Source of the DNA: a bacterium
GTDB taxonomy: Bacteria > Electryoneota > JAOADG01
DNA length: 64,000 bases
Direction: 5' to 3'
Assembly (NCBI GenBank): GCA_026417415.1
Contig: JAOADG010000012.1
Coordinates: 55,836-119,835, forward strand
Each line of letters begins with the position of its first letter. The first letter of the stretch is position 1. Below the pieces are notes generated by a model. The model had not been told where the DNA came from. It made no database searches and saw nothing but the letters and a program-made list of their open reading frames with translations. This document shows positions 1 to 64,000 of the stretch, piece by piece. The position numbers and the translations under genes are program-made.

Positions 1-1105
1 ATTGGCAATTGGTGTATCGCGAAGAGTGGTTGATTTTCGCGAACGGAAGAGATTAAAAAGTTTAGCATCTGAGTTAAGGCCTGAAGGTTGTGGATTAATC
101 ATAAGAACGGTAGCTGAAAATAAGCCAGAAGATTTGATTCGTAAAGACGTTGAATCGCTCCATAAGTTTTGGAAAATGATTGAAGCAAAGGCCAATCATT
201 CAACCCCACCAACACTCATTTACAAAGATGTATCGGTTTCTGATTCCGTTATTCGAGATTTGTTTACTTCGGATATCGATCGGTTTGTGGTAGATAGTAA
301 AGCTTTGTATCGCCAAACGGAGGAATACTTACGTAACGTCGCACCAAATTTATTGGATAGGTTAAGTTTATATACCGGGAAGGTGCCTATTTTTGATGCT
401 TATCGGATAGAAGCAGAAATTGAAAAATCACTTATGAGAAAAGTGTGGTTAAAAGGTGGTGGATACATCATCATTGATCACACAGAAGCATTGATCACAA
501 TAGATGTCAATAGTGGAAAATTTGTTGGAAAAAAGAATCACGAAGAAAATAGTTTACAAGTCAACATTCAAGCAGCAAGAGAAATTTGTCGTCAATTAAG
601 GTTAAGAGATATTGGTGGACAGATAGTGATAGATTTTATAGATATGAATGATGAAAGAAATAAAAGAAAAGTTGAAGAAGAAATGAGACGTGAGTTAAAA
701 CGTGATCGTGCAAAAACAGATTTTGAACCGATTAGTCGTTTTGGATTGATGCAAATGACCCGACAACGGATAAAGCCCTCTTTAATTTTTACCTACAATC
801 AACCTTGTCCAATGTGTGAGGGGTCTGGGCTTATTGCTTCCAAGGAAACAGTGGTCATTCAAATTGATCGTTGGTTAAAGCGATTTCGTGCAACATCAAA
901 AGAATTAAGATTAAAAATCACTGTCCATCCAGACATCTATGGATTTTTAACAGGGGGAATAAAAAGCCAAATCAATCAAATGATGTGGCATCACAAAATC
1001 TTTATTACCTTAGTTGCGGATGCTACATTAAAAATTCACCAATTTCAAGTATATAGTTACAAACAAAAAAGAGATATCACTGAAGATTTCTTACAATCGG
1101 TGTGA
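1..1105 (+). CDS. rng: Ribonuclease E/G family endoribonuclease, 5'-truncated by the window edge
   Basis: This is the C-terminal part of an RNase G/E, the single-strand-specific endoribonuclease of rRNA maturation and mRNA decay. The reading frame is open to the left edge, so the N-terminal S1 RNA-binding domain lies outside the window and the apparent TTG at base 2 is not a real start. Visible signatures are the DNase I-like catalytic core with the two metal-binding aspartates in IDVNSG (about residue 168 of the visible part) and DFIDM (about 211), the stretch ISRFGLMQMTRQR, and the CPMC zinc-link motif (about 269-272) that joins subunits in the family. The protein ends shortly after the small domain without the long scaffold tail of enterobacterial RNase E, so it is RNase G-like in length. 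A weak hairpin follows the stop. Confidence 0.93.
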   Translation, partial: LAIGVSRRVVDFRERKRLKSLASELRPEGCGLIIRTVAENKPEDLIRKDVESLHKFWKMIEAKANHSTPPTLIYKDVSVSDSVIRDLFTSDIDRFVVDSKALYRQTEEYLRNVAPNLLDRLSLYTGKVPIFDAYRIEAEIEKSLMRKVWLKGGGYIIIDHTEALITIDVNSGKFVGKKNHEENSLQVNIQAAREICRQLRLRDIGGQIVIDFIDMNDERNKRKVEEEMRRELKRDRAKTDFEPISRFGLMQMTRQRIKPSLIFTYNQPCPMCEGSGLIASKETVVIQIDRWLKRFRATSKELRLKITVHPDIYGFLTGGIKSQINQMMWHHKIFITLVADATLKIHQFQVYSYKQKRDITEDFLQSV

Positions 1106-1128
1106 TATTATCAAATCATAGACAATAG

Positions 1129-1153
1129 CCATAAAACAATAGCAGTTTTATGG
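1129..1153 (+). terminator. Possible hairpin terminator after the RNase G gene
   Basis: A perfect 9-bp stem CCATAAAAC/GTTTTATGG with a 7-base loop follows the RNase stop by 23 bases. It is AT-rich and only three T residues follow, so it would be a weak intrinsic terminator at best. Confidence 0.35.
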
Positions 1154-1196
1154 TTTACAATATACATTAGTTCATAGATTTCTAAGGAGGCGGTTT

Positions 1197-3548
1197 ATGA
1201 AAAAAGAAAGGTTGATCCTTTTCATCCTCTTTTGTTTGATCTATTCTTTAGGGGTTTCCGCTGAATTTGAATTATCACAAAATGTTCCTGTAAATGCAAT
1301 TCGTAACCTTGAAATACAATATCTTCCCAATCCCATAGATGAAACGAATGACACTTTATTATACCATTGGAATTTTACTACTCCTTCTGGTTGGACTTTT
1401 TACGATGCATCCAACTTACCTCCTTATTGGCATCCCGATACCGTTCCGGGACGTGGAAATGACAGTGCTTGGTGGTGTGGTACCAGAGAGTTTAGAGGAT
1501 ATGGAAACTACTGGAATCAAGTAGTACAAACTCCGATGTTGGATCTTAGCGCGACCACCAATCCTATTTTAGCATGCAAACTTTGGGTATCCGTAGAAAA
1601 CGGAAATTATGATGGTGTGACCTTATGGATTTCTACAAACGGAGGAAATTCATTTTCGGTGATAAACAATGTGAATCCGCCATACAATGCCAATAATCTA
1701 AATGCAGCATCAAGTTTGGTATGGAACTATGGAAACAATATTCCCGGTTATTCAGGTGAGACGTATGGATATCGTGTAGTCACTGCAAACTTAGTTAACT
1801 TCCGACAAGATTCGGTTATTGTACGATGGACCTTACTATCCGATCGTGCAATATCCTCAGAAACCAGAGATACCATGCGAGGCGCGTACTTAGATTCAAT
1901 CCGAATTTCCGATGGTGCAAACTTGTTGTTTGTAGATGATGGAAATCAAATGAATGCAAATAGTTTACAGCCGATACCGACGTGGGGTTTCGGTGTCTAT
2001 TGGACCTGGTCAAATGCACAATATGTTTCTGCACCTACAGCAGCCAACTGTGATGATGATATGCCCAATCAAGCAAGTTGTCTTGTGAGTCCACCCATTC
2101 AATTACCAAATATGGCAACGTATTTTCGGTTTCAAGTAAGATGTGATATGCCTGATTCTACTCATGCTGGAAGTAATTATCTAAGGGATTACTATCGTGT
2201 AGAACTGATGGGTCCTGATTCGGTTTGGAGATGGGTAATTTCTGATTATTCAAGAGGTGGTTATGGTTATCCCAATTGGTATGACTACGGACCGGGTTCG
2301 CCTTACAATGGTAACCTACAATTGAATCTTTCTGCTTATGCTGGTCAAACAATTAGATTAAGATGGAAAGCAATTACTGATTACGACAACAATCCAAGTG
2401 GTACAGGATTATGGATTGATGATGTACGCATTTATGGTACCGATGCACCTTTATATCAACTGATGCCATTGGAATTGAGAATTCCTTTTCCTACCACTTT
2501 AGGAAGAGATTTAACACAAACTCCATTTGTACGTATTAAAAATATCGGAGCAGGAAATCTTACTAACCTTCAATGGGCACTCCGTTTAGATAATGAGCAA
2601 TTTATCCAACAACCACCAATACCACTTTTACAAGCAGATAGTATTCGTTCTTATTCATTCAACTTAGAATTAGATACTGTTCGTTCATTTTATCCGGCTG
2701 TACGATTTATTCTTCCTAATGATTCAGTTGTATTTCAAGAATATGATGAAGTAATTATTCGGTCTCCGAACTATTATGAATTGGGTTATGATACAAGACA
2801 TTTTTGGATTGGAGATACTATGCCCAGTGGACGAAGTATCGCTGTTCGTTTTCAACCCTCTTCAGAAAACTTCCTTGGAAACTTTAATGTGGTTCAGGCA
2901 CGATTTGCTACAATGGGGGATCAAAGTGGAGCAGTGCATTTGAAAATTATGTCTGCTTCTGGAGCAAGACCCGGTTCTACTTTATTAGACACCATTGTTG
3001 TATGTACTCCAGGAAATCCAAATCGTGCCAAGTGGTATGAGTTTAATGTAGAAGGAAGACCTGAGGGAATGAATCGATCGGGTGTAATTTGGGTAGTATT
3101 AGATAGAGTTGCAGGTCAACCGTTACCGTTATTTGCTTGTGATACTATTACCTATGGAATTCAGAAAACGTATACTTGGCTTGGTGGAACTTCCACACCA
3201 TCCCAACACAATCGTGATGTTGCAGTCAGATTAGTGATCCAATGGCCATACAACGATGTGAATTCAAATGTAGAAAATATACTTCCCAATACATTTCAGA
3301 TATCTACGTATCCTAATCCAATGAATTCTATAACCAATTGTGTACTCACTCTTCCGAAGTCAGATGAAGTAAACATGAATGTATATTCAATAGATGGAAG
3401 AAAGGTGGATCAATTGTTCAAAGGTAAGTTACATGCAGGGAAACACACTTTTCAATGGAATGCGTTCAAGCAAACAAGTGGAATGTATTTTATCGTTGCA
3501 ACGAATTCTCACGAGATGAGAGTATCCAAATTGATTTTACTGAAATAA
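1197..3548 (+). CDS. Secreted protein with Por/type IX-type C-terminal sorting domain
   Basis: A 783-residue exported protein. It begins with a signal peptide (MKKERLILFILFCLIYSLGVSA, cut near residue 22) preceded by a strong AAGGAGG ribosome-binding site. The body (about 40-430) contains two beta-rich segments with WWCG and GLWIDDVRIYG motifs resembling the jelly-roll/MAM-like modules of immune-inhibitor-A-type proteins. A second beta-rich region follows. The last 85 residues (starting near STYPNPMN and containing NVYSIDGRKV, GMYFIVA and a terminal KLILLK) form a typical TIGR04183-like sorting domain, which in FCB-group bacteria directs export through the type IX system and cell-surface anchoring. 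No protease catalytic motif was found, so its activity is unknown. It is followed 14 bases later by the DUF3467 gene. Confidence 0.85.
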   Translation: MKKERLILFILFCLIYSLGVSAEFELSQNVPVNAIRNLEIQYLPNPIDETNDTLLYHWNFTTPSGWTFYDASNLPPYWHPDTVPGRGNDSAWWCGTREFRGYGNYWNQVVQTPMLDLSATTNPILACKLWVSVENGNYDGVTLWISTNGGNSFSVINNVNPPYNANNLNAASSLVWNYGNNIPGYSGETYGYRVVTANLVNFRQDSVIVRWTLLSDRAISSETRDTMRGAYLDSIRISDGANLLFVDDGNQMNANSLQPIPTWGFGVYWTWSNAQYVSAPTAANCDDDMPNQASCLVSPPIQLPNMATYFRFQVRCDMPDSTHAGSNYLRDYYRVELMGPDSVWRWVISDYSRGGYGYPNWYDYGPGSPYNGNLQLNLSAYAGQTIRLRWKAITDYDNNPSGTGLWIDDVRIYGTDAPLYQLMPLELRIPFPTTLGRDLTQTPFVRIKNIGAGNLTNLQWALRLDNEQFIQQPPIPLLQADSIRSYSFNLELDTVRSFYPAVRFILPNDSVVFQEYDEVIIRSPNYYELGYDTRHFWIGDTMPSGRSIAVRFQPSSENFLGNFNVVQARFATMGDQSGAVHLKIMSASGARPGSTLLDTIVVCTPGNPNRAKWYEFNVEGRPEGMNRSGVIWVVLDRVAGQPLPLFACDTITYGIQKTYTWLGGTSTPSQHNRDVAVRLVIQWPYNDVNSNVENILPNTFQISTYPNPMNSITNCVLTLPKSDEVNMNVYSIDGRKVDQLFKGKLHAGKHTFQWNAFKQTSGMYFIVATNSHEMRVSKLILLK

Positions 3549-3562
3549 AAGAAAGGATCTTT

Positions 3563-3877
3563 ATGTCAACCAATATTCCAACCCCTCCACAAGGACAAAT
3601 TACTATTGAATTAGATGAAACTACAGGTCAAGGCATCTATTCCAATCTGGTTTTAATTGTTCACTCCAATGCTGAGTTTGTGCTTGACTTTACAAAAGTT
3701 TTACCGGGATTACCAAAAGCAAAGGTGCAATCAAGAGTGATTCTTGCGCCACCACATGCGAAGGCACTTCTTAATGCGTTAAAAGAAAATATTCAAAAGT
3801 ATGAAGAACAATTTGGTGAGATTACTTTACCCGGAGCACCAAACGATAAGCAATTTGGATTCAAAGTGAACCAGTGA
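3563..3877 (+). CDS. DUF3467 family small protein
   Basis: A 104-residue cytoplasmic protein of the DUF3467 family, recognised by YSNLVLIVHSNAEFVLDFTKVLPG, the region PKAKVQSRVILAPPHAKALL and the helical segment ALKENIQKYEEQFG. Family members are small, soluble, widespread in diderm bacteria and functionally unassigned. The start was set at the ATG at 3563, which follows GAAAGGATC, rather than at an in-frame ATG 108 bases upstream that lies inside the preceding gene. The ATG lies 14 bases after the sorting-domain gene, so the two are probably cotranscribed. Terminal residues are FGFKVNQ. Confidence 0.85.
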   Translation: MSTNIPTPPQGQITIELDETTGQGIYSNLVLIVHSNAEFVLDFTKVLPGLPKAKVQSRVILAPPHAKALLNALKENIQKYEEQFGEITLPGAPNDKQFGFKVNQ

Positions 3878-3907
3878 ACGTGACGAATGGATAATCATTT
3901 GAATAGA

Positions 3908-4828
3908 TTATCGTAATCCAAACATCGCACGTAAGATATACCCTGCAATAGCAGGGTTTTCTTTTAATCTGCGTATGCTATAAGCATACCATTTTTCTCC
4001 AAATGGAACATACATTCGGAGTGGATGTCCTTGCTGAACAATTCTATCTCCTAATTCAGGCAAAACGCCTAACAACATCTGGAATTCATATTTTTCTTTA
4101 GGGATGGATCGTTTTTCTATTTGTTGAATTGAGTAACGGATTAATACTTCATCGTGAGTAGCAATTCCTACAGAAATATCGTGATCTAAAAGTGAATCAA
4201 GACAGCGTTTGAAATTGGTTCTAATTTCTTCTCGCCCTTTATAAGCAATGCTCTCTGGTTCTACGTAAATTCCTTTACAAAGTCGAATATGTTTTCCAGC
4301 ATCGGCTAGTGTATGACTCATTAAAGAGGAAAGGTTTTCAATGTCATTGAGTGTTCTACGAAGGTATGCTTGCAATACTACCCCCACATTGGTAAAACCA
4401 CTAGCACGCAATTGTCTATAAAGTTCTAGTGTGGAATCAGTATAAGGAGAATCTTCCATATCAATTCTAACAAAAGTATTTTTTTCCCGTGCTGAAGTTA
4501 ACAACTTTTGGTAGATATGAAAGGCGTGTTGAAAATCAATACCTAAACCCATTTGGGTTGGTTTAACGGAGACATTTCCTTGAAGTTGTTCAAATTGAAT
4601 TGCTTCTAAAACGCGCAAATATTCTTCGGCTGCAGCATCTGCTTCGGTCAAATCTTGGATGTGTTCACCAAGCACATCAATGGTTACTTGACGACCTTTT
4701 GAATTTTGTTGTTTACTTTCACGGATGGCATCTTCTAATCTGGGTCCAGCGATATAGCGTTTTGCAACAGCATAAACAAGGGATTTAGGGAGTAAAGGGA
4801 GCATTTTAACAACCAATGAATTTAGCAT
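3908..4828 (-). CDS. Monofunctional proline dehydrogenase (FAD)
   Basis: A 306-residue TIM-barrel flavoenzyme oxidising L-proline to delta-1-pyrroline-5-carboxylate and passing electrons to the quinone pool at the membrane. Diagnostic segments are VRIDMEDSPYTD (about residues 120-131), VGVVLQAYLRRT, RLCKGIYVEPESIAYKG and the C-terminal FGEKWYAYSIRRLKENP, whose paired arginines bind the substrate carboxylate in the Thermus/Deinococcus-type monofunctional enzymes. Length matches that class and there is no fused P5C dehydrogenase or DNA-binding domain. The gene converges on the DUF3467 gene and its 3' end contains a plus-strand hairpin with a T-run. No P5C dehydrogenase gene is in the window. 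Confidence 0.93.
   Translation of the reverse strand: MLNSLVVKMLPLLPKSLVYAVAKRYIAGPRLEDAIRESKQQNSKGRQVTIDVLGEHIQDLTEADAAAEEYLRVLEAIQFEQLQGNVSVKPTQMGLGIDFQHAFHIYQKLLTSAREKNTFVRIDMEDSPYTDSTLELYRQLRASGFTNVGVVLQAYLRRTLNDIENLSSLMSHTLADAGKHIRLCKGIYVEPESIAYKGREEIRTNFKRCLDSLLDHDISVGIATHDEVLIRYSIQQIEKRSIPKEKYEFQMLLGVLPELGDRIVQQGHPLRMYVPFGEKWYAYSIRRLKENPAIAGYILRAMFGLR
3941..3965 (+). terminator. Plus-strand intrinsic terminator inside the 3' end of the convergent proline dehydrogenase gene
   Basis: CCCTGC-AATA-GCAGGG followed by TTTTCTTTT. It stands 63 bases after the DUF3467 stop, so it could end plus-strand transcription of the 1197-3877 unit although it lies inside codons of the opposing gene. The stem is only 6 bp. 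Confidence 0.45.
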
Positions 4829-5543
4829 TTATCCTCCAAGGTGATTCCATCGGTATTCGGTAAGATCATAGAAGAATTGCATATTGTGGATTGAAATGTG
4901 TGGGTGCTGGTTAATCAATACGTTCCAAGTAAAATATGCAAATTTTAATCAAACGAAGCAAAAAGCATTGATTCCATAGATATACAATGCAAAGAATGAG
5001 TCAATCACTTTTATTAAAAGGATAGCGAAGTGAATGTTGACAGTAGATTGCAAGGAGAAGATGAAAAAGTAACTCTTAACTAAGTATGTAAAAACTCAAA
5101 AACAAAAAATCTTTTCACACGGATCATTCATTGATTGTTGGTTGGCGACAGCATCAACAAAAGAACTTCAAAAAACTGTGCAACAACGATTTTCAAGTGC
5201 CGTGATACTGAAAAGCATCCTATTGGAAAGCGCAAGCAAATTATCATGATCAGTTGCATTAAAAACTCTTTTTGAATAACTGCTCAAAGTTTAACAAGGA
5301 TTACTTTTCAATTTTCGGATTTCTTCAAAATCTCTGTGAGTAAAACTCTTTGAGGTATTCTATCCCTCTAAGAGTATTTCACCCCATTTCTCCTTTTTCA
5401 AACGATTTTTCAAACGATGAATTTTGATTCAAACGGAGATTTTACTCGTTTTAAACAATTCTTTCACTGCAATTCAAACGATAGGGTGTCATCTTGTAAG
5501 CGAAATAGGTTGAAAAAGACCTAATCAGCAAAAGGAGAAAAAC
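4829..5543 (+). other. 715-bp intergenic region upstream of the exopolysaccharide operon
   Basis: No open frame longer than about a dozen codons with a start and ribosome-binding site was found on either strand, and no tRNA or structured RNA was recognised. The region is AT-rich and separates divergent genes. Its right half carries short repeated words: AAACTCTTT twice (near 5264 and 5343), a CTCAAAG/CTTTGAG inverted pair, and a cluster of TTCAAACGAT repeats. It probably contains the control region of the large operon starting at 5544. Confidence 0.6.
5397..5482 (+). repeat. Cluster of TTCAAACGAT direct repeats
   Basis: Three exact copies of TTCAAACGAT at 5397-5406, 5409-5418 and 5473-5482 and a variant TTCAAACGGA at 5428-5437. 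The first two are spaced 12 bases start to start. The cluster ends about 60 bases before the start codon of the operon's first gene. Iterated words in this position suggest binding sites for a regulator, although no operator family was recognised. Confidence 0.5.
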
Positions 5544-7229
5544 ATGATTTATTCAAGAATTAGTTCCGGGTTAGAATTCCTTGATGCGACCTATGGTGGA
5601 TTGTACTCCAATCGGAGTTATTTGTTAAGAGGACCCTCGCAATCAGGGAGAACTACTGCTGCACTTCAATTTTTATTGGCAGGGGTAGAAAACAATGAAG
5701 CCGGTATTCTCATTTCTAGCGATCGAATTGAGAATGTCATTTTGAAAGCAGAATCCGTTGGTTTGTCTTTAGAAAATTATTTAATGGACAATCGTTTGAT
5801 TTTAATGGAATATCCAAAAGACATTATCAACGGTCGTTTTCAATTGGGTGGGATAATCCATCTATTGGGAGAGATAGAAAGGTATATCAACAATTATGGA
5901 TGTAGCAGAATCGTTTTTGATACCATTATACCACTTCTATCTAAAGCGAGAGAACCTCATTTAACCAACTATGTGTATTCATTGATGAATTCTCTGGATG
6001 CGTTGCATGGTACGATATTGGTGACTTCGGGTGAACCAAACAGTCCGGTTGCTACCAGAATTACAGAGTTGTTAGAAGATGCAGTTGTCGGTTCATTTGT
6101 ATTGAGTTCAATTCCTTTAAGACAAGGAACGCAAAAGACCTTTTCTGTTCATAAAATGATTAATCCATTGTTTCCACCACAAACCTTCAAAATCAAATTT
6201 GAATATGGGACAGGAATTGTACTTGATGAATCTGGTATTGCTGCAGAAATGGGAAGCGAATCCCTGACTCATGTCAATATCCAAGAAATTCCTTTACATA
6301 TAGCAGTGTTAGATCGAGATGAAGACACACAATCTTATTTAGAAGATATCTTTGCAAAGGGTAGTCATGTGGTGTTGGTAGAGAGTGAAGAAGAGTTGTT
6401 ATCCCAACATTTGTTATTGGATTATGACGTGGTCTTAATAAACACCCGTTGTGCACCCAACTGGCATCAAATTGTTCCAGTGGTAAGAGAAGCAAACCCT
6501 AAACAACCAATTTATATCATTTCTGAAAGTCGCGTAGGATCAATTAGTTATCAAGCGGTCAAACAAATTGGTGCAGATGGATTGTTTTATAAACCGATGG
6601 CAAAGCAAGATGTATTAAAGGCGATTGAAAAAGCATTCCGCACTTATGGAATTTTGGATGATATCATTGAGAAGCGCTTGCGTTCACCATTAACCAATAT
6701 GCCGGTTGATTTTGAATCTCCTGCGATAATGGGCGATCAAGTCGTAGTAGAGCAAACAACCAAAACAGGAAATTTAATTACCTTAGCCGTTTTCAAAGAG
6801 CAAGTCCAACTCCAAATTTTGAAAAGCAATCAAGGTTCCTACAAATCCTCTTTTGCTTTAGTTTCCTTCCGAATGATTAGTACACCCGAAATTACCAAAT
6901 TGCCAAATCTACCGTTGGGATTAGAACTAGTGAAAAAGGTGGCTAATATCATCAGTGTTTCTTTAAGAGGTGCAAATGATCGTGCATGTAGAAGTATGGA
7001 CAAAGTGATTGTTTTGCTTGAAGATTGTGATAAAGAAGGAGCAGAAGCATTTGTAAAGCGAGTGTTCCATGAAATGAAATCAGAGATTCAAGCCAAACTT
7101 AATATCCAAATTGGTAAACATCTGATGATTTCTAATGCGATTGCTATTTATCCAAAAGACGGGTCAGATGTGCAAACGCTGATTTCCCACGTGACAGATC
7201 ATTCCAGAAACTTTAAACTGATTAACTAA
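5544..7229 (+). CDS. KaiC-like ATPase / receiver / GGDEF-like regulator with degenerate active sites
   Basis: A 561-residue cytoplasmic protein that opens the putative exopolysaccharide operon. Residues 1-235 form a KaiC/RAD55-type RecA-fold domain. Its Walker A is GPSQSGRTT, with Arg36 where the family has Lys, and Walker B IVFD ends at Asp126. Residues 250-365 form a CheY-like receiver: the acidic pocket (D257, D259) and Lys350 are kept, but the phospho-acceptor position in DVVLIN is Asn300. Residues 430-545 follow the pattern of a GGDEF domain (VSFRM, LVKKVANII, VIVLLEDCDKEGAEAFVKRV), yet RSMDK (483-487) replaces the signature loop. Catalysis and phosphorylation therefore look lost, and a ligand-binding or scaffold role is inferred. 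The start has a good AAAGGAG site, and the next gene follows after 10 bases. Confidence 0.75.
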   Translation: MIYSRISSGLEFLDATYGGLYSNRSYLLRGPSQSGRTTAALQFLLAGVENNEAGILISSDRIENVILKAESVGLSLENYLMDNRLILMEYPKDIINGRFQLGGIIHLLGEIERYINNYGCSRIVFDTIIPLLSKAREPHLTNYVYSLMNSLDALHGTILVTSGEPNSPVATRITELLEDAVVGSFVLSSIPLRQGTQKTFSVHKMINPLFPPQTFKIKFEYGTGIVLDESGIAAEMGSESLTHVNIQEIPLHIAVLDRDEDTQSYLEDIFAKGSHVVLVESEEELLSQHLLLDYDVVLINTRCAPNWHQIVPVVREANPKQPIYIISESRVGSISYQAVKQIGADGLFYKPMAKQDVLKAIEKAFRTYGILDDIIEKRLRSPLTNMPVDFESPAIMGDQVVVEQTTKTGNLITLAVFKEQVQLQILKSNQGSYKSSFALVSFRMISTPEITKLPNLPLGLELVKKVANIISVSLRGANDRACRSMDKVIVLLEDCDKEGAEAFVKRVFHEMKSEIQAKLNIQIGKHLMISNAIAIYPKDGSDVQTLISHVTDHSRNFKLIN

Positions 7230-7239
7230 AGGTAATTTT

Positions 7240-10200
7240 ATGCGCTCGTGGATAGTCGTGTTCATAATAGGTATCGGATTGGCTTCAATCGTTAAAGCAG
7301 AAAGCCCTGAAGACATCCTATACAATGCAAAACAATTGAGATATGAAGGCATCTTAATCGAATCCGCATCGTTGTATGAAAAGTATCTTTTGCAAAATCC
7401 CAATGATGTTGAAGTCCGTTTTGAGTTCATTGAGTTACTGGAAATGTTAAAACAGAAAGAAAAAGTCATTGCACAGGTAAGAATACTTCGTAAGCAAGTT
7501 CCCAATGATCCACGGTTGGAAAAGTATTCAGAATTGCTGATTAGTACGAAAAAGGAAGCAATTGAGTCCAAGGTGAAAGAATTTGAAAACTATGTGAGCA
7601 GCCCTAATCCAAATCCGAAAACAGTTCTTGACTATGCACGATACTGCGCAAGTAGCGGATTGGTTGTAAGAGCATTTGAATTGTACCAACAATATTTGAG
7701 ATTAAGACCAAACGATGATCGGATAAAACTTGAGTTTGCGCAACATTTGGGTTGGAACAATCGTTTCTCTGAATCGGAAGAGTGGTTAAATGAAATCCTA
7801 AAAAACAATCCCAATAACGTTGAGGCGAGAATGTTTTTGGCAGACATTAAGTACTGGCAAGGTTTTGATGATGATGCTTTACGTCAATATGAAACTGTCC
7901 TCAAAATTGCACCGAAAAATAACCGCGCTCTTGATGCAATAACGAGAATTAAAAAATCAAGCGGCTATCAAGAGAGAAAGTTGATTGCTGAAGCAAAAAA
8001 TAATCCTGAAGGACAAGCATTAATTTCTTTAGCAAAATTCTATTACTCAGTGGATCGCTTTTACGAAGCAGATTCTTTACTAAAGTTACGTCTCCAAAGA
8101 ATTCCAGATGATCGTGAAGCAAAAAAATTGTACAACGAAATGCAGGAAAATAGAAAGGTATTTTTTCAAAGGAAGATCAAAGATTTAGAAAATGCACTAA
8201 TTCAAAATCCTAACGATGCTTCCACCATTTTACAACTGGCAAGATTACACAGTGCAAACGCAAATTTCTCAAGAGCGATAGAACTCTACGACAAGTATCT
8301 TTCAATTACAGGTGATGATTTCAATATACAACTAGAACGAGCGAATGTATTGAATTGGAATGGAGATTATGCAAATGCAATTCAAGAATACCTCGATGTA
8401 TTGTCCCACCAACCGGATAATCGTAGTGCAAAAGTTGGTTTAGCATTTGCACAATTGTACCTAAACCAAAATTTAGAGGAAGTAGAATCATTATTCCAAG
8501 ATGAATTAAAACAAAATCCCAAAGATTTAGAAGTAAAACTCGGTTATGCAGAAGTGTTGTATAAACAAGGAAAGTTTGATCAAGCAAGAAAGATGTTCAA
8601 AGAGATCGTTGAAGTAGATACTGCAAATGTAACAGCAAAAAAAGCATTACTTGCAATGGATACGGATCTATCGCCTATGATTTATCAAGCAGAAAATGTA
8701 GTTCGATCCAATCCATCGGACCTACAAGCCAAAAAGCGTTTATTAGGTTTGTACTTGGATGTTCATCGCTTTTTTGAAGCGGAAATTTTGCTCAATGAAT
8801 TACTGAAAAATTCACCCAATGATCCATACTTAAAATCCATGCAAAATGAAATTAATCAGTATAAAAAATCGTACGCCTTAGATGAGTTGAAGAATATAAA
8901 ACTCCAAATTCAGTTATATCCAAACGATACATCCTATAGAATAAAGTATGCCCAGTTGTTGACTTTGGCAGGAAATTTCAAAGAAGCATCAGAACAGTAC
9001 CGTTTATTAATTGAACGTGAACCGAATAATCCTCAACATTACCTACAGTTAGGTGAAATTTACATTGCACAAAAAAAATTAAATGAAGCGCAATGGGTGT
9101 ATCAAGGTTTAATTGAAAGATTTCCAACGAATACGGACTATCGTGCAAAGTATGCACAACTCTTGGCATGGGATGGAAAAAACGACGCTGCATTGGTGGA
9201 ATATGAGCAAACATTAGCGATGAATCCAAACTCTGTAACAGCATTAGTCGGTTTAGCCAATACATACAAATGGCGTGGGGATAGTTACAATGCGTACGAA
9301 TACTACCAAAAGGCCTTGGCGATTGATCCACAAAATACTGAAGCAATCAATGGACTCAAATCTTTACGAAATGTATTTATTCAAGGGTTGCAAACCTATG
9401 CAAGAGGGCTTCACGACAATAATGGATATCGTTACAATGAATACGGTTCTGAATTCATCGCACACATCTCGATCAATACCCAAGTGTCTATAGGAAGTGG
9501 TTCAATAAACTTTTCACAAGATGGTTTTAGAGAATTGGGATGGTCTATCAATTCTAAGCTTAAATACAATTTTAGCCGATTTACATCGGCGTCTGTTGAA
9601 TCCAAGTTTTTCCAATTTAAAAACCGATACACCAATTCCTTAGCAGTAAATCTTATGCATGATTTTTCTGGAATAAACGAACTCAAAGGTTTAACCATTC
9701 ACTTACTTTACAACTATGGAGATGCTGTATTTGAACTCGGTTCACTGCAAAATTTACAAACTTGGACTGAAAAATTGATCACAGAAAAAATATCAAGTCA
9801 TATCGTTTACCAAATGGACACATCCACTACCTTAGAAGGTAAAGTAGATTACATTTCAATTTCTGATAGGAACTCTCGTACTGATCTATGGTCTGAAATT
9901 GGTTACAAAATTAGTCCGATCTTAACGATCGGTGGAAGGTACGATTGGGTCTCCTCACCTGATACTGGTAAAATAGGTGGATATTGGGCGCCTAAAAACT
10001 ATGCATCAATTACTGGTTGGATAAAACTGGCAAATCAACTGGATAGGTTCAATTACGAAGTGAAATTGAATTTGGGTCAAGTGATGAATACAAAAAATAC
10101 TATAAGCACAACTCAAGCAAAACTTGGTTACAAAATGGTAGAATGGTTAACAACAGATTTTTCTTATTTCCATCTTCGAACGATACGATTGGATGGAAAG

Positions 10201-10245
10201 TATAACTATGAAGGTTTATTAGGTTCACTAACATTTCATTGGTAA
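7240..10245 (+). CDS. TPR-rich periplasmic/outer-membrane beta-barrel protein (PgaA/BcsC-like exporter)
   Basis: A 1001-residue protein starting with a signal peptide (cut near residue 20, IVKA). Residues 25-700 are a long array of tetratricopeptide repeats, recognisable by recurring NPNDVEV, YEKYL, YQKALAIDPQN-type units. The last ~280 residues alternate polar and hydrophobic positions as an outer-membrane barrel and finish with an aromatic residue (SLTFHW), the usual Bam recognition feature. This TPR-then-barrel layout is that of PgaA, BcsC and AlgK/AlgE, which guide newly made polysaccharide through the periplasm and outer membrane. Position directly before a GT2 synthase supports the same job here. 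Which polymer is exported cannot be told from the sequence. Confidence 0.82.
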   Translation: MRSWIVVFIIGIGLASIVKAESPEDILYNAKQLRYEGILIESASLYEKYLLQNPNDVEVRFEFIELLEMLKQKEKVIAQVRILRKQVPNDPRLEKYSELLISTKKEAIESKVKEFENYVSSPNPNPKTVLDYARYCASSGLVVRAFELYQQYLRLRPNDDRIKLEFAQHLGWNNRFSESEEWLNEILKNNPNNVEARMFLADIKYWQGFDDDALRQYETVLKIAPKNNRALDAITRIKKSSGYQERKLIAEAKNNPEGQALISLAKFYYSVDRFYEADSLLKLRLQRIPDDREAKKLYNEMQENRKVFFQRKIKDLENALIQNPNDASTILQLARLHSANANFSRAIELYDKYLSITGDDFNIQLERANVLNWNGDYANAIQEYLDVLSHQPDNRSAKVGLAFAQLYLNQNLEEVESLFQDELKQNPKDLEVKLGYAEVLYKQGKFDQARKMFKEIVEVDTANVTAKKALLAMDTDLSPMIYQAENVVRSNPSDLQAKKRLLGLYLDVHRFFEAEILLNELLKNSPNDPYLKSMQNEINQYKKSYALDELKNIKLQIQLYPNDTSYRIKYAQLLTLAGNFKEASEQYRLLIEREPNNPQHYLQLGEIYIAQKKLNEAQWVYQGLIERFPTNTDYRAKYAQLLAWDGKNDAALVEYEQTLAMNPNSVTALVGLANTYKWRGDSYNAYEYYQKALAIDPQNTEAINGLKSLRNVFIQGLQTYARGLHDNNGYRYNEYGSEFIAHISINTQVSIGSGSINFSQDGFRELGWSINSKLKYNFSRFTSASVESKFFQFKNRYTNSLAVNLMHDFSGINELKGLTIHLLYNYGDAVFELGSLQNLQTWTEKLITEKISSHIVYQMDTSTTLEGKVDYISISDRNSRTDLWSEIGYKISPILTIGGRYDWVSSPDTGKIGGYWAPKNYASITGWIKLANQLDRFNYEVKLNLGQVMNTKNTISTTQAKLGYKMVEWLTTDFSYFHLRTIRLDGKYNYEGLLGSLTFHW

Positions 10246-10280
10246 TCCCTAAAAAAGTGTAATTCAATACTGGAAGAAAA

Positions 10281-11732
10281 ATGGAAACGAATACAAAAAA
10301 TCAGGTTCACGAATCCAAGCAAAATCCTGTGGTAGTTAGCCAAAGTGGTCACATTGGATCCTCTTCTGCAATCACCACAACTGGTGAGCAATATGTAAAA
10401 ACTACAAGTTCCGAATGGGGTTATTGGTTTATCATCATTATGCTTTTGATCGTATTCGGAACGATAACAGTTTCTACGTACATCCTTCTGTTAAAATCTG
10501 AGTTTTCTATACCCAATATTGTCGTGAATGTGTCCATTATTTCTTTGATCTTGTTCTTGTTTTTGGTCATTGTACGATATTTAACCTTAGTCATTTTAAG
10601 TTACTTACACCATGCAAGAGATGCTGCGATTGACGATTATGACTATCCCCTTCTTCGCGTTTCCATTTTAGTACCGGCATACAACGAAGGTCCGCTGATT
10701 GGTAGATCCATTGAATCTTTACTCGAAATGGATTACCCAAACTATGAAATTGTTGTGATTGATGATGGTTCAAGAGACAATACTCTATCTGAAGCAAAAA
10801 AATGGGAAGGTACGCAACCCGGAAAATATGGTCCTGTCGTGGTTCGTGTACTAACACAACCAAATATGGGGAAAGCACATGCACTAAATCATGGCGCATC
10901 TGTGGCTACCGGTGAAATCGTGGTCTGTATGGACGGAGATAGTCGTCTTTCACCAAATACCCTTCGAGCAGCTGTACGACACTTTGCTGATCCACAAATT
11001 GTAGGTGTAGCAGGAAATGTGAAAGTACTGAATCGTGTCAATATGCTCACAAGATTGCAAGCATTGGAGTACCTTGAAGGTTTGAATTTAGTCCGACGTG
11101 CTCAAGCTTATATACACGCTGTAAATATTGTTCCCGGACCTATTGGTCTCTTTCGAAAAAGTGCATTAATGGAAGTAGGAGGTTGGGACTCGGATACTTT
11201 CGCAGAAGATTGCGACTTGACACTCAAATTGGTTACTAAAAAAGGTCACATTGAGTACGAACCAGAAGCCATTAGTTACACAGAGGCACCGGAAAAACTG
11301 CTCCAATTACTAAAACAAAGATACCGTTGGACACGAGGAATCTTACAAGCATTGCGTAAACACCGTTTCTATCTATTTAATCTGGCAGCAGGATGGAGAA
11401 GTTTACTAACCATGTGGCAGATGATTTTTGAATCTGTTTTCTGGCCCGGAATGAACATTTTAGCAAACACCATGTTTTTACTGGTTGCAATTCTATATGG
11501 TATGTCGCCACTAATCGTATTATGGTGGGTACAACTCACTGTGTTAGATACCATTGCAGCGTTGCACTCTGTAGCTATGGAGAAAGAAGAATTGCGTTTA
11601 GTTCCTTTTGCAATTTTATACCGATTTTACTTTATCCAATTGGTGGACTTTGCAAAATTGTTAGCCACCATTGAAGAGATGTTAGGCATCAAAATGAGTT
11701 GGGGTAAAGTCGAAAGAATAGGAAGATTGTAA
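10281..11732 (+). CDS. Membrane-embedded processive GT2 glycosyltransferase (polysaccharide synthase)
   Basis: A 483-residue inner-membrane synthase. A ~45-residue polar N-terminus leads into two membrane helices (about 47-71 and 80-108), followed by a cytoplasmic GT-A domain and a C-terminal hydrophobic region (about 370-435). All processive GT2 signatures are present: DDGS (161-164), DGD (218-220), AEDCD with the catalytic acid (309-311) and QRYRW (346-350). This is the set shared by cellulose, hyaluronan and poly-N-acetylglucosamine synthases, and the overall length and topology resemble PgaC/IcaA most. No PilZ domain is fused, so any cyclic-di-GMP effect would have to act through another protein. 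Sugar specificity is not deducible. Confidence 0.92.
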   Translation: METNTKNQVHESKQNPVVVSQSGHIGSSSAITTTGEQYVKTTSSEWGYWFIIIMLLIVFGTITVSTYILLLKSEFSIPNIVVNVSIISLILFLFLVIVRYLTLVILSYLHHARDAAIDDYDYPLLRVSILVPAYNEGPLIGRSIESLLEMDYPNYEIVVIDDGSRDNTLSEAKKWEGTQPGKYGPVVVRVLTQPNMGKAHALNHGASVATGEIVVCMDGDSRLSPNTLRAAVRHFADPQIVGVAGNVKVLNRVNMLTRLQALEYLEGLNLVRRAQAYIHAVNIVPGPIGLFRKSALMEVGGWDSDTFAEDCDLTLKLVTKKGHIEYEPEAISYTEAPEKLLQLLKQRYRWTRGILQALRKHRFYLFNLAAGWRSLLTMWQMIFESVFWPGMNILANTMFLLVAILYGMSPLIVLWWVQLTVLDTIAALHSVAMEKEELRLVPFAILYRFYFIQLVDFAKLLATIEEMLGIKMSWGKVERIGRL

Positions 11733-11760
11733 CGAGTTTAAAAAAAGAAAGGAAATAATC

Positions 11761-12105
11761 ATGGAATTGGTATTAATACTATCTACTTTCATCAACTTTG
11801 TAACACTGATTGTTTTAGTGATTGTGATTGCATCCTATCTCACCTTAAAAATGAAGGAAAGAAAAACAGTGCAATTACAAAAACAAAATGTTACAGATTT
11901 AGTAGCGCAAGAAAAACTTCCAACATCAATCAACATTACCAACACACCACCAATACCAGTACAGGTATCTGTTGCGTTGTCACAGACAAACCATCAAAGT
12001 TTAGGAAATACCACACAAACACAATATCACTTTTTATCTGAACGATCAATACCTGTGAAATATGAAAATGGTAGTTGGAGATTAGGTTTTCGATCAACGC
12101 TTTAA
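11761..12105 (+). CDS. Small single-pass membrane protein, paralogue of the 12354 gene product
   Basis: A 114-residue protein with one N-terminal membrane helix (about residues 3-28), then a basic KMKERK motif and a polar, low-complexity tail. The first ~38 residues match the 12354-12989 product in length and pattern (MELxxxLST, then a helix ending before KMKERK or RMKERR), so the two arose by duplication. The tail is Q/T-rich and ends in SWRLGFRSTL. It has a clear GAAAGGAAA ribosome-binding site and lies 28 bases after the synthase gene. By analogy with PgaD or BcsB-type accessory subunits it may associate with the synthase, but that is inference. Confidence 0.7.
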   Translation: MELVLILSTFINFVTLIVLVIVIASYLTLKMKERKTVQLQKQNVTDLVAQEKLPTSINITNTPPIPVQVSVALSQTNHQSLGNTTQTQYHFLSERSIPVKYENGSWRLGFRSTL

Positions 12106-12125
12106 TTGAAAAATAGGATCGTAAA

Positions 12126-12338
12126 ATGAACAAGAATCCGAATAAACAAATGCGATTAAATCCTTTAAGAATAATTTTCGATCAAGAAGAACTACCCAAA
12201 AGTGATTTATTTCAAATACAAGCGCAGATCGAAGTTTCAGAAAATGAACATTGCGTACAATCGGTAAATGGTTCTTATAAATCTGTTTTGGATCAACTGC
12301 CATTAAGCAGTCAATTCGTAAACTTTAAAAAACAATAA
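12126..12338 (+). CDS. Small hypothetical protein within the exopolysaccharide operon
   Basis: A 70-residue soluble protein without recognised family. It sits between the two paralogous membrane-protein genes, 20 bases after the first and 15 before the second, with a modest AGGATC upstream of its ATG. It has no membrane helix or signal peptide, and the composition is ordinary for a coding frame. Its reality rests mainly on position, as the frame exactly fills a gap in a compact operon. Confidence 0.55.
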   Translation: MNKNPNKQMRLNPLRIIFDQEELPKSDLFQIQAQIEVSENEHCVQSVNGSYKSVLDQLPLSSQFVNFKKQ

Positions 12339-12353
12339 CGAAAGGAAATTACA

Positions 12354-12989
12354 ATGGAACTCATTCCATTACTTTCAACAATCATCTTCTTGATTACCTT
12401 AATCACGTTTATTGTTGCAATTGTTTCTTACATTGTCTTTCGTATGAAAGAACGAAGAAAAGCAACTGCAAGACCAAGTGCACCTGCACAACCAACGCAA
12501 CCACCGAATTTAAGTGGTGGAATGCAGTACCCTTCTAATGAAACGGTGCAGCATTCAAATCCAAATCCTGTTGTACCACCAAAGATTGTTCCAATTCCAA
12601 CACCACCACCTACGAACCAAGAACAACAAAACTATCCATCAAACTATCAACCGATGAATACGACGGGTTCTTATCCAACCCAAACGGTTCGGCAACCGCA
12701 AGTACCACCAATGCAGGTGCCGCCACCGGTACAACCACCCCAGATGATTGTACCACCACCTCCACAACCTACGATGGAACCGCAATTAACTTCGGCGCAA
12801 GCTGCATTTTTACAGAGTTTTACTGGTGAAAAAGTGCCTTTGCGAGAAACACCTTTAGAAGAACCGATGGAATCACAATCTACCATGCAACCACGTAGAT
12901 TTGTACTACCCGGTAACAAAATGCAGCAAACAAAAAGTAATCATCCACCATCTGAACCTGAGAATGGAGGTGTTTTAAGTTGGAAGTAA
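12354..12989 (+). CDS. Single-pass membrane protein with proline-rich tail
   Basis: A 211-residue protein. One N-terminal membrane helix (about residues 3-30) is followed by RMKERRK and a ~120-residue proline/glutamine/threonine-rich region with several PPP runs (for example near residues 80-86 and 118-145), then a short polar C-terminus ending GGVLSWK. The N-terminal helix is homologous to that of the 11761 product. The positive-inside rule places the proline-rich tail in the cytoplasm, where it could act as a flexible interaction arm. The ribosome-binding site is GAAAGGAAA and the stop is one base before the next ATG, so translation is probably coupled to the NodB-fold gene. Confidence 0.72.
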   Translation: MELIPLLSTIIFLITLITFIVAIVSYIVFRMKERRKATARPSAPAQPTQPPNLSGGMQYPSNETVQHSNPNPVVPPKIVPIPTPPPTNQEQQNYPSNYQPMNTTGSYPTQTVRQPQVPPMQVPPPVQPPQMIVPPPPQPTMEPQLTSAQAAFLQSFTGEKVPLRETPLEEPMESQSTMQPRRFVLPGNKMQQTKSNHPPSEPENGGVLSWK

Positions 12990-12990
12990 C

Positions 12991-14895
12991 ATGCGATTCA
13001 GAGTGATTTGGATTTGGATCGTTTTGAATTTCGCTTCAGCTCAAGCTGGAATTCGTGCATTGGTCATACAGTCAATGAATGATGGAAAAATCAATACAAT
13101 GGAAAAAAATAGTATCGGTTATCTGCAAATCATGAAAAATAGAGGATGGAATGTGGAATTAACATCCAGCAACGATCATCATCATTCATTTGAGAATTAT
13201 GACTTAGTTGTGATTGAGAATTCAAATCAACTCAACGATTCTACTTGGACAAAATTAAAAACATTCCAACAACGAGGTGGCTGTATTTGGATGGGTTCAA
13301 CAAATTCCAATGTAGAATCTGACCGTCATTTCCAGCAATTGAATCAATTTTTCAATGGTCAATTCAGAAAATTACCTCATCAGTCAAATGTTTCTCAGTG
13401 GATACAATTGAAAGGAGAATCTCCTGTAACCTTGAAACTTCTTCCTGGACACCGAATCAAAACCGACACAGATAATTCAGAGGCAATTGGTGTGGAAGAA
13501 ATTGATTCTAACAAAACCATAGCTTATTGGAGTAATCTTATCAACAACCCAGACGACTACTTTCTATTGAAGCCGTTGGTGGCAATGTTCTTTCATTCTG
13601 GTCGGAATAATGATCGTCTAATTTGGTGTGGTTTTCAAATATCAAACGAACCTTTTGCATCAGACCAATTAGAAAATTTTACATTAACAGAAGAGATTTT
13701 AGATTGGCTTTCAGGAAATGCTACCATTGGAATTGCTGCTTGGAAGTACGGAAGACACAGTGCTTTATCAATTCAATGTATCAGCGACTATGATTTTCCA
13801 AATATCCGCTCATTACTTAAAATACTTAGAAAACATAACGCACCAATCACCATTTTTACATCCTCTGAGGAATTAACACAATTTTCTTTACTTACAAAAG
13901 AGCTGCTCAAATTCAATTCTGAATTTGCTATCAATGGGATAAAACTTAATGAAATGACTGATGAAAGCAGTGTAAAACAAGCCGAAATAATACGAAAAGA
14001 TCTTGATAAATTTAGTAGAATCGGGCTTGTTCCAAAAGGAGTTAAACTTCATCAAGATCAATGCACACAGAATACGCTCAATGCGGTTCAAGCAGAAGGA
14101 TTAGAGTATTTATCTACTATTTCCACTTCTTTGAATGTTTATCCCCAATTTATCCACGATAAAACCAAATCTTCATTTCTAGGTGGATTGGTACTATTCT
14201 CCAAATCAAACTTAGACGATTATGATCTATTCATAAAACATAAAAAATCGGATGCTTTCAGCAATGCTGAACGTTTGTATAAAGAATTTCTAAATACCCA
14301 CCAATTGTACGGACTTTATCAGTTCAGTTTTTCCGCATCGAACATTTCTCAATGGAATTACAATATTACACTCGATTATTTTCTACAAAAAATTCAAAAA
14401 GATCAAGTATGGCTTGCCACGGCAGCAGAAATTGCTCAATGGGTGAGGCAACGTGAGCAATTAAAAGTTTCTAAGTTTAGTACAGATACCACAGTTTATG
14501 TAGAGGTGATCAATTTATCCAATGAAACAATAGAGGGAGTGGTTTTAATCATTTCACAACCGAAAAAAGTAGGTGCTGATTTTTTAGAAGTAGTCAATGT
14601 TTCAAAAGGATGTACATTTGATTTTACGGACACTGAATTGCTTATTGAATTACCTCCTTTGCCACCAAAAGCAATATTTACAGCGAAATTGGCTGAAAGA
14701 ACCAAAGGTTGGTTCAAAGTGTCCTTAAAACATTTACCTAAAATCGTTCGCTGGAGTATTCTCATTACACTAATTTTTTTCGTTGCAGCAGGATACTATT
14801 TATTTATCGCGAAAAAAAGACACATTCACGCTGCTGCTGAGAACAATACCTTGAAGGATCAAGGTCAAATTCGAAAGACAGGATCAGGAAGGTAG
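12991..14895 (+). CDS. Membrane-anchored NodB-fold protein with degenerate deacetylase motifs
   Basis: A 634-residue exported protein. A signal peptide (cut near ASAQA) is followed by a Rossmann-like N-terminal domain (about 20-235) of the class-I-amidotransferase-like type often seen beside carbohydrate-active domains. A polysaccharide-deacetylase-like segment (about 250-470) begins ALSIQCISDYD and is recognisable from LLKILRKHNAPITIF. A beta-sandwich-like region follows, then a C-terminal membrane helix (about 586-607) with a basic cytoplasmic tail. The TFDDG motif is replaced by a QCISDYD-like sequence and no HxxxH metal motif is seen, so deacetylation activity is doubtful. It parallels PgaB in context. 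The start lies one base after the previous stop. Confidence 0.65.
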   Translation: MRFRVIWIWIVLNFASAQAGIRALVIQSMNDGKINTMEKNSIGYLQIMKNRGWNVELTSSNDHHHSFENYDLVVIENSNQLNDSTWTKLKTFQQRGGCIWMGSTNSNVESDRHFQQLNQFFNGQFRKLPHQSNVSQWIQLKGESPVTLKLLPGHRIKTDTDNSEAIGVEEIDSNKTIAYWSNLINNPDDYFLLKPLVAMFFHSGRNNDRLIWCGFQISNEPFASDQLENFTLTEEILDWLSGNATIGIAAWKYGRHSALSIQCISDYDFPNIRSLLKILRKHNAPITIFTSSEELTQFSLLTKELLKFNSEFAINGIKLNEMTDESSVKQAEIIRKDLDKFSRIGLVPKGVKLHQDQCTQNTLNAVQAEGLEYLSTISTSLNVYPQFIHDKTKSSFLGGLVLFSKSNLDDYDLFIKHKKSDAFSNAERLYKEFLNTHQLYGLYQFSFSASNISQWNYNITLDYFLQKIQKDQVWLATAAEIAQWVRQREQLKVSKFSTDTTVYVEVINLSNETIEGVVLIISQPKKVGADFLEVVNVSKGCTFDFTDTELLIELPPLPPKAIFTAKLAERTKGWFKVSLKHLPKIVRWSILITLIFFVAAGYYLFIAKKRHIHAAAENNTLKDQGQIRKTGSGR

Positions 14896-14978
14896 AATGT
14901 ATCAAATTGAAGTGACAAGATAATTTAAGATAAGGTGAAAAAGGAAAATCAAATCAAATTTGATAACAGGGGTATAAC

Positions 14979-17081
14979 GTGGAAAACACAAATTCAACAC
15001 CCAAACAAAACGCTGGTAAAAAATCGCTTCAACGCTCTAAGCGTAGAAACTTAGAGCAAGTAGGAAGAAGCAGAACAGCATTCTTTACAGTGCGAATGTT
15101 CACACTGATGTTTCTTCTTGCAGTCATAGGATACTGGGGTTATACACAAGTCATGAGTCAAATGTATGGACGATTTGATTTATTTCAACATGAAACTGAA
15201 AGAACAGCTGGTGTACCTGAAGGATGGTATGGTGACCCGAGAGTAATTCTCATTAATCCTGCTCGTACTGAAATATTTTTGAGAAATCAGTTAGATACAG
15301 CAAGATGGCCCTATGGACCAAGGAATGATGACTGGCCGTTAGCAGATACATTATGGTATGCAAAAGGAATTAAAAGAGTAGCAAAAAAAGATGTAGAAGC
15401 CTGGAGATTAACAGGTGATCGTTCCAGAGAAGGAATGCTGGTAGATTACTGGAAAGATTATTTAACCAAGAAAAATATCTATTACAAAGTGTACGAAGAA
15501 CCAGCCTTGTTAGGAGATTTGACCACATTTGACTTAATGATTTTACCGGGTGCTGTTTTATTATCTGATGCAGAGAAATCAGCAATCAAAAAGTTTGTAG
15601 CAAATGGAGGAAATATTCTGACCTGTTGGTCAATCGGTGCTAGAAATGAAAATGCTGAATGGATTGGTTTTGATTTTTTATCACAACTGATTGGAGCAAT
15701 TCCCACTTTTGATGTAAGGGATACTACAGGTGGAACAAGTGTTGTACTCAACGGGAATAGTCCAATCAATGCAATGATACCTCCGGGTACACATTTAGAG
15801 TTTTTCACCTACAATGCATTTATTACCATGGAAGTTGTCGAGCCAAGATCACATGTTGGGGGATGGTGGTTTTATCCTTATTGGAAGGAAAATGCCAATC
15901 CAAATCAGCGTGCAATGATAGTTCATGGTGAATACCTGAAAGGGAAATTCGTTTGGTTTTCATTTACACCAGAAACTATTCAAGATGCAAAAAACAATCA
16001 CATCATATTCGATCGAATGGTTAACAATGCGATACATTGGTTGCATGGTAAACCGTTAGTCAATGTAAATTTATGGCCCATTGGATATCGTTCAGCAGCT
16101 GCGTTAATCCTCAATGTAACTGGGAATACCTATGAATATGAAAAGTTATCCAATTCAATAGATTTTGGTTCAACACAAATGGATTTATTAGTAGATACTG
16201 ATTTTCCGATCAGTAATAAAATGAAAATTCCCACTCAATCAGATTGGATCATCAAAGCCAATCCTAAAATAAAACTGAGTGATAACGACATCATTGAACA
16301 AAATAAATGGATGAAATATCAAGTTGAACGAGTGGAAAAGGCGATCGGAAAATCTCCAGTGGGTTATATGCCACCTAACTGGAATTCAGATGGAAATACA
16401 TACATCGTATGTGCAAGAAATAACTTAAAATTCCTTTTATCCGATCAAAATCCACGGCATTATGGTCCTGAATCCAGATTGATCAAACACAGTGGATGGT
16501 GGGTCTTTCAAAGAAAATCACATTTGTTAACTATGCCTAAGGCATCTGTTTCCTTAGATGAATGGTTAAATGTAAAATCATTGGAAAGTTCTAAAAATGC
16601 TGTACTTTGGATGAAAGCAGATTTACAACGGATTGCAAATGCTGGTGGATTGTATGTTGGAATCTTTGATGCATCAACTTCTATTGATGAAGAGAAAGAA
16701 TTTTTGCAAGATATTTCAAATTCAATTGATTCTTTAGGTATGTGGAGAGCACCAATTAGTAAAATCATGGAAAGATACGGTGCATGGATAAATATCAAAG
16801 CAAGTGCAGAACCTGTATCAAAAACGCGTATACGCGTGAATATATCTAATACCGGAAATTTTACGATTAGGGACATTCCAGTTACAGTGTACCTTATTAG
16901 GGAGTTCGAATCTGTAACGGCAAAACCTGAACAAGTATCAGGACAAATTCGTAGGACTGTATGGAATCGATCTCAAGGTATGTTCACATTCACAATTGAA
17001 AAAATTGGTGCGAAAGATAACGTTACCATTTACATTGACGTAGCAGCAAAAGGTGTCGGAAGAATTGCAGCAGCAAATTAA
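14979..17081 (+). CDS. Type II membrane protein with amidotransferase-like and degenerate NodB-like domains
   Basis: A 700-residue protein with a basic cytoplasmic N-terminus, one membrane helix (about residues 36-56) and a large periplasmic part. Residues ~70-360 form a class-I-amidotransferase/ThuA-like domain (FDLMILPGAVLLSDAEK, FVANGGNIL). Residues ~365-620 align by pattern with NodB polysaccharide deacetylases, including IGKSPVGYMPPNWNSDG at the place of the RPPYG motif, but the DD and HxxxH metal ligands are missing (ALILNVTGNT, KANPKIKLSD). The C-terminal ~85 residues look like a beta-sandwich. It shares this layout with the preceding gene. The GTG start follows an AGGGG site; the 83-base gap to the previous gene holds an ATCAAATTTGAT palindrome. 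Confidence 0.65.
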   Translation: MENTNSTPKQNAGKKSLQRSKRRNLEQVGRSRTAFFTVRMFTLMFLLAVIGYWGYTQVMSQMYGRFDLFQHETERTAGVPEGWYGDPRVILINPARTEIFLRNQLDTARWPYGPRNDDWPLADTLWYAKGIKRVAKKDVEAWRLTGDRSREGMLVDYWKDYLTKKNIYYKVYEEPALLGDLTTFDLMILPGAVLLSDAEKSAIKKFVANGGNILTCWSIGARNENAEWIGFDFLSQLIGAIPTFDVRDTTGGTSVVLNGNSPINAMIPPGTHLEFFTYNAFITMEVVEPRSHVGGWWFYPYWKENANPNQRAMIVHGEYLKGKFVWFSFTPETIQDAKNNHIIFDRMVNNAIHWLHGKPLVNVNLWPIGYRSAAALILNVTGNTYEYEKLSNSIDFGSTQMDLLVDTDFPISNKMKIPTQSDWIIKANPKIKLSDNDIIEQNKWMKYQVERVEKAIGKSPVGYMPPNWNSDGNTYIVCARNNLKFLLSDQNPRHYGPESRLIKHSGWWVFQRKSHLLTMPKASVSLDEWLNVKSLESSKNAVLWMKADLQRIANAGGLYVGIFDASTSIDEEKEFLQDISNSIDSLGMWRAPISKIMERYGAWINIKASAEPVSKTRIRVNISNTGNFTIRDIPVTVYLIREFESVTAKPEQVSGQIRRTVWNRSQGMFTFTIEKIGAKDNVTIYIDVAAKGVGRIAAAN

Positions 17082-17115
17082 ATCAACAAAAACAAGTGTA
17101 AGTTTTGGAGTAAAA

Positions 17116-19281
17116 ATGAAAAGGCAATTCTTATTCAAGCAAAAATTATTTATACGGTTCTTCTTTTACACACTTTTAGGATTTATTTGGATTGGGTGTC
17201 AAACACTCAGTGAATCTCCTGCAGAAAAAAATAGGCCACCAATCATTTATAGTGTGTATTATTGGTCCAATGATTCCTTACGTGTGGAAGTGGGTGATAC
17301 GGTGACAATACAATGCAATGCAAATGATCCTGATAATGATCCCATCAGGTACAAATGGGAAGCATGGATGGGTGGAATTGTTGTTGATTCAACTTTTCGT
17401 GGAAGATGGTTGGCAATGTCAACAGATCTTACCATGTTGGACACCAATCGAGTAGATACGGCACACATTATCGTACGGGTTTCTGACCGATGGGCGACCA
17501 CGGTTGATACTGCAAAAATTATTGTTGCACCTCGTGGCACTTATGTACGTGGACCGCACGTAGATACACTTATAGTCGCTACAGATACAGTAGAAGCAAC
17601 AGATACACTCAACATTACCGCTAAAGTGAGACATACTTTTGGGTTTGCCACGCGTGCAACTTTTTGGGTTTTACCAGATAGTGGAGATTTGTTAAATGAA
17701 GATACGACATTTCGTTACGATTCAGTTCGTTCGGTAAAATGGGTTTCGCCGCGTACACCCAATCTATACACGATAGGTGTTACCCTTAAAGATACTACCA
17801 ATCGTGAATCAGTAAAATCAACAAATGTTCGGGTTGTACCGCTCGGCTTTTTTAATGTACCTCCTTCTATTGATAGTATTCGAGCAAATCCTGCCGTCAT
17901 TGCTCGAAATAGTACTTCAAGAATTGTAGCATACATTACCGATCGAGACGATTCGATTAGTAACCTAAATATCGTTTGGAGTGCAAGATATGGAACAATT
18001 TTAGTAGATACGACCAATCCTGCAGAAATCAATTGGACAGCACCAAATGATACAGGAGTATTTTATATTCGCGTTACTGCTTCCGATGCATTTCGAATGG
18101 ACACTGATTCAATTGCCATTCGTGTGACTTATTACGATCTTACCAATCAACCACCTGAAATTCTTACAATTCGTGTTACACCATCACCGGTAGTGCGAAG
18201 TACGATCGCTCAAGTGACTTGTACGGCAAGAGATCCTGATAACCGACCGCAACCATTAACCTATCAGTGGTTTACAAGTTGGGGAACTATTATAGGGAGT
18301 TCTACCGATAGCAACATAACTTGGCAAGCGCCGCAGTTTATCGGAAATTATTCCATTCGTTGCCAAGTATCAGACGGAGAACGTACAGATGTGGATAGCA
18401 TTTTAGTTCCAGTCGTTCATCCAATCAACTATCCACCTCAAATCATTTCTATTTCTGCTTCTCCAAGTAGAATGAATCCCTTAGATACTGTTTCATTAAC
18501 TTGTCTTGCTTCTGATCCGAATGGTGACGCTTTGTCGTATTTATGGACCGCAGATGATGGCACATTTTTAGAAAATGGATTTTCTACAGTAAACTGGATT
18601 GCTCCGCTTTTAGATGGGAACTATACAATACGATGTACGGTTAGTGATGGCATAAACTCTGTCCGTGATAGCATCATGGTTTCTGTTTCTTCTACTTTTC
18701 AAGAATTGTATAGCAGTTCGTTTAGCAGTGAACTTGAAGTAATCAACAATTGGAATGCGAGCGATACACTTTCAGTATTAAGCACTACTTCAGGAATGTA
18801 TATTTTGGGTTACAACTTCTCCACTTATTCAATGGAGATAACCGCACGCGGAAACAATAGTACTTTTGGTTTTCAATTACAAAATCGTTCATTTAACAAT
18901 GCTACCTATCAAATAGGGGTCAGTGCTTCGGATCGGAATTTTTCAAAAGCAGGTATGTTACCCAAGTTTGTAAACAATCGTACCTATCTCTATGTGGGTT
19001 TAAACTTTTCAAATTCAATGATTGAAGTGATTCAAGTAGTCAATGGTAGTTTAATTAGTTCAGTTCCAATTCCTTTTGTTTCAATGCAACCCAATCGTTT
19101 TTATACCTTATCCTGTTCCCAAATTGGAAACCAAATTCAAGTAAAACTAAACAATCAAATTGTTCACAACGGGAACATTCATAGTGCACTTGCAAACAGT
19201 GCTCCTTTTGGTGTTGCAGTGAATGGTGCACAAAATTCAGGTACTGTACTTTTTGACGATCTTTTGATCTTCATCCCATAA
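17116..19281 (+). CDS. Lipoprotein with tandem Ig/PKD-like domains and a C-terminal lectin-like domain
   Basis: A 721-residue protein. The ATG at 17116 is preferred because TTTTGGAG lies upstream; an in-frame ATG at 17053 is inside the preceding gene. The N-terminus KLFIRFFFYTLLGFIWIGC is a lipoprotein signal with cysteine about residue 35. About five Ig/PKD-like repeats follow (recurring DPDNDP or DPNGD, YxWxxxxG, W.AP...G.Y.IRC.VSDG), and the last ~190 residues resemble a LamG/concanavalin-type beta-sandwich ending FDDLLIFIP. Such proteins usually bind surface glycans or other proteins. As the last gene of the operon, with 34 bases to its neighbour, it may tether the polymer to the envelope. 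Confidence 0.72.
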   Translation: MKRQFLFKQKLFIRFFFYTLLGFIWIGCQTLSESPAEKNRPPIIYSVYYWSNDSLRVEVGDTVTIQCNANDPDNDPIRYKWEAWMGGIVVDSTFRGRWLAMSTDLTMLDTNRVDTAHIIVRVSDRWATTVDTAKIIVAPRGTYVRGPHVDTLIVATDTVEATDTLNITAKVRHTFGFATRATFWVLPDSGDLLNEDTTFRYDSVRSVKWVSPRTPNLYTIGVTLKDTTNRESVKSTNVRVVPLGFFNVPPSIDSIRANPAVIARNSTSRIVAYITDRDDSISNLNIVWSARYGTILVDTTNPAEINWTAPNDTGVFYIRVTASDAFRMDTDSIAIRVTYYDLTNQPPEILTIRVTPSPVVRSTIAQVTCTARDPDNRPQPLTYQWFTSWGTIIGSSTDSNITWQAPQFIGNYSIRCQVSDGERTDVDSILVPVVHPINYPPQIISISASPSRMNPLDTVSLTCLASDPNGDALSYLWTADDGTFLENGFSTVNWIAPLLDGNYTIRCTVSDGINSVRDSIMVSVSSTFQELYSSSFSSELEVINNWNASDTLSVLSTTSGMYILGYNFSTYSMEITARGNNSTFGFQLQNRSFNNATYQIGVSASDRNFSKAGMLPKFVNNRTYLYVGLNFSNSMIEVIQVVNGSLISSVPIPFVSMQPNRFYTLSCSQIGNQIQVKLNNQIVHNGNIHSALANSAPFGVAVNGAQNSGTVLFDDLLIFIP

Positions 19282-19302
19282 AGTTTGATGCTTAGCGAAA
19301 TT

Positions 19303-19911
19303 TTAGTGAGTACTGTTCTTTGAAATTGGATATTCGCTTTCGTAGTAAAGAAGTGCGCTGTCCTTTGCAAATGGATTAACAGCGGCTATTCCACCGGTTC
19401 GTACATGAAAAGGCATCCAAGGATTGGGCGGAAAATGCAAAGCATGACAGATGAAACAATTGATAGCACCTCGATGCGAAACAATGAGTGGAATTAAAAA
19501 TGTACTAAGTAAATCGTTGTAAAAGGATTGTACACGATGATACAGTTCTCGTTTGGATTCTCCGTTAGGATAACGAAAATCAAGATCATCGTACCGTATT
19601 TCAAAATTAGGGTATAACTTGAGAAATTCAGTTTGAGTTTTCCCTGATCGTTCGCCTATATTCCACTCATTTAAACGATCATCATAGTGTATAGGAATTT
19701 GATAATATTGACCAATCACTTGTGCAGTTTCTTTAGCGCGTTGTAAACATGAAGAGTAAATGATTTCCGGTTTGGGATGAAAAGGTGGAGAAGATAAAAA
19801 TGATTGCAATTGTTTTCTACCATCTTTAGACAAGGGAACATCGTGATGGCCTTGGGGAATAAGATTGGTATTGTGTTCTGTAGGGAAATGTCTTAGGATC
19901 CACCATATCAT
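19303..19911 (-). CDS. Histidine phosphatase (phosphoglycerate-mutase superfamily)
   Basis: A 202-residue branch-1 histidine phosphatase. The phospho-accepting histidine lies in LRHFPTEHN near the N-terminus (RHF where the family usually has RHG). SSCLQRAKETAQVIG supplies the conserved arginine segment, LNEWNIGERSG the acid, and VSHRGAINCFI the second histidine. The ATG at 19911 was chosen because GTGAGG precedes it; the frame extends 25 codons further up, but those would place hydrophobic residues ahead of the first beta strand that begins the fold. Substrate is unknown; relatives act on sugar phosphates, nucleotides such as alpha-ribazole phosphate, or proteins. The gene converges with the exopolysaccharide operon. 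Confidence 0.85.
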   Translation of the reverse strand: MIWWILRHFPTEHNTNLIPQGHHDVPLSKDGRKQLQSFLSSPPFHPKPEIIYSSCLQRAKETAQVIGQYYQIPIHYDDRLNEWNIGERSGKTQTEFLKLYPNFEIRYDDLDFRYPNGESKRELYHRVQSFYNDLLSTFLIPLIVSHRGAINCFICHALHFPPNPWMPFHVRTGGIAAVNPFAKDSALLYYESEYPISKNSTH

Positions 19912-20009
19912 TGCAAACCTCACGATTGGATAAAAATTGTAATTTATTATGAGAAGATAAAAAATTTCAGCTTTCTTTTTGTACATTGGTTAACTAATTA
20001 GGGTGTCGT

Positions 20010-21710
20010 ATGAGTCCTCTTAACAATGAAGTCATTTTGCCTTGGATATTTCCCCATTTTGACAGTTTACTGAGCAATGAGCCATTGCAAAGTTTACTGG
20101 ATCGATATTGCAAAGATGCTTGTGATTTAACGGGATTTACCAAAGCTGTTGCAGTTTCCATCGCAACAAATGCTGAAGCGGTTGGAATTTCCAACATTCA
20201 AGAAAATTTGCGAAAAGCGATTTTAGAAAATTTGCAATACAGTGGATCTGCATCCGATATGAATCCACCTGAAGCTTTGGTAAAACAATACCAAATGAAC
20301 AATAACTACATTAGTTTTATACCAGAAGAAAGCAATTCACCATTGCCGAAAACCATTTTATCAAAGGATTTTATTGCGAGAGGAACGTGGAAACCAAAAG
20401 ATGCTTTGTATTTATTATTGTATTCTGAAAATGGTGAATACCTTGGAAATTTAAGGTTAGCAGATCCGTCAGATTACAATCGTCCGAATTTTAACGATCC
20501 TGAAACCATACAGATTTTTAATGAGATTGCTATCGTGGGTGGAAGATTGATTGACTATTACTTGAGATGGCAAAGGTTAAGAGGATCTGAACTTTTGTAT
20601 ATGTATGCGTTTGACCAAACGAGCAATTTTATCATGCTAATCAATGATAAAGGACAGTTTTTACGCGCAAATTACGCCTTCAACGAATTTTGTCAGAATC
20701 ATCATACCAAAACATCAGATTTGATCAAGTTGATTAAAGCGCAAAATTCTAAGCAATGGGAGTACTTGATCAAAAATGCTGAAAGTGTGCATCTTACTCT
20801 AACCTTCAAACCCTTGGGTGCTAAAAGTAAACTTGAATTTGATATCGTTGCCAAACCTTTGATTCCAAATACCAACTATGCTTCTATATTAGAGTTGAAA
20901 CTCGTTTCAGATGAGAATAAAGAGTCAAAACCACTAGAGAAAACTAAATCTGAAAAGAAAACGAAAGCAGAAGAGAGTGAAGTAGAAACCTTTGAAAAAA
21001 GTTTAGAAGAAACTTCGTTTGAATCTGAAATTGAAGAAAAAAGGCATACTGCTGAAAACAATGCATCTTCGGCGTTACCACAGAAACAACAATCTGAATT
21101 AACATCAGAACAAATGGACATATTGATGGAGATATCCGGTAACATTGCACAACATTTGTCCATTGTATCTGGAAATGTAGAACTGATGAAGATGGACGAA
21201 AAGAATGAAACCCATCTGAAAATCATGGATATTATTTTAGTCGCTGTTGATCGAATCAATCAACAATTGCAAAAAATTCGTGATTTAGATAAAATTCACA
21301 ATAAACCTGAAATTGTCCAACACCCCAGAAAGTCAAAGCAGATAAAACCTAAAGGGGTTTTGTGTGTAGAAGATGAACCACAAATTCTTGAACTGTTAAG
21401 TGCTATTGTTAAGCAATGCAATGAAGAAGTGATTACCGCAGAAAATGGTAAAGAGGCATGGGAATATATCAGTCAAGGCAATTTACCTAAATTGGTAATT
21501 TCTGATGTACGAATGCCTTTCATGAGCGGTTTTGAATTGCTTAGAAACATTCGTAATTCTGAATTGAATATTCCAGTGATTTTAATTTCTGGATTTTGGT
21601 CAGAAGACACCATTCAAGAGGCAAAAAAATTAGGCGTTGTTGATTTTATGCCCAAACCCTTCCCAGTAGCAAAACTGATTCAACATATAAACAGTATTAC
21701 CAGATCCTAA
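20010..21710 (+). CDS. GAF-PAS-receiver signalling protein
   Basis: A 566-residue cytoplasmic sensor/response protein. Residues ~1-190 look like a GAF-type domain (starting ILPWIFPHFDSLL, with VGGRLIDYYL at its end), and ~195-300 is a PAS-like domain (LLYMYAFDQTSNFIMLINDKGQFLRAN). An acidic low-complexity linker runs ~300-365. A helical segment with NIAQHLSIVSGNVELM resembles a HisKA dimerisation helix, including a histidine. The C-terminal receiver (about 445-566) has VEDEP, the phospho-acceptor aspartate in LVISDVRMP, and a lysine in MPKPFP. There is no HATPase domain, so autophosphorylation is unlikely and a separate kinase would be needed. It overlaps the convergent malQ gene by four bases. 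Confidence 0.78.
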   Translation: MSPLNNEVILPWIFPHFDSLLSNEPLQSLLDRYCKDACDLTGFTKAVAVSIATNAEAVGISNIQENLRKAILENLQYSGSASDMNPPEALVKQYQMNNNYISFIPEESNSPLPKTILSKDFIARGTWKPKDALYLLLYSENGEYLGNLRLADPSDYNRPNFNDPETIQIFNEIAIVGGRLIDYYLRWQRLRGSELLYMYAFDQTSNFIMLINDKGQFLRANYAFNEFCQNHHTKTSDLIKLIKAQNSKQWEYLIKNAESVHLTLTFKPLGAKSKLEFDIVAKPLIPNTNYASILELKLVSDENKESKPLEKTKSEKKTKAEESEVETFEKSLEETSFESEIEEKRHTAENNASSALPQKQQSELTSEQMDILMEISGNIAQHLSIVSGNVELMKMDEKNETHLKIMDIILVAVDRINQQLQKIRDLDKIHNKPEIVQHPRKSKQIKPKGVLCVEDEPQILELLSAIVKQCNEEVITAENGKEAWEYISQGNLPKLVISDVRMPFMSGFELLRNIRNSELNIPVILISGFWSEDTIQEAKKLGVVDFMPKPFPVAKLIQHINSITRS

Positions 21711-23296
21711 AGATCAGAAGATGGTTGTGGGTAATTGTCTGGATATAGATATTTTGGTGGTTCAATAGGTACTCTTGAATACATTTCGTTTAGATCACGT
21801 AAACGAGCCATTGGAAATGGGTCAAGTTGAGAAAATTGCAATCTCCAACTCCAATTATTGTTAGATGTACCGGGAGTATTCATTCGTTCTGTAGAAGGTA
21901 ACGATAGGATATCTTGCATAGGTGTAATCGCAAAATGAGCATTGGAACGCCATATCGCGCGAATAAAATCCCAAGCAATATCGTGTCCTGAAACTCCTAA
22001 ATAACGTCTTGCAAAATCTTTTTCATGTTCTGAAGCTTCAGTTTCGTACCAACCCAAGGTAGTATTATTGTCATGGGTTCCTGTATAGGCCACACAGTTT
22101 TCTGGATAGTGATGTGGTAAAAATGAGTTGCTTCCATTTCCAAAAAAAGCAAACTGTAGAATTTTCATCCCGGGCAACTGAAAATGATCTCTAAGCTCGA
22201 TCACATCAGGAGTAATTAGACCCAAGTCCTCTGCAATCAGAGGAACTTTGTGAAAGGTATCTAAAACTTTTTGGATTAACCATTTACCGGGTGCTACAGC
22301 CCAAACGCCTTTGATTGCATTTTCAGACCCGTAAGGCACCGACCAATTTGCACTTAATCCTCGAAAATGATCGATGCGAATAAAGTCGCAATGGCATAAT
22401 AGACGACGAAAACGATTGATCCACCAATCAAAATTCGTTTCTTGGTGATAACTCCAACGGTACACAGGATTGCCCCAGAGTTGGCCGGTAGCGGAAAAAT
22501 AGTCCGGTGGTACACCTGCAACATAAATCGGATAACCATTCGTATCCGTTTCGAAAAGTTCTGGATGGCTCCAGAAATCGGCTGAATCATCCGATACAAA
22601 TAGGGGCATATCACCAATGATTTGGATATCGTGCAGATTAGCGAAGGTCCGAAGTTCTGACCATTGTAAATCAAAGAGAAATTGTTCAAATTTTGCTTGC
22701 TGTTTTTTTGTAAGAACATTTTGATCAGTGATCTGGTCCAATAATGTAGAAGAATATTTTGAATAGATACCCCAATCTCGCCAGTGCTTCCATTCAAAAG
22801 ATTCTTTGAATGCGATATACCAACTCCAATTTTCTAACCAATAACTTTCTTTTTGACAATAGTTTTGAAATTGCTCATAGATATCAGTTAAAATAGGATG
22901 GTGCGAAGCACTTTTTGATTGACCTGAGTTGGTAAGATGCACAAATCGTTTAAAAGCAATAGTAAGTAATTTTCTTTTTTGAATTTCTACAAAAGAAAAA
23001 TCAATTCTCCCTTCTGGAATTTTAGATTGATTCAATTCTTCTTGATTCAGTAACCCAAGTTCGTATAGTTTTGTAGGTGAGATAAAGAGAGGATTTCCAG
23101 CGAAAGCGGATAGTGCTGCATAAGGTGAAGCACCATAACCGGGCGGATTGAGAGGTAAAATTTGCCACAAACGGCATTTGGATTCGAATAACCATTGAAG
23201 GAATTGAAAAGCACCTTCACCTAAATCACCTATTCCAAATTCGCTGGGAAGTGAAGAAGGATGAAGAAGTATTCCACCTCGTCTTTCAGTAATCAT
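21707..23296 (-). CDS. malQ: 4-alpha-glucanotransferase (amylomaltase)
   Basis: A 529-residue GH77 enzyme that transfers alpha-1,4-glucan segments between maltodextrins or glycogen. Family motifs are clear: LHPSSLPSEFGIGDLG near the N-terminus, the nucleophile region IRIDHFRGL (about residue 305), the acid/base EDLGLITPDV, and TGTHDNNTTLGWYE containing the transition-state aspartate. QLWGNPVYRW is also typical. The length is the usual one for bacterial and plant-type MalQ without the enterobacterial extension. Its start codon is only 19 bases from the divergent tRNA-dihydrouridine synthase start, so any promoter must overlap that gene. No other glycogen or maltose gene is in the window. Confidence 0.95.
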   Translation of the reverse strand: MITERRGGILLHPSSLPSEFGIGDLGEGAFQFLQWLFESKCRLWQILPLNPPGYGASPYAALSAFAGNPLFISPTKLYELGLLNQEELNQSKIPEGRIDFSFVEIQKRKLLTIAFKRFVHLTNSGQSKSASHHPILTDIYEQFQNYCQKESYWLENWSWYIAFKESFEWKHWRDWGIYSKYSSTLLDQITDQNVLTKKQQAKFEQFLFDLQWSELRTFANLHDIQIIGDMPLFVSDDSADFWSHPELFETDTNGYPIYVAGVPPDYFSATGQLWGNPVYRWSYHQETNFDWWINRFRRLLCHCDFIRIDHFRGLSANWSVPYGSENAIKGVWAVAPGKWLIQKVLDTFHKVPLIAEDLGLITPDVIELRDHFQLPGMKILQFAFFGNGSNSFLPHHYPENCVAYTGTHDNNTTLGWYETEASEHEKDFARRYLGVSGHDIAWDFIRAIWRSNAHFAITPMQDILSLPSTERMNTPGTSNNNWSWRLQFSQLDPFPMARLRDLNEMYSRVPIEPPKYLYPDNYPQPSSDL

Positions 23297-23315
23297 AAAG
23301 GATAGTCCTATAATC

Positions 23316-24371
23316 GTGGATAAAAAGATACACTGGCAATCATTGCATCCTAATATACAACGTCTTTTTCAAAAGCAGGAAAGACCGATTGTAGTTCTTG
23401 CTCCGATGGAAGATGTTACGATAGTACCATTCAGAAAAATTTGTAAACGATATGGTGCTGATTTGGTTTATACCGAATTTATTCCTGCTGCTGGATTGGT
23501 AAGAGAAGTTGCGGCTTGCATAAAGAAACTGGAGTACCAAGATGAAGAACGGCCGTTGTCGGTTCAAATCTATGGATCAAATCCAATGGAAATGGCACGC
23601 GCTGCACGTATGGTGGAAAAGATCGTTCAGCCCGATTTTATTGATATCAATTTAGGTTGCCCTGTTAAAAAAATTGCTAATCGGGGTGATGGCGCAGGTT
23701 TGTTAAAACCAGATGGTTATGTGGAAAATCGTCTTTGTAGTGAATTGAATTTACCACCTAAAAACCTAAAAAATGTGTTGTGTGCTGTGGTGGATGCAGT
23801 AAGCACGCCAGTTACTGTGAAAATGCGATTAGGGTGGGATCATAAAACCATTTATGTAGTGGAATCGATGCAATGGTTCAAAGAATGGGGCATCCAAATG
23901 ATAGCCATTCATGCACGTACGAAACAACAAGCATATACAGGAAAAGCAGATTGGTCTTACATCAAACAAGCCAAACAAGCATCATCTTTACCGATAATAG
24001 GAAATGGAGATTTAACATCTGCAGAAATTGTTCTACAAAGAATTCAAGAAACCCAAGTAGATGGTGTGATGATCGGACGTGCGGCCATTACTGCGCCTTG
24101 GATATTTCGGGATGTGATCAATGTTTTAGAAAATAAACCGCCATTACCTCTCCCTGATCTTTCGTTTAGAGTAGAACAGTACTTAGAGATGATTTCTGAA
24201 GCGATCCCTGTGAAAGGCGAGTATAAAGCGGTGATTGAAATGCGAAAATATTTACATGCTTTTGTTGGAAATGAGTACGGCGCTGCAAGGGTACGTAAAG
24301 AAGTGATGCAATACGATCGGTATAGCGATGTAAAAAAATGTTTAGAAAACTACGTTCTAGCAAAAAGATAA
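23316..24371 (+). CDS. dus: tRNA-dihydrouridine synthase
   Basis: A 351-residue FMN enzyme that reduces uridines in the tRNA D-loop. The TIM barrel starts at APMEDVTIVPFRKI. DINLGCPVKKI holds the active-site cysteine, VKMRLGWD and IHARTKQQAYTGKADW bind RNA and FMN, and GNGDLTSA and GVMIGRAAITAPWIF bind the flavin phosphate. The helical C-terminal domain follows. It belongs to the DusA/B/C superfamily; the subfamily, and so the exact tRNA position, cannot be named safely. The start was taken as GTG at 23316; an AAAGGA lies 13 bases before it, a long spacing, and an in-frame TTG at 23343 is an alternative. malQ diverges 19 bases away. Confidence 0.92.
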   Translation: MDKKIHWQSLHPNIQRLFQKQERPIVVLAPMEDVTIVPFRKICKRYGADLVYTEFIPAAGLVREVAACIKKLEYQDEERPLSVQIYGSNPMEMARAARMVEKIVQPDFIDINLGCPVKKIANRGDGAGLLKPDGYVENRLCSELNLPPKNLKNVLCAVVDAVSTPVTVKMRLGWDHKTIYVVESMQWFKEWGIQMIAIHARTKQQAYTGKADWSYIKQAKQASSLPIIGNGDLTSAEIVLQRIQETQVDGVMIGRAAITAPWIFRDVINVLENKPPLPLPDLSFRVEQYLEMISEAIPVKGEYKAVIEMRKYLHAFVGNEYGAARVRKEVMQYDRYSDVKKCLENYVLAKR

Positions 24372-24591
24372 ACTTCAAGACATCGTTAATTAATCCTAAT
24401 CAATCCAATGCAATAAAGGTATTCCTGATCAAAAAAGCATCAGAAGATACAAAATTTAATTCAATCAAATAGGACATTTTCACAATCCCTACCACAGATT
24501 ATGACCTCTAAATCAATTGGTTTATCACGTTTGTTTTTCACAATCAATTCATTGAACTGAACTCAGTTTACGATTTAACCGCTAAAAGAAT

Positions 24592-24619
24592 TTGCGTTTC
24601 TAAAATGACGTATTATATT
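24592..24619 (+). promoter_or_regulatory. Possible promoter of the 2-oxoacid dehydrogenase operon
   Basis: TTGCGT and TATATT are separated by 16 bases, and the second ends 45 bases before the E1alpha start codon. The rest of the 293-base gap from 24372 is AT-rich with no gene visible. Confidence 0.35.
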
Positions 24620-24664
24620 CCAACCACTTGGTTTAATCCACTGACTTGATAAAGGGAGAATTCT

Positions 24665-25828
24665 ATGCCCAATAAGGCAAAAACGGAACTTACGTCCAAA
24701 AAGAAAACAGAATCGTCCATCACGTCTGATTTTGTATTAAAGGTAGGCGATGGTGCATTGCTTTATGTAGCAGGTGGAGGTGCTAAACCAGCATCAGAAT
24801 TGGTGTTACCAGCAAAATTCCGACTTACCGATGACGAAAAAATTGACTTGTTGTATTTGATGAAAAAAACACGTGGAACAGAAAATAAAATCATCAAACT
24901 ATACCGACAAGGCAAGATTGTAGGTGGGGTCTATACCGGTGCTGGTCAAGAAGCAACCTCGGTAGGAACCGCATATGCATTAGAAAAAGGGGACTATTTA
25001 GTACCCATGCATCGTGATATGGGTTCACATATCGCCCATGGACAGGACTTACGGAAAATCTTTTCTCAATACTTAGGTAGAGTTACTGCACCTACGCGTG
25101 GAAAAGAAGGAAATATGCATATGGGTGATTTTGAAAAGAACATCACTTGTATGATTTCTCATCTTGGTTCCAATATGCCTGTCGCAGTAGGCATTGCATA
25201 CAGTTATATCCTCAGAAATGAAAAGCATACCGTGCTTACTTATATCGGAGACGGTGGTGCATCCATTGGTGATTTTCATGAAGCATTAAATTTTGCCTCA
25301 GTAGTCAAAGCACCGTTGGTACTATGTATTGAAAACAACCAATTTGCTTATTCTACCCCGACGCGTCAACAATACAATTGTACCCAATTAGCGGATCGTG
25401 CTTTGGCTTATGGAATACCCGGCTATGTGGTGGATGGTAACGATGTGGAAGCAGTGTATTCCGTTACCAAAGCATTAATTGAACGTGCAAGAGAAGGTGA
25501 AGGTCCTGCTTTATTTGAAAGTATTTCCATGAGAATGCACGGACATTCTGCTCACGATGACGCCTTTTATGTTCCCAAATCCATGTTTGAAGAATGGGCA
25601 AGGAAAGATCCAATTTTGAGATATCAAAAGAAACTGATGGAAGAGGACATTCTTTCAGAAGAGGAATTGGCGAAACTCGATCAAAGAGTGGAAACAGAAA
25701 TTGAAGAAGCCGCTGAATGGGCTTTACAACAACCAGAGCCACCTGCGTATGAAGCTGCATTAGGAGTTTATGCAGATGAAATGCCACAACTCTGGGCAGG
25801 ATATAGACCAAATCCAAAGTTAGTTTAA
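24665..25828 (+). CDS. pdhA: 2-oxoacid dehydrogenase E1 component, alpha subunit
   Basis: A 387-residue thiamine-diphosphate subunit of a pyruvate- or branched-chain-type dehydrogenase, which decarboxylates a 2-oxoacid and reductively acylates the E2 lipoyl domain. The ThDP motif runs from IGDGGASIGDF to CIENNQFAYS (about residues 195-225). EGNMHMGDF and MRMHGHSAHDD mark the active-site loops; the latter resembles branched-chain and acetoin enzymes somewhat more than classical pyruvate dehydrogenase, so the substrate stays open. A polar ~50-residue N-terminal extension precedes the core. It has an AGGGAG ribosome-binding site and begins a five-gene operon; E1beta follows after 22 bases. Confidence 0.9.
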   Translation: MPNKAKTELTSKKKTESSITSDFVLKVGDGALLYVAGGGAKPASELVLPAKFRLTDDEKIDLLYLMKKTRGTENKIIKLYRQGKIVGGVYTGAGQEATSVGTAYALEKGDYLVPMHRDMGSHIAHGQDLRKIFSQYLGRVTAPTRGKEGNMHMGDFEKNITCMISHLGSNMPVAVGIAYSYILRNEKHTVLTYIGDGGASIGDFHEALNFASVVKAPLVLCIENNQFAYSTPTRQQYNCTQLADRALAYGIPGYVVDGNDVEAVYSVTKALIERAREGEGPALFESISMRMHGHSAHDDAFYVPKSMFEEWARKDPILRYQKKLMEEDILSEEELAKLDQRVETEIEEAAEWALQQPEPPAYEAALGVYADEMPQLWAGYRPNPKLV

Positions 25829-25850
25829 ATCGTTTTTAGGAGGATATGAA

Positions 25851-26843
25851 GTGGCTGAAAAAGGACGTGGAGAAGTTGTTACTTACATAGAAGCCATTAC
25901 GATTGGTCTTCGTGAAGAAATGGAGAGAGATGAACGAGTATGGTTACTGGGTGAAGACATTGGTGTTTACGGGGGTGCATTCAAAGTGACCAAGGGGTTC
26001 ATTGACAAATTTGGTGAAAAACGTGTGTTAGATACACCTCTTTCTGAATCTGCGATTGTAGGAGTAGCTATCGGTTCTGCATTAAACGGAATGATTCCAG
26101 TTGCAGAAATGCAGTTCGCAGATTTTATTTCCTCTGGTTTTAACCAGATTGTCAATCAAGCTGCAAAAATGCATTATCGTTATGGAGCACCTGTTCCCAT
26201 GGTCATTCGTGCGCCTACAGGTGGTGGTGTGCATGGTGGTCCATTCCATTCACAAAATCCAGAAATGTGGTTTGTTAAAACGCCGGGTTTGAAAGTGGTA
26301 GAACCTTCTACTCCCTATGATGCCTATGGATTAATTAAAGCTGCGATACGTGATCCAAATCCGGTAATTTATTTTGAACACAAGTATCTTTATAGAAGAA
26401 TTAAAGAAAAATTACCTGAAGAAGAATACATTGTGGAAATTGGAAAAGCCGACGTAAAACGAGAAGGTACAGATATTACTGTGGTAACCTATGGCTCAAT
26501 GGTCCATTTTTCATTAGAGGCGGCTGATATATTAAGTAAAGAAGGTGTAGAAGTTGAAATCGTGGATCTAAGGACCTTGCTACCGATTGATAAAGAAACT
26601 ATTCTGAAGAGTGTTCGGAAAACAGGAAAACTCTGTATCGTTCACGAAGATACCTTAACAGCAGGTATGGGAGGTGAAATTGCTGCGATTGTTGCTGAAT
26701 ATGCTTTTGATGCTTTGGATGCACCGATTAAACGTGTAGCAGCATTAGATACGCCGGTTCCATATGCACCTGCATTGGAGGCATTCTTTTCACCAGATAC
26801 TAAGAAAATTTTAGTTGCACTTCGTGAGTTGGCTGCATTTTAA
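25851..26843 (+). CDS. pdhB: 2-oxoacid dehydrogenase E1 component, beta subunit
   Basis: A 330-residue partner of E1alpha in the alpha2beta2 ThDP enzyme. Typical segments are VWLLGEDIGVYGGAFKVTKG, RVLDTPLSESAIVGVAIGSAL (with the ThDP-activating glutamate), PMVIRAPTGGGVHGGPFHSQ, EVEIVDLRTLLPID and the C-terminal transketolase-like domain with VHEDTLTAGMGGEIAA. The start is GTG at 25851, seven bases after a strong TAGGAGGA site. An ATG five bases upstream is out of frame and reaches a stop within 15 codons. The next start follows after 26 bases. Confidence 0.93.
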   Translation: MAEKGRGEVVTYIEAITIGLREEMERDERVWLLGEDIGVYGGAFKVTKGFIDKFGEKRVLDTPLSESAIVGVAIGSALNGMIPVAEMQFADFISSGFNQIVNQAAKMHYRYGAPVPMVIRAPTGGGVHGGPFHSQNPEMWFVKTPGLKVVEPSTPYDAYGLIKAAIRDPNPVIYFEHKYLYRRIKEKLPEEEYIVEIGKADVKREGTDITVVTYGSMVHFSLEAADILSKEGVEVEIVDLRTLLPIDKETILKSVRKTGKLCIVHEDTLTAGMGGEIAAIVAEYAFDALDAPIKRVAALDTPVPYAPALEAFFSPDTKKILVALRELAAF

Positions 26844-26869
26844 TCAAAATTTCTTGTTTGGAGCGATTT

Positions 26870-27127
26870 ATGGGACACTTTTCCATTAGCGAACTTACCA
26901 CGATGCGGGAAATTTTAGAAATGGCAATGAAGCGTGAGCAAGATTCATTCAATTTCTATATGACCGCTGCAGAACGTGCTCAAACAGAATATGAAAAACG
27001 AATGTTTTTGGCTTTAGCAGAAGAAGAACAGGGTCATCGGGATGCATTAGCGAAACAGTTAGAAGAAGTTTTAGCACAGTTGGAGATTGATCGTGCCATC
27101 ACTGGCGATGATCCAATGATAGATTAA
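26870..27127 (+). CDS. Ferritin-like / rubrerythrin-domain mini-protein
   Basis: An 85-residue, almost wholly helical protein. EMAMKREQDSFNFYMTAAERA and FLALAEEEQGHRDALAKQLEE match the two helix motifs of rubrerythrin-like diiron proteins, with a carboxylate in the first helix and an ExxH-like pattern in the second. Only one helix pair is encoded, so a diiron site would need dimerisation, as in encapsulated ferritin-like proteins. The start was set at ATG 26870, which is preceded by TTGGAG; a TTG twelve bases earlier includes that site and was rejected. It sits between E1beta and E2 of the dehydrogenase. Its role there is unknown. Confidence 0.75.
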   Translation: MGHFSISELTTMREILEMAMKREQDSFNFYMTAAERAQTEYEKRMFLALAEEEQGHRDALAKQLEEVLAQLEIDRAITGDDPMID

Positions 27128-27138
27128 AGAGCATATCC

Positions 27139-27288
27139 ATGTCCTTGTTTGGTGATCCTACAAAAGATTCTACTTTATTAAATGAATTGCATTCAATTGT
27201 GGAGCAATTAAGTATAATTTCTAAACAGTTGGAGCGTCTTAATCAAAACATTGAACAATTGTTAGAAATCAAACAAGAGAAACAATAA
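27139..27288 (+). CDS. 49-residue coiled-coil protein in the dehydrogenase operon
   Basis: A short frame that exactly fills the gap between the ferritin-like gene (stop 11 bases upstream) and the E2 gene (start 42 bases downstream). It reads MSLFGDPTKD and then a heptad-patterned helix from LLNELHSIVEQL to IEQLLEIKQEKQ, with leucine/isoleucine at the a/d positions, so it probably forms a dimeric or trimeric coiled coil. The ribosome-binding site is weak (AAAGAG). No family is recognised; codon use and operon position are the support. Confidence 0.5.
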   Translation: MSLFGDPTKDSTLLNELHSIVEQLSIISKQLERLNQNIEQLLEIKQEKQ

Positions 27289-27330
27289 GTTCATTGGAGT
27301 TAACGAAAAAAGGAAGTACTGGGGATATCT

Positions 27331-28806
27331 ATGGCAAAAGTTGATATGATCATGCCGCAACTTGGTGAATCCATAACTGAAGGAACAATCGTCAAGTGGC
27401 ATGTAAAAGTAGGTGATAAAGTCGAACGAGATAAGACCATTTTAGAAGTTGCTACCGATAAAGCAACGTTAGAGGTTCCAGCGCCTGCAAGTGGTATCAT
27501 TACAGAAATTTTGGCAAATCCTGATCAAACAGTAGCCATCAATACCGTTATCGCGCGAATAGAAACCGACATATCGGCTACGACAACACCTAAAGAAGAA
27601 GAAAAGGTAGCAAGGCCAAAGGACTTTCCGGAACCAGTCCATACTGAACAAGTAGATGCAAGGAGTACTTCGCCACACGATGGTTCTGACCGTGGTGGAA
27701 TCGTAACAAGAGAATTTTCACGAGGTACAAAATTTACCGAAGAGGTGAAAACACAAGTTCAAGCACCTATTCAAACATTAGAACAACCCGTTGAAAAGCG
27801 TTTTTATTCTCCGGTCGTAATGAAGATGGCAACGGAACACGGGATATCCATGGAAGAGTTGTCTCGGATTCCGGGAACAGGGTTGGATGGTCGTGTTTCC
27901 AAGAAAGATTTAGAACGTTATTTGGCTGCAAAATCAAGTCAATCAAAACGTCCCGAACCAACCCCAATTTCTCAAACTCCAACACCGCCACCACCTCCAC
28001 CGACTCCAGCACCTTCAGTTCCAGTAGGCGAGGTTAGTGGATATATCATGGTGCCCATGTATCCGCAGTATCAAGCAACTTGGAAAGAAGGGGATCGAAT
28101 TGAAGTACAACCCATGGAATATATCCGTAGGAAGATTGCTGAACATATGGTTTATTCCAAACATATAGCACCTCATGTGTATAGCAACATTGAAGTGGAT
28201 ATGACTAAAATTGTGAAATGGAGAGAAACCAATAAAGAACGAATAAAAGAACGTGAAGGAGTAAATGTAACCCCCACTGCGTTTATCGCATTTGCAGCGG
28301 TTGCAGCTCTAAAAGAACATCCTTGGATGAACGCAAGTGTGCGAGGAACAGATGTAATCGTTCGCAAAGATTACCACATTGGAATTGCCACTGCTACTGA
28401 AAAAGATTTAATTGTCCCTGTCATTAAGAATGCCGATCAATTGTCCGTTTTAGGAATTGCAAAGCAAATCGCTACTTTAGCAGCAAAAGCAAGAAATAAA
28501 ACCATTACACCTGAAGAATTGCAAGGCGGTACCTTTACCATTACCAATGCAGGTATTTTTGGAAACATCTGGGGCGCTCCTATCATTAACCAACCTCAGG
28601 TTGCTATACTTAGTACTGGTGCAATTGTAAAACGTCCTTGGGTGGTTACGGATGTTCACGGTGAAGATGCTATTGCCATTCGTCATATCATGCAACTCAC
28701 ATTAAGTTATGATCATCGCATCGTAGATGGCATGCTTGCTGGAAAATTCCTTTCTTTCTTAAAACGTACACTTGAGACACTGAAACCCGACGAATTAGGA
28801 ATGTAA
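27331..28806 (+). CDS. pdhC: 2-oxoacid dehydrogenase E2, dihydrolipoyl acyltransferase
   Basis: A 491-residue core subunit that carries acyl groups from E1 to coenzyme A. Order: a lipoyl domain (1-77) with the lipoylated lysine in ATDKATLEV, a charged linker, a peripheral-subunit-binding domain (about 152-188; YSPVVMKMA, IPGTGLDGRVSKKDLERYL), a proline-rich hinge, and the catalytic domain (about 245-491) with YDHRIVDGMLAGKFL containing the active histidine and aspartate. One lipoyl domain and this arrangement suit either pyruvate or branched-chain complexes. No E3 (lipoamide dehydrogenase) gene is nearby, so E3 must come from elsewhere. A strong terminator follows at once. Confidence 0.93.
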   Translation: MAKVDMIMPQLGESITEGTIVKWHVKVGDKVERDKTILEVATDKATLEVPAPASGIITEILANPDQTVAINTVIARIETDISATTTPKEEEKVARPKDFPEPVHTEQVDARSTSPHDGSDRGGIVTREFSRGTKFTEEVKTQVQAPIQTLEQPVEKRFYSPVVMKMATEHGISMEELSRIPGTGLDGRVSKKDLERYLAAKSSQSKRPEPTPISQTPTPPPPPPTPAPSVPVGEVSGYIMVPMYPQYQATWKEGDRIEVQPMEYIRRKIAEHMVYSKHIAPHVYSNIEVDMTKIVKWRETNKERIKEREGVNVTPTAFIAFAAVAALKEHPWMNASVRGTDVIVRKDYHIGIATATEKDLIVPVIKNADQLSVLGIAKQIATLAAKARNKTITPEELQGGTFTITNAGIFGNIWGAPIINQPQVAILSTGAIVKRPWVVTDVHGEDAIAIRHIMQLTLSYDHRIVDGMLAGKFLSFLKRTLETLKPDELGM

Positions 28807-28810
28807 ATCA

Positions 28811-28839
28811 AAAGGCGGTCGTAAGTGACCGCCTTTTTT
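28811..28839 (+). terminator. Intrinsic terminator of the 2-oxoacid dehydrogenase operon
   Basis: AAAGGCGGTC-GTAAGT-GACCGCCTTT, a perfect 10-bp stem, followed by further T residues, starting five bases after the E2 stop codon. Confidence 0.92.
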
Positions 28840-28922
28840 ATTGAAAAAGATTTAGTTAAAATCGAAAGAATGTTTATTCAATAAATCTTAATTGAACTAT
28901 TACAATTGAAATTGGATATTTT

Positions 28923-30836
28923 ATGCACTTTACTCCTTATATCCATCCCGATCAGAAACCACCTGAACTAACTGTTCGTGCAATTATTCTGGGCATTTTA
29001 TTTGGGTTCATTTTTGCTGCTACGACGGTATATCTTGGTCTTAAAATCGGTTTAACTGTCTCTGCTTCAATTCCTGTTGCTGTACTTGCAATTTCTGTTT
29101 TTCGCTGGCTTGGAAAGTCAGGTATCCTTGAAAACAACATTGTTCAAACCATTGCCAGTGCTGGCGAATCTATTGGTGCCGGGGTAGTTTTTACGTTACC
29201 TGCTGTGATTCTATTAGGACATGAACTTGACTATTTCACCATTTTTTCGCTTGCAATTTTAGGTGGCATACTTGGTACTCTTTTTATGATCCCACTTCGA
29301 CGATCACTTATTGTTAAAGAGCACGGAAAAGTTCCATACCCAGAAGGTACCGCTTGTGCAGAAGTTCTTATTAGTGGAGAGAAAGGGGGAACTTCTGCAA
29401 AACAAGTATTTTGGGGACTTGGTTTGGGATTTCTGTACACTTTTTTGATGAAAGTAATGAACCTTTGGAAAGGTGTTGCAAGTTATGATCCTAAGTGGTT
29501 CAAAGGTGCAAGCATTCGCGGTGAGATGGCTGTTGAATTGTTGGGAGTGGGGTACATAATAGGTCCTTCTATTGCAGGGTATATGCTATCAGGTGGTGTG
29601 GTAGCTTGGTTGGTCTTGATCCCGCTAATCAAATTGTTTGGTGAAGGTCTGCCTAATGTATTTCCACCTTCTGGTTCACTCACGATTGCACAAATGGGAC
29701 CTGATGAAATTTGGGCGAACTACATCCGTTACATTGGTGGTGGAGCTGTAGTATTTGGTGGAATCGTTACCCTCATTCGGGCATTGCCTGTAATATGGAC
29801 AGCGTTTCGTGAGAATTTTTCACGTTCTAATATCACTTCGGGTACCGATGTTTTATTAAAATCAAAACCACGAACCGAACAAGATTTACCTATTCTAATT
29901 ACCATTGTTGGCGTGTTGGTATTGGTGTTGCTGATCGCATTATTACCTCAAATACCGGGTGGTATTCCAATTCGTTTGCTATCTGCTGCATTGATTGTTG
30001 CATTTGGGTTTTTCTTCGTAACCGTTTCATCTCGTATTGTAGGATTAGTTGGAAGTACTTCTAATCCAATTTCAGGAATGACCATCACAACTTTGATGTT
30101 TACTTCACTATTATTTTTAGCACTCGGTTGGACAGGTCATGGAAATGCGATTGTTGCAATTTTAGTGGGTGGGGTGGTTTGTATCGCTGCAGCAAATGGT
30201 GGAAATACTTCGCAAGATTTAAAAACAGGATTTATTGTTGGTGCTACACCACGAGCCCAGCAAATTTCGCTGGTAATAGGTGTAGTTTCCAGTTCCATCG
30301 TGATAGGTCTAACCTTACTTTATCTACATTCTGCCTTACAAATCGGAAGCCAAGCGTTACCTGCACCCAAAGCACAATTAATGCAATTGATCGTGAGTGG
30401 AGTACTCGAACAAAAATTGCCTTGGGATTTAATTTGGATTGGTTTCTTTTTAGGAGCGACAATGCAACTATGTGGTGTAGAAGCGTTACCATTCGCAGTG
30501 GGTGCCTATCTACCAATGGAAATCTCAACCCCGATTTTTATTGGTGGAATGATCCGATTTCTGGTAGATCGAAAAAGAAATCAATCAAACACAGAAAGTG
30601 AATCTTCCCCAGGAGTACTATTTTCTAGTGGTTTGATTGCTGGTGGTGCAATCGGTGGAATTCTATGGGCAATTCAAAAAGGTTTTGAAAATGCTGGAAA
30701 AGAATGGGCAATAACACTGGGTACCATTGGTGATGCCTTTGTTTGGAACCATTCCTCGTTTTGGTCGGAAATCGCTCCTTGCTTCGCTATCGGCTCAGTG
30801 GTTTATATTCTTTATAGAATAGCAATAAAAAAGTAG
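28923..30836 (+). CDS. OPT family oligopeptide transporter
   Basis: A 637-residue inner-membrane protein with about 14-16 hydrophobic helices. The start region ELTVRAIILGILFGFIFAATTVYLGLKIGLTVSASIP and PYPEGTACAEVL are characteristic of the bacterial OPT (oligopeptide transporter) family, as are FPPSGSLTIAQMGP and AANGGNTSQDLKTGFIVGATP. Members take up short peptides or metal chelates with protons. The C-terminal part (GVEALPFAVGAYLPMEISTPIFIGGMIR) is also conserved. It is transcribed alone after the terminator of the dehydrogenase operon, and the next gene has its own strong ribosome-binding site 92 bases downstream. Its substrate cannot be predicted. Confidence 0.92.
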   Translation: MHFTPYIHPDQKPPELTVRAIILGILFGFIFAATTVYLGLKIGLTVSASIPVAVLAISVFRWLGKSGILENNIVQTIASAGESIGAGVVFTLPAVILLGHELDYFTIFSLAILGGILGTLFMIPLRRSLIVKEHGKVPYPEGTACAEVLISGEKGGTSAKQVFWGLGLGFLYTFLMKVMNLWKGVASYDPKWFKGASIRGEMAVELLGVGYIIGPSIAGYMLSGGVVAWLVLIPLIKLFGEGLPNVFPPSGSLTIAQMGPDEIWANYIRYIGGGAVVFGGIVTLIRALPVIWTAFRENFSRSNITSGTDVLLKSKPRTEQDLPILITIVGVLVLVLLIALLPQIPGGIPIRLLSAALIVAFGFFFVTVSSRIVGLVGSTSNPISGMTITTLMFTSLLFLALGWTGHGNAIVAILVGGVVCIAAANGGNTSQDLKTGFIVGATPRAQQISLVIGVVSSSIVIGLTLLYLHSALQIGSQALPAPKAQLMQLIVSGVLEQKLPWDLIWIGFFLGATMQLCGVEALPFAVGAYLPMEISTPIFIGGMIRFLVDRKRNQSNTESESSPGVLFSSGLIAGGAIGGILWAIQKGFENAGKEWAITLGTIGDAFVWNHSSFWSEIAPCFAIGSVVYILYRIAIKK

Positions 30837-30928
30837 AGTTAATTTTTTCTAATTTGTGTACTTTTTCTTTTAATTCTTTGATAGTATTTGTACTTTTTGG
30901 TAACAACCTACGAATAGAGGAGGTACGT

Positions 30929-32122
30929 ATGTGTTGGAAACCACTTTTTATTGTTCTTCTATCCATTACCATTGTTTCTACTACATTAGCAATTTCACTT
31001 ACCGATTACCTTTATCCAACAAGTTTTTCTCATGAGGCATACCTTAACGGAACATTTAATTTTAATGGTGCGTCATTAGATACTACGCAGATTGGGTACA
31101 ACGTAGGTGGAAATGCGTTCTACAATTTAAATTATCGCTCACTACCATTTTCTTATGTTCTTAGCGCACGAGGAAATTTGTTGTTAGAACGATCGAGCAG
31201 GCAAAATGCAAAAGATCAAAACAGTTACAGTGCAATCCTTGAAACGCGTGCAAACAAATATTGGTATGAAGATGAAAAGATTTTTGGATTCGGTGGTTTG
31301 AATTTAGGTTATCGAAAAGAGTTTACTCGTAATCAGGCGGATGACCCCTACGTAGATGTTACTGCTGGTTTAGGATATGGAAGATACGTCAATGCAACTG
31401 TTCTTAAACAAGCAATTCGTGTATCTGAGGATTTATTAAGATTCGGTGTGATTAAGAGTGCTTTACCTGATCAAGTTTTGCTTGATTTAGCACGAGTCAT
31501 TGATCGTGAAAGTGAATTTAAAACTTTGTATGGAGCAGTGGAATACAAGAAGTATTGGTATGAAGAAATGGAAACCATATTGCAAGATGCTAATCTTCTT
31601 GTGGACGGTTCTTTAGGAACAATGGGATCCATTCGTATCGAAGAGGTACTTGCTGAGCGAATTGGTCCACGGTACTATGGTTGGGAAGCGCGAATTGGGG
31701 GGGGTGCTGTATTGCAAGATTACAATGGAAACCAAGGTGATCCTCTTGCTACCGTCGCAATTGATTGGTCAAGACCAATTTCGTTGGACTTACAACTCAA
31801 TAACCATTTTGCATTAAAAACTCAGTTTGTGGATTCTACAACCAGTTACCAATCCCACACAGTTACCAATACCTTTCAGGTCTATTATGAATTAACCAAT
31901 AGAATTGATTGGGACAACGTGTTAAAAGCGGAGTATAAAAAGCAAACTTTATCAAATGCAAAGGACAATCTTGCGGTTCAATTCAGTAGTACCTTTATAT
32001 TTTACATTGAAAATCAACTTACCTTTAACCCTGCACTTCTAATCAACTACCGAGATAATGGTATAGTAGATCCAGTTACAGATTGGACAATCAATGGAAG
32101 TGTATCTTATCGGCTGAAATAG
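30929..32122 (+). CDS. Hypothetical exported beta-rich (outer-membrane-like) protein
   Basis: A 397-residue protein. The ATG at 30929 directly follows GAGGAGG, and the encoded N-terminus MCWKPLFIVLLSITIVSTTLAIS is a signal peptide; a 25-codon upstream extension was discarded. The body alternates hydrophobic and polar residues, with many tyrosines and aromatic strand ends (YKKYWYEEM, LNNHFALKTQFVDSTTSY, WTINGSVSYRLK), as in outer-membrane beta-barrels. A more helical insertion is present around residues 130-220. No family was recognised. A clean intrinsic terminator follows. Confidence 0.7.
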   Translation: MCWKPLFIVLLSITIVSTTLAISLTDYLYPTSFSHEAYLNGTFNFNGASLDTTQIGYNVGGNAFYNLNYRSLPFSYVLSARGNLLLERSSRQNAKDQNSYSAILETRANKYWYEDEKIFGFGGLNLGYRKEFTRNQADDPYVDVTAGLGYGRYVNATVLKQAIRVSEDLLRFGVIKSALPDQVLLDLARVIDRESEFKTLYGAVEYKKYWYEEMETILQDANLLVDGSLGTMGSIRIEEVLAERIGPRYYGWEARIGGGAVLQDYNGNQGDPLATVAIDWSRPISLDLQLNNHFALKTQFVDSTTSYQSHTVTNTFQVYYELTNRIDWDNVLKAEYKKQTLSNAKDNLAVQFSSTFIFYIENQLTFNPALLINYRDNGIVDPVTDWTINGSVSYRLK

Positions 32123-32142
32123 ACAATCGCAATATTTATCAA

Positions 32143-32172
32143 AAAACGGGATAGTATCTTCTATCCCGTTTT
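32143..32172 (+). terminator. Intrinsic terminator
   Basis: AAAACGGGATAG-TATCTT-CTATCCCGTTTT, a perfect 12-bp stem ending in a T-run, 20 bases after the preceding stop. It separates the outer-membrane-like gene from the FadL-like operon. Confidence 0.9.
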
Positions 32173-32270
32173 CTTATGCAAAGATAAAAGTTGGGTTAAA
32201 ATTAAATTTCCTTTTTTGCACAACCGTTGATTCCGAACTATTTTCAGATAATTTTCTTAATGAGTAAACC

Positions 32271-33578
32271 ATGATTGTAAAATTATCCACCCATACCTCA
32301 ATTCATTGGTTATTAGTCGTTTTTTGCTGGACGATTGGATTTCAAAAAGCCAACTCAGTGGGCGTAAGTAATCGTTGGTTAGGATTAGAACAAAAAAGTT
32401 TTTCAGCAAGTTCACTTGCAATGGGAGGAATTAGTATTCTTGGTTCCCGTTCTATTGCAGATGCTACAAGAAATCCGGCACAACTCCAATACTTTTCTAA
32501 AGGTTTACAGATAGAAACACTATTGAAGGTTCCTCAAACTATAGAATCGAGATCGTTTCCAATTTACGATTCTTTTGGTGGCACACTTGCGGAAAATCAA
32601 TACGTGAGCAACTCAATGGGTACAGCAAATTTTGGGGGAGCATTTTCACTACCTCTAAAATCTCAAAGTAGTTTAGGTCTAACCGTTGCAATTTTTTCTG
32701 TACCACTATTGGTTTATGACTATCGTTTTGTAGAAGAAGTGCGTGATCGTTTCAGTACGGGTGGTTTACAGGATCGTGTTCGTGGTAGAGTAGAAGATTT
32801 TACCAAAGGAACGCGACAATGGTCAGGTTTTGCTTTTGCTAAGAAGATGAATGACCAATTTTCTTTTGGGTTTTCTGTAGGGATGATTGGTGGAAAAGTC
32901 CAAGAAGAGTATCGGTTAAATAGAATACTCCCATCGGATAGTACTTTTCTTTACAAAACGAGTCGTGAACCTGACAATGCTCATATCCAAGCTGGAACTG
33001 GTTTAGTGTTTGAGATCAACCCAAGAGTAACGTTAGGGTGGAATTTGACTTATCGTGGCGATCGAAACGAAAAAATGAAAATTACACAAATTGATACCGT
33101 AACTACTCAGTCAACCACAATAAAAACATTTAGTTATCCAATTTCAACAGGTTTGGCAATCCAATGGATACCAGGTCAACAACTGAGTTCTACAATGATC
33201 ACCGAGATTGAATACACCTATTGGAAAGATGCTTCGTTGGGAATTCCAAATCAAACCCTTTACAATACATTAGAGATTCGTGCTGGAGTGGAGCATCGGG
33301 TATTGCCAGAAGTGCCAGTTCGATTTGGGTATACTTTTGTACCTTCACCATTTGACCCAGAAAAATCTATGACCTACTTATCTGTAGGGACGGGATATCA
33401 AAAAAAGAATTGGTTGCTTGATTTGGGAGTTCAATTTGGACACAGCACCAGCAAAGAGGACGATCCTGTTCCGGATAATGCTTTTGGTGGTCAACCACGA
33501 ATGGATCAGGATCGAGTACAAACAAGAATGGTGACATTTGGTTTGACAGTATCTTATCGTTTAGGGGAGAAAAATTAA
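32271..33578 (+). CDS. FadL/OMPP1-like outer-membrane channel protein
   Basis: A 435-residue outer-membrane protein with a signal peptide near the N-terminus (cut around AN-SVGVSN). The segment SASSLAMGGISILGSRSIADATRNPAQL is the typical start of FadL/PorV/PorQ-like barrels (an SLAMGGA-like motif followed by NPA). The rest has barrel strand pattern and the family-like IEYTYWKD, LEIRAGVEHR and VRFGYTFVPSPFDPE. FadL members carry hydrophobic molecules, whereas PorV-like ones serve type IX secretion; the C-terminal strands here resemble FadL more. The final A of its TAA stop is the first base of the next ATG, so the reductase is translationally coupled. Confidence 0.78.
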   Translation: MIVKLSTHTSIHWLLVVFCWTIGFQKANSVGVSNRWLGLEQKSFSASSLAMGGISILGSRSIADATRNPAQLQYFSKGLQIETLLKVPQTIESRSFPIYDSFGGTLAENQYVSNSMGTANFGGAFSLPLKSQSSLGLTVAIFSVPLLVYDYRFVEEVRDRFSTGGLQDRVRGRVEDFTKGTRQWSGFAFAKKMNDQFSFGFSVGMIGGKVQEEYRLNRILPSDSTFLYKTSREPDNAHIQAGTGLVFEINPRVTLGWNLTYRGDRNEKMKITQIDTVTTQSTTIKTFSYPISTGLAIQWIPGQQLSSTMITEIEYTYWKDASLGIPNQTLYNTLEIRAGVEHRVLPEVPVRFGYTFVPSPFDPEKSMTYLSVGTGYQKKNWLLDLGVQFGHSTSKEDDPVPDNAFGGQPRMDQDRVQTRMVTFGLTVSYRLGEKN

Positions 33579-34609
33579 TGCTGAAAGGACAAACTGAATG
33601 TCCTATTTACGATTTTGGTATCATAGGTTGTGGTCCCGTTGGGTTGTACGCTGGATTTTATGCCGGCTATCACGGTCTCAATTCCATTGCATTCGATTTG
33701 TTACCTGAATTGGGCGGTCAATTAATCAACTTGTATCCAGAAAAATGGATTTTTGATGTAGGTGGGCACGTAAAGATTTTAGCGAAAGATTATATTGACC
33801 AATTGCTTCAACAATCTTCTGCTTTTTCACCCGAATACCATCTCAATGAAAAAGTGATCGGTTTAGAACCCATTCAAGAACAAAGTGGACCATTGAATCC
33901 AAGATATAAATTGATTACAGAAAAGCGTGAAGTATATTGTAAATGCGTGCTAATCGCAGGTGGAATGGGTGCATATCTACCTCGAAAGTTAGAACTACCT
34001 AACATTGAAGAGTTAGAAAACCGAGGAGTGCATTACAGGGTAACCAAAAAAGAGTATTTTCAAGACAAACGTGTGATGATTGTAGGAGGGGGCGATAGCG
34101 CTGTAGATTGGGCAATCAACTTGCATGGAATTGCAAAAAAAATCTGGGCAGTTCATCGTAGCAGACAATTCAAAGCACTCGAAGCCAACGTGATAGAAAT
34201 GATGAAAGACACTGATGCTGAAATTTTAGTTCCTTATGAGGTAAAACAACTGCATGGTGAAGATCATTTGATAGGTGTAACGTTAATTCATTCGGAAACC
34301 GGAAATCAAAGTTTTTTTGAAATCGACGAAATTCTTTTGATGATAGGATTAATGGCAAACCTTGGTCCCATTGAAACTTGGGGATTACAGATACAGGGAA
34401 ATGGAATAGTGGTTGATAGATATATGCAAACCAATTTACCAGCAGTATATGCTATCGGAGATATTGCTAAATACGATGGAAAAGTGAATCTAATTGCTGC
34501 TGGACATGGTGAAACTGCAACTGCTATAGAACATTCTATTGCTACGTATTTCAATATTGAACCTAGGCCGAGAGATTGGTTGATTCATTCTAATCCACAC
34601 GATCAATAA
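33578..34609 (+). CDS. Thioredoxin-reductase-like ferredoxin/flavodoxin-NADP+ reductase
   Basis: A 343-residue FAD protein moving electrons between NADPH and ferredoxin. The FAD-binding GCGPVG is at residues 17-22, a second nucleotide-binding GGGDSA is near 170, and the C-terminal YAIGDIAKYDGKVNLIAAGHGE binds FAD. HRSRQFKA after the second motif is typical for NADPH binding. The redox CxxC of thioredoxin reductases is absent, which together with length places it in the TrxR-like ferredoxin-NADP reductase type known from Chlorobaculum and Bacillus YumC. It overlaps its upstream neighbour by one base, and the next gene starts immediately after its stop. Confidence 0.9.
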   Translation: MLKGQTECPIYDFGIIGCGPVGLYAGFYAGYHGLNSIAFDLLPELGGQLINLYPEKWIFDVGGHVKILAKDYIDQLLQQSSAFSPEYHLNEKVIGLEPIQEQSGPLNPRYKLITEKREVYCKCVLIAGGMGAYLPRKLELPNIEELENRGVHYRVTKKEYFQDKRVMIVGGGDSAVDWAINLHGIAKKIWAVHRSRQFKALEANVIEMMKDTDAEILVPYEVKQLHGEDHLIGVTLIHSETGNQSFFEIDEILLMIGLMANLGPIETWGLQIQGNGIVVDRYMQTNLPAVYAIGDIAKYDGKVNLIAAGHGETATAIEHSIATYFNIEPRPRDWLIHSNPHDQ

Positions 34610-34795
34610 ATGATGCAAGAAATTCAAAATCAACCCATTCATCCATCAGGGACCAAACTACCGAAATGGTTGTTATGGCTATTCATTAGCGCATTGATTA
34701 CGTTGGTTTTAATACTTGTAGGTGGAAAATTTGGAATTTTAGGTCTGGTTTTCCTTTTGCCACTAACTTGGAATAAAAGAAAATCCAATGAATAA
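34610..34795 (+). CDS. Small single- or double-pass membrane protein
   Basis: A 61-residue protein starting directly at the end of the reductase stop codon and overlapping the 5'-nucleotidase start by eight bases. Residues 18-54 are hydrophobic (WLLWLFISALITLVLILVGG, then FGILGLVFLLPL), flanked by basic residues, giving one long or two short membrane helices. No family was recognised. Both junctions suggest coupled translation. Confidence 0.6.
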   Translation: MMQEIQNQPIHPSGTKLPKWLLWLFISALITLVLILVGGKFGILGLVFLLPLTWNKRKSNE

Positions 34796-36443
34796 AATCA
34801 TTTTTACATTGTTGTTCATCAATTTCATCTTTTTAATCCCGTCATGGGCAATCCATTCCGATCAACTTGTTTCTAAACCCATCCCAGAAAACACTATTCG
34901 TGTTACGGTTATTTTCACCAACGATGTCCATGGTGGAATCATGCGCAGTGAAGCTGAGTTTCTAAATCCGGAATTTCCACCCATCTTAGGTGGTGCAGCG
35001 AGTGCTGTGAAAATCATTCAGGCATTTAGAGAAAGAGCAAAACGAGACGGTCAGTACCTTTTAATCACTGATGCAGGAGATATTTATCAAGGTGCACCCA
35101 TTGGTACAGTGACCAAGGGACAGGCCATCGTGGATTATTACAATCTAATCGGTTTGGATTGGGTAACTGTTGGGAACCACGATTTAGATCATGGGTATTG
35201 GAATTTAGATTCAATGATTCAGCGGTCAAAATTTCCTTGGGTTGCGTGCAACTTGAAATTGAAGAATACCAACCAACAATATCCGAATACTGTTCCTTGG
35301 ATTATCAGGCAGTTAGGGGATTTGAAAATTGGAATCATTGGCTTAGCCACTGCTTCCACAAAAAATATGTCTTTTCCGAAAAATATAGCGAATATAGAAT
35401 TTGAAGATGAAATCACTGCCATTCATCGTGCTATCCAAGAAGTGAGACAGCAAGGGGCTAAGTCCATCTGGGTGACTTATCATCATGGGATAATGTTTAA
35501 CGAAGAAGAGACATTCCTTGAACTGGTTAAACAAGAACAGACAGGAAATCTAAAGAAGTCCTATATTAGTAATGCTCAAGAGTTGGTTCATCAAGTAGAT
35601 GGAATAGATTTAATGTTTTGTGGACATATTCATATTGGCAAACCAAAAGGGTGGGTACATCCGAGTAAACATACCTTGATGATTCAAAATTACGGACATG
35701 GTGGAAATATTGGTGTAGTGGACATTTATTTAGACAAATTCACAGGAAAAATTGTGAAATATGATATGCCTACAGAAAATTCTATGTTGTTGCTATTACA
35801 AGAAGAACAATGGGGCAGAGATAAAGAGATTGATCAAAAAATTCAAGCCATTGTAGATACAGTTGAGAAAGGATTAGATGATGTCATTGGTGAATCACAA
35901 ATCGAACTTATTCGCGGCGATGCAAATGCTCCGATGGTTATGTTGGTAGCAACGGCCTTAAAAGAGTATGCGAAAACGGATTTAGCCATTCAGAATGCAG
36001 GTGGTGTTCGGGATAACATTACTCCCGGCTTGATTACTAAAAGGCATATTTTTCATATTGAACCTTTTGGGAATGAACTGGTTACTGTAACAGTAAACGG
36101 AAAGTTTCTGAAAGAATTATTAGAAAGTCGGGTTAGTAAAACGCGTTTAGGGATAGGCGTTAGTGGCGTGACAATTTTGTACAATGCAGAGGCACCATTG
36201 GGAAATCGAATTCAAGAGATTACTTTTGATAATGGAAAAAAATTTCATAACGATTCTTTATACACAATCGCTACTACAGATTATCTTTTAATGGGAAATT
36301 CTGGAATGAGTAAATTTACAGAAATTCCTCACAGTCAAGTGAATTGGATGGGGGTTCGGGTATCTGAAGCCATTGTTGAATACATTCAAAAAAATTCACC
36401 GATTACAAAACAAACAAAAAGGTCTTGGATAAGTGTCAAGTAA
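34788..36443 (+). CDS. Secreted 5'-nucleotidase / UshA-type metallophosphoesterase
   Basis: A 551-residue exported enzyme that hydrolyses nucleotides (or related phosphoesters) in the periplasm or at the cell surface. The signal peptide ends near PSWA. The N-terminal calcineurin-like domain shows the dimetal motifs FTNDVHGG, DAGDIYQG, GNHDLDHG, TYHHG and CGHIHIG. The C-terminal domain (about 355-551) has the 5'-nucleotidase substrate-binding features QNAGGVRDNI, FGNELVTVTVNGKFLKELLE and TTDYLLMGNSG. Length and order are standard for UshA-like proteins. It is in the middle of the FadL-reductase operon and overlaps the small membrane-protein gene upstream. Confidence 0.92.
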   Translation: MNKIIFTLLFINFIFLIPSWAIHSDQLVSKPIPENTIRVTVIFTNDVHGGIMRSEAEFLNPEFPPILGGAASAVKIIQAFRERAKRDGQYLLITDAGDIYQGAPIGTVTKGQAIVDYYNLIGLDWVTVGNHDLDHGYWNLDSMIQRSKFPWVACNLKLKNTNQQYPNTVPWIIRQLGDLKIGIIGLATASTKNMSFPKNIANIEFEDEITAIHRAIQEVRQQGAKSIWVTYHHGIMFNEEETFLELVKQEQTGNLKKSYISNAQELVHQVDGIDLMFCGHIHIGKPKGWVHPSKHTLMIQNYGHGGNIGVVDIYLDKFTGKIVKYDMPTENSMLLLLQEEQWGRDKEIDQKIQAIVDTVEKGLDDVIGESQIELIRGDANAPMVMLVATALKEYAKTDLAIQNAGGVRDNITPGLITKRHIFHIEPFGNELVTVTVNGKFLKELLESRVSKTRLGIGVSGVTILYNAEAPLGNRIQEITFDNGKKFHNDSLYTIATTDYLLMGNSGMSKFTEIPHSQVNWMGVRVSEAIVEYIQKNSPITKQTKRSWISVK

Positions 36444-36469
36444 TCTCATTTTAATGAAGCAATCCAGTT

Positions 36470-36877
36470 ATGAAAACAAACCAAGAATCCAATAATCGAA
36501 AATTGTACCGAATTTTGGTTGTAGATGATCAACCAGAAATTACGCAAGTATTAGAAGAATTCTTACATAACAAATCGTTTCAAGTCCAAGTCGCCAATTC
36601 TGGAAAACAAGCATTGCAATTATGTCATAATTGGCAACCACACATTGTACTATTGGATATTTTAATGCCAGAAATGGATGGATTTGAAACCTTGTTAAAA
36701 ATTCAAGAATGGAATCCTGATGCAACCGTCATCATGATTACAAGTTTAGATGATATTGAAGCTGGAAAACGTGCTCTTGAATTAGGTGCATCGGACTATA
36801 TTACGAAACCCTTAGATTTCCACTATTTAGAACAAACATTATTGGCAAAACTGACTGCTCTATTTTCTGATATTTAA
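36470..36877 (+). CDS. Single-domain response regulator (CheY-like)
   Basis: A 135-residue receiver protein. VVDDQPEI gives the acidic pocket, LLDILMPEMDGF the phospho-acceptor aspartate (about residue 64), MITS the conserved threonine/serine position, and YITKPLDF the lysine. There is no output domain, so it acts by protein contact or as a phosphorelay. No kinase gene is beside it. It follows the 5'-nucleotidase by 26 bases and is followed by the glycosyltransferase after 17, so it is part of the same transcript. Confidence 0.9.
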   Translation: MKTNQESNNRKLYRILVVDDQPEITQVLEEFLHNKSFQVQVANSGKQALQLCHNWQPHIVLLDILMPEMDGFETLLKIQEWNPDATVIMITSLDDIEAGKRALELGASDYITKPLDFHYLEQTLLAKLTALFSDI

Positions 36878-36894
36878 GGAATACAACGCCTAAA

Positions 36895-37842
36895 TTGAAA
36901 ACTTTTCATCAGGAATTGATCCACCCCAATCGTGTACTCATCGTTACTTGTGGGACGCTATCGGATATTATCATTGCAACCTCAGTCATTGAAACAGTTT
37001 ATAGCATCAATCCAAACCTACAATTGGCCTTAGCATTACCAAAAATTTATCAAACACTATTCCAAAACGATCACAGAGTACAATACTTTTTTCCATTAAA
37101 CGGAAATTTTTCAAAACCCTCCAATTGGAATGCACCATCACTGGCAAGCGTGTTGCAATTTGCTCCCGATTGGATCATTGGAGTCCATAAGCCGACGTTT
37201 CGCTTACTTATAACTTTTTGGGATGCCATCAAAATAGGTTTATTTCATGCAAATCACACCAAAAATATTTACGCTTACCAATTAGATTATCTTTTCTCTT
37301 TAGAAAACTACAAAAACAATGCTCTACCATCACCTTTTACAGATAAATTCTCTTTTCAACCTCCAAACCTGATTCTATCTAATAAAGAATTTTCAAACGC
37401 ACAATCTTCTTGGTGCAATGATAAGACACACAAAATTCTTCTTGCACCAATCAATGAAAGAAAAACTCACGAATGGATTGAACTCCACCGTTACCTTTTA
37501 GACCGTGGATACAATGCTGTTTTATTAACCAATTCGGATATTTCAAAATTTCAATTGGATTTGCCTATCCAGCGTCATTTGGTAAAAGTCGTTTCTGTTG
37601 AAGAACAATTGCCTATAATCCTTGCGCTTATAGCCACTTCAAATCTTTGTATAACCACTTCAAATGGTTTAGCATCCTTTTCTACAATGAAGGGGATACC
37701 AGTATTGAAATGGAATAGAACAGAATTTACCAACTGGTACAACCAATCTCTGATGGATGATCTTTCTACTTTCGTTACTTTTCCTCCCAACGTACAATCC
37801 ATAATGGAGTGGATTCTTCATAAAATCTCCTTCACATCTTGA
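36895..37842 (+). CDS. GT9 (heptosyltransferase-like) glycosyltransferase
   Basis: A 315-residue GT-B enzyme of the ADP-heptose:LPS heptosyltransferase type. HPNRVLIVTCGTLSDIIIATSVIETVYSINPN is the N-terminal nucleotide-sugar-fold start, and KILLAPINERKTHEWIELHRYLLDRGYNAVLLTNS opens the C-terminal Rossmann half. CITTSNGLASFSTMKGIPVLKW replaces the usual D-S-GxxHxA loop, lacking its typical histidine, so it is a divergent family member. The start is TTG at 36895 with AAGGA 14 bases upstream; no better start is visible. A perfect sigma-70-type promoter for the next gene lies over its stop codon. Confidence 0.7.
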   Translation: MKTFHQELIHPNRVLIVTCGTLSDIIIATSVIETVYSINPNLQLALALPKIYQTLFQNDHRVQYFFPLNGNFSKPSNWNAPSLASVLQFAPDWIIGVHKPTFRLLITFWDAIKIGLFHANHTKNIYAYQLDYLFSLENYKNNALPSPFTDKFSFQPPNLILSNKEFSNAQSSWCNDKTHKILLAPINERKTHEWIELHRYLLDRGYNAVLLTNSDISKFQLDLPIQRHLVKVVSVEEQLPIILALIATSNLCITTSNGLASFSTMKGIPVLKWNRTEFTNWYNQSLMDDLSTFVTFPPNVQSIMEWILHKISFTS

Positions 37843-37867
37843 CATATCCTATTTGAAAACCTATAAT
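37839..37867 (+). promoter_or_regulatory. Consensus sigma-70 promoter for the heme-porin gene
   Basis: TTGACA and TATAAT separated by exactly 17 bases, matching the housekeeping consensus at all twelve positions. The predicted start of transcription is about 15-17 bases before the ATG at 37891, just ahead of the AAAGGAG site. The -35 box overlaps the stop of the glycosyltransferase gene. Confidence 0.75.
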
Positions 37868-37890
37868 CAAAATTTTTCAAAGGAGTTGCA

Positions 37891-38988
37891 ATGAAAAAAT
37901 GGATCATACTTTGCATCTTGATGTTGTGTTTGCCAATTTATGCATTACCAAGGTTTTCTGCGAACTATGAACAAAACTGCTTTTTATGTCATTCAAATCC
38001 TTCAGGTGGTGGACAGCGTTCTTCATTTGGTTCAAAATTCTTTGCAATTCACGAATTGTCTATCTATTCACCAAAAGAAGTTGAAACTGAGTTTTCAAAT
38101 TACAATCCACAAATAGTACCGGGACTGTTAATAGGTGCTGACTTGCGAACAATCTGGTTTGCAGACGATTCTTTGAAATATAATTCTTATCTTCAAATGC
38201 AAGGTGATTTACAGGTATCCTTTGAACCCACAACTTTTTTCTCGATTTATTATCAACAAGGTTTAACCGGTGTGTTTCAAGTTTTTGCGAAATCCAATTT
38301 TTCCTTCTTAAAAAGTTACATTAAAGTAGGAAAATTCAGACCCGATTACGGTTGGTGGACAGATGATCATACCGCTTTTACACGTGCTCCTTTACGATGG
38401 CGTGAAAGATATACCGATACGGGAGTAGAAGTAGGGTTACATCCGGAAAGGTGGTTCGCAACGTTCGGTATATTTAACGGAACGGGAAACGCTGCTACTG
38501 ATGACAATCCGCAAAAAGCTTACAGTGCTTCAATTCGTTATCGACCAAAATTAGGTCCATTTAAAATTGCTATCGGTACATCCTATTACAGTTCGTCCGA
38601 GCCATTACTCGTATTCGGTGGAAAAAGAGGGAACACAAGCATTTTTGGTCCACATTTTTCGTTTGCTTTCAAGAATCTGGGTATTCAAAGTGAAGTGGAT
38701 TGGAAAATTGAGCGTACCACATCAGAAAAGAAAATCGGTGTATATTCTTCAAATGCAGTTTATTACACTTTTACAAAAGGTGTAACATCAGTTTTAACCT
38801 ATGATTTTATTGATCCTGATCAAGACAAACGTACTGGTTCAAACACTCGTTATGGAGTAGGAATGCAAATTTTTCCAACTCCATTCGTTGAAATTTCACC
38901 ATCGGTTCGTATTACGGAGTATAGTGCTGCAAATGGAAAAAAATCTAAAGTCACTTCAGGAATCATGATGCTGCATTTTTTCTATTAA
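37891..38988 (+). CDS. Outer-membrane beta-barrel protein with N-terminal c-type heme motif
   Basis: A 365-residue exported protein. After a signal peptide (cut near ALP, residue 19) comes one CFLCH heme c attachment site (residues 30-34) followed by SNPSGGGQRSSFG. From about residue 70 the chain has beta-barrel character: alternating strands, an SYIKVGKFRPDYGWWTDDH segment, a tyrosine-rich middle and a C-terminal HFFY ending. Fusion of a monoheme tag to an outer-membrane barrel suggests an electron-transfer or redox-dependent porin. A direct relation to MtrB/porin-cytochrome conduits is not shown. It has the strongest promoter seen in the window and is followed by a cytochrome lipoprotein gene. 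Confidence 0.75.
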   Translation: MKKWIILCILMLCLPIYALPRFSANYEQNCFLCHSNPSGGGQRSSFGSKFFAIHELSIYSPKEVETEFSNYNPQIVPGLLIGADLRTIWFADDSLKYNSYLQMQGDLQVSFEPTTFFSIYYQQGLTGVFQVFAKSNFSFLKSYIKVGKFRPDYGWWTDDHTAFTRAPLRWRERYTDTGVEVGLHPERWFATFGIFNGTGNAATDDNPQKAYSASIRYRPKLGPFKIAIGTSYYSSSEPLLVFGGKRGNTSIFGPHFSFAFKNLGIQSEVDWKIERTTSEKKIGVYSSNAVYYTFTKGVTSVLTYDFIDPDQDKRTGSNTRYGVGMQIFPTPFVEISPSVRITEYSAANGKKSKVTSGIMMLHFFY

Positions 38989-39011
38989 TTTTGGAAAGGA
39001 GTAGTGGGTTG

Positions 39012-39416
39012 ATGAAAATACAATTTCTATTTTCTATTTTTGTTTTTCTTTCTTTTATAGGATGCCAAGACGAGGGGAGTCCTGTTTCTCCTAATCCAAA
39101 CAATGGTGGTAGTTCCAATATTTCATATTCCTCTACCATATTACCCATTTTGAATGCAAACTGTGTCAGTTGCCATGGTTCAAGTGGTGGATGGTCTGTA
39201 TCCGCATTAACGACAGCAGTGAATAATCGTACCTTAATGAGTTTAAGAGGTGCAAGTGGTGATCGTTTGATTACACCGAATGATCCGGCACAATCTGAAA
39301 TTTATGATCGGATTACTGATGATAACCCATCAAGACGGATGCCACCTTCAGGTTCATTAACAACTGAACAAATCAATTTAATTAGAAACTGGATCACACA
39401 AGGTGCAAATCCATAA
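39012..39416 (+). CDS. Monoheme c-type cytochrome lipoprotein
   Basis: A 134-residue protein. The ATG at 39012 is 10 bases after AAAGGAG; longer frames starting at TTG codons were rejected. The signal MKIQFLFSIFVFLSFIGC is a lipoprotein type with Cys18, followed by a flexible S/P/N/G-rich linker. CVSCH is the heme site, and RRMPPSGSLT supplies a likely methionine axial ligand. The final LIRNWITQGANP is the helix found in planctomycete-type cytochrome c modules. It sits 23 bases after the heme-tagged barrel gene and is probably cotranscribed, which suggests electron exchange between the two at the outer membrane. Confidence 0.85.
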   Translation: MKIQFLFSIFVFLSFIGCQDEGSPVSPNPNNGGSSNISYSSTILPILNANCVSCHGSSGGWSVSALTTAVNNRTLMSLRGASGDRLITPNDPAQSEIYDRITDDNPSRRMPPSGSLTTEQINLIRNWITQGANP

Positions 39417-39471
39417 CAAATAAGGAACGAATTGAAGTATATTTCATTAACCTTAATAAAGGAAAACAATC

Positions 39472-40764
39472 GTGTCACTTTGGTTAAAGAATGTAATCCA
39501 TGGTGAAGATAGCGTCACTATCCAAATAGTGGACGAATATATAGTGAAAATTTATAGACAAAATGACACTCCGATCATCTCTACTGAAGACGAAGTAATC
39601 GAAGGAAATCATTCACTTCGTGTTTTACCTTCGTTATTCAATGGACATACCCATGCTTCTATGACGTTGTTTCGTAGTTATGGGGATGATTTGCCGTTAA
39701 TGAGATGGCTACAAGAAAAAATATGGCCCCTTGAAAATGGAATTACGGAAGAGTTTGTAGAATGGGGAATGCGTTTAGCAATTTTAGAAATGATTAAAAC
39801 AGGGACTACAGGTTTTAATGATATGTATTGGCATTACACCGCTTGTGCGAAAGTGGTTGAAGAAATGGGAATTCACGGAGTACTGAGTGGTGTCTTTGTA
39901 GATTTGTTTGACAATAACAGAGCAAAAGAGCAGCAACAACTTAATGAAGAATTATACTGGATGACTAAAGAACGTTTTCCAAAATATGTTCAATTTGCAA
40001 TTGGTCCACATGCTATCTATACCGTAAGCGAAAACAGCTTGAGGTGGGCAGCTGAGTTTACCGAAACGCACCAACTGCCATTACACATTCATCTTGCTGA
40101 AACAGAGCATGAAGTTATTGAATGTAAAAAACAACATCAAGGAAAATCGCCTGTTGAATATTTGAATTCCTTACATTTAGTTTCACCTCGATTAAAAGCT
40201 GCCCATGTAATTCATGTGAGTGATCAGGATCGAGCAATTTTATCTGAAAAGCAAGCTACTGTAATTCACAATCCTACATCAAATATGAAACTGGCTGTGG
40301 GTGGTCCATTCAATTTACCCCAAATGTTATCTGTAGGAATACAACCAATTTTAGGTACGGATGGTGCAGGTTCAAACAATTCATTGGATATGTTTCAAGA
40401 AATGAAAATTGCAGCGTTATTGCAGAAGCACGCATGGGGAGATCCTGAAGTTGCACCTGCCAATACGGTATGGGAAATGGCAACCAAACATGCGTGGAAA
40501 CAATTTGGATATAATGCAGGAGAAATTGCTGAAGGCAAATTAGCGGAAATTATTTTAGTGAATGAAAAAGATGTTTCAATGGTACCCGATCACAATTATA
40601 TAAGCAATTTGGTTTATAGTGCTAATGGACATATCGTGGACACAACCATATCTTCAGGGCGTGTTCTAATGAAACATCGAAAAGTAAAGGGAGAAGAAGA
40701 GATAATTCAAGAGTTTTGTAAAATCGCGAAAAAATTTGTACAAAGAAAACATCAAAATTTGTAG
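39472..40764 (+). CDS. mtaD: 5'-methylthioadenosine/S-adenosylhomocysteine deaminase
   Basis: A 430-residue amidohydrolase that deaminates MTA or SAH to the inosine forms. Metal-binding motifs are NGHTHASM, IHLAETEHE (with the catalytic residues), the histidine in AAHVIHVSD and GTDGAGSNNSLDM. FAIGPHAIYTVSE and IHNPTSNMKLAVGG are family-typical and separate it from guanine or cytosine deaminases. Closely related chlorohydrolases share these features, so substrate preference is inferred. The start is GTG at 39472 after AAAGGAAA. The glycyl-tRNA synthetase gene follows after six bases. Confidence 0.87.
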   Translation: MSLWLKNVIHGEDSVTIQIVDEYIVKIYRQNDTPIISTEDEVIEGNHSLRVLPSLFNGHTHASMTLFRSYGDDLPLMRWLQEKIWPLENGITEEFVEWGMRLAILEMIKTGTTGFNDMYWHYTACAKVVEEMGIHGVLSGVFVDLFDNNRAKEQQQLNEELYWMTKERFPKYVQFAIGPHAIYTVSENSLRWAAEFTETHQLPLHIHLAETEHEVIECKKQHQGKSPVEYLNSLHLVSPRLKAAHVIHVSDQDRAILSEKQATVIHNPTSNMKLAVGGPFNLPQMLSVGIQPILGTDGAGSNNSLDMFQEMKIAALLQKHAWGDPEVAPANTVWEMATKHAWKQFGYNAGEIAEGKLAEIILVNEKDVSMVPDHNYISNLVYSANGHIVDTTISSGRVLMKHRKVKGEEEIIQEFCKIAKKFVQRKHQNL

Positions 40765-40770
40765 GAACGT

Positions 40771-42165
40771 ATGGACAGAACAAAAATCATGGACAAATTG
40801 GTCGCGCTTTCAAAAAGGCGTGGCTTTGTATTTCAATCTTCTGAAATTTACGGCGGATTAAATTCATGTTGGGATTATGGTCCGTTAGGAATCGAATTAA
40901 AAAACAACATCGCTCAATTGTGGTGGGATGAGATGACATGGTGGCATGAAAACATTGTAGGATTAGATGCTTCCATTCTTATGCATCCACGTGTTTGGGA
41001 AGCCAGTGGACACGTTGCCGGTTTTAGTGATCCATTGGTGGATTGTAAAACCTGTAAAAGCAGATTTCGTTTCGATCAATTACCAATTGATCAAACTGAA
41101 GCGCAAGTGCGAACGTGGAAACTTCCAAATGGTGAAAAAGGAACTACACCGCAACGAGAAGATCGTAAGTACTGTCCCAACTGTGGTTCTTCCGATTTAT
41201 CGGATGTTAGACAATTTAATCTTATGTTCAAGACCTTTATGGGTCCAGTAGAAGATTCGGCCGCTATTGTCTATCTTAGGCCCGAAACAGCACAAGGAAT
41301 TTATGTCAATGCGTTAACTATTGCCGAAGTCATGCGATTAAAACCTCCATTTGGAATTGCACAAATTGGAAAAGCATTTCGTAATGAAATTACACCCGGA
41401 AATTTCATATTCCGTACTCGTGAATTTGAACAAATGGAAATGCAATTTTTTGTGAAACCCACGGAAGATCAAAAATGGATGGAGTATTGGTTAGACAAAC
41501 GTTTCCAATACAATTCAGAAAAACTCGGATTGTCAAAAGAACGGTTACGATTGCATCAACATACAGAAAAAGAATTGGCGCATTATGCGAAATCTGCTTA
41601 TGACATTGAATACGAATTTCCATTTGGTTGGAGTGAGTTAGAAGGAATTCACAATCGTACCGATTTTGATCTAAGTCGTCATGAAGAGTATTCTGGCAAA
41701 TCCCTTAAAATCTTTGACGAAGAGACCAAAGAAAAGTACATTCCATATATTATTGAAACCAGTGCAGGACTTACACGTTCTATGTTAGCGCTAATGTGTG
41801 ATAAATATGACGAAGATGAGCAAGAAGGTGAAATCCGTGTTGTGCTGCGACTGCCACCGCATTTGGCGCCGATTAAAGCGGCTGTATTTCCTTTAATGAA
41901 AAAAGATGGATTACCAGAAATTGCAGAGAATCTTTATCGTACATTACGAAAAAGACACAAGGTATTTTTTGATGTGACTGGTTCAATTGGGAAGCGCTAT
42001 CGTAGAATGGATGAAATTGGTACACCATTTGGTATTACCATTGACTACGAATCCAAAGAGGATCAATCAGCAACCATTCGGTATCGTGATACACTTCAAC
42101 AGATCAGGATTTCACTTGATAAAATTCCTGAATGGTTGGATCAGAATATCGCGTTGGAACGATAG
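40771..42165 (+). CDS. glyQS: Glycyl-tRNA synthetase, dimeric (alpha2, GlyQS) type
   Basis: A 464-residue class II aminoacyl-tRNA synthetase joining glycine to tRNA-Gly. KRRGFVFQSSEIYGGLNSCWDYGPLG is the hallmark N-terminus of the eukaryote/archaea-like dimeric type. A CxxC...CxxC zinc-binding insertion (CKTC, CPNC) lies at about residues 92-138. Motif 2 is GKAFRNEITPGNFIFRTREFEQMEMQFF, motif 3 lies near ETSAGLTRSMLALM, and the anticodon-binding domain is C-terminal. The length is typical. It is translated right after the deaminase gene, and rnpB begins 38 bases after its stop. Confidence 0.96.
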   Translation: MDRTKIMDKLVALSKRRGFVFQSSEIYGGLNSCWDYGPLGIELKNNIAQLWWDEMTWWHENIVGLDASILMHPRVWEASGHVAGFSDPLVDCKTCKSRFRFDQLPIDQTEAQVRTWKLPNGEKGTTPQREDRKYCPNCGSSDLSDVRQFNLMFKTFMGPVEDSAAIVYLRPETAQGIYVNALTIAEVMRLKPPFGIAQIGKAFRNEITPGNFIFRTREFEQMEMQFFVKPTEDQKWMEYWLDKRFQYNSEKLGLSKERLRLHQHTEKELAHYAKSAYDIEYEFPFGWSELEGIHNRTDFDLSRHEEYSGKSLKIFDEETKEKYIPYIIETSAGLTRSMLALMCDKYDEDEQEGEIRVVLRLPPHLAPIKAAVFPLMKKDGLPEIAENLYRTLRKRHKVFFDVTGSIGKRYRRMDEIGTPFGITIDYESKEDQSATIRYRDTLQQIRISLDKIPEWLDQNIALER

Positions 42166-42203
42166 GAAGCTAACAGCAGAGGATCAATTTCGTATTCTTT
42201 ATT

Positions 42204-42563
42204 GGAGGAGAAACAGACGGTCGCATCTTGAAGAAAGATGAGGAACGTCCGGTCCCGTGTGGAGAAGACGCCTGCTAACTGCAGGGCAAGGTAACTTGCA
42301 GATAGGGCAACAGAAAACAAACCGTCAGTCCTTGGGCTGATAAGGGTGAAAAGGTGGGGTAAGAGCCCACCGCATTTTTGGTAACAAAAATGGCAGTGCA
42401 ACCCTCGTCTCGGGCAACATCAAATAGATACGGTTCCGAAAGGATTACGTCTCCACCGTAAGAGGAAACTCGCCGTACGGGTAGATGGCTAGAGGCAATT
42501 GGTGACAATTGTCCCAGAGAAATGACCGTCCACGACAGAAACCGGCGTATCGTTTCTCCTACA
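42204..42563 (+). ncRNA. rnpB: RNase P RNA (bacterial type A-like)
   Basis: The catalytic RNA of RNase P. The outer helix P1 pairs GGAGAAAC at 42207-42214 with GTTTCTCC at 42552-42559. The universally conserved core GAGGAACGTCCGGTC lies at about 42239-42253, GGGCAAGG-type P8-P11 elements follow, and the 3' conserved ACAGAAACCGGCGTAT (normally ACAGAA..GGCTTA) lies near 42535-42550. A TATTCT about 6-11 bases before the 5' end could be the -10 element. A strong terminator follows. The ends are given to within a few bases. Confidence 0.9.
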
Positions 42564-42570
42564 CCGATTT

Positions 42571-42602
42571 ACTCCATAGCCGAATGGCTATGGAGTTTTT
42601 TT
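42571..42602 (+). terminator. rnpB terminator overlapping the rnpA stop codon
   Basis: ACTCCATAGCC-GAAT-GGCTATGGAGT, an 11-bp perfect stem, then seven T residues. Its right arm contains the last three codons, including the stop codon, of the convergent rnpA gene (stop at 42588-42590 on the minus strand). Confidence 0.92.
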
Positions 42603-42995
42603 ATTCTCGAATTTCACTATGGCACGAGAAATTGTATCAAGAAAGTCATCTTGGATATTGCTATTCCAACTAAAAAGTAACGTGTTGACACGGATGATTA
42701 ACTGTCCTGTAGGTGGCAACAATGACCAATGGTGACGAATGAATTCTCTTATCAAACGTTTGGTGCGATTCCTTTTTACTGCACGTCCTATTTTTCGTGG
42801 TACATGAATGGCAATTTGTAGCGGTTGCTCCGAGAGCAAAAACCAAATGGTAAAGTATTTTCCATATTGCTTCGTTCCATTTCTAAAGATGTTTTCAAAA
42901 TCCCGTTGAAGATGGATTCTTCGCCATTTGGGAAACCCAAAGGGTTTGGTGTAAAGGTACTTTTGCTGTTCTGAAAATGTAGGATCGGAATTCAT
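42588..42995 (-). CDS. rnpA: RNase P protein component
   Basis: A 135-residue basic protein that assists the RNase P RNA in trimming tRNA 5' ends. FGFPKWRRIHLQRDFENIFRNG and the RNR-type box GRAVKRNRTKRLIREFIRHH are the family signatures. The start was placed at the ATG at 42995: the frame continues to 43064, but that extension crosses a terminator hairpin and the rpmH stop. The ribosome-binding site is weak (AAAGA). It lies in the usual rpmH-rnpA order, but instead of yidD/yidC the next element is rnpB, arranged tail to tail. Its stop codon is within the rnpB terminator. Confidence 0.88.
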   Translation of the reverse strand: MNSDPTFSEQQKYLYTKPFGFPKWRRIHLQRDFENIFRNGTKQYGKYFTIWFLLSEQPLQIAIHVPRKIGRAVKRNRTKRLIREFIRHHWSLLPPTGQLIIRVNTLLFSWNSNIQDDFLDTISRAIVKFENKKTP

Positions 42996-43009
42996 ATCTT
43001 TGAATAAAC

Positions 43010-43039
43010 AAAAAAAAGCCCGCCAATAAAAAGCGGGCT
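43010..43039 (-). terminator. Hairpin with T-run between rpmH and rnpA
   Basis: On the minus strand AGCCCGC, a 9-base loop, GCGGGCT and then six more T residues, located between the rpmH stop and the rnpA start. It would stop or attenuate transcription, so rnpA would receive only part of the rpmH transcription. Confidence 0.8.
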
Positions 43040-43060
43040 GTCCAAGAAAATAAGATTTTT

Positions 43061-43213
43061 TCAAGAAGGAATGGTATCACTGACTGTTAAAACTTTTCTA
43101 CCACGTGCTCTGCGGGCGGACAATACTTTTCGTCCATTTTTTGTAGCCATTCGTGCACGAAAGCCATGTTTGTTTCTGCGACGACGGTTAGATGGTTGAT
43201 ACGTTCTTTTCAT
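43061..43213 (-). CDS. rpmH: 50S ribosomal protein L34
   Basis: A 50-residue, arginine/lysine-rich ribosomal protein beginning [18 protein letters not shown] and containing [20 protein letters not shown], nearly the family consensus. A few extra residues (LTVSDTIPS) extend the C-terminus. TGAGGAC lies five bases before the ATG. The L34 gene normally precedes rnpA near dnaA and the replication origin, but no dnaA or dnaN is in this window and the upstream neighbour is an unrelated exported protein. Confidence 0.96.
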
Positions 43214-43269
43214 AAAGTCCTCAAAACTATTTAATTAGATCAACGAAATTCTATCTTCCAAAGTAAACA

Positions 43270-43298
43270 AGTATAAAATTTTCCATTTGCAAATGCAA
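43270..43298 (-). promoter_or_regulatory. rpmH promoter
   Basis: On the minus strand TTGCAT and TATACT are separated by 17 bases. Transcription would start about 48 bases before the rpmH ATG. The -35 box lies inside a GCAAAT tandem repeat. Confidence 0.6.
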
Positions 43299-43306
43299 AT
43301 GCAAAT
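43285..43306. repeat. Short GCAAAT tandem repeat
   Basis: ATTTGCAAAT followed by two further GCAAAT units (three in tandem at 43289-43306). It overlaps the rpmH -35 region, so it may tune or bind a regulator of that promoter. Confidence 0.5.
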
Positions 43307-43319
43307 GATCAATCTTCTA

Positions 43320-44024
43320 TCAATTCCCTTTGTTTTGAAAAAAATCTTGTACATTCTGTTTAGTGTAACCTGAAAGCGGTTCAAACAAATTTTCATCAAT
43401 ACTTTGATTTTCTTCTATTTTTGTTACTGTTGTTGTGGTTACACTATTCATTGAAGTAATTCTAACTTCAATCGGAAAACCATCTCCAAATACAGGTAGA
43501 ATTGAATCGAATCCATCTTTGGATGGGCTTAGCAATTGCAAGATTTTATGAAGATAGGTCTTTCCATAAGGATAACTTTTTTTCGAAATCCATATGGATT
43601 GACTATCAGCAAAAAGAAATAGACCAAATCGTTTTTCTGGTATCATAGCAACTTCAAAACAATCCCAATTTCCAATTCGGCGTTCTTTACCGGTCCTACG
43701 AAAAAGTTCTGCAAATGATCCAGTAGGTTTGATTGGGTCTTGAGAATTGGACGAACTTAGTTGTTGAATGGTTTCGGAATTAATCTCATTGTATGTTTGA
43801 GTAGTTTTTTCAAAGATCCATATCAATTCTTTATCCATCCTACCAATCACAATGGAACCATTTTCTTCGGTACGAAATTTATCTTTGGTAATGTAAGTTT
43901 TGGTAGTAAAGGCAGGAGCACCGTAAGAGGGTTCACTTTTGGTTTCTTGATAGACAATGATGCCAGTTGCTGCCCAACTTACATGCGAGAGAAAAAGTAG
44001 TAAGCTTAGTATTCTATGAATCAT
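43320..44024 (-). CDS. Exported protein, DUF4412-like
   Basis: A 234-residue periplasmic protein with signal peptide (cut near SWAA, about residue 19). The pattern of ITKDKFRTEE, IVIGRMDKELIWIFEKTTQTYNEI, FRRTGKERRIGNWDCFEVAM and IWISKKSYPYGKTYL recalls DUF4412-type proteins, which resemble LolA/LolB-like beta folds. The match is by pattern and not certain. The ATG at 44024 follows AGGTGA with 7-base spacing; a TTG two codons earlier is less likely. It lies between the epimerase gene (same strand, 28 bases upstream) and rpmH. Confidence 0.65.
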   Translation of the reverse strand: MIHRILSLLLFLSHVSWAATGIIVYQETKSEPSYGAPAFTTKTYITKDKFRTEENGSIVIGRMDKELIWIFEKTTQTYNEINSETIQQLSSSNSQDPIKPTGSFAELFRRTGKERRIGNWDCFEVAMIPEKRFGLFLFADSQSIWISKKSYPYGKTYLHKILQLLSPSKDGFDSILPVFGDGFPIEVRITSMNSVTTTTVTKIEENQSIDENLFEPLSGYTKQNVQDFFQNKGN

Positions 44025-44051
44025 TTGCAAGTCACCTTCTAAATAAAATTT

Positions 44052-44996
44052 TTATACATCTTTTCTGTTCAACATTTCTTGAACAGTTAATTGAAGACCT
44101 TCACGAAATGGAATGAATACTTGGTAACCCAATAAACGTTGTGCTTTGCTAATGTCTGCCAACGAGTGCTTGATATCTCCTTTCCGAAAATCTGTGTAAA
44201 TCGGACGAATGTTGGTTTGCAGCGCAGCATTGATACCTTGAACCAAGTCATTCAAAGAATAACTTTCACCACAAGCAACATTGATCACTTCACCGGCAAC
44301 GTTAGGAGCAGTTGCTGCTGCTAAATTGGCCCATACGACATTTTGAACGTAGGTAAAATCACGAGAGGTGGAACCATCTCCATAAATCGTTGGAGATTCG
44401 CCACGTTTCATTAAACGAATAAACTTAGGAATCACCGCAGAATAGGGACTGTTTGGATCTTGATTTCCACCAAAAACATTAAAGTAACGGATCACAACGG
44501 TTTCTAATCCATACAATTTATAAAAAACCAGAAAGTAATACTCATCGCACAATTTATTCACAGCATAAGGAGAGAGAGGGCGAGGAGGTAATGTTTCTAC
44601 TTTTTTGGGTTCAGGTGCATCACCATATACAGAAGAACTTGATGCAAACACGATCCGTTTGATGGTTTTGGAACGGCGAGCTACATCCAGTAAATTCAAA
44701 GTACCGCTTATGTTTACATCATTGGAAGTAATGGGATCACTGATTGAACGAGGAACGCTTGGAAGTGCAGCTTGGTGGTAAATGTAATCCACACCATCCA
44801 ATGCATCTAAGACAGTGTGATAACTACGAATGTCCCCTTCAATTAGTTCTATATCCGAGAGTATGGATAAAAGATTTTCCCTCCTACCCGTTGAAAAATT
44901 ATCCAACACACGTACTTTTTCGCCTCTTTTCAGTAGTTCTTGAACAATATTGGAACCAATGAATCCGCCGCCCCCCGTAACTAAATGCAATGCCAT
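44052..44996 (-). CDS. NAD-dependent UDP-sugar 4-epimerase (WbpP-like)
   Basis: A 314-residue short-chain dehydrogenase-type epimerase. VTGGGGFIGSNIVQEL binds NAD, SSSSVYG and the catalytic YAVNK provide the serine-tyrosine-lysine set, and ALPSVPRSISDP and RYFNVFGGNQDPNSPYSAVIPKF are typical of WbpP/GalE-like enzymes acting on UDP-N-acetylglucosamine or UDP-glucose. Products feed cell-surface polysaccharides. It precedes the DUF4412-like gene on the same strand and is unlinked to the exopolysaccharide operon at 5-19 kb, though it could supply it with sugar nucleotides. Confidence 0.88.
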   Translation of the reverse strand: MALHLVTGGGGFIGSNIVQELLKRGEKVRVLDNFSTGRRENLLSILSDIELIEGDIRSYHTVLDALDGVDYIYHQAALPSVPRSISDPITSNDVNISGTLNLLDVARRSKTIKRIVFASSSSVYGDAPEPKKVETLPPRPLSPYAVNKLCDEYYFLVFYKLYGLETVVIRYFNVFGGNQDPNSPYSAVIPKFIRLMKRGESPTIYGDGSTSRDFTYVQNVVWANLAAATAPNVAGEVINVACGESYSLNDLVQGINAALQTNIRPIYTDFRKGDIKHSLADISKAQRLLGYQVFIPFREGLQLTVQEMLNRKDV

Positions 44997-45127
44997 AGAT
45001 ACTCCAAAAAATTATTGTAGTATGAAATTAAAAATGTAATGATCTTCCATTTGAATTAAATTACTTGTATCTTAATCTAATTGAAAAACATATTGAAAAA
45101 AATTATTGAAAAGAAGCAGGAATATCT

Positions 45128-46333
45128 ATGATAACCTTCACATCAGGAAATTTAATCAATAAATCGGATTGTCAAGTTTCCTATACACTTACATCAGATC
45201 CAATTCAAATTAACATTCGTTCCAAAGTGGAATCAATCTATGGTGATGCCATAAGAAATACGGTTCAACAAACGTTAAAAGAGTTAGAAATTGAAAGCGG
45301 TGTCTTAGAAGTTCAAGATAATGGTGCATTAGATTTTGTCATTATGGCACGTATAGAAGCAGCGGTTAAATTGGCTTTTCCTAATCTACATAAAAGTGCA
45401 TTACCGCCTATGCAATCCCATTGTTGTTATGCATCTTCTTTTGATCGCTTTCGTAGAAGCCGCTTATACATACCTGGCGATCAACCTAAATTGATGATTA
45501 ACGCTGGGATTCATAAACCAGATGGAATTATTCTTGATTTAGAAGATTCGGTATCACCAAAAGAAAAACTATCTGCACGGTTAATTGTAAGAAATGCATT
45601 GCGGACATTAGATTTTTTTGGTTCGGAAAGAATGGTCAGAATAAACCAAGGACATCTTGGTTTTCTTGATTTAGAAGAAATTTTACCTCACAATGTCCAT
45701 CTAATTTTAGTACCCAAAGTAGAAACAGCGGAACAATTGAAACAAATTGATGCGAAAGTGGATGAATTGATTCAACAACACAACATCAATCATCCCATTT
45801 TTTTAATGCCCATTCTTGAAAGTGCCATGGGAATTTTAAATGCCTTAGCCATTGCACAAGCTAGCAAGCGAAATGTCGCCTTAGCCATAGGGTTAGAAGA
45901 TTACACCGCTGACCTTGGAACACAAAGGACGTTAGATGGAAGAGAATCGTTTTTTGCAAGAAGTATGGTTGTGAACGCAGCACGTGCAGCAGGAATACAG
46001 CCGATTGATACTGTCTTCTCAGATGTAAATGATATGGAGGGCTTAAGAAAATCCGTAGAAGAAGCAAAATCATTGGGGTTTGATGGAAAGGGGTGCATTC
46101 ATCCACGTCAAATCCAACCTATACACGAAGCATTTGCACCTACTCAAGATGAAATTGATCGTGCAAAAAAAATTGTACTTGCTTTTGAAGAAGCAGAAGC
46201 AAAAGGGTTAGGAGTAGTCGCATTGGGAAGTAAAATGATTGATCCACCCGTAGTTAAACGAGCGTTACGAACGGTGAAATTAGCCATCGCAACGGGATTG
46301 CTTTCTGAAAACTGGCGTGAAAAAAATAATTAG
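45128..46333 (+). CDS. Fused citrate-lyase acyl carrier (CitD-like) and beta-lyase (CitE-like) protein
   Basis: A 401-residue fusion. Residues 1-90 match CitD: a serine at position 13 in INKSDC sits where the phosphoribosyl-dephospho-CoA group is attached, and NTVQQTLKELEIESGVLEVQDNGALDFVIMARIEAAV follows. Residues ~105-400 are a CitE/HpcH-type lyase (RRSRLYIPGDQP, GIILDLEDSV, LVPKVETAEQL, LMPILESAMGILNA, AIGLEDYTADLG, GKGCIHPRQIQPIH), which cleaves citryl- or similar thioesters. No CitF alpha subunit or prosthetic-group genes (CitC, CitG, CitX) are in the window. It stands alone between divergent and convergent neighbours with a weak AGCAGGA site. Confidence 0.82.
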   Translation: MITFTSGNLINKSDCQVSYTLTSDPIQINIRSKVESIYGDAIRNTVQQTLKELEIESGVLEVQDNGALDFVIMARIEAAVKLAFPNLHKSALPPMQSHCCYASSFDRFRRSRLYIPGDQPKLMINAGIHKPDGIILDLEDSVSPKEKLSARLIVRNALRTLDFFGSERMVRINQGHLGFLDLEEILPHNVHLILVPKVETAEQLKQIDAKVDELIQQHNINHPIFLMPILESAMGILNALAIAQASKRNVALAIGLEDYTADLGTQRTLDGRESFFARSMVVNAARAAGIQPIDTVFSDVNDMEGLRKSVEEAKSLGFDGKGCIHPRQIQPIHEAFAPTQDEIDRAKKIVLAFEEAEAKGLGVVALGSKMIDPPVVKRALRTVKLAIATGLLSENWREKNN

Positions 46334-46336
46334 TGG

Positions 46337-48106
46337 TTACGTCTGAACCGTTTCTTCTTCCAATTCAAAAGCCAATTCACCTTTATTAGGTCTTAAAAAG
46401 GTCTTAAGCGTAAGTATGGTAACGCTAATTGCTAATATCAAAAGAAAAGTATCTGCAAAGAGAAGTACGTAATTTTTCTTTAAGATGTATTGTTGTAGTA
46501 AGATGAGCAGCGAAGCCACAGTCGTAACCAGCATAAAAATAGCAGGAACAAGAGTAAAGAAAAATTTCTTTCTACGTAACAATAACCAAGCGGAAACTGC
46601 CAATAAGCTCAAAGCTGCAAGCATCTGATTGGTGGTTCCAAAGATCGGCCACAATACACTAAAAGCATTGGTTGTTGCAAGGATCCACATAAAGAAAACA
46701 GATATAGCAGCATTCACCCAAGGTTGACGCAACCACGAAGGCACTTCACGAAAAATCATTCCCCACAATTCTTCAAACAAATAACGGTTCAAGCGAACTG
46801 CTGTGTCTAGTGTGGTCACGATAAATCCTTCAACCAAAAGAATCCCAAACACAGTACCAATTTCTATAGGTACCTTCAGGCCCATATAGAACAGGTTACC
46901 TGCTGCCAAAGAAAACGCCAAAATAGGATTCGATTTTACGTTCGGATCATCTGGCCATACCAACGATTGATAATCCGTAAAACTAAATGCAACACCCACT
47001 GCAATGAGGACACATACTGCTAAGGCAGATTCTAAAATCATCGCATAATAACCAACTTTTCTTGCATCAGTTTCATTCATGATTTGTTTACCAGTAGTTC
47101 CACCTGCAACCAAGGAATGAAAACCGCTGATAGCGCCACAAGCAATGGTGATAAACATCATAGGCCAAATTAAACCCAATTTTTCAATGCCACTGGATAC
47201 ATTAAATGCAGGAAAATGAATTGAATTCCCTTGAAATCCTGCGATAAAAACAGAAAGAAGCAGCATCAAAATACCACCATATAAAATTTGCACATTAACA
47301 AAATCTCGTGGTTGCATGATGATCCATACCGGTAATCCAGATGCAATCAAAACATAGATAGTAATAACAATCATCCAGATCTTGGGGCTTAAAGTGATTG
47401 GAAAGTAAAACCCTAAAACAATAGAGAGTACACAGACCAATGCTGCGGTTCCATAGGAAAGAATAGGGGAAACTTTTTTGCGGTAGATAAGCCATCCAAT
47501 CATCGGTGAAAATAGCGTAATAACAATTACAGACATTGAAGCTATCCCACCAATCTTTGCCATGACGACTCCATCTTTCTCAAACGTATGCAACAAAGTG
47601 TGTTTAGGATTGCCACCGATTTTTTCCAAAGGCCAAACCGAGGTTAACGAAATTGCAGTTGCATTTAAGAATGCAGAAGTAACCAGCACAATCATTAGAA
47701 TAGTAAAAAGGATAAACAATTTGAAACCAGTATTTCCGAGGGTCTTTTTAGCAATTTCTGCCATTGATTTTCCACCCTCACGCATACTGACAAAGAGAGA
47801 AGTAAAATCGTGCACTGCTCCAAAAAAGATTCCACCCAATAGAATCCACAACCAAGCAGGAATAAAACCATATAACGCTGCCATCGTCGGTCCAAGAATG
47901 GGGCCTGCACCTGCTATAGTGGCGAAGTGATGTGCAAAAACCACATATCGTTTTGTTGGAACATAATCGTGTCCATCATTTAATTTAACTGCTGGAGTTA
48001 AACGGGATGGATTTTCACCCAACCATTTTGCGACAAGTTTTGCGTAATATCGCAAGCCAAACCAAAAAGCAAGAAAAGCAAGAGCAATGAATAGTAAAAT
48101 GCTCAT
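46337..48106 (-). CDS. cstA: CstA-type carbon starvation / pyruvate or peptide transporter
   Basis: A 589-residue inner-membrane protein with about 15-16 hydrophobic helices. RYVVFAHHFATIAGAGPILGP and PAWLWILLGGIFFGAVHDFTSLFVSMREGGKS are the conserved CstA signatures, as are FHSLVAGGTTGKQI, EGFIVTTLDTAVRLNRYLFEE and the FGTTNQMLAALSLL segment. CstA/BtsT relatives import pyruvate or peptides when nutrients are limiting. The shorter length compared with E. coli CstA is common in other phyla. It converges on the CitD-CitE fusion with only three bases between stops, and no clear terminator is visible there. Confidence 0.94.
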   Translation of the reverse strand: MSILLFIALAFLAFWFGLRYYAKLVAKWLGENPSRLTPAVKLNDGHDYVPTKRYVVFAHHFATIAGAGPILGPTMAALYGFIPAWLWILLGGIFFGAVHDFTSLFVSMREGGKSMAEIAKKTLGNTGFKLFILFTILMIVLVTSAFLNATAISLTSVWPLEKIGGNPKHTLLHTFEKDGVVMAKIGGIASMSVIVITLFSPMIGWLIYRKKVSPILSYGTAALVCVLSIVLGFYFPITLSPKIWMIVITIYVLIASGLPVWIIMQPRDFVNVQILYGGILMLLLSVFIAGFQGNSIHFPAFNVSSGIEKLGLIWPMMFITIACGAISGFHSLVAGGTTGKQIMNETDARKVGYYAMILESALAVCVLIAVGVAFSFTDYQSLVWPDDPNVKSNPILAFSLAAGNLFYMGLKVPIEIGTVFGILLVEGFIVTTLDTAVRLNRYLFEELWGMIFREVPSWLRQPWVNAAISVFFMWILATTNAFSVLWPIFGTTNQMLAALSLLAVSAWLLLRRKKFFFTLVPAIFMLVTTVASLLILLQQYILKKNYVLLFADTFLLILAISVTILTLKTFLRPNKGELAFELEEETVQT

Positions 48107-48156
48107 AGATTCTCACTCCCATCTCGAATAAAAAATCTAATCATGGTGTTGATGGA

Positions 48157-49626
48157 CTACTCGCTAACTGCTTTTACATAGAATGAATAGTAATTGCTTG
48201 TCTCAAGAGGTATAGAAAAAGAGGTAGAGGTAGTTTCTCCAAACAATTGGTATCGTAACGTGTATTGTGCACCACCAAAAGGGGAGCGATAAATTCGGTA
48301 TCGGATGGACGTCCCTTGAGGTAAGGTGCGATTACGAAAATCGCGCGTGACAGCACTCCATTGTAAAACCGGTGAACCACTGGAAAAAGAGATGGTTACA
48401 TTGGAAGGAGTTCTGGGTGCACGATAATTGTTGAGTGCATTGTACACTAAATCAGCAATACTATCACTAAATGCTTGATATTGTTGCGGGGTTAACGCAT
48501 TGGTGAGATAGTAAGCAGATCGTGTACGAATTGTCGTTTCAATCGTATAAAGATATTGCAACCAACCTCCGCTTTCATTGGTCAAAAAGCGGGTATCAAT
48601 ACTCATACTAGGACCATCAATGTTATCATAAATTGCATTGGCTTGACTACAAATGGGAGCATAGGTGATAGAAGTTCCTTGGAGTTGAAGAGAAAGTGAT
48701 GGTTGATGAGGCCAAACTGGTACGCCTAACGTCGTTATGGGATTGCCTAGGAAAAACCATACCACAGGCATGAGCCATTGTCCTTGATGCCATTTTCCAC
48801 CTTGAATAACAATCGCACTCGCGGTATTCCTACGGCAAATTGAGCCATACATGGAACTAAAAGCATAAGGATAACTCCCATGGTATCCATCGTAAGGTAT
48901 AGGATAATAAAGGTTATTCCATCCTTCTGGTGCAATGTCGCGCATGATTCGAAATACTGAATCTAAGGGAACTAGTCCTGCATTTACAGCATTTTGATAA
49001 AATTGTCGTGCCCGATGATTACGATAGAACCCCAAGGGATTGTTGGTAGTGTCAGCGATATAACCATAGTTTGCACGAACCAAAAATCCATTCGGATCAT
49101 TGGCAGTTAGTGGAAATTCCCACCAATTGTTTCTTCCTGCTTCAAAGACAGACATTTCACCGCTGGAATCAAAAGCAAAAAAGCAAGAAGGGTTGGTGCG
49201 GCCTCCATTTAAGGTATCGGTCTCGTTTAGAATTTGTCTAAATTGGGAAAGTGAGTTGCAAGTTCCCAAGGCGCGCGTTTGAATGGTTCCATCATCAGGT
49301 GGGTCTAAAAGTGGTTCCATATTCCATATATTTGAATTCGCAATAGCAAATCCAGCAGTATTTACACCACCCCAAACTTCATTGGAAACATTCCCATAAC
49401 CAATTCCTACAAATCGGTAGGTAGTTCCCTGTAAAATTCTAACCACATTATTTCTTTCAGATACATCTCGATTTTTCCAAATCAACATTCTTCCGTCCGT
49501 TGTTCGTTCAGGGCGGAGAAGAGCCAGCGTGCATTCACCGTAAGGTGCAATTTCTAATCCTTCGGATGCAAAGGAATTCAATGGAATAGATAAAACTATA
49601 AAAATTAGGAAATTGGAAACCTTCAC
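48157..49626 (-). CDS. Secreted Ntn-type hydrolase (acyltransferase/C45-C69-like) with C-terminal FN3-like domain
   Basis: A 489-residue exported protein. The GTG at 49626 gives a normal signal peptide (VKVSNFLIFIVLSIPLNSFA); a further 41 upstream codons are discounted, though no clear ribosome-binding site marks either start. The candidate N-terminal nucleophile is Cys32 in GECTLALL, close to the signal cleavage site as expected for a short propeptide. LIWKNRD, VNTAGFAIANSN and CFFAFDSSGEMSVFEAG agree with penicillin acylase/acid-ceramidase-like Ntn hydrolases, which cut linear amides. The last ~95 residues (SNVTISFSSGSPVLQWS onward) look like a fibronectin III domain. Substrate is unknown. 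Confidence 0.65.
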   Translation of the reverse strand: MKVSNFLIFIVLSIPLNSFASEGLEIAPYGECTLALLRPERTTDGRMLIWKNRDVSERNNVVRILQGTTYRFVGIGYGNVSNEVWGGVNTAGFAIANSNIWNMEPLLDPPDDGTIQTRALGTCNSLSQFRQILNETDTLNGGRTNPSCFFAFDSSGEMSVFEAGRNNWWEFPLTANDPNGFLVRANYGYIADTTNNPLGFYRNHRARQFYQNAVNAGLVPLDSVFRIMRDIAPEGWNNLYYPIPYDGYHGSYPYAFSSMYGSICRRNTASAIVIQGGKWHQGQWLMPVVWFFLGNPITTLGVPVWPHQPSLSLQLQGTSITYAPICSQANAIYDNIDGPSMSIDTRFLTNESGGWLQYLYTIETTIRTRSAYYLTNALTPQQYQAFSDSIADLVYNALNNYRAPRTPSNVTISFSSGSPVLQWSAVTRDFRNRTLPQGTSIRYRIYRSPFGGAQYTLRYQLFGETTSTSFSIPLETSNYYSFYVKAVSE

Positions 49627-49795
49627 ACTGGTACATTCACTCACATTAAATTCAAACTTAGAGCACGAATAGAAATATCGCAAGCGTTTTTTTGAATACT
49701 CGTTTTTTTTAGGAATTGTGAATTTTAACGGAAATCTGTGTAGATTCATAAATTCAAAATCTAAATCATAATGAACAAGTTGGAGTAGAAGTCGT

Positions 49796-50314
49796 ATGGA
49801 TTCTTTCGTCGTGAAATATGGAGTAAAAGTTCAACTCCAAATTCCAGAAGTGTTACAAAATTCAAAAACGGATCTTTTACCTAACCTTCCAATGGAACGC
49901 TCGAAGAATGCTATTCTTAAATTGTTAGAACCACCATTAGAAAAAGACCTAAGAAAAAAATGGTTTATCAGAAGAATAATCATTCTTTTTATTTTAATTT
50001 GGGCTGCCATTCTTGCCATTTTACTCGGTGTAGATAAACCGGTGGTCGCAGCAATTTTGGTTGTGTTTGGTATTGTTTCTCAAGCATTTGCAGCGATTTT
50101 AGCTTTAATTGCTTTAATTCCTGTTATTGGTCCTACCTTGGTTTGGGCTTTATCATTACCGATAGTATGGCTTTTAAATGCATTTGGTTATGTTGTTTCA
50201 ATAAAACTTGCCTCGCAAGGAAAAGGAAGAGAAATTTTAAATTGGCGAACTGTTGCTTTGGTATTTATCATTGGAACTGCAGTCGGTATAGTGATTGGCA
50301 GGTTTTTACCTTGA
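49796..50314 (+). CDS. Hypothetical inner-membrane protein
   Basis: A 172-residue protein of no recognised family. The first ~55 residues are polar, with a basic KDLRKKWFIRR just before the membrane part. Residues ~60-80, 83-130 and 150-170 are hydrophobic and give about four helices, rich in Ala, Ile and Val (AFAAILALIALIPVIGPTLVWALSLPIVW). A GGAG sequence ten bases before the ATG serves as ribosome-binding site. It is divergent from the Ntn-hydrolase gene and stands alone. Confidence 0.7.
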   Translation: MDSFVVKYGVKVQLQIPEVLQNSKTDLLPNLPMERSKNAILKLLEPPLEKDLRKKWFIRRIIILFILIWAAILAILLGVDKPVVAAILVVFGIVSQAFAAILALIALIPVIGPTLVWALSLPIVWLLNAFGYVVSIKLASQGKGREILNWRTVALVFIIGTAVGIVIGRFLP

Positions 50315-50403
50315 TTCTTTTTTCTTTATGAACCTCTAACGTAGAGACATACTTGGTGAAGATCAATCTGCTGTTTTTCGTAAAGCGATTGTGCGAAAAA
50401 CAA

Positions 50404-50433
50404 TTGACAAGGTCTAATCAAGCGTACTATATT
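50404..50433 (+). promoter_or_regulatory. Promoter of tRNA-Thr
   Basis: TTGACA and TATATT separated by 18 bases. Transcription would begin about 50 bases before the mature tRNA. Confidence 0.6.
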
Positions 50434-50491
50434 CTTTTGTAGAACGAACACCTTTCACATCATAATCGTAAGTTATCTATCTTTCTATACA

Positions 50492-50564
50492 GCCACCTTA
50501 GCTCAGTCGGTAGAGCAGCTGATTCGTAATCAGCAGGTCTGCGGTTCGAGTCCGCAAGGTGGCT
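50492..50564 (+). tRNA. tRNA-Thr(CGT)
   Basis: A 73-base cloverleaf: acceptor GCCACCT/AGGTGGC, D arm GCTC...GAGC, anticodon stem GCTGA/TCAGC with loop TTCGTAA (anticodon CGT, reading ACG), and T arm TGCGGTTCGAGTCCGCA. The discriminator base is T and the CCA end is not encoded. Confidence 0.96.
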
Positions 50565-50584
50565 CTATGCATTGATTGAACAAC

Positions 50585-51472
50585 TTAAAAAGAAACTTTC
50601 CCAAAGAACTCTTTTTCCCACTGTTTAACACGTTCATAATCAGGATGACTACGTTCTACAATGCGAAAATTCGTGTCATGAGGATTTTTATGAGAAGGTG
50701 GTTGATGACTATGAAGTAATTCATGAAAAATGACAAATCGGATTACAAATTCAGGTACATCGGGTGAGTCAAGAATTGGATGAATGAATACACGATGATA
50801 TTGAGCAGAATAGCTTCCAAGGTGACGTGAACGTGCACGTTTGGGTCCTTTTCGTCCCCAACCGATGGATACGTTGCAGGATCCACCAAACCAAGTTTCA
50901 TTAACCTCATTGTACAGTTTAGATAAATCATAATATGTACCTTGAGTGTGATATTGTTTTTGAGGTAAGGTGTTTCTTTGAATTCGTGCAGTTAATACAC
51001 TTAATTCGGTGATGTATTGTTCTATGAGTTTTGGGGGTTTCTTTCTTGGTCCTTTAAGCCATTGAACCAAGGACTGTAAAATACAATCTGGTGCCTGAGT
51101 AAAACGATGATGGATGCGTAACATCATTATTTTTCCCTCTTTTTTGAGAGAGATAAAACGTGTTCTACCACGAATTTTTCGTATTTCTAAAGGATTTGTA
51201 AAATAAGGTTGAAGTTGGTTTTTTAACCATTGACACAGCAATTGAAAATTTGTTTCTTCAAGAAGTTTTTGTTGTTTAAGTTCTTTTTTAGAAGGTTTTA
51301 GAAAGGTTTGTTCATTTGAAATTTGTTCCGTTAAAACCTGCTTGGTTTGAATGTTCTCATCAGAAGTATACTCTATGAGTTTAGATAAAAAAGGATTGGA
51401 TGGCGATTGATTATCTGAAGGTTTAGTATCAAACTGATCGAATAAAGAAAGTTGAACGGGAAGTTTTTTCAT
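50585..51472 (-). CDS. SprT-like zinc metalloprotease-family protein
   Basis: A 295-residue cytoplasmic protein. The zinc motif HELLH lies in RFVIFHELLHSHQPP (about residues 249-253), and LSKLYNEVNETWFGGSCNVSIGWG and LGSYSAQYHRVFIHPILD before it belong to the SprT-like domain, as in SPRTN-type proteases that act on DNA-protein crosslinks. No downstream zinc ribbon is present. The N-terminal ~120 residues are Gln/Lys-rich with no recognised domain. It lies on the minus strand after the tRNA gene, ahead of the glycosylase gene on the same strand. Confidence 0.82.
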   Translation of the reverse strand: MKKLPVQLSLFDQFDTKPSDNQSPSNPFLSKLIEYTSDENIQTKQVLTEQISNEQTFLKPSKKELKQQKLLEETNFQLLCQWLKNQLQPYFTNPLEIRKIRGRTRFISLKKEGKIMMLRIHHRFTQAPDCILQSLVQWLKGPRKKPPKLIEQYITELSVLTARIQRNTLPQKQYHTQGTYYDLSKLYNEVNETWFGGSCNVSIGWGRKGPKRARSRHLGSYSAQYHRVFIHPILDSPDVPEFVIRFVIFHELLHSHQPPSHKNPHDTNFRIVERSHPDYERVKQWEKEFFGKVSF

Positions 51473-51618
51473 AAGATCAATTGATAAATACTATGAACAT
51501 CCATTTCTTCGTTATCATTTTTCAACCGATGGTCTATAAAAATGGACAACTCCCAAATGGGTAACAAAATTATTTTGATGACAAAATGAGAGATCATTTT
51601 GAATTAAATCCTTCCAAT

Positions 51619-52206
51619 TCATTGATATTCGTTTGGATTACTACTCAATAAAGTGGAATTGAATAATACATTTTTAAATGCTTTCCATTCATTCAATTTA
51701 TCAATATACGTTAGTGGTTTCCCACGATATCTACCAGCTCTCCCGCTACTTGAAGGTAAAACCCACAGACGAGTTTCACAAGATTCCGTAATACGTTCAG
51801 GATGATAGTAAATAAGTTTTCCCCAATCGCCATAACTTTGCTGGAAATGTTTTCGGGTAATTATATAACCAATTGTTAAGCCATTTGCAGCCAACCATTG
51901 GGGTTGAAGCAGGTTCACCCAATCAAGAATTTTCTTAAGACCAACTTCCATCTCATCTTTAGTCAACTCATTTGCACTAACGGTACTCCGTTCACTGAGA
52001 TCTATGCAACCCAAGCCATAGTTGAATAGTTCTTCGGCACATTCTGAAGTTAAATGCCTATCTGTAAAACCAGCATCATAAAGCAATTGCCAAAACTTGT
52101 TTGAAGGGTGTGCATAATAACTTTGGGATAAAAAGGATCGTGGACTTGGGTTGTGTCCAACAAACCAACAACGTTGATTGGAGCGAAACAAAGGCAATCG
52201 GGTCAT
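51619..52206 (-). CDS. Uracil/thymine mismatch DNA glycosylase (MUG/TDG family)
   Basis: A 195-residue base-excision enzyme of the MUG/TDG family, which removes uracil, thymine or etheno bases from mismatches. FVGHNPSPRSFLSQSYYAHPSNKFWQLLYDAG corresponds to the GINPG active-site region (here GHNPS, so the usual glycine of that motif is changed), followed by LGCIDLSERST and VLPSSSGRAGRYR at the place of the NPSGLN-like intercalation loop. The length is typical. The start is next to a 379-base non-coding stretch, and the SprT-like gene follows on the same strand 146 bases downstream. Confidence 0.83.
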   Translation of the reverse strand: MTRLPLFRSNQRCWFVGHNPSPRSFLSQSYYAHPSNKFWQLLYDAGFTDRHLTSECAEELFNYGLGCIDLSERSTVSANELTKDEMEVGLKKILDWVNLLQPQWLAANGLTIGYIITRKHFQQSYGDWGKLIYYHPERITESCETRLWVLPSSSGRAGRYRGKPLTYIDKLNEWKAFKNVLFNSTLLSSNPNEYQ

Positions 52207-52585
52207 AATTCAAATGAATCGTTGATGTAGAATACCAAAATGAAATGTTCTCATTGCTTTAATGAATTACGATGGAAATCATTTCAATAAAAAATTGAGT
52301 AATATTCACTTATTGAAATTTTATTTGAGATTCGATTTTGTAAAATACATTTACATTTATTGATTAGTGATAGAAAGTAAATATTTTTCTCTAACAGAGA
52401 AAAACTTGAACTTGATTCTATTCAATAGCTGAATGGTCAAAAAACCAAATCCTATTCATTGAAACCTTTTTGCGTTCTATACACTCTAATAGTATAAAGA
52501 AAAGTACATTAACAACTAAGTGAATTTTGTAACTTTTTAATGTTTCGTATCTTTATTTAGTGACTTTTGAAAAAGGAGATAGAAT
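52207..52585 (+). other. 379-bp intergenic region between the glycosylase and LpoB genes
   Basis: Very AT-rich, separating divergent genes. It contains a perfect 9-bp inverted repeat TTTTTCTCT-AAC-AGAGAAAAA at 52384-52404, without a T-run outside the stem on either strand, so an operator is as likely as a terminator. No frame with start and ribosome-binding site was found, and nothing else was recognised. Confidence 0.5.
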
Positions 52586-53200
52586 ATGAAAAATCGTCGT
52601 TGGTTAGTATTGGTGAACATCTTTGTGTTAACCATTGCAATTCTTTTCATTGGATGTGGTGGAAAAAAAGTTACGCGAATTGAAACTTCTGAGACACGTG
52701 ATTTAAGTGGACGTTGGAATGATACGGATAGCCGTATGGTATCAGAAGAAGTGATTAAAGATGCTCTTAATCACCCTTGGTTGCAAAGTTTTATTACGAA
52801 AAAAGGAAAAAACCCAACGGTAATAGTCGGTTCAATTCGTAATCTTTCTATGGAACACATTGCTACCGGTACTTTTGTCAAAGATATAGAAAAAGCGTTT
52901 ATCAATAGTGGACGTGTAACTGTTGTTGCATCTGCATTAGAAAGAGGTGAAATCCGAGACGAACGCAGAGAAATGAAAGAAAACGCAGATCCTGAAACCA
53001 TTAAACAAATGGGAAAAGAGTTCGGTGCAGATTACATGTTAACTGGTGAGATCAATGCCATTGAGGATCGCGAGAAAAAAGAATCGGTTATGTATTACCA
53101 AGTGGATTTAACTTTAACGGATATTGAAACCAATGCAAAAGTTTGGATGGGTGGAACGAAAATTAAAAAATACATTGATAGACGTACCCTCAAACTGTAA
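52586..53200 (+). CDS. LpoB-like penicillin-binding-protein activator lipoprotein
   Basis: A 204-residue outer-membrane lipoprotein (signal ending LFIGC, Cys24). DLSGRWNDTDSRMVSEEVIKDAL, TVIVGSIRNLSMEHIATGTF and GKEFGADYMLTGEINAIED follow the LpoB/YcfM fold; the enterobacterial protein stimulates the peptidoglycan synthase PBP1B. The disordered linker of E. coli LpoB is short here. The ribosome-binding site is AAAGGAG, and an intrinsic terminator follows the stop by ten bases. The next gene is another lipoprotein of a family often found beside LpoB homologues. Confidence 0.87.
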   Translation: MKNRRWLVLVNIFVLTIAILFIGCGGKKVTRIETSETRDLSGRWNDTDSRMVSEEVIKDALNHPWLQSFITKKGKNPTVIVGSIRNLSMEHIATGTFVKDIEKAFINSGRVTVVASALERGEIRDERREMKENADPETIKQMGKEFGADYMLTGEINAIEDREKKESVMYYQVDLTLTDIETNAKVWMGGTKIKKYIDRRTLKL

Positions 53201-53210
53201 CCAATCCCTT

Positions 53211-53239
53211 AGGCGACTCTTAATGAGTCGCCTTTTTTT
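53211..53239 (+). terminator. Intrinsic terminator between the two lipoprotein genes
   Basis: AGGCGACTC-TTAAT-GAGTCGCCT, a perfect 9-bp stem, then six T residues, ten bases after the LpoB-like stop and 12 bases before the next ATG. Confidence 0.9.
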
Positions 53240-53251
53240 GATATTACAAAA

Positions 53252-54619
53252 ATGAAACGAACATTAGTTTACTTTGTAGTGGTCGTCATTCCAATTTCCT
53301 CATTTTTAAGCGGATGCTTAAGTAAATCTGCAATTACCCAAAACATTGCGCGTACTTTTGCGGTACAAGGAGATTGGGAAAAAGCTGCAGCTGTATTCTT
53401 GAAGGATACCAAACCAACCCAAGCAGTTGATGTGCTTTTCAATCGTGGACTTGCTCATTTTGAAATGGGAAATACAATTGAAACTGAAAATGAATTAAGA
53501 AAAGCAAATGAGATCATTGAAGATTTGTTTACTAAATCAGTTTCACGCACTGCTGCTGCTTTAATCACCAATGATCGAACACTTCCATATGAAGGGACCA
53601 ACTTCGAAAAAGGAATACTTCATTATTATCGTGGTTTGAATTTCTATAGACAAGGAAATTTAGAAGCATTTACAATTGAAGCAAGAGCATTGACCAACTA
53701 TTTGGTACAATTGCCCGGATTAACCAAACGAAAATACAACGACGATGCTTTCCTTCGTTACATTGGAGGTTTAGGATATGATGTAGCAAATCAACCCAAT
53801 GATGCATGGATTGCTTACAAACATTCAATTCAGTTGTACCCTCAAACCATCGGTGAGACACCTGATTTTATTAAAAGAGCAGAAAGAATTGCTGCCTATA
53901 AAACAGGTGTATTAACCAAAGATTCATTAAAACAAATTGGAATACATTATCCACTATCAGGTACTGGTAGAGTAGTTGTTTTTATTGAAGCGGGGGTTGT
54001 AGCCGGTTTAGAAACGGAACACATTACCTTTCCAATTCTTGAAGAAGACGAACGAGTGAATATCTATGCAACGAATTTTAATTTGGATAGTTATGGTCTA
54101 ATGTTAATGGATCGGTACTATGATCCTTACTATAGTACAAGGTATCGAGTAAAAGATTGGATCCATATTGCAGTTCCAAAGATTGTTGATGATGGAACTA
54201 CAGTAACTAAAAGGGTAAAAATTCAAAGTGGAAACTTTGCGGTAGATGCTGAACTAGCTCATAATACATCTAAAGTTTTCAAAGAAGAATTTCAGGAAAG
54301 ATTGCCATCCATTCTGGCAAGAACTGTAATCCGAGCGATATTAAAACGAGTCGCTTACAACAATGCACAAAAAGAAGGAGGTGCAGTAGCAGGCGTATTG
54401 ACAAGGGTGGTAGGTGAAGCATTAGAAACAGCAGACACACGAAGTTGGACGTTATTACCAGATAAGTACTTTGTTTTTGATGGTTACATTCCGACGGGTA
54501 AGTATAATTTAACAATCACAGCATATACCGATGGTGGAAAAATAGTGGATGTTGTGACGTTAAATGATGTTGTAATTTCTGATCAAAAGGTGAACATGGT
54601 TCGTTTACGGATTAAGTGA
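53252..54619 (+). CDS. TPR-containing lipoprotein, LpoB-neighbour (COG3014-like) family
   Basis: A 455-residue lipoprotein (SSFLSGC, Cys22) with a helical TPR-like N-terminal half (about 30-225; VQGDWEKAAAVFL, GLAHFEMGNTIETENELRKA, YYRGLNFYRQGN). A beta-rich C-terminal half carries VVVFIEAGVVAGLETEHITFPI and LPDKYFVFDGYIPTGKYNLTI. It resembles the uncharacterised COG3014-type proteins that are often encoded with LpoB, so a role in cell-wall synthesis is inferred. The start has no ribosome-binding site: the 12 bases before the ATG are the end of a terminator region. Translation by read-through or another mechanism is implied. Confidence 0.72.
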   Translation: MKRTLVYFVVVVIPISSFLSGCLSKSAITQNIARTFAVQGDWEKAAAVFLKDTKPTQAVDVLFNRGLAHFEMGNTIETENELRKANEIIEDLFTKSVSRTAAALITNDRTLPYEGTNFEKGILHYYRGLNFYRQGNLEAFTIEARALTNYLVQLPGLTKRKYNDDAFLRYIGGLGYDVANQPNDAWIAYKHSIQLYPQTIGETPDFIKRAERIAAYKTGVLTKDSLKQIGIHYPLSGTGRVVVFIEAGVVAGLETEHITFPILEEDERVNIYATNFNLDSYGLMLMDRYYDPYYSTRYRVKDWIHIAVPKIVDDGTTVTKRVKIQSGNFAVDAELAHNTSKVFKEEFQERLPSILARTVIRAILKRVAYNNAQKEGGAVAGVLTRVVGEALETADTRSWTLLPDKYFVFDGYIPTGKYNLTITAYTDGGKIVDVVTLNDVVISDQKVNMVRLRIK

Positions 54620-55182
54620 TGATTGTAAAATTTTTTAACAACATTTTTGAATATTGAACAACCGAAAAAATAATCTTAACATTTTTTAAAAACTTTTCTG
54701 ATAGTTCTTACATATTATTTTTTTCTAACGAATATCCTTATTCTTACTTTAATCATTCCATCATTTCAAATTACACTTTTTACATAGTTTTCCAGAAATA
54801 ACGAGTAGTAATGATTGAGTCAACATTCGGTGATACATATCACATATTTGACCTATCGTAAAACAATTCACATGATCTATTGAACGTAAAACAAATCTAA
54901 TTTTTTCATATGTCAAGAAAAAATATAGAGTTATCTAATTTTGAAAACGAATATTATAGTTTTTAGCATTCTACAAAATCATATGTATTGCTTGACAAAT
55001 TCTGACGTTATGTATATATTTCAATTGATGAAGTTGGTTTGGGATGAGGTGGTTAAAGTAGATAAAAAGGATGAATTTTGAAAAGTTAACAATGAAAGCA
55101 AATAAAAAGGTATTTATTTTCGTACTTTTAGTAGTTATCCAAATTTAAGGATATACGTTATCTAAAATTGAAAGGAGTAAAA
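54620..55182 (+). other. 563-bp AT-rich intergenic region with MarR-gene promoter and untranslated leader
   Basis: The first ~370 bases are very AT-rich with no gene recognised. A strong promoter at 54992-55020 gives a leader of about 155 bases before the MarR gene at 55183. The leader holds two tiny frames: 17 codons from 55028 and 18 codons from 55092 (hydrophobic, MKANKKVFIFVLLVVIQI). Neither has a ribosome-binding site, so they are noted but not called. Confidence 0.5.
54992..55020 (+). promoter_or_regulatory. Promoter of the MarR-family gene at 55183
   Basis: TTGACA and TATATT separated by exactly 17 bases; the -35 is perfect and the -10 has one mismatch. The transcript would start about 55027. 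Confidence 0.65.
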
Positions 55183-55710
55183 ATGTCTGACGAGACCAGA
55201 GAGATGTCTGAACAAATCGATCGTCTAATGGCCGCTTTCCCAGTCCTCATGTCTTCTATGCATCGTTATGGCGCAAGCTTCGCACGTGAACGTGAACTAT
55301 CCGTCGCTCAATTCAAAGCACTTCTACTACTCGAGCATCACGGACCACTCTCCATGAGTGAACTTGCCCATCTGTTGAGTATTAGTCCTTCTACTGCATC
55401 ATTAACCACTGAAAGGATGGTAAAGCACAATTTAGTGAAACGAAGACACGACCTTCCTGATAAAAGAATGGTTCGTGTACACTTATCTGCAGCTGGGGCT
55501 GCATATCTCGCTGCGCATCGTGAACATGCCCGAGATGTTTTTCGTCAGACCTTAGAGCGACTTAGTGCTGAAGACAGAAAACGTTACATAGATGCATGGG
55601 AGTTTCTTGTTCATGTTACTCAAAAAGTGACCGAAGAGTATTTGGCAAGTGAACGAAGAAGATTAGCTGGGACGGTTTCCGGAACGCCTGCATACGACGA
55701 CGAAGATTAA
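55183..55710 (+). CDS. MarR-family transcriptional regulator
   Basis: A 175-residue winged-helix repressor. LSVAQFKALLLLEHHGPLSMSELAHLLSISPSTASLTTERMVKHNLVKRRHDLPDKRMVRVHLSAAG-type text covers the DNA-binding domain (recognition helix around residues 62-77, wing RHDLPDKRMVRVHL), with dimerisation helices at both ends. The ATG at 55183 is five bases after AAAGGAGTA; the TTG at 55168 overlaps that site and is rejected. Its own promoter and terminator frame it as a single-gene unit. GC content and C-ending codons are clearly higher than in neighbouring genes, suggesting high expression or a different origin. The effector is unknown. Confidence 0.93.
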   Translation: MSDETREMSEQIDRLMAAFPVLMSSMHRYGASFARERELSVAQFKALLLLEHHGPLSMSELAHLLSISPSTASLTTERMVKHNLVKRRHDLPDKRMVRVHLSAAGAAYLAAHREHARDVFRQTLERLSAEDRKRYIDAWEFLVHVTQKVTEEYLASERRRLAGTVSGTPAYDDED

Positions 55711-55730
55711 AAAGAAAGACATCTGAAAAT

Positions 55731-55765
55731 AAAAAATGGACACTTACTAAAGTGTCCATTTTTTT
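55731..55765. terminator. Bidirectional intrinsic terminator
   Basis: AAAAAATGGACACTT-ACTA-AAGTGTCCATTTTTTT, an inverted repeat with T-runs on both strands. It ends the MarR gene on the plus strand and the four-gene membrane operon on the minus strand. Confidence 0.9.
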
Positions 55766-55820
55766 AAACATTAGAATGCTTTTGCAAATCAATTTTTAAT
55801 AAATTAAATATAGCAAAAAA

Positions 55821-56510
55821 TCAAACGAGAAAAGATTGCAACCATTTTTGTAAAAATTCAAATCTTCCGAGTAATAAAGAGATTCTTGCCATCACCGTAT
55901 AACCAAAAGCGGCACCAAAAGTGATCATTAAAATCCAAATCCCAAATTTACTTGCGCCACCGATAATTCCTTTATGTTCAAGAGAAAAGAAAAAATAAAG
56001 CAATGCAGCAATCACACCAAACACCAATACCACATTGGAAAAGGTTGCCATCCAAGCAAAAGAACCGTTTTCCAGTACGACTAACGGAACAGAAGAAGAA
56101 TGGACTTGATGAATAAAATCTGATTGTAAGTACCGTGTTAAATTTGTACCTGCTGAAAACCCGATAATGATCGCCATTGGCCAACGTGATATCCAACCAA
56201 TTGAACCAAACAAACGAGTTAACATCATAATCCCTAAAATGATGGGAATAAGAAAATAGTAATTTGGTGTTGTATCACTTAGATTAGGTAAAAAAATGGA
56301 AACCATTTCGGGGAAAACTTTTCCTATTCCATTTGGAATTAACGTAGTCCAAAACCCTACCACCATCCAATACGCAGCACTTACCCCTACAAAAAGATGC
56401 TCTGCAAATTTGTAAAAAGGGTTATCTTTGTATAAAAAACTAAAAATCATAAAGGTTAGTGCTGCACCTACCCAAAGTGCCAGATGATCCGCAAAACTCA
56501 ATTCACTCAT
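55821..56510 (-). CDS. Integral membrane protein, last gene of the DUF6754-type operon
   Basis: A 229-residue protein with about six to seven hydrophobic helices (for example ALWVGAALTFMIFSFLY, YYFLIPIILGIMMLTRLF, VVLVFGVIAALLYFFFSL, GIWILMITFGAAFGYTVMA). The N-terminus is MSELSFADHLALWVG, and AEHLFVGVSAAYWMVVGF and WPMAIIIGFSAGTN are charged-poor and probably conserved. No known family is recognised. GTGAGG precedes the ATG by eight bases, and the upstream gene ends ten bases earlier, so it is cotranscribed with the next three genes. Confidence 0.75.
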   Translation of the reverse strand: MSELSFADHLALWVGAALTFMIFSFLYKDNPFYKFAEHLFVGVSAAYWMVVGFWTTLIPNGIGKVFPEMVSIFLPNLSDTTPNYYFLIPIILGIMMLTRLFGSIGWISRWPMAIIIGFSAGTNLTRYLQSDFIHQVHSSSVPLVVLENGSFAWMATFSNVVLVFGVIAALLYFFFSLEHKGIIGGASKFGIWILMITFGAAFGYTVMARISLLLGRFEFLQKWLQSFLV

Positions 56511-56520
56511 TGTACGAACC

Positions 56521-57375
56521 TCACTTTTTTCGCGTCATAAAATAGGCGATGTTTCCGATGATAACGAAGGCAATGATTGCAAGATGAGCAACTGTCTGAG
56601 GCGCCATCTTGCGCAAAGCTGAACGATGTTGAAAAAATTTGGGATACATATGAATGACCAACGATTCGTATTCTGCTGCGCCTTGTAAACCGGCCATTAA
56701 TCCGAACATTTGACGTGGGTAATACGGAAACAATTCAGTGGCTTGAACAGCAGTCACACCTCCAGCAACAGGAATATTTCCTCGATCACCTGCAAATTGA
56801 ATCCATTCTTTAAGACCGGGAGCACCACTCGATATGGATAAAATCATATCAAAGTTTTTTAATGTTTCAATATCAGACATCATCGGAAAACTTTGAATAT
56901 CATTACCAGTGCGATCGGTTGTGTACATTCGTTTCACGCTGGTAAATAGCATATTGATTAGACCAGTGCCACCTGCTTTAAATCCTAAATCAATATAATC
57001 CACTCCATATTCTTTGTTTGGAAAAGAAGGTTTTACGATATGATCAATCGTGTATTGGCTTTGCCGTTCACCCGTCGCCCAAACTGCCATCATATATACT
57101 TTGCAATCTTTTGATAATAAATGGAACACTAAAGCGTCAGCCATTGGTTGGTTTTCAGGAACGGTAGAAGGTCCATAATCGTAAGAAATGAGTACTTTTG
57201 AACCTGCAGGAAGCCGCTGAATGGTTTGGAAAACTTTTTCTACCATCGGGGCAGGTACTGCAGTAAAATCAATTCCTAATACCATCGGTAAAGCCACAGT
57301 TATCGCAATCACTAGAAAAATCCAACGGCGATCAATTTGGCTTAATTTCATCCAAAACGTAGTGTCAAATTTCAT
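56521..57375 (-). CDS. Membrane-anchored alpha/beta protein of the DUF6754-type operon
   Basis: A 284-residue protein with one helix at each end (residues ~18-35 and ~262-280). The central domain has a Rossmann-like alternating pattern, with SKVLISYDYGPSTVPENQPM, KVYMMAVWATGERQSQYTI, GVDYIDLGFKAGG and FDMILSISSGAPGLKEW. A GGVTAVQATELFPYYPRQMFGLMAGLQGAAEYESL segment near the end looks family-specific. No enzyme motif was recognised. The start overlaps the preceding gene's stop in ATGA, with AGGAGG upstream. Membrane topology puts the domain on one side of the inner membrane, but which one is not clear. Confidence 0.75.
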   Translation of the reverse strand: MKFDTTFWMKLSQIDRRWIFLVIAITVALPMVLGIDFTAVPAPMVEKVFQTIQRLPAGSKVLISYDYGPSTVPENQPMADALVFHLLSKDCKVYMMAVWATGERQSQYTIDHIVKPSFPNKEYGVDYIDLGFKAGGTGLINMLFTSVKRMYTTDRTGNDIQSFPMMSDIETLKNFDMILSISSGAPGLKEWIQFAGDRGNIPVAGGVTAVQATELFPYYPRQMFGLMAGLQGAAEYESLVIHMYPKFFQHRSALRKMAPQTVAHLAIIAFVIIGNIAYFMTRKK

Positions 57376-58121
57376 GATTCATCGCCTCCTAACCAACTGC
57401 GTTCTATCCCTAAGATCATCTTCAATGAAGTAGAAATGATTCCAAGTGCAATACCGATCATGATGGCCCGTTGACCAGCCATGTTGGGAACCGATAAAAT
57501 CCAAGTACTAAGATTAGGAATATGAAAAAACTGTAAGGGATTGGGTAACCAAGAAGTAAGCCAAACTCCAACAGGTGTGCGCCCAATTAAAATGATGAAT
57601 GCAGCCACTAAAAGGATAGTCGCTTCACGGGTTTTTGCACGAAACGCACGAAACGCAGCTGACGCTACAAAAAAAGCCAATAGTGAAAAAATGGTGGCTT
57701 GTAACGGAACAAAAACAGCATCATACATCCATTTGAAAGCAGTTCCTTGGGCTAAGTACGGATCAGACCAATTTTTTGAACCTACCTTAAACAAACCAAT
57801 AACTAAAACAATCACAAACCCTGTCACAGTGACAATGGAATACTGCCAGTCCCGCTTCTTTTGCTGAATTTTCATCAAATGTACTCGTAAAAGGTTTCCA
57901 CCACCAAGAATAAAACTAAACACTGCGATGACATCAAACCACATTGAAAATTCTTCTTCAAGTTTAGGAAATGGTTGGGCAGGAATAAACAATGCCACAA
58001 CCAACAGCAAGCCTGTAAAAAGTGTTAAAAGAAGCGGAAAAAATTTTCGCAAAGGTCTAATGAAAAAAGCAAGTCCAACGGAACCCAATAAGAGTAGTAA
58101 CAAAAGAGTTAAAAAAAACAT
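57372..58121 (-). CDS. Multi-pass membrane protein of the DUF6754-type operon
   Basis: A 249-residue protein with about seven hydrophobic helices (the first being FFLTLLLLLLLGSVGLAFFI). Basic loops HLMKIQQKKRDW and FRAFRAKTREA probably face the cytoplasm, and NPLQFFHIPNLSTWILSVPNMAGQRAIMIG lies near the C-terminus. No family was recognised. GGGTGA precedes the ATG. It overlaps the next gene by four bases and starts 16 bases after the DUF6754-like gene, so all four are a single translationally linked unit. Confidence 0.75.
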   Translation of the reverse strand: MFFLTLLLLLLLGSVGLAFFIRPLRKFFPLLLTLFTGLLLVVALFIPAQPFPKLEEEFSMWFDVIAVFSFILGGGNLLRVHLMKIQQKKRDWQYSIVTVTGFVIVLVIGLFKVGSKNWSDPYLAQGTAFKWMYDAVFVPLQATIFSLLAFFVASAAFRAFRAKTREATILLVAAFIILIGRTPVGVWLTSWLPNPLQFFHIPNLSTWILSVPNMAGQRAIMIGIALGIISTSLKMILGIERSWLGGDES

Positions 58122-58137
58122 ACATTCACCCGTTGAA

Positions 58138-59349
58138 TTATTTAGAAATGGTCAAATTCAATAAAAAAGTAGAAATATTGGTAAAGAATTCATTTCCAGT
58201 AATGACTGATAAAGTGCTAAACAAAGCGGTCACAGCAATCAATACAATCGCAAATGCTTTACCCATGTCTTGTCCTTTTAAGGAGGCAATGGAGCGTTTG
58301 TCGCCACTTAAATAGGCACTTGCAGCAAACAATTCTTCACCGATTAACGTGTAATCGCACGCTGCCACAAAAAAGGGCAATTGTGTCGGCATTGCCGTTC
58401 CAGCAATTTGTATTGCACCAATACCGTTCCCCGTTTCCGCTAAAATGAGCGATTCTGCAAAGAACGCACCCATATAGATACATGCTGCAGGTCTATCCCG
58501 TACCATAATTCCATCAATTGCCGCAACAAATCCGAATTGTTCGTCTGTGATGTAGTGGACAATATCATCAGAGTAAAGATCGGGCCTTCCAGCTGCCAAA
58601 TATGCTTCATGTACTGTTTCGCGACCAGTGGACATTGTTATGGAACGTGAAACTGGGACATCCAATTTCGTTTCATATTTTGCTGTCATCTTTGCTACAC
58701 TGGAAAGGATGGTTAAGCCAGCAATGGTTTGAACGTTATCCATATCTTGAGTACCGGGAACAAAAAGAACCGGTTTGCCCATTTCAGTTGCTCGTCCTAC
58801 GGCTTCTTCAATGGCTTGTATTCCAGCAATTTTTCGGATAAACAAACGTTGACCTTTTTCCGAATAGAAAATGTATCCTAAAATAAAAGACACCAAGATC
58901 AAAGCGATCACAAACAAATTGATTTTGCTACGATCAAACCATTCTGCTTTAGCAATGGCAGGTTCACTGATCAAACCACCAACGATTCCAGTAGGGTATT
59001 CTGCTTGAACGCTGTAGCGGTAAGGAATCCCATTCATTACACTCGTATCTAAAAAACTTTTCACGTTGGGTGTCACATCCGCTATATGCTTACTAATCGT
59101 ATCGTGTTCGTAACGATAAATTTTAATAGTTCTGGGCATGATGGGTAGGGTGTCAGGGAAATTCCAACTGACTTGTAATACTTTGCCGCTATTGTTAGGT
59201 AAATCTTTAGCCACCACATTTTCTGGAGCAACTTCTACAAATGGATTTGTAACAGTTGGATTAGGACTCAGAACTTGATTTGCGAAAAGGGGATGGATGA
59301 AAAAAAGTAGAAGGGATAGAGAAAACCAATAAGTTGATTTAAAACGCAT
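58138..59349 (-). CDS. DUF6754-like membrane protein with N-terminal FN3-like domain
   Basis: A 403-residue protein. A signal peptide (MRFKSTYWFSLSLLLFFIHPLFA) leads into an exported beta domain resembling fibronectin III (about 35-140; VLQVSWNFPD, IKIYRYEHD, GIPYRYSVQAEYPTG), then a membrane helix (about 150-168). The following domain (about 180-350), which starts GIQAIEEAVGRATEMGKPVLFVPGTQDM and contains STGRETVHEAYLAAGRPDLY, AACIYMGAFFAESLILAETG and ACDYTLIGEELFAASAYLSGD, matches DUF6754-type proteins as recalled, and a C-terminal helix ends the chain. Start at 59349 follows AAAAGGGC. Function is unknown; it opens the four-gene operon. Confidence 0.75.
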   Translation of the reverse strand: MRFKSTYWFSLSLLLFFIHPLFANQVLSPNPTVTNPFVEVAPENVVAKDLPNNSGKVLQVSWNFPDTLPIMPRTIKIYRYEHDTISKHIADVTPNVKSFLDTSVMNGIPYRYSVQAEYPTGIVGGLISEPAIAKAEWFDRSKINLFVIALILVSFILGYIFYSEKGQRLFIRKIAGIQAIEEAVGRATEMGKPVLFVPGTQDMDNVQTIAGLTILSSVAKMTAKYETKLDVPVSRSITMSTGRETVHEAYLAAGRPDLYSDDIVHYITDEQFGFVAAIDGIMVRDRPAACIYMGAFFAESLILAETGNGIGAIQIAGTAMPTQLPFFVAACDYTLIGEELFAASAYLSGDKRSIASLKGQDMGKAFAIVLIAVTALFSTLSVITGNEFFTNISTFLLNLTISK

Positions 59350-59504
59350 AGAATGCCCTTTTTTCAATTACAAAAAAGCAAAGAATTCCAAAAGATACAA
59401 TCATTCTGAAAATCTTCCAAGTAATTCAAGTGATTTTGAAAAAATGTATGTCATTTTGTCAGTAGGTTGTCTTGAAAATATAGAAAAATACTGAACATTA
59501 ACAA

Positions 59505-59519
59505 TGGCACAGTAATTGC
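59505..59519 (+). promoter_or_regulatory. Sigma-54-like -24/-12 promoter upstream of dnaK
   Basis: TGGCAC, five bases, TTGC: a complete match to the -24/-12 core with the required spacing. Transcription would begin near 59530, leaving a ~38-base leader with GGAG before the dnaK ATG. No CIRCE element was found in the 218-base region. Confidence 0.5.
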
Positions 59520-59555
59520 CCATTAAAGACATAGATAAGTTTCTTCATTTGATAA

Positions 59556-61478
<1,923 letters not shown>

Positions 61479-61495
61479 TTCTATCAATTAGAATG

Positions 61496-61529
61496 AAAAT
61501 GGGCACTTTAGTCAAAGTGCCCATTTTTT
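61496..61529. terminator. Bidirectional terminator between dnaK and the convergent membrane-protein gene
   Basis: AAAATGGGCACTTT-AGTC-AAAGTGCCCATTTT followed by more T residues, and T-rich on both strands. Its end touches the stop codon of the minus-strand gene. Confidence 0.93.
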
Positions 61530-61998
61530 ACAATTCAATATTTGAATTTAGTAATGCCAAGAAAGCACTACCTGCAATAACTATAAATAGGATTGCCATA
61601 CAGATCATTAATATTGTAAATATCCCAGAGATTTTTAGGAATAGCCGCATTTTATCAAGATAGAGCAACACTTGTTCTTTGTTTCTAAGAAAAGCAACCA
61701 ACTCTGCATGATTTCCGGCTTGATACAGCAGTACACCTAACCAAATGGGCAACCAAGCAAACAGCAATCCCCAAATAGAAAAAGCAACCATGATACCTTC
61801 AATAATTAATAGTACACCTAAAAATTTTGCCCAACTTTTTGTACCTGTAAGTATATTGGAAATTTGAACAAACCAAGGATCGTTTTCCACCAAATTCTCT
61901 GTAGGATGCGAAGGTGTTTGTGAAGATAACGGTTTTTCTTGGAAGGTAGGTGCTTGTTCCCATTGTGGATTTTGCAATGGATTGGGTTGTTCATTCAT
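61528..61998 (-). CDS. DUF5362-like membrane protein
   Basis: A 156-residue protein. The ATG at 61998 follows AAAAGGAGA, so a 54-codon upstream frame overlapping the MarR gene was discarded. A proline/glutamine-rich cytoplasmic N-terminus (about 1-50) precedes VQISNILTGTKSWAKFLGVLLIIEG, and the chain has three or four membrane helices (about 65-110 and 130-152). The pattern recalls DUF5362/uncharacterised proteins of FCB-group bacteria. Function is unknown. It is divergent from the MarR-yceI genes and converges on dnaK. Confidence 0.7.
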   Translation of the reverse strand: MNEQPNPLQNPQWEQAPTFQEKPLSSQTPSHPTENLVENDPWFVQISNILTGTKSWAKFLGVLLIIEGIMVAFSIWGLLFAWLPIWLGVLLYQAGNHAELVAFLRNKEQVLLYLDKMRLFLKISGIFTILMICMAILFIVIAGSAFLALLNSNIEL

Positions 61999-62126
61999 AG
62001 AGGTCTCCTTTTGATTAAAAGAACTATACTTATCCAATGTAAAAAAGCACAAGATTGGTTTCAAGAATTCAAGAAAGAAAGAACATTTCAAACATTTTTC
62101 ATAAACTGCTCGTAAATTTTGTTTCA

Positions 62127-62143
62127 ACTTAAACAATTTAAGT
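62127..62143. promoter_or_regulatory. Palindromic operator for the adjacent MarR regulator
   Basis: ACTTAAA-CAA-TTTAAGT, a perfect 7-3-7 inverted repeat ending seven bases before the MarR start codon. Position and size fit an autoregulatory MarR site that would also control yceI and perhaps the divergent gene. Confidence 0.65.
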
Positions 62144-62150
62144 CTAAACG

Positions 62151-62624
62151 ATGCCGACACATTACAAAGGAACCAAAGAAGAAGTAACAGTATTGAACGT
62201 GTTTATCAAACTTACTCGCTCAACTGAATCACTATTTCAATATCTTTCTATCAAGTTGAAAAGGTATGGCATCACAGAAGCACAATTTGGTGTACTTGAA
62301 ATGTTGTATCATCTCGGTCCATTACAACAAAATCAAATTGCCAGAAAATTACTACGTTCAAGAGGAAACATCACCTTTATTATAGACAAATTAGAGAAAA
62401 TGAATTTAGTAAAACGTGTTGTGGACGCTGAGGATAGAAGATGTACAGAAGTGTATTTAACACCAAAAGGGGAAGCACTTATTAAAAAAATTTTTCCGAT
62501 GCATTTAAAAGAAATTGTATCTATTTTTTCGGTTTTGAATTCAAATGAAAAACAACTCTTAGAAAAGATTTGTAAAAAAATTTCCAAAAGAATTTTAACT
62601 CAAAAGGAGGATAAACCACAATGA
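62151..62624 (+). CDS. MarR-family transcriptional regulator of the yceI operon
   Basis: A 157-residue winged-helix protein. ITEAQFGVLEMLYHLGPLQQNQIARKLLRSRGNITFIIDKLEKMNLVKR covers the helix-turn-helix, and DAEDRRCTEVYLTPKGEAL is the wing. Helices at both ends form the dimer. Its ATG at 62151 has no clear ribosome-binding site; a palindrome sits just upstream. It overlaps yceI by four bases (ATGA), so the two are one operon, as MarR and YceI genes often are in other bacteria. The regulator probably responds to a small hydrophobic or oxidising effector, but the ligand is not known. Confidence 0.93.
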   Translation: MPTHYKGTKEEVTVLNVFIKLTRSTESLFQYLSIKLKRYGITEAQFGVLEMLYHLGPLQQNQIARKLLRSRGNITFIIDKLEKMNLVKRVVDAEDRRCTEVYLTPKGEALIKKIFPMHLKEIVSIFSVLNSNEKQLLEKICKKISKRILTQKEDKPQ

Positions 62625-63214
62625 AAATTGGATTAACGATTTTAACCATCATTATAGGAGGATTGATGACTAACCAACTTTATGCATCAGAATGGGAAAT
62701 TGATCCCAACCACAGTTCTATTGAATTTGCAGTTAAGCACATGATGATTTCTACTGTGAAAGGTGAATTCAAAAAGTACAATGCATCTATTCAATTTGAC
62801 AATGCTAAGCCAGAGATTGCGAAAATTGAGGCACAAATAGATGTCAGTTCCATTGATACTCGCAATTCACAACGTGATGAACATCTAAAAAGTGCTGACT
62901 TTTTTGATGTAACGAAGTACCCGCAAATGACCTTCAAATCAAAAAAGATTACTAAAATCAATGGAAATAAATATCAAGTGATTGGCGATCTTACTATTAA
63001 AGGAGTTACCAAAGAAATTATTTTAGAAGGTGAAGGTTTTTCACCAATTCTTAAAAACCCATGGGGGAAAATGGTAACCGGTGTACATGCCACTGCGTTC
63101 TTAAATCGAAAAGATTATGGACTAACTTGGAATGCTGCATTAGAAACAGGGGGAGTATTAGTAGGAGAAGAAGTTAAAATTGAGCTCAATTTAGAGTTAG
63201 TGAAAAAAGATTGA
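62621..63214 (+). CDS. yceI: YceI-family periplasmic lipocalin-like protein
   Basis: A 197-residue exported protein with a signal peptide (cut after YAS, about residue 23). WEIDPNHSSIEFAVKHMMISTVKGEF, IDTRNSQRDEHLKSADFFDVTKYPQMTFKS and GDLTIKGVTKEI are textbook YceI signatures. The fold is a beta-barrel that binds isoprenoid-type lipids such as polyprenyl or ubiquinone-like chains. AAGGAGGATAAACCACA precedes the ATG. It is cotranscribed with the MarR gene and followed by a terminator. Confidence 0.96.
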   Translation: MKIGLTILTIIIGGLMTNQLYASEWEIDPNHSSIEFAVKHMMISTVKGEFKKYNASIQFDNAKPEIAKIEAQIDVSSIDTRNSQRDEHLKSADFFDVTKYPQMTFKSKKITKINGNKYQVIGDLTIKGVTKEIILEGEGFSPILKNPWGKMVTGVHATAFLNRKDYGLTWNAALETGGVLVGEEVKIELNLELVKKD

Positions 63215-63244
63215 CTTGATTTCAACGTCTAACAAGTTCGTCAG

Positions 63245-63268
63245 AAAAGGCGCTTTGCGCCTTTTTTT
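63245..63268 (+). terminator. Intrinsic terminator of the MarR-yceI operon
   Basis: AAAAGGCGC-TTT-GCGCCTTTTTTT, a GC-rich stem with a 3-base loop and a long T-run. Confidence 0.92.
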
Positions 63269-63334
63269 ATTGGAAAAAAAATAAAATCGTGTTAATTTTG
63301 TCTGATAATAGAAAACAGACGAAAAGGAGGATGT

Positions 63335-64000
63335 ATGCGATATGTGGTCGTTAGTATAATTCTGACGTTGTGCTTAACAGCAGCTTTTGCAGTTAATCAC
63401 GCGATCGATCCAAAAGTCAATCCTTATTTAAAAAATCCTGTATTCACAGGTTCTGAGGACATTTTTATAGATGCATTTCCCAACTCTTTACCCGAGCCAC
63501 CTCCAATGGTAGATACGATCGGAAATGTTTTTCGTGCTGGTAGAACTTGGTATGATTGTCAACATAATGGTACTATTGGACGTATGTTAGAAATTGATAC
63601 TGCTACAGGTCAAGTACACATGGTGTATATGCGTGGAATTGATTCTGGTGCAACCAACCGACATATTTTCTACAATGTGTTCAATCCAGCCACCAATTCA
63701 TTTTTGTTTGGACAATTTGGTCAAAGAGTTCCACCAGCCACCATTTCAAGATCAGGTTTTACTTCGCTTGGATTATATGCACCTTCCGGAATTCCTTTTG
63801 CTGCATTTCACGAAAACAACCCGCGCGTAAGCGGTTTATCTGCAAATGTTTACTTTGATATTGAATCGGGTATTGGTGCGTTTGTGGCTGATGCACCTAT
63901 GTCTTTGGCTTATTCAGGTGGGACGCAGATTACAGCGATTTGGCCCAGAATTTCAGTAGGACGAAATGGTGTGGTTCATGTCGTTACAACCCAAAGCACC
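63335..64000 (+). CDS. Secreted protein, 3'-truncated by the window edge
   Basis: An open frame of 222 codons running off the right edge. The ATG at 63335 follows AAAAGGAGG; an ATG at 63331 is out of frame. The signal peptide is MRYVVVSIILTLCLTAAFA. The mature part starts VNHAIDPKVNPYLKNPVFTG, and GRTWYDCQHNGTIGRMLEID, VHMVYMRGIDSGATNRHI and NGVVHVVTTQS suggest repeated beta-strand blades like those of a propeller, with possible sorting-domain C-terminus beyond the window. No family was recognised. It was placed from direct reading of the sequence. Confidence 0.75.
   Translation, partial: MRYVVVSIILTLCLTAAFAVNHAIDPKVNPYLKNPVFTGSEDIFIDAFPNSLPEPPPMVDTIGNVFRAGRTWYDCQHNGTIGRMLEIDTATGQVHMVYMRGIDSGATNRHIFYNVFNPATNSFLFGQFGQRVPPATISRSGFTSLGLYAPSGIPFAAFHENNPRVSGLSANVYFDIESGIGAFVADAPMSLAYSGGTQITAIWPRISVGRNGVVHVVTTQST

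Follow-up and report, generated by a model that had tools for sequence, protein, structure and literature searches.

Among described systems, the closest counterparts of the locus analysed here are the Pga/Ica and Bcs cellulose machineries, together with the deacetylase families represented by Agd3 (CE18/CBM87), PelA (CE21) and PelADA (CE26/CBM114). PgaD and IcaD are mutually non-homologous yet needed by their respective synthases, and a pga class 'lacking pgaD' has been described, both according to PMC7112194. Agd3 and PelADA share an architecture of alpha/beta/alpha, CE4-like and beta-sandwich domains, with such domains also present in PelA (PMC7229062, PMC13254593, PMC12022489), while one PelA domain resembles ThuA and IFT52 (PMC12022489). 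A CE4 fold devoid of catalytic activity occurs in the pseudo-enzyme BA3943 (7bkf), which was matched in the structure searches reported below.

The locus is situated in a 2.2 Mb genome, at positions 5544-19281 of the window, i.e. the whole analysed stretch of 64,000 nt (JAOADG010000012.1 of assembly GCA_026417415.1, positions 55,836-119,835, forward strand), and all coordinates given here are window positions. On the basis of the open reading frame list it comprises eight genes, all on the + strand; an earlier note made from the sequence had correctly described them as co-directional but counted nine. Adjacent genes overlap or are separated by 1-83 nt, with the exception of a 248 nt spacer between two small membrane protein genes, and terminator-like sites occur at near chance frequency (12 found vs 8.8 +/- 2.4 expected, both strands), those on the + strand all lying within genes. 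The short gaps and lack of an internal terminator reported in that note are thus borne out, and Pfam recovered each of the domains it had named (KaiC, receiver-like, GGDEF-like, TPR, GT2, NodB-type and PKD/Ig), the NodB-fold proteins giving ThuA/GH42M-like as well as polysaccharide-deacetylase-like matches. The eight genes are interpreted here, with a probability of roughly 0.7, as a synthase-dependent exopolysaccharide machine operating by the mechanism outlined below, and the operon's very probable function is the synthesis and export of a sugar polymer of the cell surface. No description of this system was found in the open-access literature.

Orthologues of the synthase (57-70 % identity by alignment) and of the second NodB-fold protein (NodB2) co-occur in the identical 10/39 Calditrichota genomes, and the order KaiC-TPR-GT2-small TM-NodB1-NodB2-Ig recurs in other members of this phylum, with some of the compared loci ending at contig ends and one genome (G010) containing frame breaks. 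When each species was represented by a single genome, scanning yielded 333 synthase relatives, and the 80 best were analysed. Their labels include those of the Ignavibacteriota, Bacteroidota, Myxococcota, Verrucomicrobiota, Lentisphaerota, Eiseniibacteriota, Rhodothermota and others. Titled loci with the nearest synthases also come from Calditrichaeota and Caldithrix assemblies, which places the window's genome with the Calditrichota. Among these best 80 of 333, where the locus had room for the gene in question, a KaiC-type gene was present in 48/50 loci, a TPR protein in 60/62, the barrel in 59/62 (profile of the C-terminal 300 residues of the exporter), the small TM protein downstream of the GT2 gene in 77/78 and a NodB-fold protein in 68/70. 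As the 80 loci were the best-scoring, a further twelve were taken from genomes drawn across other phyla; three proved to be repeats, and the nine new loci mostly carry the same set. The synthase family is nonetheless patchily distributed, being found in 13/80, 8/112 and 3/145 sampled genomes of the phyla containing the Ignavibacterial, Myxococcal and Verrucomicrobial loci, respectively. The cross-phylum core, as delineated by sequence comparison, consists of five genes, coding for a KaiC-type regulator, a TPR/beta-barrel exporter, a GT2, a one-TM peptide and a NodB-fold protein, and recurs in the Ignavibacteria, Myxococcota, Verrucomicrobia, Lentisphaerota and others. Conservation of the full neighbourhood, which the earlier note had envisaged across phyla, holds for this core only: individual lineages have added the Ig/PKD lipoprotein and NodB1, and the second small gene arose by local duplication. 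Because the order is repeated in other Calditrichota and the core in other phyla, the arrangement is not attributable to chance.

The first gene (5544..7229) encodes a putative cytoplasmic regulator with KaiC-fold (Pfam, 3.5e-20), receiver and GGDEF-like (2.2e-5) domains, in agreement with the RecA-fold regulator proposed previously, and motif alignment shows an identical three-domain layout in Calditrichota and Myxococcota. The lysine by which a KaiC-family P-loop is recognised is replaced by arginine in the window protein (GPSQSGRT), as it is in 51/57 operon-linked KaiC copies, while the unlinked PF06745 matches of these genomes with a recovered P-loop have lysine. The phospho-accepting aspartate of the receiver domain is replaced by asparagine in the window and is also replaced in most Calditrichota copies, but retained in most Myxococcota copies, and the GG[DE]EF motif is missing from the window protein and from all linked copies scanned. 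Both the receiver and GGDEF domains thus look inactive, a feature overlooked in the earlier note. The arginine P-loop may still be able to bind nucleotide, and we infer from these motifs that the regulator domains would act via binding only.

The second gene (7240..10245) codes for a TPR solenoid followed by a putative C-terminal beta-barrel, as indicated by Pfam TPR models, the above C-terminal profile and, at 78 bits and thus below its cut-off of 367, the NCBIfam PgaA model. It is a putative outer-membrane exporter of PgaA/BcsC/PelB-like design. At the distal end of the operon, an Ig/PKD-repeat lipoprotein with a lectin-like C-terminal domain is encoded (17053..19281; Pfam PKD/Ig and a weak 3keto-disac_hyd match), the true start of which is probably downstream of position 17053, with LGFIWIGC as lipobox. 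The equivalent place is occupied in Ignavibacteria by an Fn3 lipoprotein, which together with a hybrid kinase follows the NodB gene.

NodB1 (12991..14895) is predicted to consist of a signal/TM segment, an alpha/beta/alpha domain (GIFT/ThuA-like), a CE4-like domain, a beta-sandwich and a C-terminal TM helix, and NodB2 (14979..17081) of an N-terminal TM helix followed by the same three domains. In the AF2 models (pLDDT 83 and 68, respectively) both proteins have the NodB/CE4 fold, and structure-based searches uphold the fold assigned to them earlier, with VIA-align Z scores against 3rxz of 26.1 over 234 residues for NodB1 and 22.4 over 238 residues for NodB2, for which this was the best VIA-align match. 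Foldseek placed Agd3 first for NodB2, which VIA-align also aligned to PelA (Z 15.4), and matches including 6nwz, 9cgy and the ThuA-like 4jqs support the three-domain arrangement in the predicted models. The amidotransferase-like (GATase-like) front domain had been put forward as a novelty and as a difference from known systems; this is ruled out by the architecture already published for Agd3 and PelADA and by the occurrence of such domains in PelA. The proteins differ from Agd3, PelA and PelADA in being membrane-anchored, in having as partner a synthase that Pfam assigns at the locus to GT2 rather than the PelF type, and in including a conserved inactive class.

Activity in the CE4, CE18 and CE21 families was judged by the catalytic Asp, a metal site of one acidic and two His residues, and the catalytic His. 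Every catalytic position is lost in the window NodB1, where the six aligned positions read I,D,N,L,K,S in place of the D,E,H,H,R,H of intact relatives, and the CE4-like domain of NodB2 likewise lacks catalytic residues. Metal sites are lost in all Ignavibacterial NodB copies examined, in which other residues are conserved (VDIGYL, ARDDYEVI). The complete set was found in the family alignment in eleven relatives, comprising Calditrichota NodB1 proteins of several genomes, one protein each from the Myxococcota, Eiseniibacteriota and Lentisphaerota, as well as three paralogues of the window's own genome that are unlinked to the operon, being encoded on another contig (C29) alongside a second TPR-barrel protein. 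Most of the intact relatives carry H-x-D-x-E, close to the H-x-D-x-D of PelA (PMC12022489). The earlier description of pseudo-enzymes therefore stands for the two window proteins and the Ignavibacterial copies, while inactivity of the class as a whole is ruled out by these intact relatives. The NodB tree, in which deep branches are weak and several long branches meet, tentatively suggests an older split between a class including active members and one without. As complete catalytic sets occur on C29 in the same genome, deacetylation may be supplied in trans by these paralogues. Unlike BA3943, the inactive protein here is retained as part of the operon across several phyla; there is good sequence support for both the conserved inactive deacetylases and the arginine P-loop of the KaiC-fold regulator.

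A family GH9 enzyme is the genomic partner of the operon, and was missed in the earlier note. In many Ignavibacteria loci (cluster of 37) its gene immediately precedes that of the KaiC-type protein, and the single GH9 of the window's genome, about 36 % identical to the Ignavibacterial enzymes, is encoded on a further contig (C13), unlinked to the operon. GH9 genes are found in 9/10 operon-bearing vs 0/29 operon-less Calditrichota (Fisher p 5e-8, with shared ancestry ignored), and since the association was first noticed in Ignavibacteria, this constitutes an independent check. The pattern is retained within individual families (5/5 vs 0/4 in family f2; 2/2 vs 0/5 in family f4), the sole operon-bearing genome without GH9 is G010, which is 77 % complete and has a broken GT2, and in two Calditrichota genomes GH9 and operon genes are no more than about 6 kb apart. 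Solved relatives of the enzyme are mainly endo-beta-1,4-glucanases. BcsZ of the cellulose system is a GH8 enzyme; GH9 suggests itself as a BcsZ-like partner, acting on a beta-1,4 polymer.

The nature of the polymer bears on two alternative readings, both of which centre on the synthase. The GT2 (10281..11732), assigned by Pfam, retains intact the processive-synthase motifs IDDGS, DxD, AED and QRYRW, which are invariant in nine orthologues, and shares 31 % identity over 322 aa with E. coli PgaC. PgaC_IcaA is its best NCBIfam model (209 bits), as it is for every GT2 tested in other phyla (205-225 bits), and there is a one-to-one correspondence of gene roles with Pga/Ica, in which a GT2 is likewise found next to a small membrane protein and accompanied by a TPR-barrel exporter and a NodB-fold periplasmic protein. 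The operon might on these grounds be a diverged Pga (PNAG) operon with the same polymer and roles, an Agd3/PelA-like deacetylase standing in for PgaB and the small TM protein for PgaD. This is rather improbable: all scores are about half the curated PgaC_IcaA cut-off of 422, the family profiles gave nothing at E<=10 against E. coli PgaA, PgaB and PgaD at the level of sequence detection, Ignavibacteria have only inactive NodB proteins, and the partner hydrolase is of the GH9 type. The earlier reading of Pga-like logic in an operon that is not Pga is consistent with the GT2 being the only component detectably related to Pga; the locus further differs in the lack of a PgaB hydrolase domain, in gene order and in its KaiC-type regulator, GH9 partner and often inactive NodB proteins.

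The GH9 adjacency and co-occurrence fit with a cellulose-like system, in which the GT2 makes a beta-1,4-glucan and GH9 serves as BcsZ, with SGNH and NodB-like proteins decorating or guiding the chain. Bcs likewise combines a GT2, a TPR-barrel protein and an endoglucanase, in about 20 loci the TPR and GT2 genes flank one for an SGNH-like esterase, and the inactive deacetylase of Ignavibacteria also speaks for this reading. Pfam, however, found neither PilZ, as noted earlier, nor BcsB among the eight proteins, the synthases are PgaC-like rather than BcsA-like, with the CelA model scoring only 60-78 bits, and the active deacetylase class of other lineages implies N-acetylated sugars there, making this alternative unlikely. 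The polymer cues thus conflict, with the PgaC-like synthase pointing to beta-1,6-GlcNAc and GH9 to beta-1,4 linkages. Decay of the window operon, whereby the NodB1 site was lost because modification of the polymer has ceased in this organism, could account for the loss of all catalytic positions and the long branch (1.9) of this protein in the NodB tree, but is very unlikely given eight intact open frames orthologous to the conserved set and three complete-site paralogues retained on C29.

In the favoured reading of a synthase-dependent exopolysaccharide machine, the GT2 would polymerise and extrude a beta-linked (N-acetyl)hexosamine or glucan across the inner membrane, assisted by the one-TM peptide, and membrane-anchored Agd3/PelA-like NodB proteins would take over the chain in the periplasm. 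Deacetylation would fall to the active NodB class, represented here by the C29 paralogues and in several relatives by NodB1, and the inactive class (NodB2; NodB1 here) would guide or hold the chain. The TPR/barrel protein would then export the chain, GH9 glucanase would trim or clear it, the lipoprotein would keep the polymer at the surface, and the KaiC-receiver-GGDEF-like protein would gate the synthase by binding, not catalysis. What the sequence shows is which genes are present and conserved, the folds predicted for their products and which motifs are intact or lost; from this we infer all activities, the chemistry of the polymer, and the guiding and gating roles. A bolder version, of a further secretion class shared by several phyla, whose obligatory periplasmic chain guide is an inactive deacetylase and in which a non-hydrolysing nucleotide-binding KaiC-type protein gates the synthase via the one-TM peptide and a new beta-1,4-type polymer has a dedicated GH9, is tentative and somewhat doubtful. 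The system as such would constitute a lineage of polysaccharide secretion that conserves an inactive deacetylase and is controlled by a KaiC fold where c-di-GMP/PilZ logic is usual, and it would provide a candidate matrix polymer for Calditrichota and Ignavibacteria, for which little biofilm biology is available. The P-loop arginine, the GH9 partner and the one-TM peptide offer experimental handles.

The one-TM peptide is represented by two genes, the first of which (11761..12105) is a diverged duplicate of the second (12354..12989); relatives have a single copy. The second encodes a putative synthase subunit, the positional counterpart of PgaD or IcaD as judged by its profile match downstream of the GT2, and the pga class 'lacking pgaD' of PMC7112194 could be related to this system. 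The N-terminal helix of the small protein is highly conserved (MELIPLLSTIIFLITLITFIVAIVSYIVFRMKERR; an example across the compared lineages is MELIPILSTIILVATISTFILAIGAYILYKVRERR) and is followed by a low-complexity, Pro-rich tail, probably cytoplasmic, which ends in SWK here and frequently in WK or WR. In relatives, a C-terminal Trp motif may be common to the small TM protein and to NodB1, where it lies in the cytoplasmic tail; the window NodB1 lacks it.

A TPR-barrel gene and three NodB1-like genes occupy a second locus in the genome from which the window derives (contig C29:11272-19713; L058 3272-11713), from which a synthase is absent. The TPR-barrel protein of this locus shares 32% identity with that of the window, and the three NodB1-like proteins, encoded in tandem, have complete sets of catalytic residues. 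The sole GH9 glucanase gene of the genome is found on contig C13 (L202 9285-10970), and across the Calditrichota the operon and GH9 co-occur.

In approximately twenty Ignavibacterial loci (L078 and 19 similar), an SGNH/GDSL-like esterase gene separates the TPR and GT2 genes (L078 8366-9640), and O-acyl modification by this enzyme is possible. In Myxococcota (L073), a shorter NodB-like gene is followed by one for a separate canonical polysaccharide deacetylase (TFDDG; 13051-14331). The NodB1 proteins of L049, L050 and L052 incorporate long C-terminal tails that carry an RTS[IVL] element and have Trp at their end, which resembles the small TM protein's own Trp end; such a tail is absent from the window NodB1.

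Just upstream of the operon, window 1197-3548 encodes a large secreted protein that bears a sorting-type domain at its C-terminus and resembles type IX secretion cargo; another protein, which has a region similar to it, adjoins the operon of genome G001 (L047 17076-19070). Downstream, a phosphatase-like gene on the opposite strand separates the operon from a gene encoding a HisKA-like and receiver protein (window 20010-21710), with a hybrid kinase occurring at a similar position in Ignavibacteria.
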